Shown in pieces: positions 1 through 64,000 of a stretch of 64,000 nucleotides of DNA (position 1 is the first letter of the stretch; the number at the start of each line of letters is the position of its first letter). The notes under the pieces are model-generated. The model did not search any database. It saw only the letters and a list, made by a program, of their open reading frames with translations, and was not told the DNA's origin. Made by a program: the position numbers and the translations under genes. The stretch is taken from NCBI GenBank assembly GCA_030407005.1, contig JAUDYN010000001.1, positions 4,340,001 to 4,404,000 of the forward strand, in the 5' to 3' direction. This DNA is from Desarmillaria ectypa. Taxonomy: Eukaryota; Basidiomycota; Agaricomycetes; Agaricales; Physalacriaceae.

Positions 1-334
1 GCCTGGATTTCTTTGCGATGTTTTGAACTAGTTTAGTGGATCCTAGTGTGAGCTGGAAGGCGGGTCCATCGGCCTTCGAGCTACGATCGCGTCGGCGTAA
101 GACAAAGAATGTCAGACAAATTCATGATCCCCGGAGGCACATTTGACGAGATGTCCGGCTACTACCAAGCCTCCTCTCGGGGGCAGCTGACTGAATTCGA
201 TTCCTAGACGTTTCATTGCTTTGTACTTCTACCACCACCATCTCTTTCAAGCTTCTGCTCGGTTTCTGACCAGATTCCCCTCCATTGCAGTAGGCTTATA
301 TACACCTCCTTTTTTTTTGCCCAAACTCTTGAAG
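1..334. other. Upstream region of the first metacaspase
   Basis: No coding sequence is supported here. The stretch leads into the first metacaspase start at 335. A pyrimidine-rich tract (about 309-318) sits just before the start, and a TATA-like stretch (TATATACAC) lies near 297-305. Nothing else is recognised. Confidence 0.4.
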
Positions 335-2585
335 ATGATGTGGGACTTCCCTGACCCTAACAGTCCTCCTTACGACTCACCTTTTGCCTACCATCAACAA
401 CTTCCACCTTTTGGTACACCATGGCCATCGTAAGTACCTGAACAATCCATCATACGTACTATCTATTCACCAAATCCGCAGGTTCCCCCCAGCGTAAGAA
501 ATTTTATAAATTGCAGGTTCGATGTCGATGACACTGATTCATCATATGGACAGAAGTCAGGCGTACTACGTCGAACCGGGAGCGTTTCCTAGCCGCTCAA
601 TAGGTCATGCTTCCGGAGTTTCTCCCGATGACTCACTTCCCTCGTCTGCCGGATCATACCGTCAGTGAGTATTTTAAGCCATCTTCAGCACATAACGGGC
701 TGACTCCGAGGTCAAGGTCTACGTCCGAGTACGCGTCTATGTCCGTTTATTGAATACTGAGGTTCATTTTTGTAGCATGAACATATCCCCAGACTCACCG
801 AGGGCCTTTTTCATTGAATGGCACCATCACCACCATCACTACAGCAGTAGCAGCCACTCTCTCCCCCGTTCACAATCTAAGGCTCCTGCGGAGATTCACA
901 CCAGCGGCGGCTCTCAGCCTGTGATTAACAATCACAGCAGTCATCATAAACTCCAGCCCATAGTCAAAGCGGTACAGCCCACAGCTCCGGCACAGCGTTT
1001 CCGGTACTCCAAGTGTACTGGGCGCAAGAAGGCACTTTGCGTGAGCGTCCCTTTTTGTGTCGTGTGATCCGTTACTGAAGGCACTTACTTTAGATTGGTA
1101 TCAATTATCGCGGGCAGCGCCACGAACTGCGAGGCTGTATCAATGACGCGAGGCATATTCGAGACTTTTTGATCCGTTGGTATTATCTGTGTTCGTACTT
1201 GTCCGAATGAACTGACTTTGGTGTGTGTTGCAGGCTATTGGAACTATAAGAAAGAGGACATCGTGATGCTTACAGACGATGCTACGAATCCTCGGCAGCG
1301 CCCTACGAGAAGAAATATGATCGACGCTATGCATTGGCTGGTCAAAGACGCGCAGCCCAATGATTCGCTCTTCTTTCATTGTAATAATTACCCGTCATTC
1401 TCGGACGTTTCCTTTCCCTGATCATCATTTTACCGTCCAGATTCGGGACACGGCGGCCAGACCCGTGACAAGGACGGCGATGAAGTTGACGGGTATGATG
1501 AAGGTCTGTCTACCTCTACTGTATTGGCTTCGCAGCGTCCATTGAGGGTACCTATGTTCTAGTCATATTCCCTATTGATTTCAAGCAAAATGGACATATT
1601 GTCGATGATGTGAGTTTCTCTCCGGTGCTTCTGTTTTATTTGTCTGGATTTCTTTTTCCTCCTCTTTGACTAGGAGATGCATGCGATTATGGTCAAGCCC
1701 CTCCCGAGAGGGTGCCGGCTCACGGTATGTCTCCTTTCCCCTCGCTTGGTCTCGATCGCGTGCGGCCCTGACTCAGAGCCTGATTCCGCTAGGCTCTCTT
1801 CGATGTGAGTCCTTCATGGGTGCCTCGCTCCGTTCTTCATTAACTTGTAATTTCACAGTGCTGCCATTCCGGTACAGCTTTAGGTAAGTGTAAGCCAAGT
1901 GAGACCTCGAACCTTTTTAATATCTTTACCTTTTTGTTAGATTTGCCATACGTCGTGAGTATTGTATTTATTGGGCCCCTCTCCATCTTACTTGATCAGT
2001 CGGCTTTCTAGTATGACTGTCATGGTCGAACCAGACGTGAACACGTAACCAAACAATGGAGAGCACGGAAGTCGACTGATGCTGATGTGGTAAGCATCTA
2101 TTGTTCTGGATTCCTTTCGAGTTCCGTTGACGAGACATGTCAGATATCATGGTCCGCGAGTAAGGATGGGCAGACGAGCGCCGATACATTCCAAGGTGGC
2201 GTGGCTGTTGGTGCCATGAGCTACGTGAGCGCCTGTCCTTTCTCTCACCCTAGCACAAGTACCAACCGTCTATAGGCATTTATCTCGTCCCTCATGAAGA
2301 ACAAGGAGCAGTCGTACCAAGGGCTTCTCCACTCTATAAGGTAAGCTTCTCGGTCAGGTTCCTCCCATAATGGTTCTTATCGTCTTTTCTTCTAGGAAGA
2401 TCTTGGAGCCTAAGTATAGTCAAACGCCGCAGATGAGCAGTTCTCATGATATTGTAAGTCTTTTTTTCGTCTCGTGGTTCATTGATCGATAGGCTTATTG
2501 CGTTTGGGTCGGTAGGTCATGACTTCACAATTTATCTTATAACTTTATGATTCTGACTTTGTGACTTTCTCAGACACTTTATTGA
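335..2585 (+). CDS. Type I metacaspase (caspase-like cysteine peptidase), intact, 16 exons
   Basis: Metacaspases are cytosolic Ca2+-dependent Cys peptidases cleaving after Arg/Lys, linked to stress and cell death in fungi. I spliced 16 exons: 335-429, 554-664, 776-1040, 1094-1175, 1234-1380, 1441-1503, 1563-1609, 1674-1724, 1793-1804, 1859-1883, 1941-1954, 2012-2089, 2144-2224, 2276-2340, 2396-2453, 2574-2585. All join in frame with GT-AG borders, giving about 401 residues. Residues 1-150 are a Pro/His/Ser-rich prodomain (MMWDFPDP start, a run of His near exon 3). The p20-like domain begins GRKKALCIGINY. The catalytic His lies in YSGHGGQ (about H237), split by an intron, and the catalytic Cys in DCCHSG (about C293), reached through a 12-nt microexon. 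The C-terminus keeps the family pattern QSYQGLLHSIR, then SSSHDI. The first exon start is inferred from its match in position and motif to the copy at 17885. Upstream exons 1-2 are less certain than the rest. Confidence 0.9.
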
Positions 2586-2850
2586 CCCTTACTTATACAT
2601 CATATCACCTAACTAGCTATACCAATCGCGTAATTGTAACATGTACCAGTATCACAGATATATTCTTGAACCTTTATTCTCCTAGCTCCGACGCTCGTAC
2701 CTACTGACCACGCATAATCTTTGAAACAAAAAGGACTCAGTATCACAAGTCGTAGGTTACAGCACCAGTGTGACCCCCCTACCTTGAGGAATTCTGAGAA
2801 ATGAACGTCCGTGAGTCCAAAACGTAGTGGACCAGAAAGAAAAGAACAAA
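2586..2850. other. Intergenic stretch between metacaspase and calmodulin-like gene
   Basis: This is the 3' flank shared by two convergent genes, the metacaspase on plus and the calmodulin-like gene on minus. The last exon or 3' end of the calmodulin-like gene may extend into it. No separate gene is recognised. Confidence 0.3.
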
Positions 2851-3350
2851 CCCGCATAGTCAATTTCCCCATTCCCGTCAAGATCAGCCTCTTTGATCAT
2901 ACCATCGATCTCCGCGTCCGTCAAGCGTTCCCCTTCGCATTCGCGTCAGCCCTCAAGGAACCAAAAAACAAAAAGCAGTCCCCACCAAGACTTGCCATCA
3001 CTTGCTTCAAATCTAGAGCGGTGATCATCCCACAACCGTCTTTATCCAGGACCTCGAACGCCAGCTTGAGCTCCGCGTCCCAGTCTCCCCCGACTCGCTG
3101 CTGCATGAAGCCCATGAACTCTTGAAAGTCGACCGTCCCGTCCCCGTCCCCGTCGATTTGGCTGATGATGACTTGGAGCTCATCATCGGTGGGCGTGTAT
3201 CCTATGGAGCGCATAACCGTCCCCAACTCGGCGGAGGTGATGATGCCGTCGCCATCTGTAAGGGGGGGGAGCTGGATGAGAAATTGGTGTGTTTATGTGG
3301 GCGGGAACGCGCCTTTGTCGAACATGGAGAAAGCTCCTTTGAATTCTGTA
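2850..3350 (-). pseudogene. Calmodulin-like EF-hand gene, probably incomplete
   Basis: On the minus strand, calmodulin-type sequence runs from EFKGAFSMFDK through [35 protein letters not shown] and [17 protein letters not shown] to [21 protein letters not shown], so all four EF-hands are recognisable. Short introns separate EF1 (after FDK, apparently a GC donor) and EF3/EF4 (after MASLG). Calmodulin is a Ca2+ sensor of about 149 residues. Here EF2 keeps a perfect DxDxDG loop, but EF3 has Asp instead of Glu at loop position 12, and EF4 has Gly there. I find no convincing first exon (the MA..L..EQI start) and no normal C-terminus after DYAG. It may be a decayed calmodulin paralogue, or a divergent gene whose terminal exons I missed. 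Confidence 0.6.
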
Positions 3351-3359
3351 CATTGGGGG

Positions 3360-4530
3360 TTGATATCTACGTGTAAAAGTCCGAGTCCACAGACGAACCG
3401 TTTATCTGCTCTAGTGAACGTGGAAGAGAAAAAGCTGCTAAGTAGCTGGGTAAAATTTATGGGTTTTCTAGCGCTTACCAGACGACTAAGGATTTTTTTT
3501 TAGTACATGAACTCGGAGAGGGGCATTGAACGTACCAAATTTTCCATGACTGCGTGCTGTAGTGTGAGTCTTCACCTCGCCCTGGTTCTTTTGTAGGCGA
3601 TAGGTACTTTTTGGCGCCCTTGGCACGTTGCTACCACGTGCCGTGTTCTCGATTCCGAATTCCTCCACAAAGTATAGCTCAAAGGTCCGGTCCGGTCTTA
3701 AAGCTGCGCTTGTAATACAATTCGCTAAAGCTGGGTAATAGAAGGCGCTGTATCTCGCAAAAGGCAGGGAATGAATGTAAGAGGAAACGCCCCGCTGGGT
3801 CAGTCACCGACTCTGAATGGCTCATGACCCTAGATGATCGAAGTCGATCCATGGCGCCGAGTTGTTCTGGGCACATATATTGCCCTGGCGCTGCTGATCG
3901 GCGTTCACATTCGATCAAACTCTAAGGTATATCTCTTCGTTTTGGAATAAGTGTCCCGGAAAGAGAACCTATGAATTGCTAGAGTCAACTCTTACCTAAC
4001 CCATACCTGTCTAAACCCATACTCTGTTATAATCCATATCCTGAGGCGTCAACCAACCGTGTTCGCAGGAAACTGAGGTACATGACTCATGACTCTGTCA
4101 TAACCTATAACCCATGGCATTTTCCGAAAATCCGCTCTGTATGAACCTATATTTTTAGTCGAATTAATTTTAGATGTGAACAACGTAAGTTCGAACTGTA
4201 CATATATTTAGCCTCCGGCTGTCGGGAGATGTCAGAGTAACCCAAATATGGTTTGACGACAGGCACGTGGTGAGCTTTCATTCCAGTTCCCTTCCACTTA
4301 AAACCCATGTAATACGTCGCACTTCTTATGATTAGGTCGACGTCAGCGAGAACCCCGGGGGGAAGTGCAAGAAGGGTGATAAAAGCCGCTGAATAGTGTG
4401 GGAAAAAGAAGATGTGGTAGAATAACTAGAATCGATCGATGGGCATGGAAATGAAAGTCTCAATAAAAATTTAGACTAAGAAATATTTGTGCTAGTACGA
4501 AACGATGAAAAGAGTAGAGTACTCAGTAGG
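3360..4530. other. Intergenic region without recognised gene
   Basis: Both strands contain only short unrelated reading frames. A poly-T tract lies at about 3491-3500. I see no RNA gene or repeat with a partner elsewhere in the window. Confidence 0.4.
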
Positions 4531-4534
4531 AACC

Positions 4535-6190
4535 TCACGACCCCCGTACCTTTGTGCTCAACATCACGTTCATTCCTTGCGTCTTGTAGACATCAAGCGC
4601 AGAAAGAATTGTAATACGCTCCACTTCATCTTCATCTGGCTCATCGTCCGTTTCAAGGAATAGGCATAGATTGACCTCATCCAAGTGCCGAATAGGAGGC
4701 GATTGGGCATTGGCAAGTGTCCATCGGGACTCCACCATATCGACGAATGTCTGCATAGTAAATGACATCGCGCCACTGATATGCAATGTACGCGGATGGG
4801 GAACTAAAGGCGTGGTTCCATCAACCCTCAGCGTCAGCTGCAGGAGCGCCTTGTCGCCAATTGCGCCTTCGTCAATGTCCGTGAGGCGAATGTCCTTGAG
4901 GGTCGGGCAGGTGCTCAGTATTAGCAGAAGATCCTCCTCCAGGGCACACCCGTGGTCGAAGTGAAGGGTGGTGATATGTGGTGGTCTCGAGCGTTCCAGA
5001 AGACCGCGGATGGCAGTGAATGTTTTATTGCTTTCACGCTGAGGATAATTGGGGCAGCATGCTACCTGAAGCTGCGTGAGAGCAGGAAGTTCAAGCCTGT
5101 CGACCAATTGCTGTAGCGGCAGGTGATCCCCAAAACCCCATGATGAGAGGGCTAATATACGAAGGTCAGAGCAGACCACCGGACGTGCATCTCCGGCCCA
5201 ATCATCCTCGGAAGTCTCAATTTCAAAGCGCAGATGGCACTGTTCTAAATGAGTGAACTTTCGCATATCCAGGAGAGAGGTTCGTGGATCAGGCACGGAT
5301 GCTTGATCTACATATAACGCACTATCACTGGAAAAAGCGGTAATCTGTGACCAAGGAAGGTGGAAGTAATACAAAGGCTTCTTCAAGTCAACGACATGGA
5401 GCTAACGAAGGTTCGGACAATGGAATAAATCCAATCCTTCGTAATCGTCAATACCTCCGATGTTGGTGGGAAATATGCACAATTCGGTCAGTGACGGCAG
5501 AGTCGGTTGCAATGAGGGAATGTCAGAGAATATCTGAGCAGGGAGGTACAAGTACAGGCGTTCCACGCGTGTGAAAAATGAAAAGAGGATAGTGGTGATT
5601 GCTGTCGGTAGTTTCATAAAGGATGAACGATTACTGTCATTCCATATAGATAACGAGAGGAGATGGTTCCTCGAGCGATCCAGCTGCAGGCCGAGCCAAC
5701 GGACGACCACAGTTCCGGAAAGGAAACCGCCCCTGTATTTCACTGCCTGCACACTCCTTTAATTGTCAAAAGCATGTTTTTAGGAGGATGAAATTTCCAT
5801 CCTTCTTCGTCCCCTCCGGAACGAGATTGCGGTATAGGGAAGATAGTCGTCAGACGGAAGATGCGAAGAAGGATCTCCGCAGGGAGGCGCCGAACGGGAT
5901 TGAGGATCTGTTTCATTTCAACGACTGCGTCGGATATAGTCTGTCTCTCTTGACTTAGGGCATCTACTTTATGCTCTACAAGAGCAATAAAACATTTCAT
6001 CTCGGCGATGAACTGTACCAGACGCGATTCTTCCACGTCGATATCCCGTATATCTGCTTCAGATGAGGTTATCATTTCCTGGAGCGTAGCCACCTCGCCA
6101 TCCAAGGGCTAGTCATTTGAACTGGAAAGACGTGTAAAATTCGGGTCTTTGAGAGTATAGCGATCAGGAGAAAAGTTAGAGGGTGTTATG
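4535..6190 (-). pseudogene. F-box / leucine-rich-type protein, pseudogene with nonsense codons and a frameshift
   Basis: F-box proteins recruit substrates to SCF ubiquitin ligases, and large families occur in mushrooms. Reading minus, the N-terminus (KDPNFTRLSSSND then a stop, then PLDGEVATLQEM) is interrupted by TAG at about 6109. A coiled-coil stretch precedes the F-box LNPVRRLPAEILLRIFRL. After IKGVCRQ a TGA replaces the expected Trp (normal pattern CRxWR.VA...LW), and a frameshift follows before LGLQLDRSRNHLLSLSIWND. A further in-frame TAG lies at 5402-5404 after HCPNLR, and the downstream frame resumes as LHVVDLKKPLYYFHLPWSQ. The C-terminal LRR-like half then runs open to a stop at 4535. 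Three stops plus a frameshift in an otherwise well-preserved protein indicate recent loss. No start codon was found for the 5' exon. Confidence 0.75.
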
Positions 6191-6199
6191 TGATGATTT

Positions 6200-6897
6200 G
6201 GGCATGTACACCCAGTGCAAGGCGACCAGTTCTGAGGTATACCTATCATAATGGTCGTATTACCTATGGTCTGCCTGGCACTTGGCAATCAGAAGAAATT
6301 TGTGCGTAAGACGGCCTGAGTGAAAGATATCTGGGTTAGTAAACATGTCGGTATGAAGTCCTTTCATTCCTTACAGTCACTTTATGAGAGCTATGACGAA
6401 GCCTGAGTCATTTCTAGTCCTACGTAGGCTATGATTCGACAGAAGACACTCGGAGAGATTGGTTGTGAATGAGCGTTACAAAGTGTCTTCGTGCCTCTTT
6501 GTCCTCATCACGTGAGATTCACGTGTAAGGCATTTTTTCACGCGTTTAATATTCTTACTCTAAACTGTACTGACGCATGTAAAGTTGTGTAAAAAAGGTT
6601 AATTGAGCCCCATCGAAGTAGCCCAATACCACCGTATAGCGCAGTTCGGTCACATCGCAAGGACCGATTGCTAGTAATGTCTTTAGGCCCGGATGTTGCG
6701 GAGCCACTTCCAACTATGGTTAAAACTTTACGAATGCTGGTGCATACCGAGTTCCCCTAATAAAACAGGCATTTCAGTACAGCAGACTCGCTATAATTAC
6801 ATTGACATCAACGAGAATGCAGATAGAACAATGCGAGAGAGATGAAAAAAAGTCCTTGATGGTATGCCAAAGTGAGATTGACTGTAAAGAGCCACCA
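6200..6897. other. Intergenic stretch
   Basis: No coding region is recognised between the F-box pseudogene's 5' end and the 3' end of the Sec2-type gene. No tRNA or repeat partner is seen in the window. Confidence 0.35.
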
Positions 6898-8388
6898 TTA
6901 ACGCGTCAAGGTAGGTGGTGGCAGCAAAGATGCCGACAATCGTGTATGGGGAGGGGAAGAAGGCACGTCTGCCCAGGGAGAAGAATCCTCGTCCCATGGC
7001 GGCGACGGCATACGTTGCCGCAACAGTGATTCTTCAGCTTCTTCCTCTTTGTCAGGGTGTTTGATTGTTCTCTCCTCCGCCAATTGCGAAGGTGAAGGCG
7101 ACGGAACCGTACTCCGATGCTGAGGCGTAGAGTTCTCTTGTTCCTGCTCGTCTGCTTCCTCAGCTGCAGCAGAGGCCGTCTCGGCGGCCAAGACCGGTGA
7201 GAACGCCTCTCTGTCCACGGATGGCGAAGAAGAAGATGCAGACGCTGGTCGCGACTTTACCCCCACTTCCGAAGAAGAACGCGAGCGAATCTCTGACAGT
7301 GTGAGGTTCTCCACCGACGGATCTGGCGTTCCAAAAGTGGATGATGAACCCCGCAGATGGACGTTCTCTCCTTCCACGACTTTCAAGGCGCTCTTCAGTG
7401 CCTCTTTCTCCTGCCTGGCCTCCCTCAGCTCTTCCTCTGTCTCGGCACGCTTGATCCTTTCCGTCGCAACCATCTTGTTCGCCTGCCGTCATGATCATCA
7501 AAAATGGATAAAGCAGATCAAAGAAAGAGCTCACTTCTTCGAACAGCGCCTGAGATAATGATTCGAGCTCTGCCTCTAGTGCTGCCTTTTCTCCAACGAC
7601 AATCTTATGCGCCGCCCGTTCCTTCTCTAGCGACGCCGTCAGCTCTTCCAATTCCTTGTCTTTACTGGCATCCACACTCGCCATTACAGGTAGACTGGGC
7701 ATCGATGGCGAGGTGAGCGTGGGATTAGGCGATGATGGGCCGTTCCCAAGATTCGGCGTCCCAGGTCGACTAGATGCACGGGACCCGCTACTGGAGGAGG
7801 TGAACCGAAATTTGTGGAAGAACCTGCTGTCCTGCTGCTGTGGTGGTGGTGGCGAGCTCGTTAACGACGGCAACGAAGGCGAGCTTGTCACCGATTTCAT
7901 CGCCACGCCGTTCTCCGGCACGATATCAATACTCTGGCACTTCTGCCGGTGGTCCGAACTGCTCGACCTTCTCCACCCAATGTCATTTGCATGTCCTTGC
8001 TTCAAGGCCTCCTCGAGCATCTCGTTGTTTGCAATAACGAGCTTCAAATTTGATTTGGTGACGTTCAGCTGGACCTCAAGATCTGCCTGGGTCTTGTAGG
8101 CTTCGCTGAGGAGCGATGACTTCAATGCTGTGGGTTAGTATTGGACTCATCGTCGACATCCACGGCACTGACCAGCTCAGTAACACGATTGATGACCATG
8201 CTCAACGCCAGCCGCAAATCGTCCTCCTGCCCATCAGCATGCACGCGTCGAGCATCATGTAGTTCTTCCTCGATGGCAAGAAATAACGGATCTGAAGAGG
8301 ATTTTTGCTGTGTTGCGTTCAGACCATCCGAACGCCAGCTGGTACCATTGGGCCCGCCATTCTTGAATGTTGAAGGAAAATGGAGCAT
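6898..8388 (-). CDS. Sec2p-domain protein (probable Rab GDP/GTP exchange factor)
   Basis: Sec2-family proteins form long parallel coiled coils that load GTP on a Sec4/Rab8-type GTPase for exocytic vesicle transport. Exon 1 (8388 to about 8170) starts MLHFPSTFKNGG. Exon 2 carries KSSLLSEAYKTQADLEVQLN and NNEMLEEALKQG, then a Ser/Pro-rich insert, then LEKERAAHKIVVGEKAALEA ending SQALFEE. A clear GT-AG intron (donor gtgagc) joins ANKMVATERIKRAETEEEL. The tail is acidic and Ser/Pro-rich and ends PPPTLTR at 6898. The heptad-rich block including QALFEEANKMVA is the family signature. The first intron donor is uncertain (I favour a non-ideal gtgccg). The start Met at 8388 is the first in the open frame. 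The length of roughly 450 residues is shorter than yeast Sec2 (759). Confidence 0.78.
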
Positions 8389-9002
8389 CCTGAAGGCGGC
8401 GGCGGTCGTGAACAATGACAATGAAGAGTGAAGGGAAAGTGTTATTGTGACTGTGACCAGACGTTACCAATGTGACGAGGGCAGCAGGTCGGACCGACAT
8501 CCGGTACACTCAACGTGCAAGGTGGACACCAACAATAGCTTACAATCCTGAAGGCCTGATTTATGGGGGATAACCATCTAGTTGATAAATCCACCATATT
8601 AAATTTAGCTGCTGATTTTATGTAACTGCCTGCCTAATTTTTTGAATTCATATCTTATCTCTTCCAGAAGATTCAGGTCCGGATCTCATGCTTATCACCA
8701 GAGCCATGCTTCTGCAGTTGCCCGAGGCAAACGATACGGTACGTGAATAAATAATATCTAGTTTCTTGAAGTCCTTACCGACCTATGTTCGCAGGACTGC
8801 TACTGTAGTAGTCTCTGCTTTATGATAAAGATGACAGCAATATGCGCCTCGTCCAGGATATACCGATAATCATTGGTAGAAAAATTACGTTCAAATGACA
8901 ACATCAGACCTATCTCCTGAAAATTCAATGCATTCCCGGGGAGCAATCCTCGAATCTCGATTTATATCCAATGGTTCTTGGTCTGGTTAGACTCCTTCCT
9001 AC
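8389..9002. other. Divergent promoter region
   Basis: This region lies between the minus-strand Sec2-type gene and the plus-strand esterase, so it should hold both promoters. I see no additional gene, tRNA or repeat. Confidence 0.4.
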
Positions 9003-11058
9003 ATGGTATCCGTCCCCCACATACACGACGAGCTTGCTGCCAACCCAGAACGCGTTGTCGTAGACACTAAATATGGCAGCGTGACCGGTGGCCGAGCGAA
9101 GAATGGGACAGCCACGTTCTTAGGTGAGGAGAGTCGACATTTATCTCATGATGGCCTACAGTTTAACTATATGAGCTTTCAGAGGTACCTTATGCGCTAC
9201 TACCTGGGCGATTCATGGATCCCGAACCACTTCCTCCAGATTACAAGTATGAGAAGAAAGAGTATGTCACTGAGGATACCTGTCAGTTTCTCTCTGTATA
9301 CGCGTCTATACTATGGACCTGATCTTCCTATCAAAGGGGCATTTCAGCCAAGAAGGGACGGTGAAGCAGCCGCTGGGAGTTACCACGTCGATCAAGTGGG
9401 CTACGGAAAACCCTCCGAGAATCCGTGTGTCAAATTGTTCTCGCTTATCGCATTCACGAGTTGATATATTCATCTTTAGTCTCTTCGTCAACATCTTTGT
9501 TCCACCGTCTTTCCCTTCTAAGAAAGGATTCCCCGTCAAGGTATACTTGCATGGAGGGTAAGAGCCTCATCCACAATATCTTGCTAATCCGCTGATTTGG
9601 CAACGAAGGTTCCTACAATACAGCTCTCCGCACCGTATAACCTATCAAAACCAGTTCGTGGCTGCAGATCGTTCGCAGGTGTGGGTGAATGTCGGTTACC
9701 GCCTCTCCGCTTTTGGTTTCCTTGCATGCGATGAGCCCAAGGTGAACGGAAATTTTGGCTTCAAAGACCAGTGGGTTGCGCTCGAGTGGGTGAAGGAAAA
9801 TGTCGGCGTTTTTGGAGGTACGATTAACTGAACTCTGAGAATGACTCCGTCGCTCATCTACGAACAGGAAATTCGGACGATATACAGCTAGTCGGGCTAT
9901 CAGGAGGTACGATATCAATTGCTAAAGAAGTTCGTTCATCTAACAAACCGGTTCCAAGGCGCCCACTCTGTACATCAGAATCTTCATCATGTATCCCATC
10001 TTCCTAAAGGCGTCAGGTCACCATTTCAATCAGCCCATCTAATGTCAAATGCCATGGTGTAAGAATCGTATCCATACGGACCGCTATATCCATCTCATGC
10101 TGCTCTTTTCAACAGTCTGACTCCAAAGACACGAGCAGAAATGCGACCTCAATTCCAGGCCTTTTGCCGCGCTCTGCACCTCGACCCCGCCTCGTCTACT
10201 ATCCTCGACGACCTCCGCGCAGTTCCCGCAGAGACCATTTGCCGCACCATCGAAAGCAAAGCAGCTGGACCAAACAACAGCACCTTCCGTGGATGCGTGG
10301 ACGAAGACTGGCTGGCCTCAACAACCGATACGATGGCATGGCAGCGCTCCGGAGCCTTCGCCCAAGCCCTGAAGCAAAAGGGCGTCCGTAGCGTCATCGT
10401 CGGGGACGTAACAGACGAATGGTACTTCTACTCCACCTCGTCCGTCATCGAGAAATCCGCGGATATCGTTCCCAACTTGGAGAGGTACTACCAGGATGAT
10501 ATCGCGGAGAAGATTATGGGGCAGTACGAGACGCTGGGAGATGATGCCACCCCGGAGGAGTGCGCAAAGATGTTTGGAAGGATGACTTCTGATTACCAGG
10601 TCCATTTGCCGGTGAGGATCCTCGCGAGGGACTTGCACGATGCGGGGTTCCCTGTGCTGAGGTATGAAATTCGATGGACGCCAGAGCAGAATAGGACGGA
10701 CGGTGAGTGACTCTGTGCAGTTGATTTATTGTGTACTGAGTATCGGTTGGAAGGATACGTCACTCATGGTACGGACACGTATTTGTGGCACCTTCGGCTG
10801 CCGTCACTGGAGCCTTCTCAAGTGGAGATTGCCAGATCGTGGATTAGACGCGTGGATGAAGAGAGGGTCGCCCTTGAATGTGCGGGCAAACCCTCGAGAG
10901 AGAATAACAAGGTTTTCGCTCTGTGTGAAGACGAGTCCATAAAATGGGTAGAGGACGATAAGTGGGCTGAGAAGATGAGGCTTCTTGTCACACTCCCAGG
11001 AGAGTGGATAAGTATGCACTCACAATCGAATTTTCTGTCCAAGTTTGTAGGTGTATAA
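9003..11058 (+). CDS. Carboxylesterase type B (alpha/beta hydrolase, cytosolic type)
   Basis: The product should hydrolyse carboxylic esters. From Met 9003 (MVSVPHIHDELAANPERVV) the N-terminal KYGSVTGG and EVPYALLPGRF blocks fit the family. The oxyanion-hole motif is KVYLHGG (about 9540). The nucleophile elbow reads LVGLSGGAHSVHQ, split by an intron after 9905, so the Ser sits in GLSGG rather than the common GESAG. The acid residue is probably in VGDVTDEWYF, and the catalytic His in YVTHGTDTYLWH near 10765. At least eight short introns give in-frame joins. There is no signal peptide. I find no disabling lesion. The stop is at 11058 after SNFLSKFVGV. Natural substrate unknown. Confidence 0.85.
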
Positions 11059-11059
11059 T

Positions 11060-12351
11060 ACTGAAATATGACACGGCCTTGCAACAGCGTTTTACATCAT
11101 AACGTTCCAGAAACTGTGCATACCGTGCGCAGTTAGTTATCGCGAGACTCGGACCGATGTCGCGTCGTCACTACCCAAAAGAGCCGACGCGACGCGACGC
11201 GTTGACAAAGCCACACGGTGGGAGGCTTCTTCCTCATCCACCACCGCCCCTGCATCAGACCCGTTCACTAATGCACTTAGTGCTACACCACGAAAATTTC
11301 AATATACATTGCTCCCTGAAGTTCTCGAGGTTCTCAGCCATGCGTCTCTCTTGTTTTTCATTCATTTCAGTTCCGGTGAGACTGCGAATTCATTTCATCT
11401 ATCTGAATTTGTTATCAGGCGCCTATCGAACTGCGGGCCTGCATCTTGCTCACTACGTCTGTGTCAGCCCCTTCCTTCTATGCTGAAACTGTTCACTAGT
11501 GGTGGTTTCGATCTATTGATCATGTTCACTTCTCTTTAGTGTCGGTACCTTGACAGATTAGCGCCCGCCTATAGCCTTCGTCTACTGGTCCAGCGGATTC
11601 GGTCGGTAAACCATCATTTAATATCATAGGTGGCTTGTTCTCTGGTGTCATCATCACCTCTCGGCGCCATTGATCATTGATACATCGAAGACCTCCTATC
11701 ACATGTGGTTATTCATTCACAGACCCATCACCCGCTCGTTAGCGCTCGACAATGCTCGATTCCATATGAAGGCGATCCTATTCTAGTCTTTGATACGACC
11801 GAGGAATACGGGAGCTCTAAGTTAATCTCAAGTTTGATTTTTGGTCAAGGAATAGGCCTACCCTGCGCCAGATGGGTATTTAGGTAGTCTTTTTCTGTAC
11901 CATTCGTGAATATCAGCATTCGTGCAACGTGATGTTGCAGAATCTTGATATGCTGAGTCGCAAAACGTGACAAATTTTCATAAGATGGACTCTTTTCGTG
12001 CCTATCTTTTCCAGGGTTCGATGGGTGTAGGCCAACAATTGGTGCCCGATAGACACCAGGTGACTACAAATGCAAGTTTCATAAAACAGGCGCCAAAGTG
12101 GGGCGCAGTGTATAAACCTGTGTCCCAGAACTTTTTTTGCTGGTCCTTCGTCCCCTCATCAGCCTTCCGAGCCTTAGATTTATTGCGTTGTAACACATTC
12201 TCCATTTCTCTGGACTCCCGACGGGTTTAATCACTGGGTCCGTTTCTTTCTTGGGAAAGCGTTCACCCTTAATAATCAACAGTCTATCGGCCACCAGCCG
12301 CCAACTAATTTACAAATTCCATTGTTGTTTTCGTGATGACCTATTGACCTA
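11060..12351. other. Intergenic region without recognised gene
   Basis: About 1.3 kb between the esterase and the next metacaspase-related locus. It contains a short CGACGCGACGCG run near 11186-11200. No conserved protein, tRNA or repeat partner was recognised. Confidence 0.35.
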
Positions 12352-14260
12352 ATGGCAGCAAAATCTACCTTCGCGAAATGGGCGCCTATCTTGTACCTCC
12401 TCATGACAATAACTCAGGCGCTGACCATAAACATCCCTCGTGTGTCTCTCTTTTCTCTTCCAGCAGGTGAGCCCCTTATATTCCGCCACTATTTCAGCTT
12501 TTTTTACTCACAGACATGCACATGTAGCCACATTAATGACACGAATACTTTTCTGACTGCACCTCACCTCACCGACGAATGCAGGATGAGTATCGAGTAT
12601 CAGGATCACGACCACGCAGGCGGCGATTACCTTCATGGTACCCCACTTTGCGAGGTATCTCCTGTCGTTCAGGTAAGAATTATCACTGAACGCTTCACAA
12701 AGTCTGCCTCGTAATAAACAAATCTTGCATCTAGCTAGAACCCAGAACAATGCCGGACGCACGTCTGGCAGACCACATCAGAAATTCCAAACCTTCGGGA
12801 CGGAAGAGGGCACTCTGTGTAAGCGCCTCTTTCTTCATGGAATAATCTAAGTGTCAATGCTGAATATACTTCCCTTAGATCGGTATCAACTACGGCGGTA
12901 AAGTCAACAAACTCCGAGGCTGTATAAAAGATGCCACGGACATTCGCGGCTTCTTGATGCGTAAGTGCCTTTTGCTCTCATTCAATTATGAAAATAGGGT
13001 ACTGGAACACTCCTTTTCTCAGGAAAAGGCTATAATGAGAATGATATCAAAATGCTTACGGAAGAGACGGAAGATAAACCCACGAGAAAGAATATATTGG
13101 ATGCAATGTCCTGGCTTGTTGAGGGAGCCCAGTCGGACGATTCGTTGTTTCTTCATTGTACGCTTCACCGCTTCCTTTGCATTTGTTTCTGATGTTTTCA
13201 CTTTACACTCACACTCTGGGCACGGAAGCCAGATCGCCGACAAGAATGGTGACGAGGTCGACGGAAAAGACGAAGGTTTTCATACCGAACTATTTCTATC
13301 CACTGAGCAATCCACTGAGTAAATACTTTTGCAGACATTGAGTGCATCGACTCGTCTATTATTATTGACGATGTAAGTTCATATATCATTCATTCGCCCT
13401 CGGCGCATCGACTCTTTTGCGACTCAGGAAATGCACAACATACTCAAGTCTCTGCCTTCTGGTTGCCGGCTTACGGTACGCTTCTTCGAGCTGCGTGTTT
13501 TTATCAAGTATCTGACACCACCCATATTATGCTAGGCTTTGTTCGACGTAAGGAAATACAAATATCTTATTTCTCCCTGGTTACTTTGATTGCATAAAGC
13601 TGCCACTCCGGGACAGTTTTGGGTAAGCGCATCATGTCCCAATTAAATTGTCCGTTTATTCTATTTTGTTCAGGCTAGATCTACCCTACGTTGTGATTAT
13701 CTCGTCTTTCGGACTCCTCGACGCCTAATCCGATCGGCTTGCTTTAGTATAATTGCCTTGGTCAACACTATTGGGCAACCAAGGCGTTGGTGTCGGATAT
13801 TTTAGCGGATGTGGTAAATGTCGAGATTCATGTTACTATAAGACGACCGATAAGGATTGCAGATATGCTGGTCTGGCGCCAAGGATGACCAGGAAAACGC
13901 CGAAACGCCCCAAGGAGGCATCATGACCTGTGCAAGTGGTTAATATAGTTTGCATTTTGACGCGGGCTCGAATTTCAGTGTAGGCATTCATCGAGTCGCT
14001 AGAGGAGAAACCTGTGCAGTCGTACCAAGAACTTCTCCACTCCATCAGGTCAGCTTTTCCCCCATCCGTGGCCAAAGTTGCTCTTATTTTCTTTTGTTCA
14101 GGATGACGATTTCAACATAAGTGTTATAAACAGATTCTGCAGCTGGGAACTTCTCGTCCAATGGTGAGAATTTCTTTGTGTCATCCATTTACCGAATGAT
14201 TCGAATATTTCCTGGTCGTTTTTGGTGCGCAGAACCCTATGCGGGAGTTTATTTTATGAA
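12352..14260 (+). pseudogene. Metacaspase paralogue, probable pseudogene
   Basis: Exons match the intact copies in order and phase: 12352-12672 (hydrophobic, signal-like start MAAKSTFAKWAPILYLLMTI), 12735-12818 (ends GRKRALC), 12879-12960 (IGINYGGKVNKLRGCIKDA), 13023-13157 (KGYNENDIKMLTEE...), then the His box (tSGHGSQIADKNGDEVDG) at about 13217. The canonical acceptor before the His box is lost: the expected CAG is CAC, and no AG lies in that intron. At the Cys box (about 13612-13634) only 23 nt of the usual 25 remain, so the CHSGT reading is out of frame. The last long exon hits TAA soon after RMTIST (about 14115). Later exons (YNCLGQHYWATK, ICWSGAKDD, AFIESLEEKPVQSYQELLHS) are still well preserved. 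Translation beyond the second p20 exon is unlikely unless a non-canonical AC acceptor is used. Confidence 0.75.
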
Positions 14261-14295
14261 CGTATCACGACGTTCCAAAATTGCTTGAAATATTA

Positions 14296-15600
14296 ATGTG
14301 TATTTTGTGGTAAAATACTACCCTGTAGCTGGTTGCGATTGCTGGAAGGGGGGATCATGGAGCCGGGAGTATTTTGCGTAAATCTGGTACGGTCATCGTT
14401 TGAGGTTCAAGAAAACAATCCTTTGGTTTTTTTTTAACCCTGGAACTCGGGAGACATAGGTATGCATCGAGAGCTGTCTAGATGTCTTTGGTGGAGTGGG
14501 TAATTGTACAGAGTCCAAGTTCCCGGTATCAAACCAATAAATGTGACCACTGACTACCTATTAGATAGTCCAAGGAAAGGTAATTCGGTCGTCATAGAGT
14601 GCACTCTTTTTTCAGATATGGTAGCGATGCAAAAGAAAGGCAAGCTAAGTGTTCCCGGTCAATATATCTGCTGTGGTGAGAGTGTATTCAGTGCTGAACG
14701 GAACGTTTAATCCCACTTGTGTGTACGCATCCGACGTGGAGAGAGCTGTGGTTGTGATTGATCGGTCACTGTTTCGGCCATCTACTGCAGGACTCGGACA
14801 TGGCACGCGGATGCACTGGGTATGACCAACTAGTTGTTGATGCCTGAAAAGAATGCGTCGCATTTGTAATTTGTAGAAAAAGGTGAGACTTTGAATAGGG
14901 TAGAAGAATCTGGACAGATTAAAATCCGCGTTAGTAGTGTCAATGACTCGCAATAGGATATCATTGAATAGAATTTATAACGTCACGTGCCACGCCAACA
15001 AATGCCACGTTTTCGGTCATTTCTCCTCCCTTCGGAACGACCGGATTTCGAATTTGCTCGGATATCTGGGACTTTGAAATGGAATTAACAATATCCGCTG
15101 TGATGCCATGGCGAAATGGCCGAGTGGTTAAGGCGCCAGACTAAGGAATGGCGATTTCCAAGGAAATGAGGACCAAGACAGTCTCTGTCTAATTGGATTA
15201 TCTGGTCCGAAAGGGCGTGGGTTCGAGTCCCACTTTCGTCATAGTTTTGCTATCCTACGATGCTCTATTCTTGCCTTTTTTGCCCCCAGATGCCTCCCGT
15301 ATTGATCCCAGGCCAGAGAGATCACCGAAAGTGAGCCACACATGAAAGTGGAACTAAGTAGCCAGTGAAGAAGACATGAGAAGATCAGTGTGCCTCATTT
15401 ATTACCAACAAGTCATCTAATCAGGTTGTTGCCTACTACCACCATGAAGAAAATATGACAGAAATATACATCACTATAGGTATCTGGTAAGCAATCAAAG
15501 GACAACAAGATAATGGACAACAAATGGCAAGGGAGTGTGGGTGGACCTATAAATTTAGCTCAAAGAGTACAGAGTCCCAAGCCTTCTGTCATTGACCTTT
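14296..15600 (+). repeat. Left arm of long imperfect inverted repeat
   Basis: This segment reappears as reverse complement in 25320-28145. Matching blocks include the stretch from 14305 (gtggtaaaatactaccctgt) through the Leu-tRNA and beyond to about 15600 (gggtggacctataaatttag). Identity looks high but imperfect, with small indels. The left arm is contiguous, while the right arm carries insertions, so the left represents the uninterrupted form. It starts just after the end of the metacaspase pseudogene. Confidence 0.85.
15110..15241 (+). tRNA. tRNA-Leu (anticodon AAG), with intron
   Basis: Acceptor stem GGCGAAA pairs with TTTCGTC. The D-arm (GCCGAGTGGTTAAGGC), anticodon stem CCAGA/TCTGG, a long variable arm and T-arm GGGTTCGAGTCCC are all present. 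The anticodon AAG is at 15143-15145. An intron of about 54 nt follows the anticodon loop purine, as usual in fungi. A near-identical gene lies in reverse orientation at 26411-26542. Confidence 0.93.
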
Positions 15601-15609
15601 CATTACACT

Positions 15610-17884
15610 TGGGCTTTCCGGGCTTCCGAGGCTTCCCACCTCAATTTGACCCACAGCCTCCACTGCTTGGAGTCTACCCTCCGTGGGGAATGTATCTGAG
15701 AGCGGGATGAGATATTTTGCTATGTCGCTAGTGTGGAAACTTGCATACCCTTGTCTTGACATGAACTGACTGGCTAGCGTTTAGTACGACTGGGGATGAA
15801 CAAATTATCAAGTCGCAAACCTCGATGACAATTCTCTGTGAAATTTGCCATGAGCACCAATGGCAGATAGACAACGAAACAATACGTCCGCGCAGATGCA
15901 GAAATGCCTCGAAGGTATCTGAAGGTGTTGATGGTGTAGTAAAGAGATACTCATCTCATGTGCCGTCTTCTATACAATGGCGCGTATCAATTTAATGGAT
16001 ATTCAACTGTTCGCTGGAATGTATGTACAAGTGGGATCCCACCGTTCAACAAAATGCCAATGTTTCAGCGTACATTGAACAAGTCAGAATCTACACATCG
16101 AAATCAGAGAGCTATTCACTGAATCGGATGCACGTAGAACATGTATCATCACGTAGCGTGCGCATGAGACTGATGGCGCTGATATCAGTACAAGTGATGC
16201 TGACGACTTCCCGTCATTCTGCGCTTCATGAGACGGAAATACTAGGAAACGGGGGGATCCTTGATGGCGACGCCGACAGAGTACGTAGGGCACCAAGGAA
16301 ATACAGAAGCAGATCTGATACCATCAAAGGGAGGGATCCTAGTATGAAAATCTCTCATGATGGGCAGGGCAATTTTGTCAGTATCCTCTCCCAAAATGTC
16401 GTGTGAACATATTTTGTCATAAATACTTTCACCAGCTGTCGTCAAGGCATTGGTGAGGTCAATAAAAAAGAATCCGTTTGTACAGACACAACGCAAGGCA
16501 CAGGAAAGTGGATAGAAGCCACTGGGGAAGCTGATAATTTTCATGCCCTTGAGGGATGTTGCAAGATATCCCAGCGGATGAAGCCATCTAAGCGTGCGCG
16601 TGCTGATGGTGGTCTGCGAAGCTCACTCGAGACTTGCGGGCGGATTGCCGTACCAAATATGAATACCCTCTGCTTCCATACTATTATACCCGCGAGCAAA
16701 AGACGCTTCTTCGGCTCGATTCTTTCACATTTCACAGCCCTAGTCCACATGTTGTTCGCACGCACCATCCAACGTCCCGATCCGCACGTTGCCCTCTCCT
16801 AACTGTTTTTCCACTGCTCATGATACACAGTTATTTTACTTGATCTCTTTGTTTTTTTGCAGATGAACTTGGTACATGTCTCTGTCCATTTTTCCAAAAC
16901 TGGATTTACTTGGTGGATCGGTTTGAGGACTGTTGAGCAGCTTGAATGACATGAAGCCTGCATTCTGACTCCAGGTGAGGCTGCTTGGACAAATTCGTTT
17001 CGCGTTTTTTCCTATTTTTCGTGTGGAGTTGCTGCCTCATTGTCCCGTAATGCACCTTTTCTAGAATTTTGTAGTCTTTACGAATGCTCGGCGCGTGGTA
17101 TCATGTTCCTGTTCAACTTTTCTCGACTCAGAGGTTTTGACCGGCTTACCATGATTTCCTCAACATAAAGCTGGGACTGTATCTATGTGAGTTTTTTGAC
17201 ATTCTTTGGATCGATCGTCGCTTATGTACATTATGTAGTCCGGGATCATCAAATCTCAACTGATTAATTGGAATGACTATACCGCTCATTTCATAGGCAT
17301 ATTGAGAAGTAATGTCGAGACCAGACACAATAATGAAAGGTGGTATGTTCTGTTCTTCCCGCTGCAGTAGATCGTTGATATATAGAAGACGACAGAAGTA
17401 GGCCACATTTTTAGATGGCTCGCTTCCATTAATTAGATCATTGCTGTTGACGCAGGACAGATATAAGCTGAGCTCACGTCAACGCATCTATTCCACCTTC
17501 AACGGATGGACGAGTGTTGCGCCGAACAGGGATCAGCAACTGATTGTAACATCATTTCCTAGGTACAGCCCTGTCATCAATCTTCTTTGGTGATCCGTGA
17601 GATCTGCGTAAATGTCTAACTAGGCGCTTATTAGATTACGGCAGGATCGGCTTCAGACAAGGTCTGATACATATCATGATTCCCACAGGGCGGCCCCACG
17701 CGTCGGAGCGTGCCTTGCGCCTAAATCGGTGGGAATGCTATGTAACCGGCTCCTAGAAGGTTCATCGCCTTTGTTTTTCTTCATCTTCATCCACCATCCT
17801 TTACAAGCACCAGGTCAAGGATCAAGCAATTCTCCTCAATTGTGAGAGGCGTACCACACTTTGTGGTCGTCCAAATCTGGGAAG
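15610..17884. other. Intergenic region upstream of the second intact metacaspase
   Basis: Short frames only, with no recognised domain. Part of it (roughly 17690-17884) should act as the 5' region of the next metacaspase. No tRNA or repeat partner was found. Confidence 0.35.
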
Positions 17885-20095
17885 ATGATATGGGATTTAT
17901 CTGGAAGTAGAAGGGATTCCTGGGATTCATATTTCGAGATGCAATTTCCATTGTGAGTGCCAGAATTTATCTGGATAATGTATGCTTATCCTTTCACTAA
18001 TTGCGCAGGCTTCAGACTGTGTGAGTTATCTTCAGTTCTCAGGTGTAATGCCGATGACCATCCAAATAACGTTCTCCTCTCCCTCTGGTGCTGTTCGCAT
18101 TATAGCAAACTCTACAGCTTTCAACAACAGACGTTCTCCATAACTAGGTCATCAGATTACTACCTGTACTACGACCCTGTACATCTTTTGTGTTCTATCG
18201 AGTAAGTTGTTCAGACTGGTTTCGACATACTTCCTCCTTACCCTGAAACAGTTCAAGCTCCCAGTATGCACGCGATCATATGCTTGGATGAGGCTAACCC
18301 AGTTATTGAAGCTCTGTTCTGACGCGTAGCGGGTCGAAGGCTTTCTCCTACTACCCACGTCCACTTCATCGTCATACTAAGTATAACCACCTTTATGGTG
18401 GTGGTGGTCGCCATCACAATCACTCAGAAAGCCGACACCATCTGGAAATCGTTGCTAGTTTCTCTCAGCTGTCTCCCAAATACGCGTACCTCGTTGGTAA
18501 GAAAAGCCGGAGAGATGTCACATTCGATTCGATGCTATATGCGCCTATAGTAAGATCCTATCCTCCAGACGGATACCCAGAACAGACTGGGCGCAAGAAG
18601 GCACTTTGTGTGAATGGACTTTTCCTCTTCTTGTGATTGATGCGAGAGCGCTAATCAACTATAACGTAGATTGGTATCAACTATTTGGAGTATCCCCGAG
18701 TGCGCGCACAGCTCTCGGGCTGTATCAAAGACGCCCTACGGCTCAACGACTTCTTATTAAGTATATGTTGTTCATCAGGACTGATAGCAGCATGATAATG
18801 ACCAACTCTATTCCTCAGACCACTGGCGCTCAGGTGTCCAGAGTGCGATAGAGATCAAGATTCTCAAAGATGATAGCAAGAAAGCCGACCAAATACCTAC
18901 CAGGAACAACATTATCAAGGCTATGCGCTGGCTTGTCAAGGATGCACTTCCAGGCGATTCGTTAGTCTTTCATTGTACGGCTTCGCTTTCCCTCTTCAGT
19001 TGTGTTCTGAGTATTTCCCTTACTTCCAGATTCTGGACATGGCGGTCAGATACTAGACACGAACGGTGATGAGGACGATGGATATGATGAAGGTATCCTC
19101 TTTGTAATGTTTAGTTTGTCGAAACATTCTCTGATATCCTTTCTTTAGTCATTTACCCTGTTGATGGTGGTTATATTCTGGATGATGTAAGTGTCGTTCC
19201 TATTACTATGCGTATTTCCCGGTTTCGATTTTTCTCTCTCAAAGGACATGCACGACATGATGGTCAAGCCCCTCCCTCCGGGCTGCCGGCTTATGGTACG
19301 TCTCACAAACGACTACACCCCGAGTATGTACCTGACTAGTGCATTATTGTATCAGGCGATTTTTGATGCAAGTTTCGAATACACGCTAAGTTTACGTTTC
19401 ACGCTAACCTTGGATTTGACAGTGTTGTAGTTCAGGGAGCGCTTTGGGTAAGCTATTCCAAGTTAGCTATCAGTTATTCCTGGTTCTTATTGCACTTGCT
19501 TTATGCCAGATCTACCTTATGTCTGGGTACCGCATTTTCGATGTACTTTGCAGCTGCACCTGATAGTCCTGTGTGTTACAGCGCAAATCCAGAGGTTTAT
19601 CCCCAGACGGATCCGTCACGAAGAAGTGGATTGGGCGTAAATCGACCTCCGCCGACGTTGTAAGTCTCTTGTATCTAGTTTTTCTCTCCGTAAGGAAGTG
19701 CATGGGGACACATAGATATCCTTTTCCAGCGCCAAAGATAACCGGACAAGCAAGGACACACCGCAAGGAGGTGCCATGACCAACGTGAGTTCCTAACATC
19801 CATGGCATAAGAGGCTTATCCCTGTAAAGGCCTTCATATCATCCCTTAGGTATAGCCGATATCCGACATACAAAGAGCTTTTCTACTCAATCAGGTTGAG
19901 TTTCGGGCTATTGATTGTGGAGAATCGTATTCAATCTCTCTTTTGTTGTTCAGGGATATCATGAAGGAGCAGTACGGGCAGACACCGCAAATATGTTGTT
20001 CCGATTATATCGTGAGTCTATGTCCCACCGTTTTTCCTGTCGTGCGCTTCGTTAACATCTGATCATAGGACACAGACCGGACGTTCCTTCTGTGA
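17885..20095 (+). CDS. Type I metacaspase with altered Cys box (DCCSSG), intact, 16 exons
   Basis: I assembled exons 17885-17952, 18148-18201, 18330-18609, 18670-18760, 18819-18974, 19030-19092, 19149-19186, 19245-19295, 19355-19366, 19423-19447, 19510-19526, 19582-19659, 19716-19784, 19830-19894, 19954-20011, 20069-20095. All phases agree, giving about 383 residues. The prodomain starts MIWDLSGSRRDSW and contains a Gly/His run (YGGGGRHHNHSES). The p20-like domain starts GRKKALCIGINYLEYP. The His box is intact (YSGHGGQILD, about H220). The Cys box is DCCSSGSAL (about C273): the nucleophile is kept, but the usual His after it is Ser. The microexon AIFD ends at a GC donor (gcaagt). Compared with the 335 copy, p20 has a 3-codon insertion after IGINY and a 3-codon deletion after the acidic loop. 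It lies between the arms of the inverted repeat. Confidence 0.88.
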
Positions 20096-20311
20096 GCAAG
20101 AAACTGCGAGTCGACTAAGAATCGACGAATTTCAAGTTCTTGTACATTATGCATAACCTATTTTTTGAAAATTACCGGAACTGGCAAGGAAACAGTGACA
20201 CGCGACGCGTCTAATTAAGAAGTTGACGCGCTCTAGTCACAGTCACGTGATCATGTAACGAAGCTTCCCATTTCAAAATCCTTCTCTTCCAGCTTGTCTC
20301 TTACCTCGTAT

Positions 20312-22605
20312 ATGCCTCGAAAACGAAAGTTTGATTCCGCCGACGAGGAAGGAGATGTCCCTCAGTACGGCTGCAAAAAATCCAAAAATTCTCCTGCTGC
20401 GGTTGATAATAGGTTCACCAAGCTGCTGAAGGACGTCCATTTCGAGGTGGGCTTCCTTTTTTCGAGACGTAGCAGGGATGAGAGTCATTTTTTGAAGATT
20501 TTTTGGCACATAAGCCTCTCAGACTTCTTCATCTTGCTCCCCTTATGAAGGAGCTCCAAGCTACTCTACTCGATAAGGCGTCTATCGGTGTCTGGAAGGC
20601 GGCCTGTAGGAACAGTGATTTACCGAGGCCTCCAGAGGGTACATCTGAACCGGAGTGGGTTAGTCTCATATACGAGATGAGGTGCCACGTAAGTTCTGCT
20701 CTGCTCTATTGACATTGTTTACCGACATTGTGCCGTAATACTGCCAGAAATACATCCATTTTCCAGATTTCAGCCTTCGCATTCGAATCTGCCATGCCTG
20801 TGCCAAAATACAGTATGTTTTCTTCATATATGTGTCGATATATGTGCATATGTCGATATGTTTACAGCCTGAGAGAAGTCCGAGATATCTTATCGTTGCC
20901 GTTGGCAGAGAGAGGTCACGATCTCTCGCTTGATCGTCTCTATGATACCTCTGAAGTACGTCAGTAAGTATACTAGTTTGTTCCGTATTCCCGTCATTCT
21001 GATGGTATTCTAGAAATTACGGGCGGGAGGAAGAGCTGGGACGAACTGTACTTCCTGCCAAAGGATTTCGATGCAGTCCGCGCAAGACTCATGAGTCTTA
21101 AGCAGGAGGAGGTGGGCGCTTATATCGTGGAGAGAAAACAATTTGTTCTATCGAATGAACGGGTGGGTCCGCTCCTTCTGCGTGATCATGGTATTCTTAC
21201 GTTTCAAGGCTGCGGACTATTACCGATTGTGGTACGACCGATGCCCAGCTTCTTATCTTTCTATTGATGCAAAGGTTGGCCGCATCAAAGCGTGAGTTTT
21301 CCTTCTCTCTTGACCAACAATGTCGCTGACGCCATGCAGCATCCATGAAAAGCTAATAGTTATGGGCGACGAGCTCAACAATATCAAGTACCCCGACAGC
21401 TTCTGTACCCATCCTCTAGTCAACCAAACCCGTGCTCTGACTGATCGAAGTACGTGTATTCCCCTTTGAAGGTTACTATCCTGATTCCTGACGCCCTCCC
21501 GTAGTCTGCAACAATATCAAAGGCAAACTTGTAATCTACATGGAGTCAATCAAAGTCAAACGTCTCACCCGAGAGCGTGTGGGTGTTGTCAATTACCCAA
21601 AGACTATCGCTATCGACATCCTACGTGAATTCAAGAATGCAATCTCTCCAAACCTTGTACTTCCCACGTCAATTTCCTCGACTTCCCACTCGCCAAGTCG
21701 GCATTGGAACTTCCATCCAAAGCCGAGGTTACTCGCCAGTACCTTTCTCCAGTCATAGCCGGCTTATCGGATTTCTGCGTTGCTTGGAGACACCACGTAC
21801 ATCACCAGCTAGCAGAGTTTGTTATCGGACCCGATTCGACCTTGTCTACCGATGATAAACTCGCCCGCCTGCAGCTGGCGTCGACTGTGTTCTTTTGCAG
21901 ACGCTGCTATCTTGGAGCTCAAAAGCTCATTATTCTCATGTACCCTGATACCATCACCCATCAATGCCTGACAATCTCACCCCTCAAAGACACCGTATTG
22001 CCAGATACCCATTAGACGCCTCAACTCAAAATCATACACGGTGCGCGATGCATGGAATACCGATTGCCTGATGCGGGACGAGAAGCTCAGCCGTGTCACG
22101 CGGAGTGTCATTCGCTCCATGGGGTTCAATCCAGATACGGCGTCCATAGCACAATTGGATATATTCCCATTACTCCTCGAGTACCAGTCTTGTCCCAGAA
22201 ATCGTAGCCCAGATGGAGCTCACACAGGTGTGGCGTACGGGTAGAGAGCCCTGGTATGGGCCGACGTCTAACGTGAATGCAGCTGTTATGAAAGACGGCC
22301 GCCTACTCGAGTCCAACAGCAGCGTCAAGTGCCTCAAGGCGGTACTATTCGATCAGTTATTCCTGAACATTCACTGCCACGACTTTCCCTGCGAAGACTA
22401 TACACGGACCTTTGATGGTCCAGTGAAGCACATCGCTGACGTGTAAGTTGTTTGTGCTTCCTCCGCATATCGCTATTGATCTTTATCACATTCTTTCAGG
22501 CATCATATTCAGTCTCCACAGATGATTACTGATTGGTACGAGGAGCTCGCGTGGAGTAAGGAGTCGGTGCAGCCTCGTCTGAAGGTGGACATCTGTGCTG
22601 CCTGA
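20312..22605 (+). pseudogene. F-box protein gene, frameshifted
   Basis: Starts MPRKRKFDSADEEGDVPQ, a typical basic N-terminus of mushroom F-box proteins. The F-box exon after the first intron reads EIFWHI and then needs one extra base to continue as KPLRLLHLAPLMKELQATLL; as written it hits TGA. Downstream exons read in order: KASIGVWKAACRNSDLPRPP, ITGGRKSWDELYFLPKDFD, AADYYRLWYDRCPASYLSID, IHEKLIVMGDELNNIKYPDS. A frame change occurs near 21660-21690 and another near 22185-22205 (LLLEYQ then VPEIVAQMELTQVW). The C-terminus WYEELAWSKESVQPRLKVDI ends at 22605. Multiple indels argue for a decayed gene rather than missed introns, since the gaps are too short for introns. Confidence 0.65.
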
Positions 22606-23172
22606 GAATGGCTGTTTCTTGCTGAGTTTATATTTGCCTGTATGACTGTAGACTGAATACCTTTGACTGTAGCACGTAGGTACTGTATCGAATCTGTTGT
22701 AGAGTGGTGTGTATCAATAAGCCAAGAAAGCACTGCAATTGCATATATTGTCCTCCCGAACCTTGTGCTCATGATTCGGTACGGGTTGTTATTTTATCAG
22801 GTACGTATAGCCACGAGTGATTTTTCCGAACCTATAATGATGCTCCCAGGAAGTTCGGACTGACTCATTCCCGAGTAATCGGGGCTCAAAGACGAAGATT
22901 GGTTAATAATGCCAAGTGGAGGGCAACTGAGTCCTGGAGACCACCCTGTCCTTGAATTTGACGTTCATTTATCCATATGCGACGATAACAAGCTTCGACG
23001 CTGTTTCCGTGAACAGCTAAGAAGAAATAATAGACAACCATCACCATAGCTTCGTGGCTCATTTATAAAGCGGTAAGCCGGTCCGTTATTCCCGGTTTCT
23101 TTCCCCATATAGGCTGAGGCTGTACTGGCGCCACAATAAAATACCAAGGGAACCAGGTTCCGTCCCGCCCAC
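22606..23172. other. Intergenic region
   Basis: This separates the F-box pseudogene from the Ser/Gly-rich protein gene. A leader exon with a signal peptide for the downstream gene could lie here, but I could not identify one. Confidence 0.3.
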
Positions 23173-24215
23173 ATGTACGTTCCTTTCATCTCTCAGCGTG
23201 CGCAAAAAATTTACCGTCGCAAGGGCGGCGGTAAAAGCAGCAGCGGAGGTGGGAAAAGCAGCGGTTCAAGCGGCGGCGGCAGCTCCTCCGGTTCGTCGCG
23301 ATCACGCTCATTTATCACTGCACTGGGCCTTACGAAATATTCAGGTTCGACACGCACTCAGTCTATCAGTAGCAGCGGATCCTCGAAGCAGGCTACGTCT
23401 TATGGAAGGGGCGGAGGCGCCGCGTCGACCATACCTTCTGGGCAGCTCTTCGCTGGACGTACGCAAGGTGGAGGGACTAGAGATCAGGTCGTTGGAACTA
23501 GGTACGCCCGAATTCAACCTCAGTTAGGTAGAAGTCGGCTGATGGTGATCGGCAGTACCTACGGAAGTGGATATCCAGGTACCCCGAGCCGTGGTGTCGC
23601 TGGACTGGGATTCCCCTTCTACTACTGGCCACTAGCGTGGGGTGGTATTGGGCTGGGGTCGGCCGCCTACTTGCACAATAATGAGGTACGGCATCTCCAT
23701 TCTTTCGGTGCTCACGAGCTTATCACCTTTGACAGTACGGTCGCCCCAATAACTCGAGTCGACCAGGAGGTGTCATGACTTATGCCACGCTCCCTGCAAG
23801 TTCGGGCAACGCCACGTTCCATGTCGTGGCCGACAACGATACCGTTACTTCTCTCATTACGGACCTTAAGAACAACTGCTCTTCGGTGATCAACACTTCT
23901 TCTACATCCAGCGCGCCGATAGCGTTCAATGACTCGGATTCGAGCACGCCAAAGCCAGAACAGTCTGTACAGTACTACCGTGCGAGCTCCGTGGCGTTGA
24001 CGGTAGACGGGTATAATAACACCGGAGCACTACAGAGTGATACTGCAGATACGCCGATACCCTCGTGGGTGGATACCAACGCATTGAATTGCCTGAATTC
24101 AACTATTGGAGTCGCTGTTCCTCTTGCGGATGGTGTAGCCCGACAATGGATCATGCCAAATGCCAGTTTGGTGGCACTATTATGGGCCTTCTACCATCTC
24201 TGTTCGTTTTTCTGA
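23173..24215 (+). CDS. Ser/Gly-rich surface-type protein with hydrophobic C-terminus
   Basis: Exons 23173-23501, 23556-23685 and 23736-24215 join in frame (about 312 residues). After MYVPFISQRAQ the sequence is a Gly/Ser-rich, basic tract (RRKGGGKSSSGGGKSSG). Then come blocks I recognise from a mushroom family of unknown function: SYGRGGGAASTIPSGQLFAG, TSTYGSGYPG, GVAGLGFPFYYWPLAWGG, YGRPNNSSRPGG. The distal half is Asn/Thr-rich with many potential N-glycosylation sites and QPEQ-like QYYRASSVALTVDGYNNT. The last residues (SLVALLWAFYHLCSFF) are hydrophobic, suggesting GPI attachment or a membrane anchor. The family normally has an N-terminal signal peptide, which is not visible in this model. 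It lies between the inverted-repeat arms. Confidence 0.7.
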
Positions 24216-25319
24216 TGACTCGTCCGGCTCTCTATGTCGCTTTTCATCCTCTTTTTTATACGCGACGATATCCATACACGATCAGTCATGATATTTGTAT
24301 TGCATTATGTCTATAACTTTGCGTTCCTTACTGTATCTCTATGTCTTTCCTCGGATGTATCTCTTTTTGCTACAATACACCCAGCATGTTGGTTTTTGGG
24401 GCGAGATGGATGAGACCTAAATTGATACTTCTCTCAGGTCTTCGCTTCGTCTGTCGATGGTGCATGTTCCTGCATCTATTGGGGTCGAGATATCGAAATG
24501 GTTGCGAGATGTCTCCGTAGCACGGTGTTGCAGACACATGACCGTACTTCTGCCCGATCAATATTATCTCTAGCCCTTCCTTCACGTCCCGAGGCTATTT
24601 GGTATTGAGGAAAAAAGCTCAATCAAACGAGCTCCTGGGTGCCTGTGAGTTTTTTGGCCACTTCGACGGTGATTTAAATAACGGTGGTCCCTTGAACTCA
24701 TCGTAATAGTCAATTCAGCCTGCTTAAGGTGCAGAGGATCGGGTCGATTTAGATTGGAAACCCGCTGTGCCGATTGCAAAACCCCGGTGGTGAGAACTTT
24801 ATCGAAGAAAATCAACGTCACTTGCGACCACCACTTTTCCTTAAGCCGCGCCACTGTTGGTCCTAAGTGTTGGACATGAACCGTGTAAACCAAGTCAGGA
24901 AGATATATCTACTCCCCATACAGGTTCTACTTTTCCTTTCTACCAAGTTGTAATCGATGGCGCTGAGCTCTTGAGAGACGCGGATTGATGTGTGTGCCTG
25001 CGTGACAGAGATGTATTTTTTTCGCTCTTTTATTTTTTGTGTATGTCTCAGGTCATTGATAAAGTGCATTATTCATAAGTATTGTCAAATTTGAGAACAT
25101 TGAAGATGTTGCTGTTAGATAACACTGCATCATATGATCAGGCATGTTTGCTGAAGGGCAATGAGTGAGTTCTGCTATGGAATCTAGCTACTTTAATACC
25201 AGTTTGTATCTTCTAGTACTTTCTGTCTCTTAATAATCCTTTACTCACCTTTTACTCGGCAGAACTTGGGCTAACTGGTCATTGTGCCAGCTCACACAGC
25301 CACAGGGTCAATGATATTC
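24216..25319. other. Intergenic region without recognised gene
   Basis: Only short frames occur here. A minus-strand frame at 24582-24893 contains VARLKEKWWSQV but matches no family I can name. The AT-rich composition rises toward 25 kb. Confidence 0.3.
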
Positions 25320-25373
25320 CACACTCTGCTCTTTGAGCTAATTTATAGGTCCACCCACACCCCCTCACCATTT

Positions 25374-25622
25374 TGTTGTAAAAAATGTGGGAAAGAGAGG
25401 ATCAGTTCATTCCCAGTTAGTACATGCATGGTGTCAGGCCAATAGTATTGCACTTGGCTGAGCTCTGCAAATGCATGCAGATGTACACTACTGTAGCTAC
25501 TTATATACTAAATGCTGATTTACTAGAATCTTCTATAACTTTCCTAATACTTCTCTCTTAATCAGGAAGTTCAGCATGATACCAGATTTCCATCATCTTG
25601 GCTCAACTCTCAAATTCCAACA
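25374..25622 (-). mobile_element. Solo LTR (family A)
   Basis: Begins TGTTGTAAAAAATG and ends AAATTCCAACA on plus. The same sequence occurs inverted at about 27143-27393 and in the same sense at 45161-45398. Flanks CATTT and TATTT resemble a 5-bp target duplication with one mismatch. The left inverted-repeat arm supplies the empty site (ccatttgttgtcc in reverse complement, near 15510-15525). Confidence 0.8.
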
Positions 25623-25694
25623 TATTTGTTGTCCATTGATTACTTACCATATAGCTATAGTGATGTATGTTTCTCTCATATTTTCTTCACAGTG

Positions 25695-26205
25695 GGCAAA
25701 AGCTTCATGCACTTCTCTTGATTTGTGCTAAGAGACAGTCATTACATCCATATAATTCTATATTTGGACTAATGTGTGCATGTTGATATATTTATTGACT
25801 TGCCTTGCAAGGTCAGGAGTCTTCAAGACATCCAAAGTGATGCAATGTGAGGATTTGTGTCACTGTGGGGAACACTGATCCCCTCATAGACTGTATGAAA
25901 ATAAATATACCACAAAGTTTTTATAGCATTGGCAACACAATGGGATGCATCACAGTTGAGATGTCAATAATTCTTGTCTGTCAGTGTGTAGGAAATTTCT
26001 ACAAACAATGGGAAAATGGCAGCTTATTCATGGCATTCCAGAATGATTCCTTGGAAGAAGTGCTGATCCAGTATCCTCTCAAATACCACCCCATGATAAC
26101 AGCCAATAGCAGTCACACATTACTTGTAAGATCCCAATCAGGTATCTTGCTTGTTTGAAGTTGAAAGATAGTACTAAACAATAAATATGCAGTACTTTGT
26201 TGAAT
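25695..26205. other. AT-rich insertion inside the right repeat arm
   Basis: This block has no counterpart in the left arm. It contains a 103-codon plus-strand frame (25847-26158) without recognised motifs. The base composition and position suggest a degraded transposable element. Confidence 0.45.
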
Positions 26206-26410
26206 AGGTTGGTGGTAGTAGGTGACAAACTTATTAGATAATTTGTCAATGATCAATGAGATATACTGATCTTCCCATGTCTTATGCACTGGCTACTTGG
26301 TTCCACTTTCATGTGGCTCACTTTTGGTGAACTCTCTGGCCTAGGCTGAATGCGGGGGGCATCTGGGGGCAAAAAAGGTAATAATAGAGCGTCATAGGAT
26401 AGTAAAACTA

Positions 26411-26542
26411 TGACGAAAGTGGGACTCGAACCCACGCCCTTTCGGACCAGATAATCCAATTAGACAGAAACTGCCTTGGTCCTAATTTCCTTGGAAATCG
26501 CCATTCCTTAGTCTGGCGCCTTAACCACTCGGCCATTTCGCC
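26411..26542 (-). tRNA. tRNA-Leu (anticodon AAG), with intron
   Basis: Reverse-strand twin of the tRNA at 15110. It has the same stems, the same T-arm and an intron with a few substitutions. The anticodon complement CTT is at 26507-26509. It lies at the corresponding place of the right inverted-repeat arm. Confidence 0.93.
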
Positions 26543-27142
26543 ATGGCATCACGGTGGATATTGTTAATTCTATTTCAAAGTCCCAGATATCCGAGCAAAT
26601 TCGAAATCCGGTCGTTCCGAAGGGGGGATGGAGGAGAAATGATCGAAAACATGGCATCGATCATTGTGGACGCCCTTGTTCCGTGGCACGTGACGTGCTA
26701 CATTCTATTCAACGATATCCTATTGCGAGTCACTTCCACAAGTCATTGACATCTACTGGCCGGTTTGACCTTTGTAGATTTTTGACGCAATTAAAGTTTC
26801 ACCTTTTACCACATATTACAAATGTCAGGCATCCTTTTCAGCTATCAACAACTTGTTGGTGAGGGCCGGTGCATCTGCGTGACATGTTCGAGTCCTACCT
26901 ATGTTGTTTTTTCCCTTTTTGGTCCATGAGTCTATCTAGCAAGCTCACATTCTTCTATAAATAAAATCTTCATGCGATTTGTCGCTTATATCTCTTCTCA
27001 TGGTGGCAGTCCTGCCTTCTCTGCGCACCCCTCTCGCACGCGGCATTTTGTTGTTAAACCACACATCACCGTCAACGAATCAAGTGAAGTGATTGTGCCC
27101 ACAATAAACTACTCCTGCTAGACAATACACAACACTATTTCC

Positions 27143-27393
27143 ACAGGTTGGAATTTGAGAGTTGAGCCGAGATGATGGCAATCCGGCATCATGCTGAACT
27201 TGCTGATTAAGAGAGAAATATTAAGAAACTTGTAGAAGATTCTAGTACATTAGCATTTAGTATATAAGTAGGTACAGTAGTGTACATCTGCATGCGTTTG
27301 CAGAGCTCATCCAAGCGCAATACTATTGGCTTGACACCGCGCATGTACTAACTGGGAACGAACTGATCTATTCATCCCCCGTTTTTCACAACA
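27143..27393 (+). mobile_element. Solo LTR (family A), opposite orientation
   Basis: Starts TTGGAATTTGAGAGTTGAGCC and ends TTTTTCACAACA, the reverse complement of the 25374 element. It contains GTATATAAGTAGG, a TATA-like promoter shared by all three copies. It is part of a larger insertion (about 26870-27640) absent from the left repeat arm. Confidence 0.75.
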
Positions 27394-28309
27394 CCACATC
27401 ATCAGATAGCGTGTTCGTAGGAAGACATCCTTCATATTCTTTCGCCCAAGTCCCACCTTGGAACATGTGCCCCTCACCCGCCTTAATGCCTCTCTGAATT
27501 CTCCCAGTTGAACCTTGACGTAACAAATGTTCTTCTCCCTCCCCTGCCCACCCTTCATCTTGCCGGAAGTATCGTCTTTGACAGAATCATGAGTCAAAAT
27601 GATAGACGCACCGTCCAATCCGCCTACTCCGCACCTGCATTTAAGTTCTATAAACGAGGTCCATATGCACCGATACCTTGCAGTAGCAGTGACTAATCAA
27701 TCACAAGGATAGCTCTCTCCGCATTGGACGCGTACACACGGAGGGATTAAGCATCGCGTTCAGGACTCAATACACTCTCACCACGGGAGATATATGACTG
27801 GGAACACTTAGTTTTCCTTTCTTTTTCATCGCTGAACTGTATGACGAGCGAATTCCCTTACATTGGACTATCTAATATGTAGTCAGTGGTCTCAATTATT
27901 GTATTGATACCGCGAACTTGGACTCTGTACAGTTACCAACTCTACCAAAGACGTCTAGACAGCTCTCGATGCATACCTATGTCTCCCGAGTTCCAGGGTT
28001 AAAAAAAACAAAGAATCATTTTCTTGAACCTCAAACGATGACCGTACCAGCTTTACGCAAAATACTCCAGGGATCCATGATCCTCCCCCCTTCCAGTATT
28101 CGCAACCAGCTACAGGGTAGTATTTTACCACAAAATTACAATACAGATCCATGATGCTGGCTGGCCAGCGAAGCCTCTACTGGAGGTAAGCGCAATAATA
28201 TTCTAGTCTAAAACGCACTAGGACACACGAAAGCGCATGTAAACGCACAAACACACTACATAAACGCAAAATTCTCCTGGACCCTACACCTATAGCGTGG
28301 TAGGATCTT

Positions 28310-29765
28310 GGTGGCATTCGGCAAGAGACGCAAGATCTTGAGCCCTGTTCGACGCCTCTCATCCGAGATCCTTCATCTTATATTCCTCGATACCATAGAT
28401 TTCCCAGTTCATCGTATAGAATCAGGACGGGAGGACTTCCATTGGGATTTTCACCCCACAGAGAGTTCTTTGTGGTCGGTTAAGGCAGTTTCAAAGACAT
28501 GGAGGAATGTGGCACTATCCTCCTCGAAGGTATGGTATTTTGTGAATATTTCCATTACGGACTCTGTATTTTATGACCTTGCATGCGTTCGATGACTCGG
28601 TCTACAATTAAACTGAGCGATATAAGTTAGTCAAATCAAAAGAAAATATGTATATTTCCAGCTCCGTTCGGGAGCCTCATCTTTATCTCCTGTCAGTGCT
28701 ACTCTCCGATCTCACCAGACTTCGATTGTCGTTACCGTTGCTGGAAAGCTTGGCCCTTATTTGTACAAATGGGGCAAAGCTTCTCGCCTACGAGCAGTTG
28801 CCTGTTCTCATTCGTTGCCCAACTGCGATCACTCCAAGTCATAGACATCACCGATATGCAGGCGAGCCTCGAGCCTCCTTAGCATCTCGTGAAGGATTAC
28901 CGAAGCGACCGTTCATTTCATGTTGAATATCCGTCTAGCCGTCCTCAGGAACCTCCAGTAGGTGGAGAAGTGCGTCTTGCGATTAAGCGAAGCTTCGGAG
29001 GATGAATTCTGAGACTCAGTTTTCCCTCTCGTGTGCCCACAGCTCAGGTCACTTGAACCCTCAGCGATGAGAGCAAGGATCATCCAGTTTTTCAGCGGGT
29101 CGCTGATAGGCTCATGCTACCTGCACTGTCAGTTAAAAGGTTTCATGCGCTGAAAATGGTGACCACGAGATAGAGGCGGATTTTACGTCGATATGCCATC
29201 TCCTTCTGCACTCTCACTCCCCAATCACTGTCTTTCATTTCAATCATTTCCGCGCATTACCGGGAGATCTGTTGCAACTTTTTCGCTCTACGCACACCCC
29301 CGAAGATGTTCAGTTGATAGACATGGAAAGGAGTCCCATCATCGCCGAAGTCATGAAAGAGCTCATAGTGGATCATTCTTCTCCCAAAGATCTGGCGTTG
29401 CCATGCTTGCACACACTGTATATTTCGGCTACCAGTGTATCATGGAACGATATCATCCGCATGGTTAAGCCCCATTGGGGTAGTCAGGAACAGGCACAAG
29501 GAGTTGAGCGTTTACTAACACTCAAAATCTGCAAGGCATATTCAAAACTGGATAACTTTCATCAATGAATATTATCCCGCCTCAAGGAGTGCGTTGCAGG
29601 AGAATTTTCTTTCGAGATAGGACCGTGTATGTCGAAATGATAGATACCATAGCAATAGAAAGATGTCAATTTCCCCAAGATGTAGCACTAGGTTCAGATT
29701 TTCTCCAGCACTTACTGAAAAAGCATCAGGGGAGAGGCGAGATCGTCCATTTGGATGGGAAGTGA
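28310..29765 (+). pseudogene. F-box protein remnant
   Basis: An F-box with SPVRRLSSEILHLIFLDTID is followed by FHWDFHPTESSLWSVKAVSK and TWRNVALSSSKVW, all family features. There is no Met before the box. In-frame stops follow DLACVR (expected next LGLQL) at about 28593 and again soon after. Later fragments (YISATSVSWNDIIRMVKPHW, QEQAQGVERLLTLKICKAYS) resemble the C-terminal half of the gene at 4535-6190, but in broken frames. It is 5'-truncated and non-functional. Confidence 0.7.
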
Positions 29766-30318
29766 CAGGAATTATCTGGTGCTGCAGGTGATAGCAGGAT
29801 AATGTCTCTGTTCACTTGATGACTGAACCTCGACACCTGGAGAAGGAGCCCAGATGAGATGATGTGTCACTGGGCACGTATTAGATCCTACTGCATGACT
29901 TGTACCGCCTATCAATACTGTGTCGGACGTTATGAAAATGATCTTCCACAGAAACAGATCAGATAAATGGTCAGGGTAAGATTTCCCCCCAAATTAAATA
30001 GCGCTCTAGAAACGGCTGCTCCTAGTTATGTACCTCACTCCCCAACAAAGAACTCATTATCGACTGTCTGCCAAATAGAAGGGAAAAGGAGCCAGTCTTT
30101 GCATAGCTTAAAACGAACCATTCGTGTCATAGAATGCACAGAAATCACCTCCTCACGACTGCGTCTCCCTCACTCATCCCCACGAGCAGAATGAGCAGCC
30201 GGATATCAATTCCAGGCGCAATCGCGGAAAATGATCGTCGCGCTCCACCACACGCGCCCAATCACGATTTTCTGCCCATAGCACTCACATAAATATACCA
30301 GTTCTGCACATCACAATC

Positions 30319-30495
30319 ATGAGTCTCACGATGTTCTTTCGCGCCTTGACTGCTACCGCCATCGCATCTTCCCCACTGGCAGCTCGTGATGCTGGGCCTA
30401 AATGCACCATTGTCGCCACTCCTAAAGACTCGAACTATGCTGCTGGAGCTGCGAACCCGTTGACCTACGGCTCGACCTCCAAATGGGCCTGCTAA
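30319..30495 (+). CDS. Short putative secreted protein
   Basis: 58 residues. Met 30319 opens a signal-peptide-like start (MSLTMFFRALTATAIASSPL then AARD), followed by CTIVATPKDSNYAAGAAN and a C-terminal WAC. It has two Cys. It may be an N-terminal remnant of a longer secreted protein, since similar starts occur at 39409. No function can be assigned. Confidence 0.4.
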   Translation: MSLTMFFRALTATAIASSPLAARDAGPKCTIVATPKDSNYAAGAANPLTYGSTSKWAC

Positions 30496-30902
30496 GCCAC
30501 CATCTGTTGAACCCTTGCTCACTAGATTTCCTGGACTGTTTCGGAGATTCGGTCAATCGCAATTTCATCGAGGAGCAATGGCGAGAGACATGGGTTTGGG
30601 GAGTTTCTAACCCCGGATATTATTGGTACATGAACAGCATGGCATGTTAGGGGAGAAATCCTGTTATGAGTCAGTCTTGTCTTCGATCGCGGTGAATGAA
30701 AGACGTTGTTCAGGTATTCCAAGGCCAATAGCGCTAGAAGCCACAGAAATGAGTATCTGCTTTGTTCTAGGGGTGCTCCAACATGTTCGTCCTTTCGGTA
30801 AAAGAGAAGGGGCATGCGGCAAATTCTAAACAATTTCTGCTTCCGTCTTCCACAGCACACCGGCCCACTCGTAGGACAAATTCTGAATATAACCAGCACC
30901 CG

Positions 30903-32179
30903 TCAGCCAAACCTCCAACCACCGCCATCCTTCTCCAAGAATCTCCACATCAACTTGTCCTTCCAGCCCTTTTCCTTCCATCCATTCACACTGTCCGGGA
31001 ACTCCTCCACCACACCGGGTGCAGTGCTGTCATGTGCAATAATCATCAGCACATCCGGTTCCGCATCAAGACGTGCCAAACGTCCTAGTGACCGCATCGT
31101 TGCCTCATAATCCTGGTATACCGATGGGGCAGGGGGTGAAGGGATCTTCAGGAGGGGCTCGGATCCGATTTCCGGGAAGTGGGATTTACAGAGGGAATGC
31201 GTCGCGCTCTGAAGAAGTGATGCAGGGCAAGGACAGAGTGAGTGATGGTGCAGTGTGGGACGGATGTCGCCAACATGGTGGCAGCAATCGCCTCCAAGCA
31301 GGACGAATGTCGTTGGTGTTACGCGTGCGAGGCCAGAGATATAGCCTGGGAGATGCTAGAGTGGACCGTCAGGACGAACTGAGGGTCAAGATGAAGTGTA
31401 GAACTTACGCCAGGCGTATCAAGTATGTAGAAACTTCCATCACCAAAGTAGTCTAGAGCCGGAAGGTCTGCGACGTGCAGCGTTGCATTGGAGAATGAGA
31501 GTTCGGTCACCTTGCGCCTACAACAAGTCATGAGATTTCGGTACAGATCTTAGAATCGCAAGAGAATGAATTAACGCGGTATCGCTTTCGATGAGGTGTG
31601 CGTCCTCGTGTTCAGGATATGTTCGAAGGTCCGTCCCAGACCCGACTACCAGCTCCGTAGTGGATGGGAATGTTGATATATCACCTATAAAAGTGGAATT
31701 GTCAGTTTTTCTTCCCATAACTGGGAGAATGAAGTCGAAGGCATACCGATATGGTCGAAATGGGTATGACTACACAAAAATTTGCCATTACCAAGGGCAC
31801 AAATAGGGCCAAGACAAGGTCTTCACCTCCAAATGACAGTATTCACGCTGTCTAGATCTACCCCTCCCTTCACCAGCTGCTCACTGACCGTTTCACCCTC
31901 AACAGCACCCATATCATACCCACCCAGCTCTCTGAACAGGTCGAAGAATCGCTGCACCGCAGGCGCGTACTTCTCCTGGTCCTTCCTCAACCCTAAATCG
32001 AACATCACCCTTCCTTTCGTTGGGTGCTCGATAAGGAACGTGTATACCGGACCCGACAATCCTTCGTAGCCTGACAAGATGGGCTCGCAGAACAGCGAGG
32101 CAGGCAGGAAGGTGATCTTGCCAGCGTTGATAGCGCGGACGGTGACGGTCGAGGTGGATTGTGGGATTGCACCGGACAT
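30903..32179 (-). CDS. Metallo-beta-lactamase-fold hydrolase
   Basis: Five exons on minus (31827-32179, 31747-31769, 31576-31684, 31409-31517, 30903-31355) join in frame to about 348 residues. The zinc-binding motif SHTHFDHIGD lies in the 23-nt second exon. Earlier features are GYEGLSGPVYTFLIEHPTKG and RVMFDLGLRKD, typical of AHL-lactonase-like members. Downstream are FYILDTPGHLPGYISGLARV and FVLLGGDCCHHVGDIR (further metal ligands D and H). The C-terminus includes DAEPDVLMIIAHDST (third ligand His) and ends GGGWRFG. Family members hydrolyse lactones or other esters; the substrate is unknown. The start MSGAIPQSTSTVTVRAI has no signal peptide, so a cytosolic enzyme is expected. Appears intact. 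Confidence 0.85.
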
Positions 32180-33759
32180 GGTTGAAAGTGGGGCAGACAG
32201 GGGTATACGGGAGAAAGAGAGCGAAGTTATATAATTGCGGAAGCAATGAATATTTGAAAAAGAGCTAGCTGATCAAGTCCTGCGTGCCCAAGTAGTACTG
32301 TGCCGTGTAATGATGACAATGATGATGACGAAGCCCCTATACAAGCCGATAGAGCTCCACTTCGCGAGCGCATCACGAGTTTTGATTGTAGAACACGGAT
32401 ATCTTAGCGACACGCGGTCACGGGAGAGGATCCGTAGGGATGCCACGTTGTAAGCGCGGTCGTCCATTTGTATGGGAAATGACGGGAGTATCTGGTCCTA
32501 AGGCCATGGCAGGATAACGTTGTTCTTCATTTTATGACCAAAGCTCGACACAGGGAGAGGGAGTACAATCCTGAGTTGCACATGGTCCCAGGGCACGTCT
32601 TGTATCGCCTGTTGACACTGATAGAGTTGATAACATTCAAAAACAAATTAAACGACAACATACTTCATTCTACAACCTACGGCATGCAATGTATCAGTCT
32701 CTCAGTGGATACTCTGTCAGGCTATGGCACTAAGGTCGATGGAATGCTATCAGTTCTGGAGCAAGACATCAAAATATGAAGACTATCAATGAGGCCCTCG
32801 GCATCCCAGGCATTCCAAGGACACAGTTTCAGAATACATGAATTCCGGTCTTTTTTTGCGCATATAACCATATCAGTTACCCAAAAACATATTCTTACAG
32901 ACCAACGAGAGTTTGTAATAGCAGTGGGGATACAGAGTTCTACAGTGTATCCGGATTCTGCCCAGGGACTCTGAATGCGGCAAAAGAGCACCAGCGACGC
33001 GACTAGGTATGGAGACGATGCCCTATCGCCCAATCGCTGTTACAAAGCGAGTCTACAAGGAATTCTGCCTCAAATATGTGGCAACGGTGTGTGAATGCAG
33101 AGTTCCTCGCTCTTCAGCAGCGGTGGTGCCACGAGAAGCAAGTGTTTTTGGTTCCCGCGCTCCTTGTCGATTCGCCAACGGGCCGGTCAGTCGTGGAAGC
33201 GATCGAACTACCATCATCATCATCATCACTCCTGACAAGCAGCTATTTCATGCCAGGCGAAAACCGGCGAAAATGGGTGGATAACATGTGAAAATTTGAT
33301 TAAGTCTTTTGACCACCACAAAACGAGTCGGTATTCTCTTTGATGGTAAAACCGACGGATTTTACTGTGGTCAGAAGACTTTATCCAAATTTCATCTCTA
33401 TTCCAATCATTTCCCTTGCTTTTTGACCGGCACGAATTATTTATCTCCCAGAAGTGTGCATATTACGCTATATAAACAGTTGTGGCCTACAGTACAAACA
33501 ACTGGCTGGGAGATCTATATGCTGCACTACCCGCCACCTCCGACGACTATCCGATAATGAACAAGCAGGCTACCATTTGTCCTCAAAATTTGTATTTTTC
33601 CGTGTATAACTCTCACGCATATAACAGCCATTTTTGACATCTTTTAGTGGCTATGCATCTACTGTCACTCTCGTGCTGTACTGTGCTGTACTGTGCTGTG
33701 CTGTGCTGCTTGACTAAAAGACATACAGCTGTAGAAATCTCTTTTTCCATCTTACCACC
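32180..33759. other. Intergenic region between divergent genes
   Basis: No gene is recognised. It should contain promoters for the hydrolase (minus) and the fusion gene (plus). A TGTGCTGTAC-type microsatellite occurs at about 33677-33711, and a CATCAT tract near 33212-33226. Confidence 0.4.
33677..33711 (+). repeat. TGTGCTGTAC-type microsatellite in promoter
   Basis: Repeated TGTGCTGTACTG / TGTGCTG units lie about 50-80 bases before the start codon of the fusion gene. This would be a mutable tract in the 5' region. Confidence 0.6.
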
Positions 33760-36395
33760 ATGGGCAACAAAGCTAAAGCAAAATCAAATGCAAATGCAAC
33801 AATTCGTCCAACCTTGGTCGTCCTCAAGGGCTTGCAAGCCGCAGGAGAGCTAGCGCCGCTCCCTTATATTAAAGGCATCGCAGCATTGGCGATAACCGTT
33901 CTCGAAATTATCGATGTGTGTCTGCGTACTCACTTTTCGGAGTCAAATATAACAATGGATCGTGGTAGAATACTTCCACCAATAACAGGGATATTCAAGG
34001 ACTGGCCGAACGTATCGGGGATACCGTGATAGCAGTAAAGGATGCCGCAGTCACATATTCTCGAGTCGGTACTGGAAACGGGTCAGCTATCGAACAAGTG
34101 TGCACAAATTTCATACGGTACGCCTCCACCTGCTTACCGTCTTTCTCATCTAATGCAGAGAGAGCAGTTGCTTGGAAGATATCATCCATGATTTGCGGGA
34201 GATGGAAAGGAACAACACTAGTAAAAGCAGGATTACGCAGTTTCTCACGACCTCCAACGTTCGCGATGAGATTAACGAGTTCGTGCGGCAAATCGACAAC
34301 CTGCAGAGAAACTTCGACGTATGTGTGCAGCCACCTCATCTTATGGACTCGATTTTCACCTATTCATTAAGACAAAGAATATCCTCAGCATTTGTGCAAA
34401 CAATGAAGTGTCTGACAGCTACCTCAGGGCGCTTGAACACGGTATGACAAAGCTTCGCGCGGAGCATTCAAACATGCATCGTACCTTGGCACACTTACTG
34501 GTCTCGCATAATGAACTCAGAACTCAGGTCTCTAATCAGGGTAGGTTCCCGGAATCTATGAACCGTAATGCAAAGAAAGATAGAGGAGAGGTACGTCAGT
34601 TTCTGTGATTGCTCACTCTGAAATAATACATGCAAAAATTTCCCTAGGCAACCGTCATAGTCCAGAGCACCTTTGACTCTCGGTACATGGCATACTATCT
34701 ACTCCTGGAGACCCTCTCTGCGACCCTCTTCTGGACCGTGTCGTGTTTTACCAACCTCCTCCCGACACCGTCAATCTTGTACCGTCAAAGGGCCAGAATG
34801 CAGCACTATCTTTCTCCTTCGATACCTATCTCAACTCCGGGAAAATTTGTCCAAAGATTCAAGCATCGGCATGGTCCCCGCAGAAAGGCACTCTGCGTGA
34901 GCTTATCACTCGACCGCTGGCTTCATGCTATAGATATTCAATAAACGTCTCGCATAGATTGGTATCAACTATTTCGGACAACCTTGTCAGCTTCGAGGAT
35001 GCATCAACGATGCGTGGAAATTTCGCGAGTTCTTAATATGTCAGTCTCCTTCGCGTACCCTGCTCTCATTGTATGTGGTTAATTATTTCTGTTGTCTAGG
35101 TTACTGCGGCTACAAGGCCTGGGATATTGCCATGCTTACAGATGATAGTCCGGATCCGCGTCAGCACGCAACGAGGAAGAACATCATCGACGCTATGAAT
35201 TGGCTTGCAAACGATGCTCAGCCGGGAGATACACTGTTCTTTTTCTGTATGCTCTTCCGATACCCGAGGCTTATCTTCTTGACTGAGATTTCACACCCTT
35301 AGATGCCGGGAGTGGTGTACAAGTCTGTACTGAGGATGGTAACAGGGTTGATGGTTACGACATAGGTTTCGCTATTCATTGACGCACGTCCATGGAGGAC
35401 TTTATTGACTTCTTTTACTTTCCCAGCCATTTTACCGGTCGATTACAATCAGCATGGTTATATTCTTGATCAAGTGAATTCCCCATACTACGTACCGTTC
35501 TACCGATATTGAATCCTTGTTCCGGTCCAGGAAATATACCAGATTATAGTTAAGCCTCTACCTCCGGGTTGCCGACTTACAGTATGTGACTTCTTCATAG
35601 CGTTTTGGTTTCAAGTAAATTAATGAGGTCTCACTGTTAGGCTCTGCTTCCTGTAAGAATGCAGATGTCTTATTGTGTTCTACGTTGACAGTTATCTCAA
35701 CAGTGCTGCTATTCCGAGGCAGCATTGGGTTAGTATACTCAATTACAAATTCGACAGCATCCTTGAATGACTGTGTTCCTTTTAGATCTGCCCTATGTTG
35801 TGAGATCTGCACACTTTGTACGCCTTGTTGACGTGACGGACCTTCATTTGCTCCAGTATGACTGTGACACCCAACTCTTTAGTCCACGCCCATCGATATC
35901 GTCCAAGTCCACTGCCGCTGACGTCGTAAGTATCTCCTTTTGGGACTTCCCCAGTTACCAGGAGTGCTCAGAAAGACATAGGTGATTTGGTCCGGGTGCA
36001 AGGAGACGGCTATTAAGGAGACGGTCATAGGAGGCGTGGCTGTCAGCGCCTTTAACTATGTAAGCACTTATCGCTACTAACCATTTATACCCTGACGCGT
36101 TCTCAAACGAATTATAGGAATTTCTATCATCTCTCAAGATAAACCCGAAACAGTCTTGCAGAGAGCTCCTTCATTCATTGAGGTAAGTTCAATCTTCTCG
36201 TGACAATTCGTACAACCGGAGGCGGTAACATCTCTACCCATCAGTAATCTTCTGGCGGCCAGAGATGATGGCGAGAAGCCTCAGCTGGCTACTAATTCTT
36301 GGCATATAGTGGGTATCACCTTGCACTGTCTTTTATTTGATCTATTGCTTTATGGCCTTCATTATCAGGACCCTGATTTGCCGGCTACCTTGTGA
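33760..36395 (+). CDS. Helical (MLKL-NTD/HeLo-like) domain fused to catalytically degenerate metacaspase domain, 18 exons
   Basis: I spliced 33760-33915, 33969-34117, 34159-34318, 34372-34590, 34648-34896, 34958-35039, 35100-35246, 35303-35365, 35427-35473, 35531-35581, 35641-35652, 35704-35728, 35786-35799, 35857-35925, 35982-36059, 36118-36182, 36245-36308, 36369-36395. Every junction is GT-AG and in phase; the product is about 558 residues. Residues 1-230 are helical and match in pattern the N-terminal adaptor seen on mushroom NLRs and kinases (YIKGIAALAITVLEIID, RDIQGLAERIGDTVIAVKDA, LEDIIHDLREMERN, RQIDNLQRNFD). Residues 252-275 are hydrophobic (YYLLLETLSATLFWTVSC). From RRKALCIGINYFG the metacaspase fold follows with the same exon phases as the 335 copy. 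The catalytic His box is YAGSGVQ (His replaced by Ser, about residue 391). The Cys box is PCCYSE (Cys kept, neighbours lost). It has an excellent Kozak context (ccaccATGG). No stop or frameshift. Likely a pseudo-protease or signalling scaffold (inference). Confidence 0.85.
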
Positions 36396-37867
36396 GGATA
36401 CTCACAACCGTCTTCAAGGACTTCCCCAGTGTACCAAAAAGGCAACATCATGTTTCATGCAGCGAGAATTCTGCATGACCAACGCCCAGATTATATATCT
36501 TTTTCTCCTAATGTAATAATCCACATTTTTTGGTGCAATGGTCATTATATTTTGTTATGTTAAATCTAAGACACATCCTCGGGTTACTTGCGCGGTGACT
36601 TCGTACAGTACGTTGTACCGAACACATTAGCGCGGTTTTGATGCGATTGTTGTGTAAGACTACGGGTTCCTAATTTGGAAGTACGGGCTTGGCGTTCTCC
36701 CCATATTCCCCGGGACGCTTACTCATTTTCTTAATGATACATTTCTCTTTCATTCTAGTACATTCTAGATATTTTGAAAGTATAAAATCAGTGTAATTAG
36801 TAGGGCATCGCTAGCGCGATTTCCGTGAACATTAGTTTCTTTCCGTTCACCTGTGAACCGCAATTCTAAGACGTTGGCTTGTAGCACCTTCAGGCTCTGG
36901 GTACCATTGAATCACTGTTAAGTCTGGATCGCTAGTTTGTATACTTGCTTGATATGGTCGACGATCAAAACATTTACGAGTCGTATTCTATACATTCTAA
37001 GCGCAAACTACTTTTAGATCGATGATAGTAATGTATAGCACAAGTGACAACAACAGGCCGGAGGAATGTGGCGGAAAATCAGGCCACTGCGCCATCGGCA
37101 CTTGATCAACAATGTCAAAGAAACACGACTTGCCATGTTAGGGCTGTGGACCTGGACGTTCCTTATTGGAACCTGGCGCCAGTAACACCACCACCACCAC
37201 CATCATCATGGTGGAAACTTGCTCGACTAAGGTGTACTCTGCTCCTAGGATGTCTAGATAGATGCGTGTAGCACTCTAGGTATGCAACAATATCTACTCT
37301 TGCGGTCTGAGTCGTCATACCAAGGATAGGCTCTGTAAGGGCGTATTTTCAGAACTTTTATTTCTTAAAAGTCCACCAGAATTCATCCTGGACTCTATTA
37401 GTCCCTCCAAATGAGATTGTCGTAAACGCAGGTTCCAAGGGTAAGGAGCGTTTTCGTAGGCCTCCGCAGCATTGTCAATGCTCATTGGCACCGCCACATA
37501 TTGCCAGGCTCCGTCTAGAAGCGCCGCTTCATTCCAGGGACTGGGGCTGCTGTCCCGTCTCATCTTTCAGTGCCGGATTTCTGGCGGAGGCTGAAATTTT
37601 GAGAGACATCGGGGTAGTTGTCTTATTTCTCTCCATCCTTCGCACCGCCATCCAAGGTGAGGAGAGCATGGCTCGCTCGCCCATTCACATGCTTATACAA
37701 GGTTTCTCCATGCCAGGCTGCACAGGCTTCGCCTATTTATCTATTTTACGAGCTCTTAATCATACATCAAAACCACTTCACCATCTATAACAAGATACGC
37801 ATAGCCGCATTATTACAGATATCAGCACAAGTCCAAGAGCACAGAGAAGTAAGAGATAGCTTGCCTC
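36396..37867. other. Intergenic region without recognised gene
   Basis: A CACCACCACC/ATCATCAT tract lies at about 37188-37209. The short frames have no recognisable motif. Confidence 0.35.
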
Positions 37868-37939
37868 TCGTGCCTACTCGGCGACCTTCAGCATGATGCC
37901 GGATTGCTTCTTCTAGAACTTTCCAGCAAAATTCCAACA
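37868..37939 (+). mobile_element. LTR 3' fragment (family B-like)
   Basis: Contains CATGATGCCGGATTGCT then CTTCTAGAACTTTCCAGC and ends CCAACA. An almost identical fragment ends at 41422. Both look like truncated LTR ends. Confidence 0.55.
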
Positions 37940-37943
37940 GACG

Positions 37944-38220
37944 TATTTCTTTGACGACCTTCCAGCTGTAGAGCTACGAAGACTAAAGTATTATGTCAGG
38001 TCTTTCGTGTGTGAAGGACGAGGTGGAAGATGCAAACGTCGGTTCGGCCCCGGTATCCGGCCCGGACGTTCATCATCATTAACTAACCCCTTGTTAACCC
38101 CGTCGGACCTAGGAGCTATTAGTTCCGTTCTGATATAGATAATGATCACCTGCTGAAGGATTTTTGCACAGCGATGGGCCCATTATCCCACCTTCCCTTG
38201 GAGCTTCTTGATTCCGTCAT
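37944..38220 (+). repeat. Direct repeat copy 1 (partner at 43261-43542)
   Basis: Starts near tatttcttt and includes ctgtagagctacgaagac, gacgaggtggaagatgc and gagctattagttccgttctg, all found again about 5.3 kb downstream in the same orientation with substitutions and a small deletion. No coding potential is recognised. Confidence 0.75.
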
Positions 38221-39408
38221 ATACTGGACTCGATGATCCCTCATGCGACAAAGATGTAAATTGGTCAGAAAGTACAGCCACGAGGTACCCGCTGGAACAG
38301 AGATTATGTTATTCTAGCGCGAGGGTCTAATCTGTTATTCCTGGAAATGGTCCCGTACGCATCGGTGACACTGTAAGTCTCACTGGGATGCAACCTCGTT
38401 ATGCCTCGATACTTGCATTCGTATGTACTGCTCAGATTTGCAAGATTGCCGGAGCTTGCTAACCCAAACTAATTTTTTTATAGAAACATTGGTAAAGATT
38501 GGTGGGTTGCCAATCTGTTCATGGTGCGTATTCAAATCCGTTTTCTCTCCAATGATTCCAAAATAAAATCTGATTCAATGAGCCTGACCCAGTTTGCTGG
38601 GCTTGACGATATCTTTTCTATTTCTCTGAGACTTTCATCCTGTCCATGTCGCTCATCGTCTCGTTCTCAGAGACCTCAAGCTTAGCTCTGTAGGCGGAGC
38701 CGAATCCCAAGGAGATAACATGGACGAATTGAGTGATTCGAGACTGATGTTGTGCATATTTCGGCTTACCGGATCTTAAGTCCATTCCGATGATTCCTAG
38801 GTTACCAAGACTGAAGATTTCCTATGGTATTGTAAGACATATTCATCTCCCTTTTGCTTTCATCCGTCTCCGAGACTCGTATGTTGGCGGCCTTCTTCAG
38901 TCTGTACCGTTTCGAGAAATGACCTTTCCTCTTTCAGTGATTCCAAGTCATCTAAATTTAATGTGTAGCGACTTCACAGCACTTTTTAGGCTTTGATTTT
39001 GTGTGGAATTTTTGCGTGAATTAGTTTGTCAGAGTGTCCGCTGATGATACTTGAACCGGGATAAGTCGGGGGAGATTGACTGGAACAGCGTCTTTGACGT
39101 GTATCAGCCGTGCCGAGCGGCGTATGACTGCAAACAACGGCCTTACTTACCCTCAGAGTCGCTCCTGCATGCCATCTCCCATACAGTTGATCATAGAAAT
39201 TATTATTACCTCTCTCGTACCTCGTTGATCTAGTCCAGCCTCCTGTCCATTAACCACCACCCAGAGCGCTATGATCTTGGCAGCTGATCCAAAACAACTA
39301 TAAAAGCTATGGTCTCTTCGCCTTCATACCTCAACTTCTAATACTTGAAGCATTCTGGTCGCCATCTTGTGATCATTTTGACCTCTTATTTTTCAACTTT
39401 TATTCCAA
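38221..39408. other. Intergenic region upstream of secreted protein gene
   Basis: No recognised gene. An ACTATAAAAGC TATA-like box at about 39297-39307 lies about 100 bases before the start of the secreted-protein gene. Confidence 0.4.
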
Positions 39409-40089
39409 ATGTTTTCTTCGATAATCTTCTTCTCTGCTCTCCTATTCTCTACTGCTACCGCATCGCCCTTGGAAGCCCGGAGCACCTGTCACCCCAACTT
39501 TGAGGGTGCTACTCTTCTTGTGTCCACCAATGTTATCTCACCTTACTATTCCACACTTTCGTGGGTAAACAATAACGCCGCTGCCAGCGAACCCGTTATC
39601 ACAAGTCCTAGTCCTTTTCCTACAAAGTGGTACGTACAGCAGAACGGCGATTACGATTCCACTTACACTATCAAGTAAGCGTCTTTTTTTACGTTTTCGT
39701 TCCTGACTGTTTTTCTAATGAGAATTTCCCAGGAACTTCTATAACCTCAACATTGCGGTTGAGCTCAATGGTACGCAGGTAATTATGGACAATATTGACT
39801 GGTCTGGAAGCAATGTGTACGTTTTTGTCTCGTCTTTGACATATCTTCCATGACTAACTGAATGACTGACTCAATATACAGGAACCAGAAATGGAAAATT
39901 GAATGTTCGGCGTGTCCTACGGACATTTCCCACCAGACCGGCGTCGTCGCTTCGGGATGCATAATCTCTTCGGCTGCTCCTAGTACCAGCGGGCTCTGCA
40001 TCTGGATGTCCGGTTGGAATCGTCATTTGGACTTGACTGAATGCCCCGGCAATGTCAACGGCAACTATTATTTCTCGGTTTCAAGTTGA
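39409..40089 (+). CDS. Small secreted protein, unknown function
   Basis: Three exons (39409-39674, 39733-39816, 39882-40089) join to about 185 residues. The N-terminus MFSSIIFFSALLFSTATASP is a clear signal peptide with a following EARS that could be a Kex-type or signal-peptidase border. The mature part has STCHPNFEGATLLV, TKWYVQQNGDYDSTYTIK, FYNLNIAVELNG and CSACPTDIS, with six or so Cys and a C-terminal NVNGNYYFSVSS. The WYV and NQKWKIE blocks recall beta-trefoil (ricin-B-like) surfaces, but I do not claim this. Intact. Confidence 0.78.
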
Positions 40090-41349
40090 AGAATCTCCGA
40101 AGGGGAGGGTGGGCGACAAGATTTGTTCTTTGCTGTTTCTTTTTCAAGTATCTACATGTCCATCGTTAGAATGTCATGAGTTTATAGTAGTGATATGCAT
40201 CCATAGTTGAATAGTATTCGGTTTGAGGCGATAATCCGGCTGTGATATCCGGCGCAGTTTGCAGCATATCAAGGGATCTAAACACGTCCAGCGCCCGGGA
40301 AGCCTCCGTAGAATTAAATCAACCACTGATCGACGTTGCATCCTAGTTTTTAGAATTGGGAATACCAGCGTGAACTTCCACTTACGTCGACGCCCCCGAC
40401 CGGTCGAAAAGAATTCTATCCACACTAAAAGAACAAGTGACCAATAATCAAGTGGAAGAATTGTATAGGCACCAAAAGAGGAATAGGCTTTTAGGACGCG
40501 TAAGATATGGAGCATGTTGCAAACATACGCCGTACTTGGATAGTATTGTATTCTTCATTGAGCGCCTTGGTATTTACGTGCGTTGAGAGCAAGGATGAGA
40601 CGAATGGAACCGGCGGTAATAATAATTCTCTAAAGATGATCTCCGGTAGCAATATAATTGATCTTGTAGTTACCTAGCAGAAAATCGTTCTTCCAGGATA
40701 CGGAAGACCGTTAAAATGAATGCATCCGGACGAGCGAAGCGTCGAATCCGTTCCTTCGTACCCTCGTGTTTATCGTGGTGTGACTGGCACGCCACCACTA
40801 AAAACGAGTCCGGTTAATACGGCTAAATACTGCTGCGAGGATTTCCTTGACCTGGTTGGCATTTCGCGTTGACCACTACCCTGCTTGGCGATTCGTATTC
40901 ACCGGCAACACAACAGCAATTTCTGGAATGAGTGTTATAACGACGCATACGAAAAATTCCTAATGTCATTCAGCAATGACTGACCAGTTTTTCTGCACTT
41001 GAAGAAGGCGATGACAAAACGAAACGATAGGTAGAGGTAGATGGGCTTTTGAAATTCACTATTTCCATTTCTGGTTCCTACCAAACTCATGCACCCGGCC
41101 CGCTGCTATCCTACTCCATTTTCTACCGCCTTGAAATTGACGAAGAGATCGAAAATTTGCCCCAAATCAATGCTTCCAGACTTTGAGACGGTGGCGGGAT
41201 AGCTTTGTTGGAATCCTAGGTGTTGCGCAGGGTAGACTCCAGGCTGGTAAAGCCAGATGTAAAGAAATTGTTATTCTATGGCTCCTACAGAGCTCATATT
41301 TATACTACTTAGCACTAGAATCTAGAATGTACTACAACTTTCTACGACT
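40090..41349. other. Intergenic region
   Basis: No gene is recognised. It holds short unrelated frames and leads into an LTR-debris zone. Confidence 0.35.
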
Positions 41350-41422
41350 CTCGTGCTTACTCATCGACGCTCGGCATGATGCCGGATTGCTCCTTCTAGA
41401 ACTTTCCAGCAAAATCCCAACA
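41350..41422 (+). mobile_element. LTR 3' fragment (family B-like)
   Basis: Shares GGCATGATGCCGGATTGCTC and CTTCTAGAACTTTCCAGC with the fragment at 37868-37939 and ends CCCAACA. No 5' end was found next to it. Confidence 0.55.
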
Positions 41423-41657
41423 AGCTTGAAAATCGTTACCTGGCAGCGATGGAGACAAGTGCAAGGGGTAAACAGGGATACACACCGGAATTGAATGCTA
41501 CAGCCTAGATCGAAGACAAGGGATCAGCATGCAGGCTCCTGCAAAATCCGAGCAAGATTCCATGTTGTCCTTCGTGATGGAATTATTAAATAAGAATACT
41601 ATCCTAAAAGCGAAATGTCAGCCCTTGAAACGAATAAATGACTAGATGTTTCTCAGC

Positions 41658-41864
41658 TGTTGTAAATATTGCAGTCGGAGGCTTGCTGAGTAGAGAATAC
41701 TAAAGTTTTAGCTACTAAGGCTCGAGACGAGCTCCTTAACTACTACAGAATGTATCTAGAATGTTCTACTAAAGTACCTAATTACATCCTAGTATCGTGC
41801 CAAATTGATGGTACCGAAGGTTCGGGAATCTTCCGGCACATGCTTGAAGTTGCAAATACCAACG
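41658..41864 (+). mobile_element. Solo LTR (family B) with 5-bp target duplication
   Basis: 207 bp from TGTTGTAAATATTGC to ACCAACG (terminal A changed to G). It is flanked by TCAGC on both sides (41653-41657 and 41865-41869). A sister of the same length lies at 51203-51409, sharing GGCTTGCTGAGTAGAGAATAC and CTCGAGACGAGCTCCTTAA. Confidence 0.85.
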
Positions 41865-42279
41865 TCAGCTTTGACTTGAGACGTCGTAGACATGATAGCA
41901 AATGAGCTGTGCTGCAACGGAAGATGTTGTCACATTTTTCAGTCCCGTGCCTACTGTGTCGACAGGTATGTCGAGACAACCAGTCTATTCCTGGGGAATA
42001 CAGTGTCAGTGTCAGTGTCAAGATTACCTGGATCGTTGGAGCATACCTCGAAGTATGAATGAGGGTGGATCATCATGATTTGAAGGCAATGATGGATGTC
42101 CTGCTTGCTATCACCATCCAGGGAGGGGCCAGATTACTTGACATGCACCTTTATTTCTTGAAGGTTCAACAAAATTCCTCCTGTAATCTATTAGTTCTAC
42201 CCAATGGGATACACCGTACACGTCGCCACACTATTACAGACATCAGCACAAGTCCAAGATAGGTGTTAGGAATCTGCCG

Positions 42280-42600
42280 AAATCGGGATATGAGAGTGAG
42301 GGGCGGCAAGGGATGATCGAAGCGAGGTAGGATATGTTATAAAGATGTATGTCGTTAGGGAATGGAATGGATTCCGGCAAGGGCTCGTGAGGAGACCTGA
42401 GAGATCGGGTTTGCGAGGTAAAGGGGTCAGTAAGTGCGAAGCAATTACTGTAGGAAGCTTCCGGTAAGCGCGGGGCTATTACAGATATAAAAAGCCTGTA
42501 GGTGCGGAGCTATTACGGGCTGTAGGTGAAGACAAGCGCTAGGCGTAGTCTTCGGATTGGTGTCGGAAAGCGCTTGGCGTAACCAATCAGATGCTTAGTT
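42280..42600. repeat. Short degenerate repeat cluster
   Basis: The motifs 'gc[gc]gagctattac', 'gctgtaggtg' and 'agcgctaggcgta/agcgcttggcgta' recur within about 150 bases. No gene is recognised. Probably decayed repeat or LTR sequence. Confidence 0.4.
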
Positions 42601-43260
42601 CACACAATGAAATGGAGTTGAAGATGAGTAGATTGATTGATTTTTACAATGTTACAGATGGTATTTATATACTAAAGGGCTCGAGTCATGAATATTCTAC
42701 AATGTTCTATTATATTCCAGTATGAGCAAGAAGAATAGAGAAAGTAAGAGAAAATTATGTGTGAGTCACTGCTAGGACCGAGAAGGCCGACTGTAGGCAT
42801 GCGTTGACTCATGCACCGAGTTTACGGACACTCGATATCCATAACAATAGGTGAAAGGCTGCTCATCAAGAGACAGCGTCACTGGAGTACTGACGACTCA
42901 CACGAATGGAACAGGAACGGGGTATAATATTGGAAAATGGTGAGCAAATGGATACACGTATGTGAGTGGTGATGTTAATGGGGAAAAAAGGAAGAGAGGC
43001 AAAAATGACCCTACTGTATGGTATATAAAGGTAATCTATTAATACCTAAAGATCAGTCGATCTGATCCCGCGGTGTGGACATATAAGTGCACTGGTATTA
43101 TAGTGAATCTGTGAGGGAAGCTATCGGATTGATGATATAACCTGTAAGTTTGTCAGAGTAGGCTTATAATAGTGCAGAGAAGGGGAAGAATTACCTCCAG
43201 GACTAGTCCAGTAGCGATGAGAAAATGTCTGAAGGCATTGAAACGACACGTCTATACAAA

Positions 43261-43542
43261 TATTTCTTGGCGACTTTTCAGCTGTAGCGCTACGATGACT
43301 AAAGTATCTTGTCAAGTCGTTTGTGTGTGTGAAAGACGAGGTGGAAGATGCCAACGTCGGTTCGGCCCCAGTATCCGGCCTGGATGAGTCAAATCGAACC
43401 ATTCATCATCACTAAACCTGTCTGACCTACAAGCTATTAGTTCCGTTCTGATATAGATAATGTTCACCTACTGAAGGATTTTCACACAGCGACGGACCCA
43501 TTATCCTGCCTTCCCTTGGAACTCCTAAATTTTGTCCTATTG
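43261..43542 (+). repeat. Direct repeat copy 2 (partner at 37944-38220)
   Basis: Same order of blocks as the upstream copy (ctgtagcgctacgatgac, gacgaggtggaagatgcc, agctattagttccgttctg). It carries an extra segment (gagtcaaatcgaacc) and lacks the second 'ttaacccc' stretch. Confidence 0.75.
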
Positions 43543-43699
43543 TTCGACTTCTCTGAAGGCCAGCCTTTGGGTCTCTGCAGAAGTGAATAGTGGTCCGGAG
43601 ATTTTCTGTGTTTTTTTTTTGATAAATTCCTATGATCATGGATAAAGATGGAAGAAATCTATTGTCCTGGAATAGAACCTTTCCACACTATTCCGACCA

Positions 43700-45160
43700 C
43701 TTTATGGTCATGAAAACCTGCAGTTTGACAGTTGTCAATCTAGCTATCTGAATTTGTCAAATCAATGCACTATTACAATAATACAGATTCAGCTCACATG
43801 CCCCAGCTGCACCATCTTCAAGTACATAGCATATTATCTTTCAATGATATCATCACACTGAACTGGAAGTCATTGATAGTCACAGACACCCCAATCACCT
43901 TCCCAAAGGATCCTCAACTTTCTCTATCACTCCAGATGTTCCTTGAGATATTTTAGCTTTTATTCTAGGGGATTCCTCAATAAAGTCTTCACTGTCTTGG
44001 TTGGAATTCCAATATTAGGGTGGCTATCATACCACACCCAGTCTTTCCTGCAGTTCTATGAGAGGGTGAAATCACTATCCTCAGTATTTGCCCAGACTGT
44101 GCTTGCTATCCATTTGGAGCAACACAAATACACCATATGATATCACCAAGCTTACAGATGCTATGCCTGTCTTCAATATGGTAGAACACAGGCTTGAGGA
44201 TAGTGTCTCGGACAGTGTCAGTATCAGGCCTGTGAAGGTAGACATTTTGGTGCAAGAGGTAAAGAGGCAACTGTATGTCCTTAGTTATTCCCCGTATTAT
44301 GGTCGTGATCATAGAACTGGGATATGCATGCATTCACCATCAAGACTTTTTCATGCACAGATTAGTGACTACTTAGCAGCAGCAAGCTATAGAATGACTA
44401 TAGAATGACAAACCTGGATCATACACTTCCAGCTTCACTATGAAATTGTACATTTGAATGGACACACAGGATATAAAGCTTCAGAATAGTGTTATACCAG
44501 TGAAATCTTGGGGTTCTGCATCGATTTTGAGAGTGGTGAGCTCTCGACTATCGAATGGACAGATATACTGGATCCCTCAAGCATGCAAAAATGGTTCACA
44601 TTCACCATGCACATGGAAGCTGACAGATTCAAGTGAAAATATGTTGTGTCTAGATTTTGGGCTGGCATCAAAGTGCACTGTAGCATTTTGCTCAAGGCAG
44701 ATATGTGCTATCTGACAGAAAGTGAAAAAGGAATTTCAATCTGTCTTATTGACTATAACCAAGAGAATCTCTGGTAGGAGGTCAAACAGATGCATTGAGA
44801 CAGGAAAGACTGGAAAAACAGGATTTTCAGACCTTTGATAAACTATATGGCCATTTACCCTGGAGAAAGGTTTCCATTACAAACCCCACACTGGAGCAAC
44901 AAACCAAGTTGACATGGAGATAATTGGACATATGCACATTTTTGACACATTTATGCATCAAGGGTGTAGCATCTCTTGATGTTGGAGCTTGGCAATTTGT
45001 GGGTGTATCAATACTTAGTCTAGCCCTATTCAAGAATTGACAGATCAAAAAGGGTGCACTTGATAGTTCATTTTCTATGATAGCTTCCAGCTTACTAAGG
45101 AAATTTGATATAGATGTAGTGTATCAACATGACTGTGCAATGTCTAGTCAATTTACTTGG
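43700..45160. mobile_element. Derelict AT-rich retroelement interior
   Basis: Lies directly before an LTR (45161-45398). Broken plus-strand frames such as LDVGAWQFVGVSI and DIDVVYQHDCAMSSQF suggest former coding sequence, but no reverse transcriptase or integrase motif is recognisable. Assignment to a retroelement rests on composition and the adjacent LTR. Confidence 0.45.
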
Positions 45161-45398
45161 TGTTGGAAAATGGGGGATCAGTTCATTCCCATTTAATACA
45201 TGTGCAGTGTCAGGCCAATAGTATTGTACTTGGTTGATCTCTGAAAACACATGCAGATGTACACTGCTGTACCTACTTATATACTAAATGCTATTTTACT
45301 AGAATATTCTACAACTTTCCTAATATTTCTGCCTTAATCAGCAAGTTCGGCATGATGTAGGATTGCCATCATCTTGGCTCAACTTTCAAATTCCAACA
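45161..45398 (-). mobile_element. LTR (family A)
   Basis: Begins TGTTGGAAAATGGGGG and ends AAATTCCAACA. Strongly similar to 25374-25622, including the TACTTATATACTAAATGCT core. It abuts an AT-rich possible internal region on its left, so it may be a real 3' terminal copy rather than a solo LTR. Confidence 0.75.
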
Positions 45399-45459
45399 GT
45401 CTGCAGCTGGTAGGTGGTTACACAAGATATCTGCCAGTCTCAGCCAGAGATATGTGTGT

Positions 45460-46075
45460 GCACATAAAGGACCCATGAATTTCATCAGTATTGATATCAG
45501 CATCCGAACTCCCCGCATCGAAGTGACTAATGGGTCAGTTGGACGTTCTTTTTTCGAGGTAAATAAAACCCTCTTACCGATTCTTCGGCTCGCATGTCTG
45601 ACCTTGTGGAACTCAAACATCACAGTTTGCTCTTGTTCCCTGGGATCGACACTGTCGGTGTCTTGTTGATGGCAGAGAAAAGTCAACGCTTAGCTGGTCA
45701 TCTGAGCAGCGGCAGGCCAACAACCATTCGCCGTCCAACTACATATCCGTGCACTGTCGCCAGCCATAGAAACTCACGGAAATCCAAGGTACGGGGGTGG
45801 TGATGAAGGACTTCTGATCTCACGGGAATACTGCGGATTCAACCACTCATCGGATCGACATACGATGGCTTATATTTCAACCCGTCGGATATCCAAAAGC
45901 TGGATCTCAATGATACGGTTCATACCGTGGACGCTTATCGAGGCCCGTGTAAAGTGTGTATCCGCGCCACATCTTATCTCCCATCTATGAACTTAAATCG
46001 CCGCAGTTATTCTGGTGTATCATTCTCCTTTGAGAATGGCCACAATGGAGGCGTCGTTCCTTACCACGTGCCGTA
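45460..46075 (+). other. Possible decayed coding remnant, unrecognised
   Basis: Plus-strand pieces such as ISIDISIRTPRIEVTNG and GPCKVCIRATSYLPS have protein-like composition and intron-like borders, but no continuous model could be built and no family is recognised. It sits immediately next to an LTR, which may have truncated it. Confidence 0.25.
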
Positions 46076-46334
46076 AGTCCTGGTCCTCGTGGCGGATGTC
46101 GTCCATTCTGATGTGACTTTCAACACCAAGAAAGACGGAATCATTGGAATATCGCAGATAGATAGATAAACATCTCGTGTTCATACACCGCAGCGATGTA
46201 TACCTTTTTAATCTCTCTGTCTTTTCTTCGCTCGCGCAACCCTTCACAAACTTGGTTCCCCCCGCGATATCACATTCGATAGGAAACTGTGACGTCAATT
46301 CCCTTCACCCGGGACGTATGATATAATGTAGCGC

Positions 46335-46538
46335 TTGCGTATCAAGCACCACCGTAAAACGTTTTTCGACAGGACACGACCCTCCCCACGGGATCGCTAC
46401 CATGAGGCGTGTAGGACATGTCAGAAGCGGCAGGGGATAAAGTTGCGCATCTGTTCGCAATGTACGAAGGAGGGTAGGAAGGTGCCCGTTCTGTACTGTG
46501 GAGAGACGTGCCGGAGGGAGGATTGGCAGAGGCATTAA
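46335..46538 (+). pseudogene. MYND zinc-finger fragment
   Basis: Carries CRTC, CSQC, YCGETC and DWQRH in the spacing of a MYND finger (a protein-interaction zinc module), but the frame stops right after the His, so the last Cys ligand is missing. There is no ATG at the open start. The sequence after the stop (AKYAGSQPFG) still looks related to the usual continuation, so this is likely a broken remnant. Confidence 0.55.
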
Positions 46539-46539
46539 G

Positions 46540-47033
46540 CGAAGTATGCGGGGTCGCAGCCTTTCGGAGTTAGTTATTCCGCTACCGCTGACGAGAATGT
46601 GATCAGATTTACCAGGGAATTTTTACCTTGTTTTAATGTGCCAGACCCGGCCAGGTTTAAGATTTCTCTCTTCAATTTTTACTACGCTTTCCGTCGAAAA
46701 TTGGGTTGAACGTGTAATGTCGACTCCTCTGCGCGTAGATAACATAGCATGTATCATGAGTATCTATCTCTGGAGAGACAACTTGTGGAAGTCGACCCAT
46801 TGGTGGCTATGACTGTCATGTTCCCTAAATTTCTTAGCGCGTGAACGCTTCGGCGTGGCCTTGCGGTCTATACAACTTGAGCCACCTTCCACTCTAATGA
46901 AATAGGAAATAAATATCTTATGCCTGTCATTTGCTGCCGCTCCAGCAAACAAAGGATGATCGCCTGTTATGGCACTAGGTGCTGGACTCTGCTAAGGTTC
47001 CTCTAATATATAAGATGAACACAGTTGTAAGGG
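46540..47033. other. Intergenic stretch
   Basis: No gene recognised. It leads into a palindrome at 47034-47071. Confidence 0.3.
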
Positions 47034-47071
47034 ATATGGACGTTCTCTGTATATACAGAGAATGTCCATAT
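47034..47071. repeat. 38-bp near-perfect palindrome
   Basis: The arms ATATGGACGTTCTCTGTAT and its complement meet at a TATA centre with a single mismatched pair. It would form a strong hairpin. It lies about 110 bases beyond the stop of the minus-strand gene at 47184, so it could act as a transcript-end structure or be a relic of a small inverted-repeat element. Confidence 0.85.
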
Positions 47072-47183
47072 GGTGCACACATTGGCTGATAGATATGTAT
47101 ATATGTGCACGTTGCGATACTTCTGGGACGTAGGAACAGGAGGAAGTGGGAGTAGCATGCATGTAAAAAAAAACGATACAGCT

Positions 47184-48000
47184 TCAAACACGTATTTCCC
47201 TCTTTATCTCGCATCCGTGGTCATTCTTTATCTTGGCAGAATCCTTCGAGGAGAACGGTATAGAACCCAAGGAGTCAAGCAATGGACTCAACGAGAAACT
47301 CGCGCCTTCATCTGCCACAACACACAGTGGTAGAGGGACAGATTTAGTAGGCGTTATCGGACCAATCGACCCGAAAGATGTATCGTCGTCCCCCAAATCC
47401 GTGATGAGAGACGCGTCCGAAAAATCGTCATCGTCACCATCAAAGACATCCTTTACACGATGAGATACACCATTCTGAGGGGGCTCATCCTCCGAAGCTA
47501 TGGAGTCGAACAAGGTGAACGATAGAGAATCAACCGAAAATCCAGAATGTGAGGGGACCGGGACCATATCTGCGTTATGAAAACGGGCATTCATGATTTG
47601 CCCAGTCTAATAGGACCAATAAGAATTAAAGCAAAAAGCAAAAGATTTCAAGGCTCACAACAAATGACGTGCAAGCATATAGCGGGATGAATGACACTCG
47701 TACCCCAATTCCGTCAAAAAGGTCTTCAACGACGCCCATGCAGAGGACGCTGTCGATGGTCCAATCGTGAGGAATTTCATACAATATGACAGCGCCCAAA
47801 CCATGATCATCCATCCTGAGGAATCTCCTCCTCCCCCTCATCTCGTCCGAGTGCAGCAAATCCTGGAAAACCGACTCGACGACGACGCGTTTCCAGATCT
47901 CGCCTGCCGGATAGTGAACTGAGCCGTGAATTGTACGACTAGGCGATTTTGAGCTTAAGAGACGGTAAATATTTGCGGACCAGGTGGGAGATGGAGACAT
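47184..48000 (-). CDS. Hypothetical protein, two exons
   Basis: Exons 47704-48000 and 47184-47606 join in frame across a clean GT-AG intron to 239 residues. The N-terminal half (MSPSPTWSANIYRLLSSKSP..., FLRMDDHGLGAVILYEIPHD) has a mixed globular composition. The C-terminal half is acidic and Ser-rich (VFDGDDDDFSDASLITDLGD). A further intron may lie near the end, after SSKDSAK. No domain, signal peptide or membrane segment is recognised. The intact double-exon frame and the acidic pattern support a real gene. Confidence 0.6.
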
Positions 48001-49224
48001 TGTGAGGCTGTGAAAGAGTGTTCACATTCAAGAGGCGATGACCAGAAACGGACGGGACGATCGACGAAGGCGGTATCGGATCGGTCACGTGATGTTTCAC
48101 CTTTGCCTTTCTAAGTCTGTGCCAGCAACGGATGGAGCCTATACACATCCAAGTATAACCACTGATCAAGAACATCAGCTATCTTGTGTTGCCTTTTATT
48201 TATTCTTCATCCGACGATTCCTGTTTCGCTAAAGTGCAGAATATAGTCACCTGGGTGTAATAGTGTGTAAAATTTGGGACCTATGCAAGTGGCATTTTTC
48301 CATGTTCTTCAGTAGTATGCTTACTGCCCCGGCATTTCAGACAGGAACAAGGTGTTGAGTCTGTCATCAAGTACAAGATATAGCACTTATTGGATTCCTT
48401 TGCAGTGCCAGAGAGTATATTACATATTAAAGAGCGAGTTAGCTTTTGGTACAGGACCGAGTATTCCGCCTGTGTCACTATTGACATCCACTATGTTTAA
48501 TGCACGTTGACCATCCCAATATCCCGCCCCTTCTGTCTATCCAGTTCTCTTCGAGTTTTGAGGCAAGAAAAGAAGCTTCGCTTGGGAGCATCCTTGACAC
48601 ACCATCCCTTTCATGAAGCGGCCGGAGATGCAAAAGAGACTTGTCGCTAAAATCTTCTGCGCTTAGCTAGCAAGCCACGAGATATGAGCCCGATCGGTTC
48701 GGGACCGATCTCAGCTCACGACCATATCCCGAGCGGGCCAGGTCTTGCATTACTGCCCACCGAAGCCAAACCCAATCTATCTGTCCATAAATGAGGGCTT
48801 CTTAGCCGTGACTGATATGTTGTACACGTGGTTTTGATTCTCCATCAGAACCTTGAACAAGTTGAAGAATTTGAACGGTGAGATAACAGGTGAAGGGGTT
48901 TGTTAGGTTGAAGTTGGTCTGGGATTCATGGCACAGTATTTCGTACTTGAGCGAAGGTATGTACGCACAGATAATATTAATGACGCTTGTGTAAGCGTTG
49001 ATGACGTTAACTGTTATCCGACGAGCACATGTATTGCATTTGGAAGTCGTTACCTGATCTTTCGGGATTTATTAGATGTAGACGGAGAATCTGTCGCGTA
49101 ATGTGGCTGCATATTTCCATTCTCCTAGCAGGAACCTGCAACGAAATCGAAGAGCACACCCATTTTACCGATAAGGGGGAAGGGAAGATGTCCATTTAAC
49201 GAGCGTGTAAAAATTAAATATTTC
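48001..49224. other. Intergenic region
   Basis: No gene recognised. It should include the promoter of the minus-strand gene ending at 48000 and the 3' flank of the dehydrogenase. Confidence 0.35.
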
Positions 49225-50728
49225 TTAATTACCAAAGTATACCGACTCAACCAGTTTGGTGTTAACCTAAGAACGAGAAATTTGGGTAAATGGGTCAAGA
49301 TATGATATCATAAAACTCACATAGCTCGAGTTGATGTCAGCGACTTTGCTTTCCCCCATCAACTTCATCGTCGTCTCCAACTCCGTTCGGAGCATCCCAA
49401 TCATTCTCGACACACCTTCCTCTCCCCAGATATTAGCAAATATAGGGCTCCGACCCAATCCCACAGCCCTCGCACCAAGTGCCAAAAGTGTGATCACATA
49501 GTTTCCCCTCCTTACTCCTCCATCTGCGTATACCTCCATCTGCTTAAACACCTCCGGGGCATTCCGACGAATATCAAGGAGAATCTCAACCGCAGTGGGC
49601 GCACCATCAAGGTTGCGCCCACCGTGGTTGGACACGTAGATAGCAGGAAAGCCGAGTTCAAGGCAAGCCAATGCATCAGCAGCTGTTTTGATACCCTTAG
49701 GAACGATAGGGAGAGACGTTAGATTCCGTATTTCAGAGAGGGTAGCCAAATCGTAGTTTGTTGCGTGGCCAGACCTGTAGAGTTCTTAGCATTCCCACAA
49801 CCGTGGAAATGGTGCAATAAAACATACTCAGACGTTGCGCCGGTGTATCGCAACAAGCGTGTCCTACATTTTTGTGTTCTAGTTCAGTCCATTGTCTATC
49901 CTGATTCATAATGACTCACCTAATGCCTTTAATTCCATGGTTATCAACGGTTAAAAAGATGGCCTTGTAACCCGCGTCTTCGATGCGCTTAAACTCGTCG
50001 GCCAATCGACTTCTGTTCGACCAAATGTATTCTTGATGGAACATGACCTGACCGTTCAACGCAACATTTGAGATCTCCTCCAGGGACTTTGTGGCAGAGA
50101 TGCTAGGCTATGTATACCATGATACTCAGTGAGTTTATCAGCACTCCAAAAGATAGGAACAAGTTCACTAACGACGTATAAGATCCCTGCCTTTCCTGCA
50201 GCAGTTGCCAGTGACAGTTCGGCAGATTTATTTGCGTTTCCTGCCCTGGCAGCTGGGGCGATGAAAAAAGGAAGGGAAAAATTGTAACCTAGAATAGATG
50301 TTCCGCGGACCATTCAGTAGGTAAACCTACCAACACAGCATGTAAGCCAGACGTACGAAGGGTTAACACCCGAAACGTCCCGAAAGCTATAGCCATTGAG
50401 GCGGACATTTTTCCAGATATTCAAGTTAGCTTGGTATGTGACTTCGTCGAGCGTGGCAGTCCTGTAAGATGCTACCAAGCGATAATGTTAGCGAATTATA
50501 CACGCATGGGAGATAAAGGAGGTCACCATAATAGCTTTTCTCAAGGACATTTTTAGCAGCGATTTGCATATCATTCAGGCTCCACATGTCTTCGAGAGGA
50601 GGAGGTTTCCCATCCACCCAGTCTGTAGTGTCAAGACCTGTATCAGGTAGACCTTCCATATCGATATCGACGGCGAAGGAAAAAAGAAAAAGGTGCGAAA
50701 ACCAGAGATAAAAGAGTGTAGAGATCAT
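49225..50728 (-). CDS. FMN-dependent alpha-hydroxyacid dehydrogenase (flavocytochrome b2 / glycolate oxidase family)
   Basis: These TIM-barrel flavoenzymes oxidise 2-hydroxy acids to 2-oxo acids. From Met 50728 a hydrophobic leader (MISTLFYLWFSHLFLFSFAV) suggests secretion or membrane association. Then DTTDWVDGKPPPLEDMWSLN and ASYRTATLDEVTYQANLNIW lead to the barrel. FMN-binding and catalytic blocks in order: GTSILGYNFSLPFFIAPAAR, ISATKSLEEISNVALNGQVM, YIWSNRSRLADEFKRIEDAG, FLTVDNHGIKGIR, PIVPKGIKTAADALACLELG, AIYVSNHGGRNLDGAP (active-site His and Arg), EVYADGGVRRGNYVITLLAL, ARAVGLGRSPIF. No haem-b5 domain is present. The last exon adds VNTKLVESVYFGN after a short intron. Appears intact. Confidence 0.86.
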
Positions 50729-51202
50729 ACCAGGAAGAATGAAAGACTGGTAGCTTGAGTCAACAGATGAATTTCAAGGCCTTTAAAAGCTTTTTTCAGG
50801 TGGGTCGCCTTGCGACAGATCTGGGCTCCCAAACCTGATGTATACACGGCTTATGAAAGGACATTTTGGTGGATCAGCAATGGTGCCGAGTATCGCCAAT
50901 TAAAATATGACCCTCGCGGGACGTCAAGGAAGAGACGTGAGATAACATCCTGAATCTTAGGGACATGCAGATCCTAGAATCCTTGAAGCGATGGACAAGG
51001 TAACGCATTTGTAAATATGCCTACTACAGGGAAAATATCATTACGTTAAAAGAGTAAGAAATACAAACAAGATACGATACATTACTGCACACGACATGGA
51101 TTAAAAAAACTCCGTGACCGGTCTAGAATTCTGCCGGCTTACTTGCTCGACATGACATAGCCTGTAGTGTCCAGGATCTGCTTCCTGCAGGTTAAGCAAA
51201 GA
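50729..51202. other. Intergenic stretch 5' of the dehydrogenase
   Basis: Promoter side of the minus-strand dehydrogenase. No gene is recognised before the LTR at 51203. Confidence 0.35.
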
Positions 51203-51409
51203 TGTTGTAACTATCGCAAGGGGAGGCTTGCTGAGTAGAGAATACTGAATTCTTAGCTAATAGAGCTCGAGACGAGCTCCTTAAATACTACAGAATGTAT
51301 CTAGAATATTCCGCTAAAGTACCTAATTATATCCTAGTATCGTGCCAAATTTATGCTATCGAATGTTCAGGAATCTTCCGGCACATGCTTCAAGTTGCAA
51401 ATCCCAACA
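51203..51409 (+). mobile_element. Solo LTR (family B)
   Basis: 207 bp, TGTTGTAACTATCG to CCCAACA, the same length as the 41658 element. The flanks (AAAGA and GAGTT) do not match, so the copy may have lost or recombined its target duplication. Confidence 0.8.
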
Positions 51410-52150
51410 GAGTTTGAATATTTTCTGCGTATTTAAGGGGTAAAAATACTTGTATTTTAGTGCAGTGCTTGCAATCTTTACATTTCCTTTGATATGGCTG
51501 CGTATATTGTTAGAACACATACCAACCGAAAAATCTAGACTTTACCTGAAATGATTCTTGGAGCTTCCTGGTCGTTAAGAGGCTTTCTCTCTCCAACTGT
51601 TCGTGAGCCATTCTTGATGCTGCGAGAACTTGAAGTGAATAGAACAGGCGCCGCAACCTTGGAAAGTTTGTGTCAAGAACAATAAGGAATTTGACACAGG
51701 AAACAAGGGGCAAAAAGACCGTTCCTTTTGATATTTTTTGCATACCATCGCGGTGGGGAGGACAGGGGAGGAGTTGAGCCGAGCGGCCTAAGCTTACTCA
51801 GTGAGCCTACGTTGTCGGCCCACCTAGTCACGTCAGTGCCACGCATGCACAGCCATAAATCCCCGATTCTTTCCGAAAGTAGAGAGGAATGGAGAGGGCG
51901 TTGTGGGTCCCTCTGCGACCGTTTGCCCACGATAGACCGTGGGCAGGGACTACATGGTCTTGTTTTATTCTACGCACTTGTGCTTCTGATCCAATATTTA
52001 CCTTCTCTATCCTTCCCAAGATCTGACTGAGAATGTTTAACATTGTGTCTGGTCCGCATACCATGATTTGGCTTTAAAGCCGCAAGGATCTGAGTTATTC
52101 GCAATTTTAGTTCCTAGGTAGGTTTCTTTCTCCCGCTCTCCCTCCCCCTT
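51410..52150. other. Intergenic stretch
   Basis: Short frames only; no domain recognised. Confidence 0.3.
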
Positions 52151-52153
52151 TTC

Positions 52154-52635
52154 TTCCTCATCTGTGTATTATAGAAAATGTCGCAGTTAGGACAAACTAC
52201 TTGCTATTGATCTGTGGTCATATAGCAGTCCAACATGGATCTCATTCTCATGGTTTGTGTTCTTTAACTTTATTTACATTTCAGCCCAGAATATTTATTA
52301 TATGATTTGTTGCTGAGTATTAATTCTACATTTACTGCAGAATTGTTACTTGACGGCTGCTGTCAAGAAAATTCCTACGTATTTTCTTCCTTCCCCCCCC
52401 CCCCCCTTTCCTTTTATTTATCCCTCATCTATGTATTATAGAAAATGTTGCAGTTGGGACTAACTACTCGCTTTGCTTTGTGGTCAGCGTATAAATTCCG
52501 GTATGGATCTCATCCTCACGTTTTGTGTTCTCTGACTTTATTCGCATTCCAGCCCATAACATTTCATACGATCCGTTGATGTAGACTAATACTACATCTA
52601 CTGCACGATTGTTGCTTGATGACTGCTGTCAAGAA
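52154..52635 (+). repeat. Two-unit tandem repeat separated by a poly-C tract
   Basis: Unit 1 (about 52154-52369) and unit 2 (about 52422-52635) share cctcatctgtgtattatag, gaaaatgt.gcagt, atggatctcat, ttcagccca..atatt and ctgctgtcaagaa with scattered substitutions. A run of 14 C (52393-52406) sits between. No coding sequence is recognised. Confidence 0.8.
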
Positions 52636-53048
52636 TGAGTGTCTAACAGAGGAGGGCGGGAAGCTTAATAGTTCCTGATTTATTACACACTATTACGCCC
52701 ATACAGGCAGGTTGGAATAACACCGAGCTATTGTTTTTAGCGTACTAATGAGGACGCAGGGAAGAAATATATTATACACGAGCACTTCCTCACATAAATT
52801 CGGATCTGGAAGCGCGTGCTTCGAGTGGCGATGACGCCCAAGCTGTTGTAGAAAATGCGGAGAATTGCTCTTTATTCGTGTACCATATCATTGGGGAAGG
52901 TACAGTGCGCATTTAGCGTGTGTTCATTCTCATCATCAAGGCCGAATATTCTCCTTTTAAACCTGCGGATATTGACTCCCGATTTCCGAGTCAACTAGCT
53001 ATAAAGGGCCGCTTTATTTGCCGATGTCGTGTATTCCGTGCACCAACC

Positions 53049-55036
53049 ATGTCTGAAGCTCAGGTAGAATTCGATCCTAAGGACATGCGCTTTCGAAGGC
53101 TGGGATCGAGCGGTCTGCGTATACCACTATTCTCGCTTGGTTGATGTACGTTTACAGTTCGTCATCTCGGACGTATGCTGACCAGTGGTATCGATTTCGT
53201 AGGGCTTACACTGGGAGGTACCGTCAAAGGAGACCCCATCAAGGTGTGATTCCTCTCCGTCATTGGAAACTTGTAATTGACGGTGCTTATAAGAATATCA
53301 TCAAAACAGCATTCGATAGCGGGATCAACATGATCGATACTGCAGAAGGGTATGCGAAGGGACAATCAGAGGTGGAGATGTACGCATTCTCCTCGCCCTG
53401 TTGTTTTTCGTAGTAATAGATTATTTTTTATAGTGGACGAGTTGTTAAAGAGCTCTGTATCCGGCGATATAACCTGGTAATCACCACGAAACTCTTCTGG
53501 GGTCTGCGGACGGGGCCGAACGACGGTGGGCTGTTGCGCAAGCAGTAAGTCTTCAGTTACATTCTCCGTTGAGCCGTGGTTTGCTTTTGGCCTTAGTATC
53601 ATCGAAGGGACCCAAGACGCACTTACTCGTCTTCAGATGGACTACGTAGATGTAGTATTTGCTCATAGATGCGACGTTAACGGTGGGAAGAAATTTCGTA
53701 CCTGCAGGCCTTTCTCATTCATACACTCAGTACCGATGGAGGAGATCGTCAGAGCGTTCAACTTTGTCATCGAGAAAGGCTGGGTGTGTAGACTCGATTC
53801 CTTCGGATGCAACTACTTTTATTGGGCTACGTCAGAGTGGTCCGCTCGTGAGATTGAAGAAGCAGATCGTATGATTTTAGAACCAGTTTCCTGGAAATGT
53901 TTTACTAATGCACTATAATTCAGACTGTTGTAAAAGAGTGTGAAATGGAGGTTATGAGTGCAGTGGTAAACTACGAGACTTGACTGTGTGAGAGAGGTGG
54001 GGGAGAATATTAATCTCTATTATTGGTGGGCTGGTCTGCCCGGTATATATATACTACAAGGTGGGTACTTCTAGAATATACTATTATCTACTAGTGTCCA
54101 TGTCTGACTCATTGCTGAGTGAGCAGACAGGCGATCGAGTCAAGCAGAAGGTGCGCGAAGGTTCTCGCGCTTCAACGTTGCTCCGATTGCCGGATTGCCA
54201 TATGCGGCTGAGCGCGTCTTCAACACAGACGTCGCCTCTCATTTGAATATCATCGCCCCCATAGCCGAATAGTTCCAGCATAAGTAAGTTCAAGCCCGTA
54301 TTATTAGTAACCTAGAACCAGAGTTCCTTGGTTCGTAGCATGTTCCACCGCGAGCAACCAGAAAAGGAATATGCGTATGCCTATTCACTCTTATACCATC
54401 AATTCCTCGAATCACAAGAGCTACTCAGACCACTGTACAAGAAATACGGTCTCCGAACGGCTGCGTTTTCGGTTTTTACGAGTGGGATATTGACTGGGAA
54501 AGTATGTTACTTTTTTGTCATAGTAATTTTGTCCTTGATCCCGGTCACTTATATTTAGTACAACGATGGTATCGCTCTAGGTACCCGCCTATCTAACCCT
54601 GAGAATGGACTGGATTATGTGGTCAAGGCTCTGGATACTCCCGAGGGGAAAGAGAAAATACGGAAAGTCCGAGAACTCACCAAGCTCGCTCAGGGGGGTA
54701 AGTACCAGTCCGTTCCATTTTTGAAATACCGAGCCTCAGGCAACGCAGAATTGCAAACGACTCCGGCGGCCCTCGCGCTCGCCTGGGTGGCGCGAAACCC
54801 AAACACGTCGACAGTGATTTTAGGCGCATCGCGCCCTGAGCAGGTGCTGGAGAACTTGAAAGCGCTCGAAGTGCTGCCCAAACTTACGGAAGATATCATG
54901 AGCAGGATCGAAGAGATCCTCGATAATAAGCCTGCGCTGCTGGTGAGTAGTTAATTGTACGCTTTATTATAGTGCACTAACTTGCCGGAAATGATAGCCT
55001 ACGTACGAACGTCCGCCATTAGATAAGAGGCAGTGA
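53049..55036 (+). pseudogene. Aldo-keto reductase (Kv-channel beta-subunit type), nonsense codon and LTR insertion
   Basis: AKRs are NADPH-dependent carbonyl reductases. From MSEAQVEFDPKDMRFRRLG, blocks follow the Kv-beta-like group: GLTLGGTVKGDP, GINMIDTAEGYAKGQSEVE (Asp and Tyr of the tetrad), [12 protein letters not shown] (Lys), [12 protein letters not shown] (His), [75 protein letters not shown], then PTYERPPLDKRQ to 55036. Two lesions are visible: a Gln codon turned TAG in IAE(stop)FQHN at about 54264, and a 300-bp solo LTR (53926-54225) at the end of the preceding intron. A 33-nt intron-like piece (about 53785-53817) lacks an acceptor but reads through in frame. All other junctions are sound, so the loss looks recent. 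Confidence 0.8.
53926..54225 (+). mobile_element. Solo LTR (family C) in the reductase gene
   Basis: 300 bp from TGTTGTAAAAGAG to GCGTCTTCAACA, flanked by a perfect 5-bp duplication CAGAC (53921-53925, 54226-54230). A sister lies at 58440-58743. The TSD covers the CAG of the native splice acceptor. Confidence 0.93.
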
Positions 55037-56525
55037 TTTCCGACGTGAAACCATTGTGGTATATGGCATAAAGTCCCAAATTCGAGGTTCTATCACATTT
55101 CTCGATCACCTTTGCATTTCATGGCAATACCGATGAGTACAACGGTGGAAATTCGTGCCGAACGGCACGGCAGCTGAGCTTGATCTCTTACCGGCCTATC
55201 TTAACCTCGTCTTTTGTCATCGTACTAAAAACTTATGTCCGTGCGAAGGACACAGTGCCCCGATATTTGTCCGAAGGGTATTCATGATACGTTCGTTTGC
55301 GATTGCTCAAAGCTTGTCCTTCCAATTCTCGCATGTTCAACACCGCATGTCTCTTATCACAGCTACTCTGGACTGCGTCTTGGCTTGCTGAGATAGGATG
55401 GCCACTTACTGATTACTGATAGGCGAAACCGCGGTATTTGTTGGGAGATGGTCAGCGATGGATGTTCGTCGGCTTCCTTAGTTGATTCGCGCAACATCTA
55501 GGGACCGTGAAGGCCAATCAAACGTGGGTCTCTTCTGATATTTTAGCGGCGCGCGACTTCCTTCTGACCCCAGTTTTACAGTATGGCCGTTCGTCGGTGT
55601 TCACGTACGGATTTGAACGTATTTGATGATCATTCAGTGGTATGTATAGGCTTTTAAGCCTTACAAGCTTCTGTCTCCTGAGGCTTTGGAAATGGTACAG
55701 GTTGATTATTTCGTCACATTTGTGCATGAGATAAGGGATTTAGGTTAAGGTTATAACAAGGCATTTCGGGATTCAGCCACCATCACATCTACATGAATAG
55801 ATAGGTGCCATGAAGCTCCGAGTCTGCAAAAATTATGAGTCATCCCTGATGCACGCTTGTTCCCTAATGATGGCATCAGCCTTTCAAGCTCCAGACTCGC
55901 TTTTTTCGTCACACCCGTGCAAGATCTTCGGTCATAGGCTCCTTCTTCCCCAGCTGGCTATTTAATAACTCTTCGCACGCATTTTGTAATGCTCCTTAGA
56001 GTAGTCAATACTGGAAGGATATACTTAGATACATAGACACTGAAATCGTTCGTATTCTTTTGGGGGAATATCAAGCCTATCGGTTAACGTTTCTTCAGTT
56101 GTAATTGATTTTCCCGTTCACGGCAATACGATACATATCACTTTCATACACCGGAAAATATCCTTCATCCAAAGACGTTTGTAATCCTGTTGTTTCGATG
56201 GATGATGTGAATTAACAAAATTTGCCTAGGGACAGCTGTAGTCCTTCCCGTCGTCTAGCGTTTACAGGGAAGTTATTCTTTATCCTTCAGATCCAACAGA
56301 TTTGTGGAATCATGACTCCATGATTGCCGTAAATATTGGTCTTCCCTGCAATCAATAGGTCGTTCGAGACGCATACCGATCACACGTGTGCATCGCTGAT
56401 GCAAACCTTCTTTGTAGCGGGCGTTTTAGCCTCTGTCTATTTATACTGGCTTGGAAAGCGCGATGTCAGGTTTGTTTTCTAGTTGCATCGATATTCATAT
56501 TTACTCTCTTACAGGTCTTACAGTA
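55037..56525. other. Intergenic region
   Basis: No gene recognised. It should contain the promoter of the SET-domain gene; no unusual structure was seen. Confidence 0.35.
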
Positions 56526-57668
56526 ATGAGGAAAGGCTTTCTCCTCTCTTCTTCGCGGAAGTCTACAGAGACTCGCTCATCGGACTCCTTCCCGTCATCA
56601 TCTATCCTTGAGCCTCCACCCAATAACGATACAACCCGGGTTCTATCCAAGACTCCACGTATCGTTCTTTCAGATGCGAGAATACCCGGCGCACCTTGCT
56701 TCCTTTACCTGCCCCATGGCAAACATGACATGGTATACATCGACAATCTCCCCAATGTCAAAGAGATATCGACGTGGAGAGTGTGGGATGAACCTATACC
56801 TTCCGATAATAGAGATTTCATTGCTTTCCAGCCTGTCGAGGGCAAAGGCATGGGTATGATCGCTCGTCGAACGATCCTTGCTGGGGAACTCATCATCGCC
56901 GAGCGGCCTGTCTATGCACAGCGGAAGGCGCTTCCGCGTTGCAACGCCCAGAACGCTGCGAACGGTGTTTTCCATCTCTCCGCTGTGAAGGACCTCAGCC
57001 CTACCTCGCGCGAGGCCATCTTTTCATTGAAGAATTCGAAAACGGGTTGTCATCCCCTTCCTGGTATTCTCCAAACGAACTTCCTCATGCTCGACATCAC
57101 CGAAGAGCCAGACCCCAATCCAGAGAACCAGTTCGTTGGTATCTTTCCCTTGCTTTCGCGGGCAAACCACGATTGTACCCCCAACTCTCACTATTTCTTT
57201 AATTTCTCGTCTTTCACTGGCGAGTTTCGTGCCACGAGGAATATTCTGCGAGGAGACGAAGTGACGATCTCGTATACACATGTCCTTGCACCCAGAGCTC
57301 TTCGACAGGCTCATTTGAGGGGTAATTATTCTTTCATCTGCTCCTGTGTAGCGTGCTGCCTGGACACGAAACAGGCTGAGGCCAGTGACGAGCGGCGCGC
57401 ACAAATCTATCAGTTGGTGGAGGAGATTACGCCCGGAAGCTCTGCTTTGCAGAAGCCGTCGTACGAGAAGATGAAGGAGTGTTTGAAGGTTGTAGAGAAG
57501 GAGCGTCTTGACATTTACCGTGCACAGATGCTCTTCTACGGTGGGACGCTGCTATTGCAACGGGGAGATATCACCCACTTTTTGCAATGGATGAAAAGAG
57601 CCAAAGAGGAGTACCTTCGGATGGAGGGCGAGACATCACCAGCGTTCAAGGCTGTGAGGACGACGTGA
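56526..57668 (+). CDS. SET-domain protein (SMYD-like, putative lysine methyltransferase)
   Basis: SET proteins transfer methyl groups from AdoMet to protein lysines. The frame is open from 56451. I chose MRKGFLLSSSRKS (56526), although MSG at 56463, alone or spliced over a 50-nt intron, keeps the same frame. The N-terminal 90 residues are low complexity. The SET core begins GKGMGMIARRTILAGELIIA. The signature SRANHDCTPNSHYFF and the GDEVTISYTH motif are intact, and a post-SET cysteine pattern follows (YSFICSCVACC). The remainder is helical (KECLKVVEKERLDIYRAQML...). No MYND finger is inserted. The stop at 57668 follows FKAVRTT; a further intron there (donor gtgagt) could extend it. Confidence 0.8.
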   Translation: MRKGFLLSSSRKSTETRSSDSFPSSSILEPPPNNDTTRVLSKTPRIVLSDARIPGAPCFLYLPHGKHDMVYIDNLPNVKEISTWRVWDEPIPSDNRDFIAFQPVEGKGMGMIARRTILAGELIIAERPVYAQRKALPRCNAQNAANGVFHLSAVKDLSPTSREAIFSLKNSKTGCHPLPGILQTNFLMLDITEEPDPNPENQFVGIFPLLSRANHDCTPNSHYFFNFSSFTGEFRATRNILRGDEVTISYTHVLAPRALRQAHLRGNYSFICSCVACCLDTKQAEASDERRAQIYQLVEEITPGSSALQKPSYEKMKECLKVVEKERLDIYRAQMLFYGGTLLLQRGDITHFLQWMKRAKEEYLRMEGETSPAFKAVRTT

Positions 57669-58439
57669 GTGCAAATACTCGTTGCTTGTGTGAATCTTCT
57701 GATAGGTATGTGTTATGTAAAGTCTTCAGATCTGGCCGGGCGCCTCGCGCTGAAGTGCAAGCGGTGCCGAGCACGATTACCCAACCTCTTACCCTTGAAC
57801 ATGCTTTGATAACGATATAAAGAGGCGTCCCTCTACGGCGGGAGGGCAGTACCTATTTTAACTTTCATTCACAGCTCGTGATGTATGCTAATGGCATTTC
57901 GATACCGATGTATTAACGGAACTATTTTTAACATTAAACAAGAAAAACTAAACACCTATATAAGAAAGGTTTGTTACATCCCTATTTCCGTACGGTCTGG
58001 TTACTCTGCGTTTGCATCGTCGTACAACCTGAAAGCTTCAGACACAAGAAAATCCACAAAGCATCGCTTCAACGCCAAATCTCCCAACTCATACAGAATA
58101 GAATACCACTTCTCAAACCATGCCCGTCAAAAAACCAACTCGACGACGTGTATTCAGATCTCCCAAGGAAAAAGTGGGGATTATGTGATTCTGAGATATT
58201 GAGTTCAAAAATGGGCAATTATTGAGGATTATATAAGAGCTGGGGGATATTATGCTGGTAGAAAGGGAGATGCTGCGTTTCCGAGGCCAAAAAAGGACAA
58301 AAGGATCGGGCCGTCGGAAGGCATCCCGCACCATCGCTACACCACTACGTGTACACTGCTTACTAACCTTGCTTTCATTTCGGAGTTCTGGTCTTCTTTT
58401 CCTGATACAATTAACTCTTTTTCTCTTAAGCTTGATGGG
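57669..58439. other. Intergenic stretch before solo LTR
   Basis: Short frames only; no recognised gene. Confidence 0.3.
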
Positions 58440-58743
58440 TGTTGTAAAAGAGTGTATAACGGAGGTTATGAGTGCAGTGGTAAACTACGAGACTTGACCG
58501 TGTGAGAGATGTGGGTGAGAGTAAGAATATGAATCTCAATTATTGGTGGGCTGGTCTGCCCGGTATATATACTACAAGGTGGGTACTTCTAGAATATACT
58601 ATTATCTACTAGTGTCCATGTCTGACTCATTGCTGAGTGAGCAGACAGACGATCGAGTCAAGGAGAAGGTGCGCGAAGGTTCGCGCGCTTCAACGTTGCT
58701 CCGATTGCCGGATTGCCATATGCGGCTGAGCGCGTCTTCAACA
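58440..58743 (+). mobile_element. Solo LTR (family C)
   Basis: 304 bp, TGTTGTAAAAGAGTG to GTCTTCAACA, with perfect ATGGG target duplications (58435-58439 and 58744-58748). Nearly identical to 53926-54225, including TGGTGGGCTGGTCTGCCCGG. Confidence 0.93.
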
Positions 58744-58749
58744 ATGGGT

Positions 58750-61700
58750 CCTGACACGGATGCCGAGGCGCACTTTCAAAGAGAAAGACCTGAATTCTTC
58801 CGTTCTGGCGAGACCAGTGGGTAAGCGATCTGTAAGTATTTTGGGTTGTCTATGGTTATCAAACGATGGTTCTGCAGTATTCGGCCCATAATTTTTTTTT
58901 CTTCATGCCGTACTTTTGTCTTTGGTGAAACACTGACGAGAATATAAGTCAAAACTTTATCGCATATATACATATACAGTAGTCTAATGATCCTGTATCC
59001 ATCTAGCTGGGCCCTTTGTGACAAGACCTGACCCACACGAAGACACCTGAGGCATCCGCACCGGAATCATTTCCTTGCACAGCATACCGTAGCATGGTAT
59101 CATTTCTCGCTTTCCTGTTTTTCTCTTCCTCCACCACAGCATCCAATTCCGAGTTCCTAGTTGCCAGGACAATATCCCATAAATTCAAGTCTCTATCTTC
59201 TTCATTCTACAGCATGCAAGCTAGCCCGATGGTACCACCCGCTGCCGTTAAGACCTGCGCAGTAGCGTAGATAATACATAATCTCTGACCATGGTAAACC
59301 CATATTTTCTGATTCTGTGCCACCAAGGTGTTGACCATGGTTTTATGGCCAATATAAGTTATTAGTGGGATCGTAACATTGACCAGGATATACACCAATG
59401 TACTGATGACATTGTTGCTATTTGGAGTGAGCATTCTGGCAGTTTGATTAACCAAAAATTGATCACTGGTCACTAAATTGGTGTCAGGTTTCCATATCTA
59501 GGGCTGTACAGAATTGGGCAAGGTGTATTGTATGCTTCTACAGATATTACAATTTTTCCGTTATCTAATCTTATCCGAGTCATATCCATGACTCATCCAT
59601 CTAATCAACCACAATCTATCCTTCATATTGACCTATTCACCGACTCATACCCTCATTCTCATCAACTGTTGCCCCAAACCATTTCTATTGGACCAATGAT
59701 CCTTCTGGACCATTCCACTTTGACACCATTCAAGCATGGACTTGACCATTTCATCTATATATATCACCATAAAAACAGTATATAAGTAGAGTAAAACTCA
59801 CCATTGTACTTTATCTTTCGACTAAACTTTAATCATATACCTCTTACTCTCATACACTAAAGACTATGCTTAACTCTCTATTTGGGTGATTGTTCGAATG
59901 CGTAACAGCCCCTAGAGAACAGCTGACATCCCAAGTCATGTGACTAAGTGGGTCCCTAACATTAGTCGAAAGATTTTCCTATGCTTCTTTTAATGCTAGC
60001 TGTAAAGAAGCATCTCCTCATGACCAATGAGGAGAACTGACAAGAACCACGAACCATTTCTCTTGGTGTCGCAATCAGCAGCACCATCCTTTTGACTTTT
60101 TTCACAGTCCTTGCCATTCTAATCTACAAGGAAGAAATCCAAGCTCTGCTCCAGCAAAGGTGAGCTCGATGACCAACACTCCCACCCTGACCTCCACAAC
60201 ACCTGGGCAATGTCCTTCCCTGGGAGTTACCCCCCACCCGACTGGGACAACGAGAGGCAATACCACTTGTCCGTCCCCAGGCCCATTTCACCATCATGTC
60301 CTCCTCCGAGGGGACAACCAATGATGAGAGGCCCCCAACTCCTGGGCCCTCCTCTGCCCATGTCCATAATGCATAGGCAGTTCTACTCAGGCACCAGGTG
60401 GAACGACCTGCCTCCACCCTGGCCCAGGAATATGCATGGGACATTCAGGCTCAGGGCAATGATGCCCCACCCCCATACCCTGGCCCTCCCCTTGTCCCGC
60501 AACCCCGGCCCTCCACCAGCAACACTGGTGAGTACCTTCCTGCTCCTGGTCCTGCTCCCCCAATAATTCCAATGGGTACTACCATGGGCCCTGACACCCC
60601 AACAATCCCGGCATGGATTGAAACCATCCATACAGCCCCTGGGGCCATGAAAACTGGCCCTGAGGAGGGACGAACTCCACTTCCTTGCTCCCCATTATCA
60701 AACTCTCCAACGAGTCTGACAGGGAGCTCGACGCCCTGACCCCAGCTGCTCCCAGTGCTGCTGATGACCCCTTCAACCCAAATGGAGGGGACTATATATG
60801 GCCTGACCTCTCTGAGGTTGACCGAAGGCTATTCAGCCCCTTCAGGGCTGCCACCTGGGAGATTTGATGCAGAGACGTTGAAGCAAGAGACCTCTGGGCT
60901 GAGCCCAGACCTGAAATGGATGAGTGGTTGGTGCTCAACTGAGGAGACCCCATCCGGGGTCCAGACCCAGCCCTCATTGTTTGTGCCTGGATATGCACCA
61001 ACCAGTGATATGCCATCTACATGTTCACACCTAGATTTTGCGATTTTGTAACAATACTATTGCATATCTATCCTATACTAGTGATACATAGAGGACTATA
61101 GCTGAGGCTTTGAGCTGATAGTTAAAAGCAGTAAGCAACTGGTAGAGCCAGGACTTAGATGCAACACCATTAGTGGGTTAAATCTACCAGCCGGCCAGAC
61201 TAGTAACTCAAATGCTAGCAGGACTAAGTGAAATACAGCCACTAGCAAATGAAGGATGCTACTAGCACACAAAAACCAGGAGCAGAGTACACAGATCTCG
61301 TCAAGTTCTGTCACTAGCAGCCCAGACTGGGCATAAACACCTAAGTCAGGATAACTAGTCACATGGCAATCTTGAAACAGGACTTAGAAATAAATTAGGA
61401 ATGGATTAACCTTGAGCCCAGATCCGACTATTTCGATATAAATCTCTTATGATCGATGCTAGTGGAGCCAGACTGCACCCTCGATCATGATTGGATAGCT
61501 GTTACAGGCACCAATATCTGGATATCCATATAACCGCATTACTAGGGCATGTAGTTGGGCCAAGGGTGCGGAAAGACCAACTGTGGAGTCTCTAGACCGA
61601 TTATTGCATGATTATTCACCATTATTCGTGACTAGCCAAGAAATCCTTACCAATATACCCTATACCCAGATGATATTTATAGTTCTGCCTCAGTAGTATA

Positions 61701-64000
61701 TAAGTAGTGGGATGGATGCTCATGCAAAGCAGGCAAGCCATCCCCACAGTTGAGCCCTCACTGATAGTAACTGGTGTCCCCAATTAAAGGCTTTTGTGCT
61801 TAACCTCGATGAAGTGATTAATATTCACTAAGTCACCCATAGTATTGCATTGAATTAAAGTCTATTAGAGGCACTGTTGTGTCCTGCAAAGGTCTGGAGT
61901 GTTTTGAAGTTAGTTCAAGCAAAGTTCTCGGAGTTATAGTTTATTCTTAGGCCAAGAGCGCCACTAGTTAGCCAAGAGTGCGGCTAGTCAAGTGTTTATC
62001 ACTTGTAGGAAGCAGTATAGGGCCAAGAGCGCCACCAGTCTGAAGCAGTTTCAGTCAGAACAAGCACAGTAGCTCAAACCAAGTCACTTTTTACCCAATT
62101 GTGTCTTACCCACCCCACTAGTATGAGTAGTACTTTGTATAACTCACTGGTAATGAATAAAATGTCTTTAAGACAACTGTACTTGATTATTGAAGTCTGC
62201 AGAGTGCTTCCATCATACTTGAAACCACCCAAATTCAATATTGGTGATTAAGTGTAGAGTAGTAAGAGGTTTAGTGTGATTGGTGTTCATTACCATTCTC
62301 TAATTCTTTTGTCACTTGCTGTTACCAAGCACATCATCGGACCACCTATTTTCATGATTGCTGAGGGCTTCATCTTTGAAGGTCCTTGCCTGCTCTTCTG
62401 GGATACTTCATATAGCATTCCAGTACTGCCTTCTGTAGTATGTCTTGTTGTCTTCTCCCAGTAATTGGCCACTAAACATGTGGCAGAAGTCAAGAGCAAG
62501 TATATGCTCTTGACAATATTCATTCCATGCCTCACCCATATGAATCCTGAGCTCATTGAGGGCTGCAAGGATTGAGTTATGATGCTCTGTAGTAATGGTA
62601 CCATTCTAGGTAGTATTGATGGGGGTGTCAACTTCTTGCTGGGGGGTGGAGATTGAGGAGTATGCCAATTGAGTATATTGGTGAATTGCCCTGTCTCATT
62701 CTTCTTGCTCAGTGTAGCTGAGCATTGAGGAATTAGAGTGACTATCTGAGGGGTAGTATTAGTCTCTTGCCATGTAGGTAGTATAGGTCAACTCAGTGGG
62801 GGAATTGGGGTTGTATGTAGAATGGACTGATCAATGGGGGTACAAGAGAATCTCTGGTCCTAAGGCCCAGTCCAAATCTGCTGGTGATCTCACTGTCATC
62901 AGACTGGCTTCTTTCAATGCTTGTCAGGTTTTCAGTTTGGTCTTTGAGGATGATGCATCATTCTTTTTCAATGATATTATCCTCAGAGCTTCCCATATGA
63001 TTTTCATCTTGCTCTGTCTCAGATAAGGGCCTGAGCATTGTGAAGATACTTCCTGGGGGCTGGATGGCAATATAGTGTTGTGGGAGGTAGATATTGGGTT
63101 GGGGTTGTGGAGTACATGAATTGGTGTAGAATGCATATGTTGCATACTGGTATATTTCTTGATGATAGTAGATGGTAATGAGAGAGAGGGTGGAAATTCC
63201 TGTTACAGCTAGGATAGCTATTACAAGGATGATAACAGTTTGCATAGAGATGTCAGTGGTTGTTTGCATTCAGTCTTCAATAGTGTATGGTGGTCACTGA
63301 AAAAGAGAGAAAAAGAAGCTTTGAGCTAATTATTAGACCCAAACTCTGTTGGACAACAATGATAAACACTAGACTGTATCACATTTGTACAGTCACCCAG
63401 TGAGTCCACTTAATATTGTCAACTAAGAGTTGAGACTAAAGACTAGCTTTAAGTGAGAGGAGGAGTCAACAAGAAAAGTTTGGTATGATTAAACTTAGCT
63501 TGAAGCTGGAGAATATACAGCAAGAGCTATGCTACTTATATACTAAAGTATGGGTTCTAATAATAGATGGTTTATGTGTAAAACATATAGAAACAATAGT
63601 ATAGTGGAACAACTTTAGCAAGCTGTAGTTCCATGTCTTTGTAGGCACTGGGATTAGATATAATAATCCAGCACCTAGATGAAAGATAAGATAAACAGTC
63701 AAAATAGTGAGAAATTGTAACATATAGTTTTTAGTTTCAAGTTCAACATGAGCTACTTATGAGTTGTATAAGTAATGCTAAAACTAATATAGTGCAAACC
63801 CACTAAACCAACATGCTTAGGTCATTGAAGAAGTTCTTTATTGAGAATAGAACTGACAAAATAGGTCCTTGTAGAATAGATAGGTAGATATAGTGTTATA
63901 GATATTAGGTCTTTGCTAGATTGTATATGAGTCAACACATATCTACTTTCAGTGTGCTACATTATATATATGTATGCACCAAATTTTGGCTTTCATAAGC
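58750..64000. mobile_element. AT-rich retroelement-like tract
   Basis: About 5 kb without a recognised intact gene. It contains a Pro-rich broken frame (60210-60867, with PPPYPGPPLVPQPRP and DDPFNPNGGDYIWPDLSEVD), a triplet of 'gccaagagcgccac' motifs at about 61951-62040, TATA-like promoters (61698, 59761), and a minus-strand frame at 62290-62631 whose alternate frame reads LALDFCHMFSGQLLGED. This fits a decayed LTR element whose gag-like region remains, but no RT, RNase H or integrase motif was seen. Confidence 0.45.
60210..60867 (+). pseudogene. Proline-rich gag-like remnant
   Basis: Overlapping frames share Pro-rich composition (PPPYPGPPLVPQPRP, PAPGPAPPIIPMG). The most conserved-looking part is SNESDRELDALTPAAPSAAD. 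After a stop it continues CRDVEARDLWAEPRPEMDEW in the same frame. A low-complexity former gag-like or host protein is possible; I cannot decide which. Confidence 0.35.

Follow-up and report, generated by a model that had tools for sequence, protein, structure and literature searches.

A helical module joined to a metacaspase domain lacking its catalytic His in the honey fungi Desarmillaria and Armillaria

Described systems and the place of the fused protein

The pseudokinase of MLKL and the pseudo-caspase of c-FLIP act as control domains, the latter protein carrying death-effector domains and working with metazoan partners, and T. brucei MCA4 is reportedly a pseudopeptidase. The pseudo-orthocaspases are, according to the accessible parts of PMC6426788 and PMC7889975, further caspase-fold proteins with lost dyad residues or activity. 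Here we describe a protein of Desarmillaria ectypa, encoded in a window of 64,000 nucleotides (contig 1, 4340001-4404000) of the 40.6 Mb genome, which resembles c-FLIP(L), MCA4 and the pseudo-orthocaspases in having a caspase fold with such a loss. We know of no dead caspase-fold protein with its N-terminal helical module. Compared with type I metacaspases (S. cerevisiae Yca1, C. glabrata Mca1), the caspase-like domain and its Cys are kept, whereas replacements affect the catalytic His, one calcium-site Asp and the Asp that precedes the Cys box, and a helical module plus hydrophobic linker stands in place of the usual prodomain.

With MLKL, as presented in the available sections of PMC12881547, the protein has in common the plan of an N-terminal helical bundle, linker helices and a C-terminal pseudo-enzyme, but the latter is a pseudokinase in MLKL and a pseudo-protease of metacaspase fold here, and the bundles are compared by helix layout, with no MLKL homology match. 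The same sections describe gasdermin control by fungal NLRs that carry a CHAT caspase-like protease. In these, too, a caspase-type domain is coupled to a death effector that forms pores, although there the protease sits inside the receptor and its target is a gasdermin encoded apart from it, whereas the fusion joins a dead metacaspase to the helical module. The BaMLKL N-termini of fungal NLRs, as far as the available part of PMC9815663 describes them, resemble the module in helix order, and the module precedes NACHT in D. ectypa; it differs in having no Pfam match, the BaMLKL members falling just below Pfam thresholds according to that source, and in being joined to a pseudo-metacaspase. The main text of PMC9815663 uses none of the terms caspase, C14 and metacaspase, and a literature search over titles and abstract openings, covering few subscription papers, returned no description of a fusion between a helical module and a pseudo-metacaspase. 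The architecture is a new arrangement of known kinds of parts, and a conserved fusion of an NLR-type module with a dead metacaspase would tie the two systems together physically. In the search for partners of metacaspases in mushroom cell death, the fusion offers a testable pair (the pseudo-metacaspase and its dyad-bearing paralogs) as well as a testable cleavage site.

Structure of the fused gene

The gene runs from ATG to stop at 33760..36395 on the + strand, as given by the exon model, the NCBI protein P0001 and the orthologs. Its 18 exons, separated by 17 introns of 41-62 nt with GT-AG borders throughout, form a single frame of 558 aa, and the canonical, in-phase exon series put forward in the initial annotation was borne out almost to the base. 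In exon 3, use of the acceptor ahead of 34159 yields FIRESSCLE, and the orthologs read FxRCLE; these favour a start at 34168 (FIRCLE, 555 aa), a reading made by eye and not by a model. The best database protein is P0001 (D. ectypa, named caspase domain-containing protein), a 597 aa NCBI model that keeps two introns spliced out in the 18-exon model. One of them, 35800-35856, is spliced out in the models of P0002-P0005, joining LPYV to YDxDT, and its removal gives the 18th exon.

Exons 1-3 (33760..34318, +) encode the N-terminal helical module (P0001 residues 1-155), with hG, h1, h2, h3, hM and h4 predicted from the exon model, orthologs and structure models, and exon 4 (34372..34590, +) adds more helices or coil and a dibasic stretch, K-[KR], which is conserved (K223-K224 in P0001). 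After intron 4 (34591..34647, +), the first part of exon 5 (34648..34878, +) encodes a linker with a conserved hydrophobic helix, YYLLLETLSATLFWTVSCFTN, predicted as helical at residues 239-264. The remainder of exon 5 through exon 18 (34879..36395, +) forms the metacaspase-like domain, recognized by its structure model and by PF00656 (E 7.1e-22, scored on a 17-exon draft). Within it, exon 11 (35641..35652, +) has 12 nt and encodes ALLP; a 12-nt exon (ALFD) is found by eye at the same place in the neighbouring metacaspase at 777-2542.

In the exon model intron 4 holds an in-frame TGA (VRQFL, then stop), hence splicing is needed to join the two halves. We reject a mis-joining of two adjacent genes, since the orthologs conserve linker and junction, and a split would need the stop-bearing intron to remain unspliced. 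On its two sides, coil and linker show 75% and 66% identity with A. borealis, whose P0002 matches the fusion protein at E = 1.2e-253 with 100% query coverage, a likeness in architecture that, judged from the sequences, is not chance. Module and metacaspase belong to one gene, as originally claimed, and the same fusion is carried by related honey-fungus species (Armillaria, Desarmillaria). Retention of intron 4 would yield a bundle-only protein of ~230 residues, a possible alternative product.

Catalytic state and divergence of the metacaspase domain

The His box AGSG and the Cys box PCCYSE line up with the boxes SGHGG and D[SC]CHSG that relatives carry, which confirms the loss of the catalytic His: the codon at its position (35311..35313, +) is AGT, Ser, and that of the kept catalytic Cys, the second C of PCCYSE, lies at 35707..35709 (+). 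In an alignment of 116 sequences (the best 120 of 978 matches, minus four of >700 aa), 109 have His at the catalytic column, all 7 exceptions being the fusion proteins, and 108 have both His and Cys. The His column reads S, S, N and R in P0001-P0004. For P0005 and P0007 we infer by eye that the depositors read the His exon in the wrong frame, the back-read codon RGT/RGC probably being Ser or Gly and not His; in P0009 this column is unreadable. Another possible pseudo-metacaspase is P0026 of Armillaria solidipes, in which His is kept and the catalytic Cys is replaced by Ser (DCSHSG).

The predicted domain has a caspase/metacaspase fold, with 37-44% identity to 7qp0/7qp1/4f6o/4f6p in structural alignments, and Foldseek places c-FLIP(L) 39th and 41st (E 0.1 and 0.25). 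Since the catalytic Cys is kept in P0001-P0005, and the fold and three of four calcium-site Asp positions in D. ectypa (columns 184, 200, 201 and 231, mapped by eye and presumably as in the T. brucei MCA2 structure), the protein might still be a protease, its Cys pairing with another base or with a substrate-supplied His. However, the other three orthologs, P0002, P0003 and P0004, keep one of these four Asp; the Asp before the Cys box (column 222), which we take to be an S1 pocket residue, is P, S, S and F in P0001-P0004; none of the four retains His, Asp 222 or Asp 201; and the D269-D275 stretch is altered or gapped in all of them, all of which makes remaining protease activity very improbable.

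Concerning the rest of the domain, of 106 nearly invariant columns of metacaspases, 71 are kept in P0001, 70 in P0002, 53 (with 14 gaps) in P0003 and 70 in P0004, compared with a median of 99% kept across the 108 dyad-bearing sequences. As 28 of the 106 are altered or missing in every one of the four, a loss restricted to the active site is ruled out, and the catalytic loss is, on the aligned columns, one part of a wider divergence. In a caspase-domain tree (n=52) six orthologs form one clade (100/100), whose stem measures 0.8 changes per site. This clade falls within a larger one of Armillaria, Desarmillaria and Guyanagaster (98/91), next to the group that holds the 777-2542 gene (93/75, moderate). 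The end branches of the orthologs measure 0.05-0.23, and that of P0007 0.54. Our reading is that one fast burst of change may have been followed by slower change, with the dyad-bearing relatives still better conserved: in the neighbour clade, D. ectypa-Armillaria pairs reach 89% (P0012 vs P0011) and 91% (P0012 vs P0015).

The long stem and the low column counts would also fit a fused gene that is decaying, its catalysis lost and its sequence drifting toward a pseudogene, as would the models found broken or truncated in several species of Armillaria (P0005, P0007, P0009, P0121, P0127 and P0128 seem broken, truncated or misannotated). We consider decay quite unlikely given the eighteen clean exons in D. 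ectypa, the intact P0002 of A. borealis, the wrong-frame His exons of P0005 and P0007, by which at least two of the broken models resemble annotation errors, and the p20, which outdoes the bundle in conservation between D. ectypa and both A. borealis (bundle 68%, p20 77%, p10 part 73%) and A. fumosa. The p20 is less conserved than the bundle in comparison with D. tabescens P0003 (bundle 81%, p20 70% on an incomplete p20 model, p10 part 76%) and with the faulty models P0005, P0007 and P0009. A bundle generally more variable than the caspase was thus rejected, as it holds against A. borealis and A. fumosa but fails against D. tabescens.

P0009 (A. ostoyae, ARMOST_18643) has the same bundle and linker, but in the tree its caspase domain is the partner of the 18.5-20.1 kb metacaspase (100/99) and has a long branch, 1.09. 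If its gene model is right, and it may be faulty, the module would have joined metacaspases twice.

The helical module and its proposed role

The predicted helices of the module span residues 10-31, 35-53, 59-85, 91-119, 124-131 and 134-153 in P0001, and 4-23, 27-49, 53-73, 79-106, 112-116 and 119-140 in its homolog P0129, in both cases with middling confidence (bundle pLDDT 57-82 in the full-length model; mean pLDDT 61.7 and pTM 0.41 for P0129). They follow one another as hG-h1-h2-h3-hM-h4, the order that the available part of PMC9815663 gives for basidiomycotal MLKL-likes. The suggested MLKL-NTD/HeLo-like character was not borne out by family matches: hmmscan up to E 10 gave no module match to MLKL or to HeLo/Goodbye-group Pfam profiles (e.g. 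PF17109, PF17111), NCBIfam and PDB-sequence searches gave no MLKL/HeLo family match, and no MLKL chain is among the PDB structure matches listed, helical bundles being generic and the module model weak. The membrane estimate for the linker is borderline (Kyte-Doolittle 1.2-1.5 on approximate scales). N-myristoylation was considered by eye and discarded.

A database search with residues 1-300 returned seven proteins, all of them the fusion set. In module searches, which covered word-sharing candidates, the module was present in Armillaria and Desarmillaria proteins, four short unlabelled proteins and a 28% identical Crucibulum protein. The external names of P0007 and P0129, cut to 'Fungal N-terminal d' and 'Fungal STAND N-terminal Goodb', point in the same direction as an NLR-type N-terminal reading. 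Ten NACHT places, six of them above the family cut-off, were taken with their upstream DNA, and at two of the ten, L034 and L038, module exons lie upstream of NACHT on the same strand. A module profile from which NLR rows were excluded matches at E 0.001 in L034 and at E 0.0018 and 0.022, colinear, in L038 (15.2, 14.4 and 10.9 bits vs 9.8 for the best of 60 shuffles). With an earlier profile the first exons of these loci scored 14.6 and 12.3 bits, reached by 0 of 100 shuffles (maximum 9.1), the second exon of L038 just 8.2 bits, and 1243 segments from other loci gave no match. The NACHT domains themselves are well supported (E 4.4e-9 and 2.2e-6), and because module exons lie upstream of them we take the module as a probable NLR-type N-terminal domain, L034 and L038 being known from exon matches and not from complete gene models.

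Searching its own genome with P0129 yielded four other module places, two of which, L032 (C29:2517800-2522800) and L029 (C12:4164500-4169500), continue into kinase-like sequence (HPNFVQLFRVC and HPNIPQLFGVC in L029 and L032). Kinase Pfam support is weak in L032 (PF07714, E 0.022) and none in L029, and sense-frame Pfam scans of L029-L032 gave neither kinase nor NACHT at E 0.01. The claim that the module occurs at the N-termini of mushroom NLRs and kinases is hence upheld before NACHT at two of ten places and is likely for kinases at two of four. L029 and L032 are candidates for an MLKL-like architecture within D. ectypa.

A module common to NLR and kinase-like loci of one genome would fit homotypic docking, and the fusion protein could be an adaptor with no cell-death role, its module oligomerising or docking on NLRs or kinases with the same module and its pseudo-metacaspase serving as a binding scaffold. 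The MLKL/HeLo link being without sequence or confident structural support also favours such an adaptor, but the conserved hydrophobic helix by the module (of borderline hydropathy) and the MLKL-like helix order point to membranes; docking is compatible with both, and we regard the adaptor as somewhat unlikely.

We prefer, at about an even chance, to see the protein as a pseudo-protease regulator in which the pseudo-metacaspase controls an NLR/kinase-type bundle. An ancestor of Armillaria and Desarmillaria would have joined the helical module, via the hydrophobic linker helix, to a metacaspase copy, which would then have kept its fold while losing the catalytic His, part of the calcium site and the Asp preceding the Cys box. 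As a control or sensing domain, the pseudo-metacaspase might restrain the bundle intramolecularly and/or bind an active metacaspase paralog, and active metacaspases may free the bundle by cutting at the conserved K-[KR] site, which precedes the linker. The single gene, the fusion, the residue losses, the predicted kept fold, the conservation and the common module are established; restraint, release, partner binding and K-[KR] cutting are drawn from MLKL, from c-FLIP and from the preference of metacaspases, which cut after Lys/Arg according to the available part of PMC12914765. Counting against the regulator are the missing MLKL/HeLo/Goodbye profile match, the middling bundle confidence, a p20 less conserved than the bundle against D. 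tabescens P0003 and the faulty models, the far better conservation of dyad-bearing relatives, the broken-looking copies, the K-[KR] site reading KE in the truncated relative P0121 and the weak or absent kinase match. That a dead metacaspase of honey fungi fills the role of the dead kinase of MLKL, holding a membrane-acting bundle in check up to the moment when an active metacaspase binds it or cuts K-[KR], is suggested by analogy and in our view unlikely; if true, it would mean an independently evolved executioner or switch, with protease and pore-type death pathways joined in one protein.

The fused gene was also placed next to active metacaspases. Dyad-bearing copies do occur in the neighbourhood, but at 31 and 14 kb they are not adjacent: one at 777..2542 (+; protein P0012) has an intact dyad (SGHGG, DCCHSG) and belongs to the clade nearest the fusion, and another at 18544..20095 (+), with an approximate start that is likely further upstream, combines SGHGG with CCSSG, an unusual Cys box. 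Between 28.7-33.7 kb and 36.4-41.4 kb (six frames each) and 20.5-28.5 kb (the three forward frames), Pfam scans gave nothing at E 0.001 in any, which shows little, since short exons defeat such scans and a PF00656 genome search listed no place in the window despite its several metacaspase genes. In A. ostoyae, the metacaspase ARMOST_18631 is up-regulated under Trichoderma attack, as stated in the available part of PMC10269595; it and P0009 (ARMOST_18643) are perhaps neighbours, judging by number.

P0012 and P0014, both of D. ectypa, share 247 of 248 residues across the caspase part, and a further metacaspase place near the window (contig 1, 4307657-4307958, -) may be the near-copy P0014. In the metacaspase at 18544-20095 the intron ahead of the Cys exon may begin with a GC donor. 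A further metacaspase at 12786-14079 (+) has an intact His box, HSGHGS, and canonical splicing puts its Cys box, by eye, out of frame, so that it is possibly a pseudogene.
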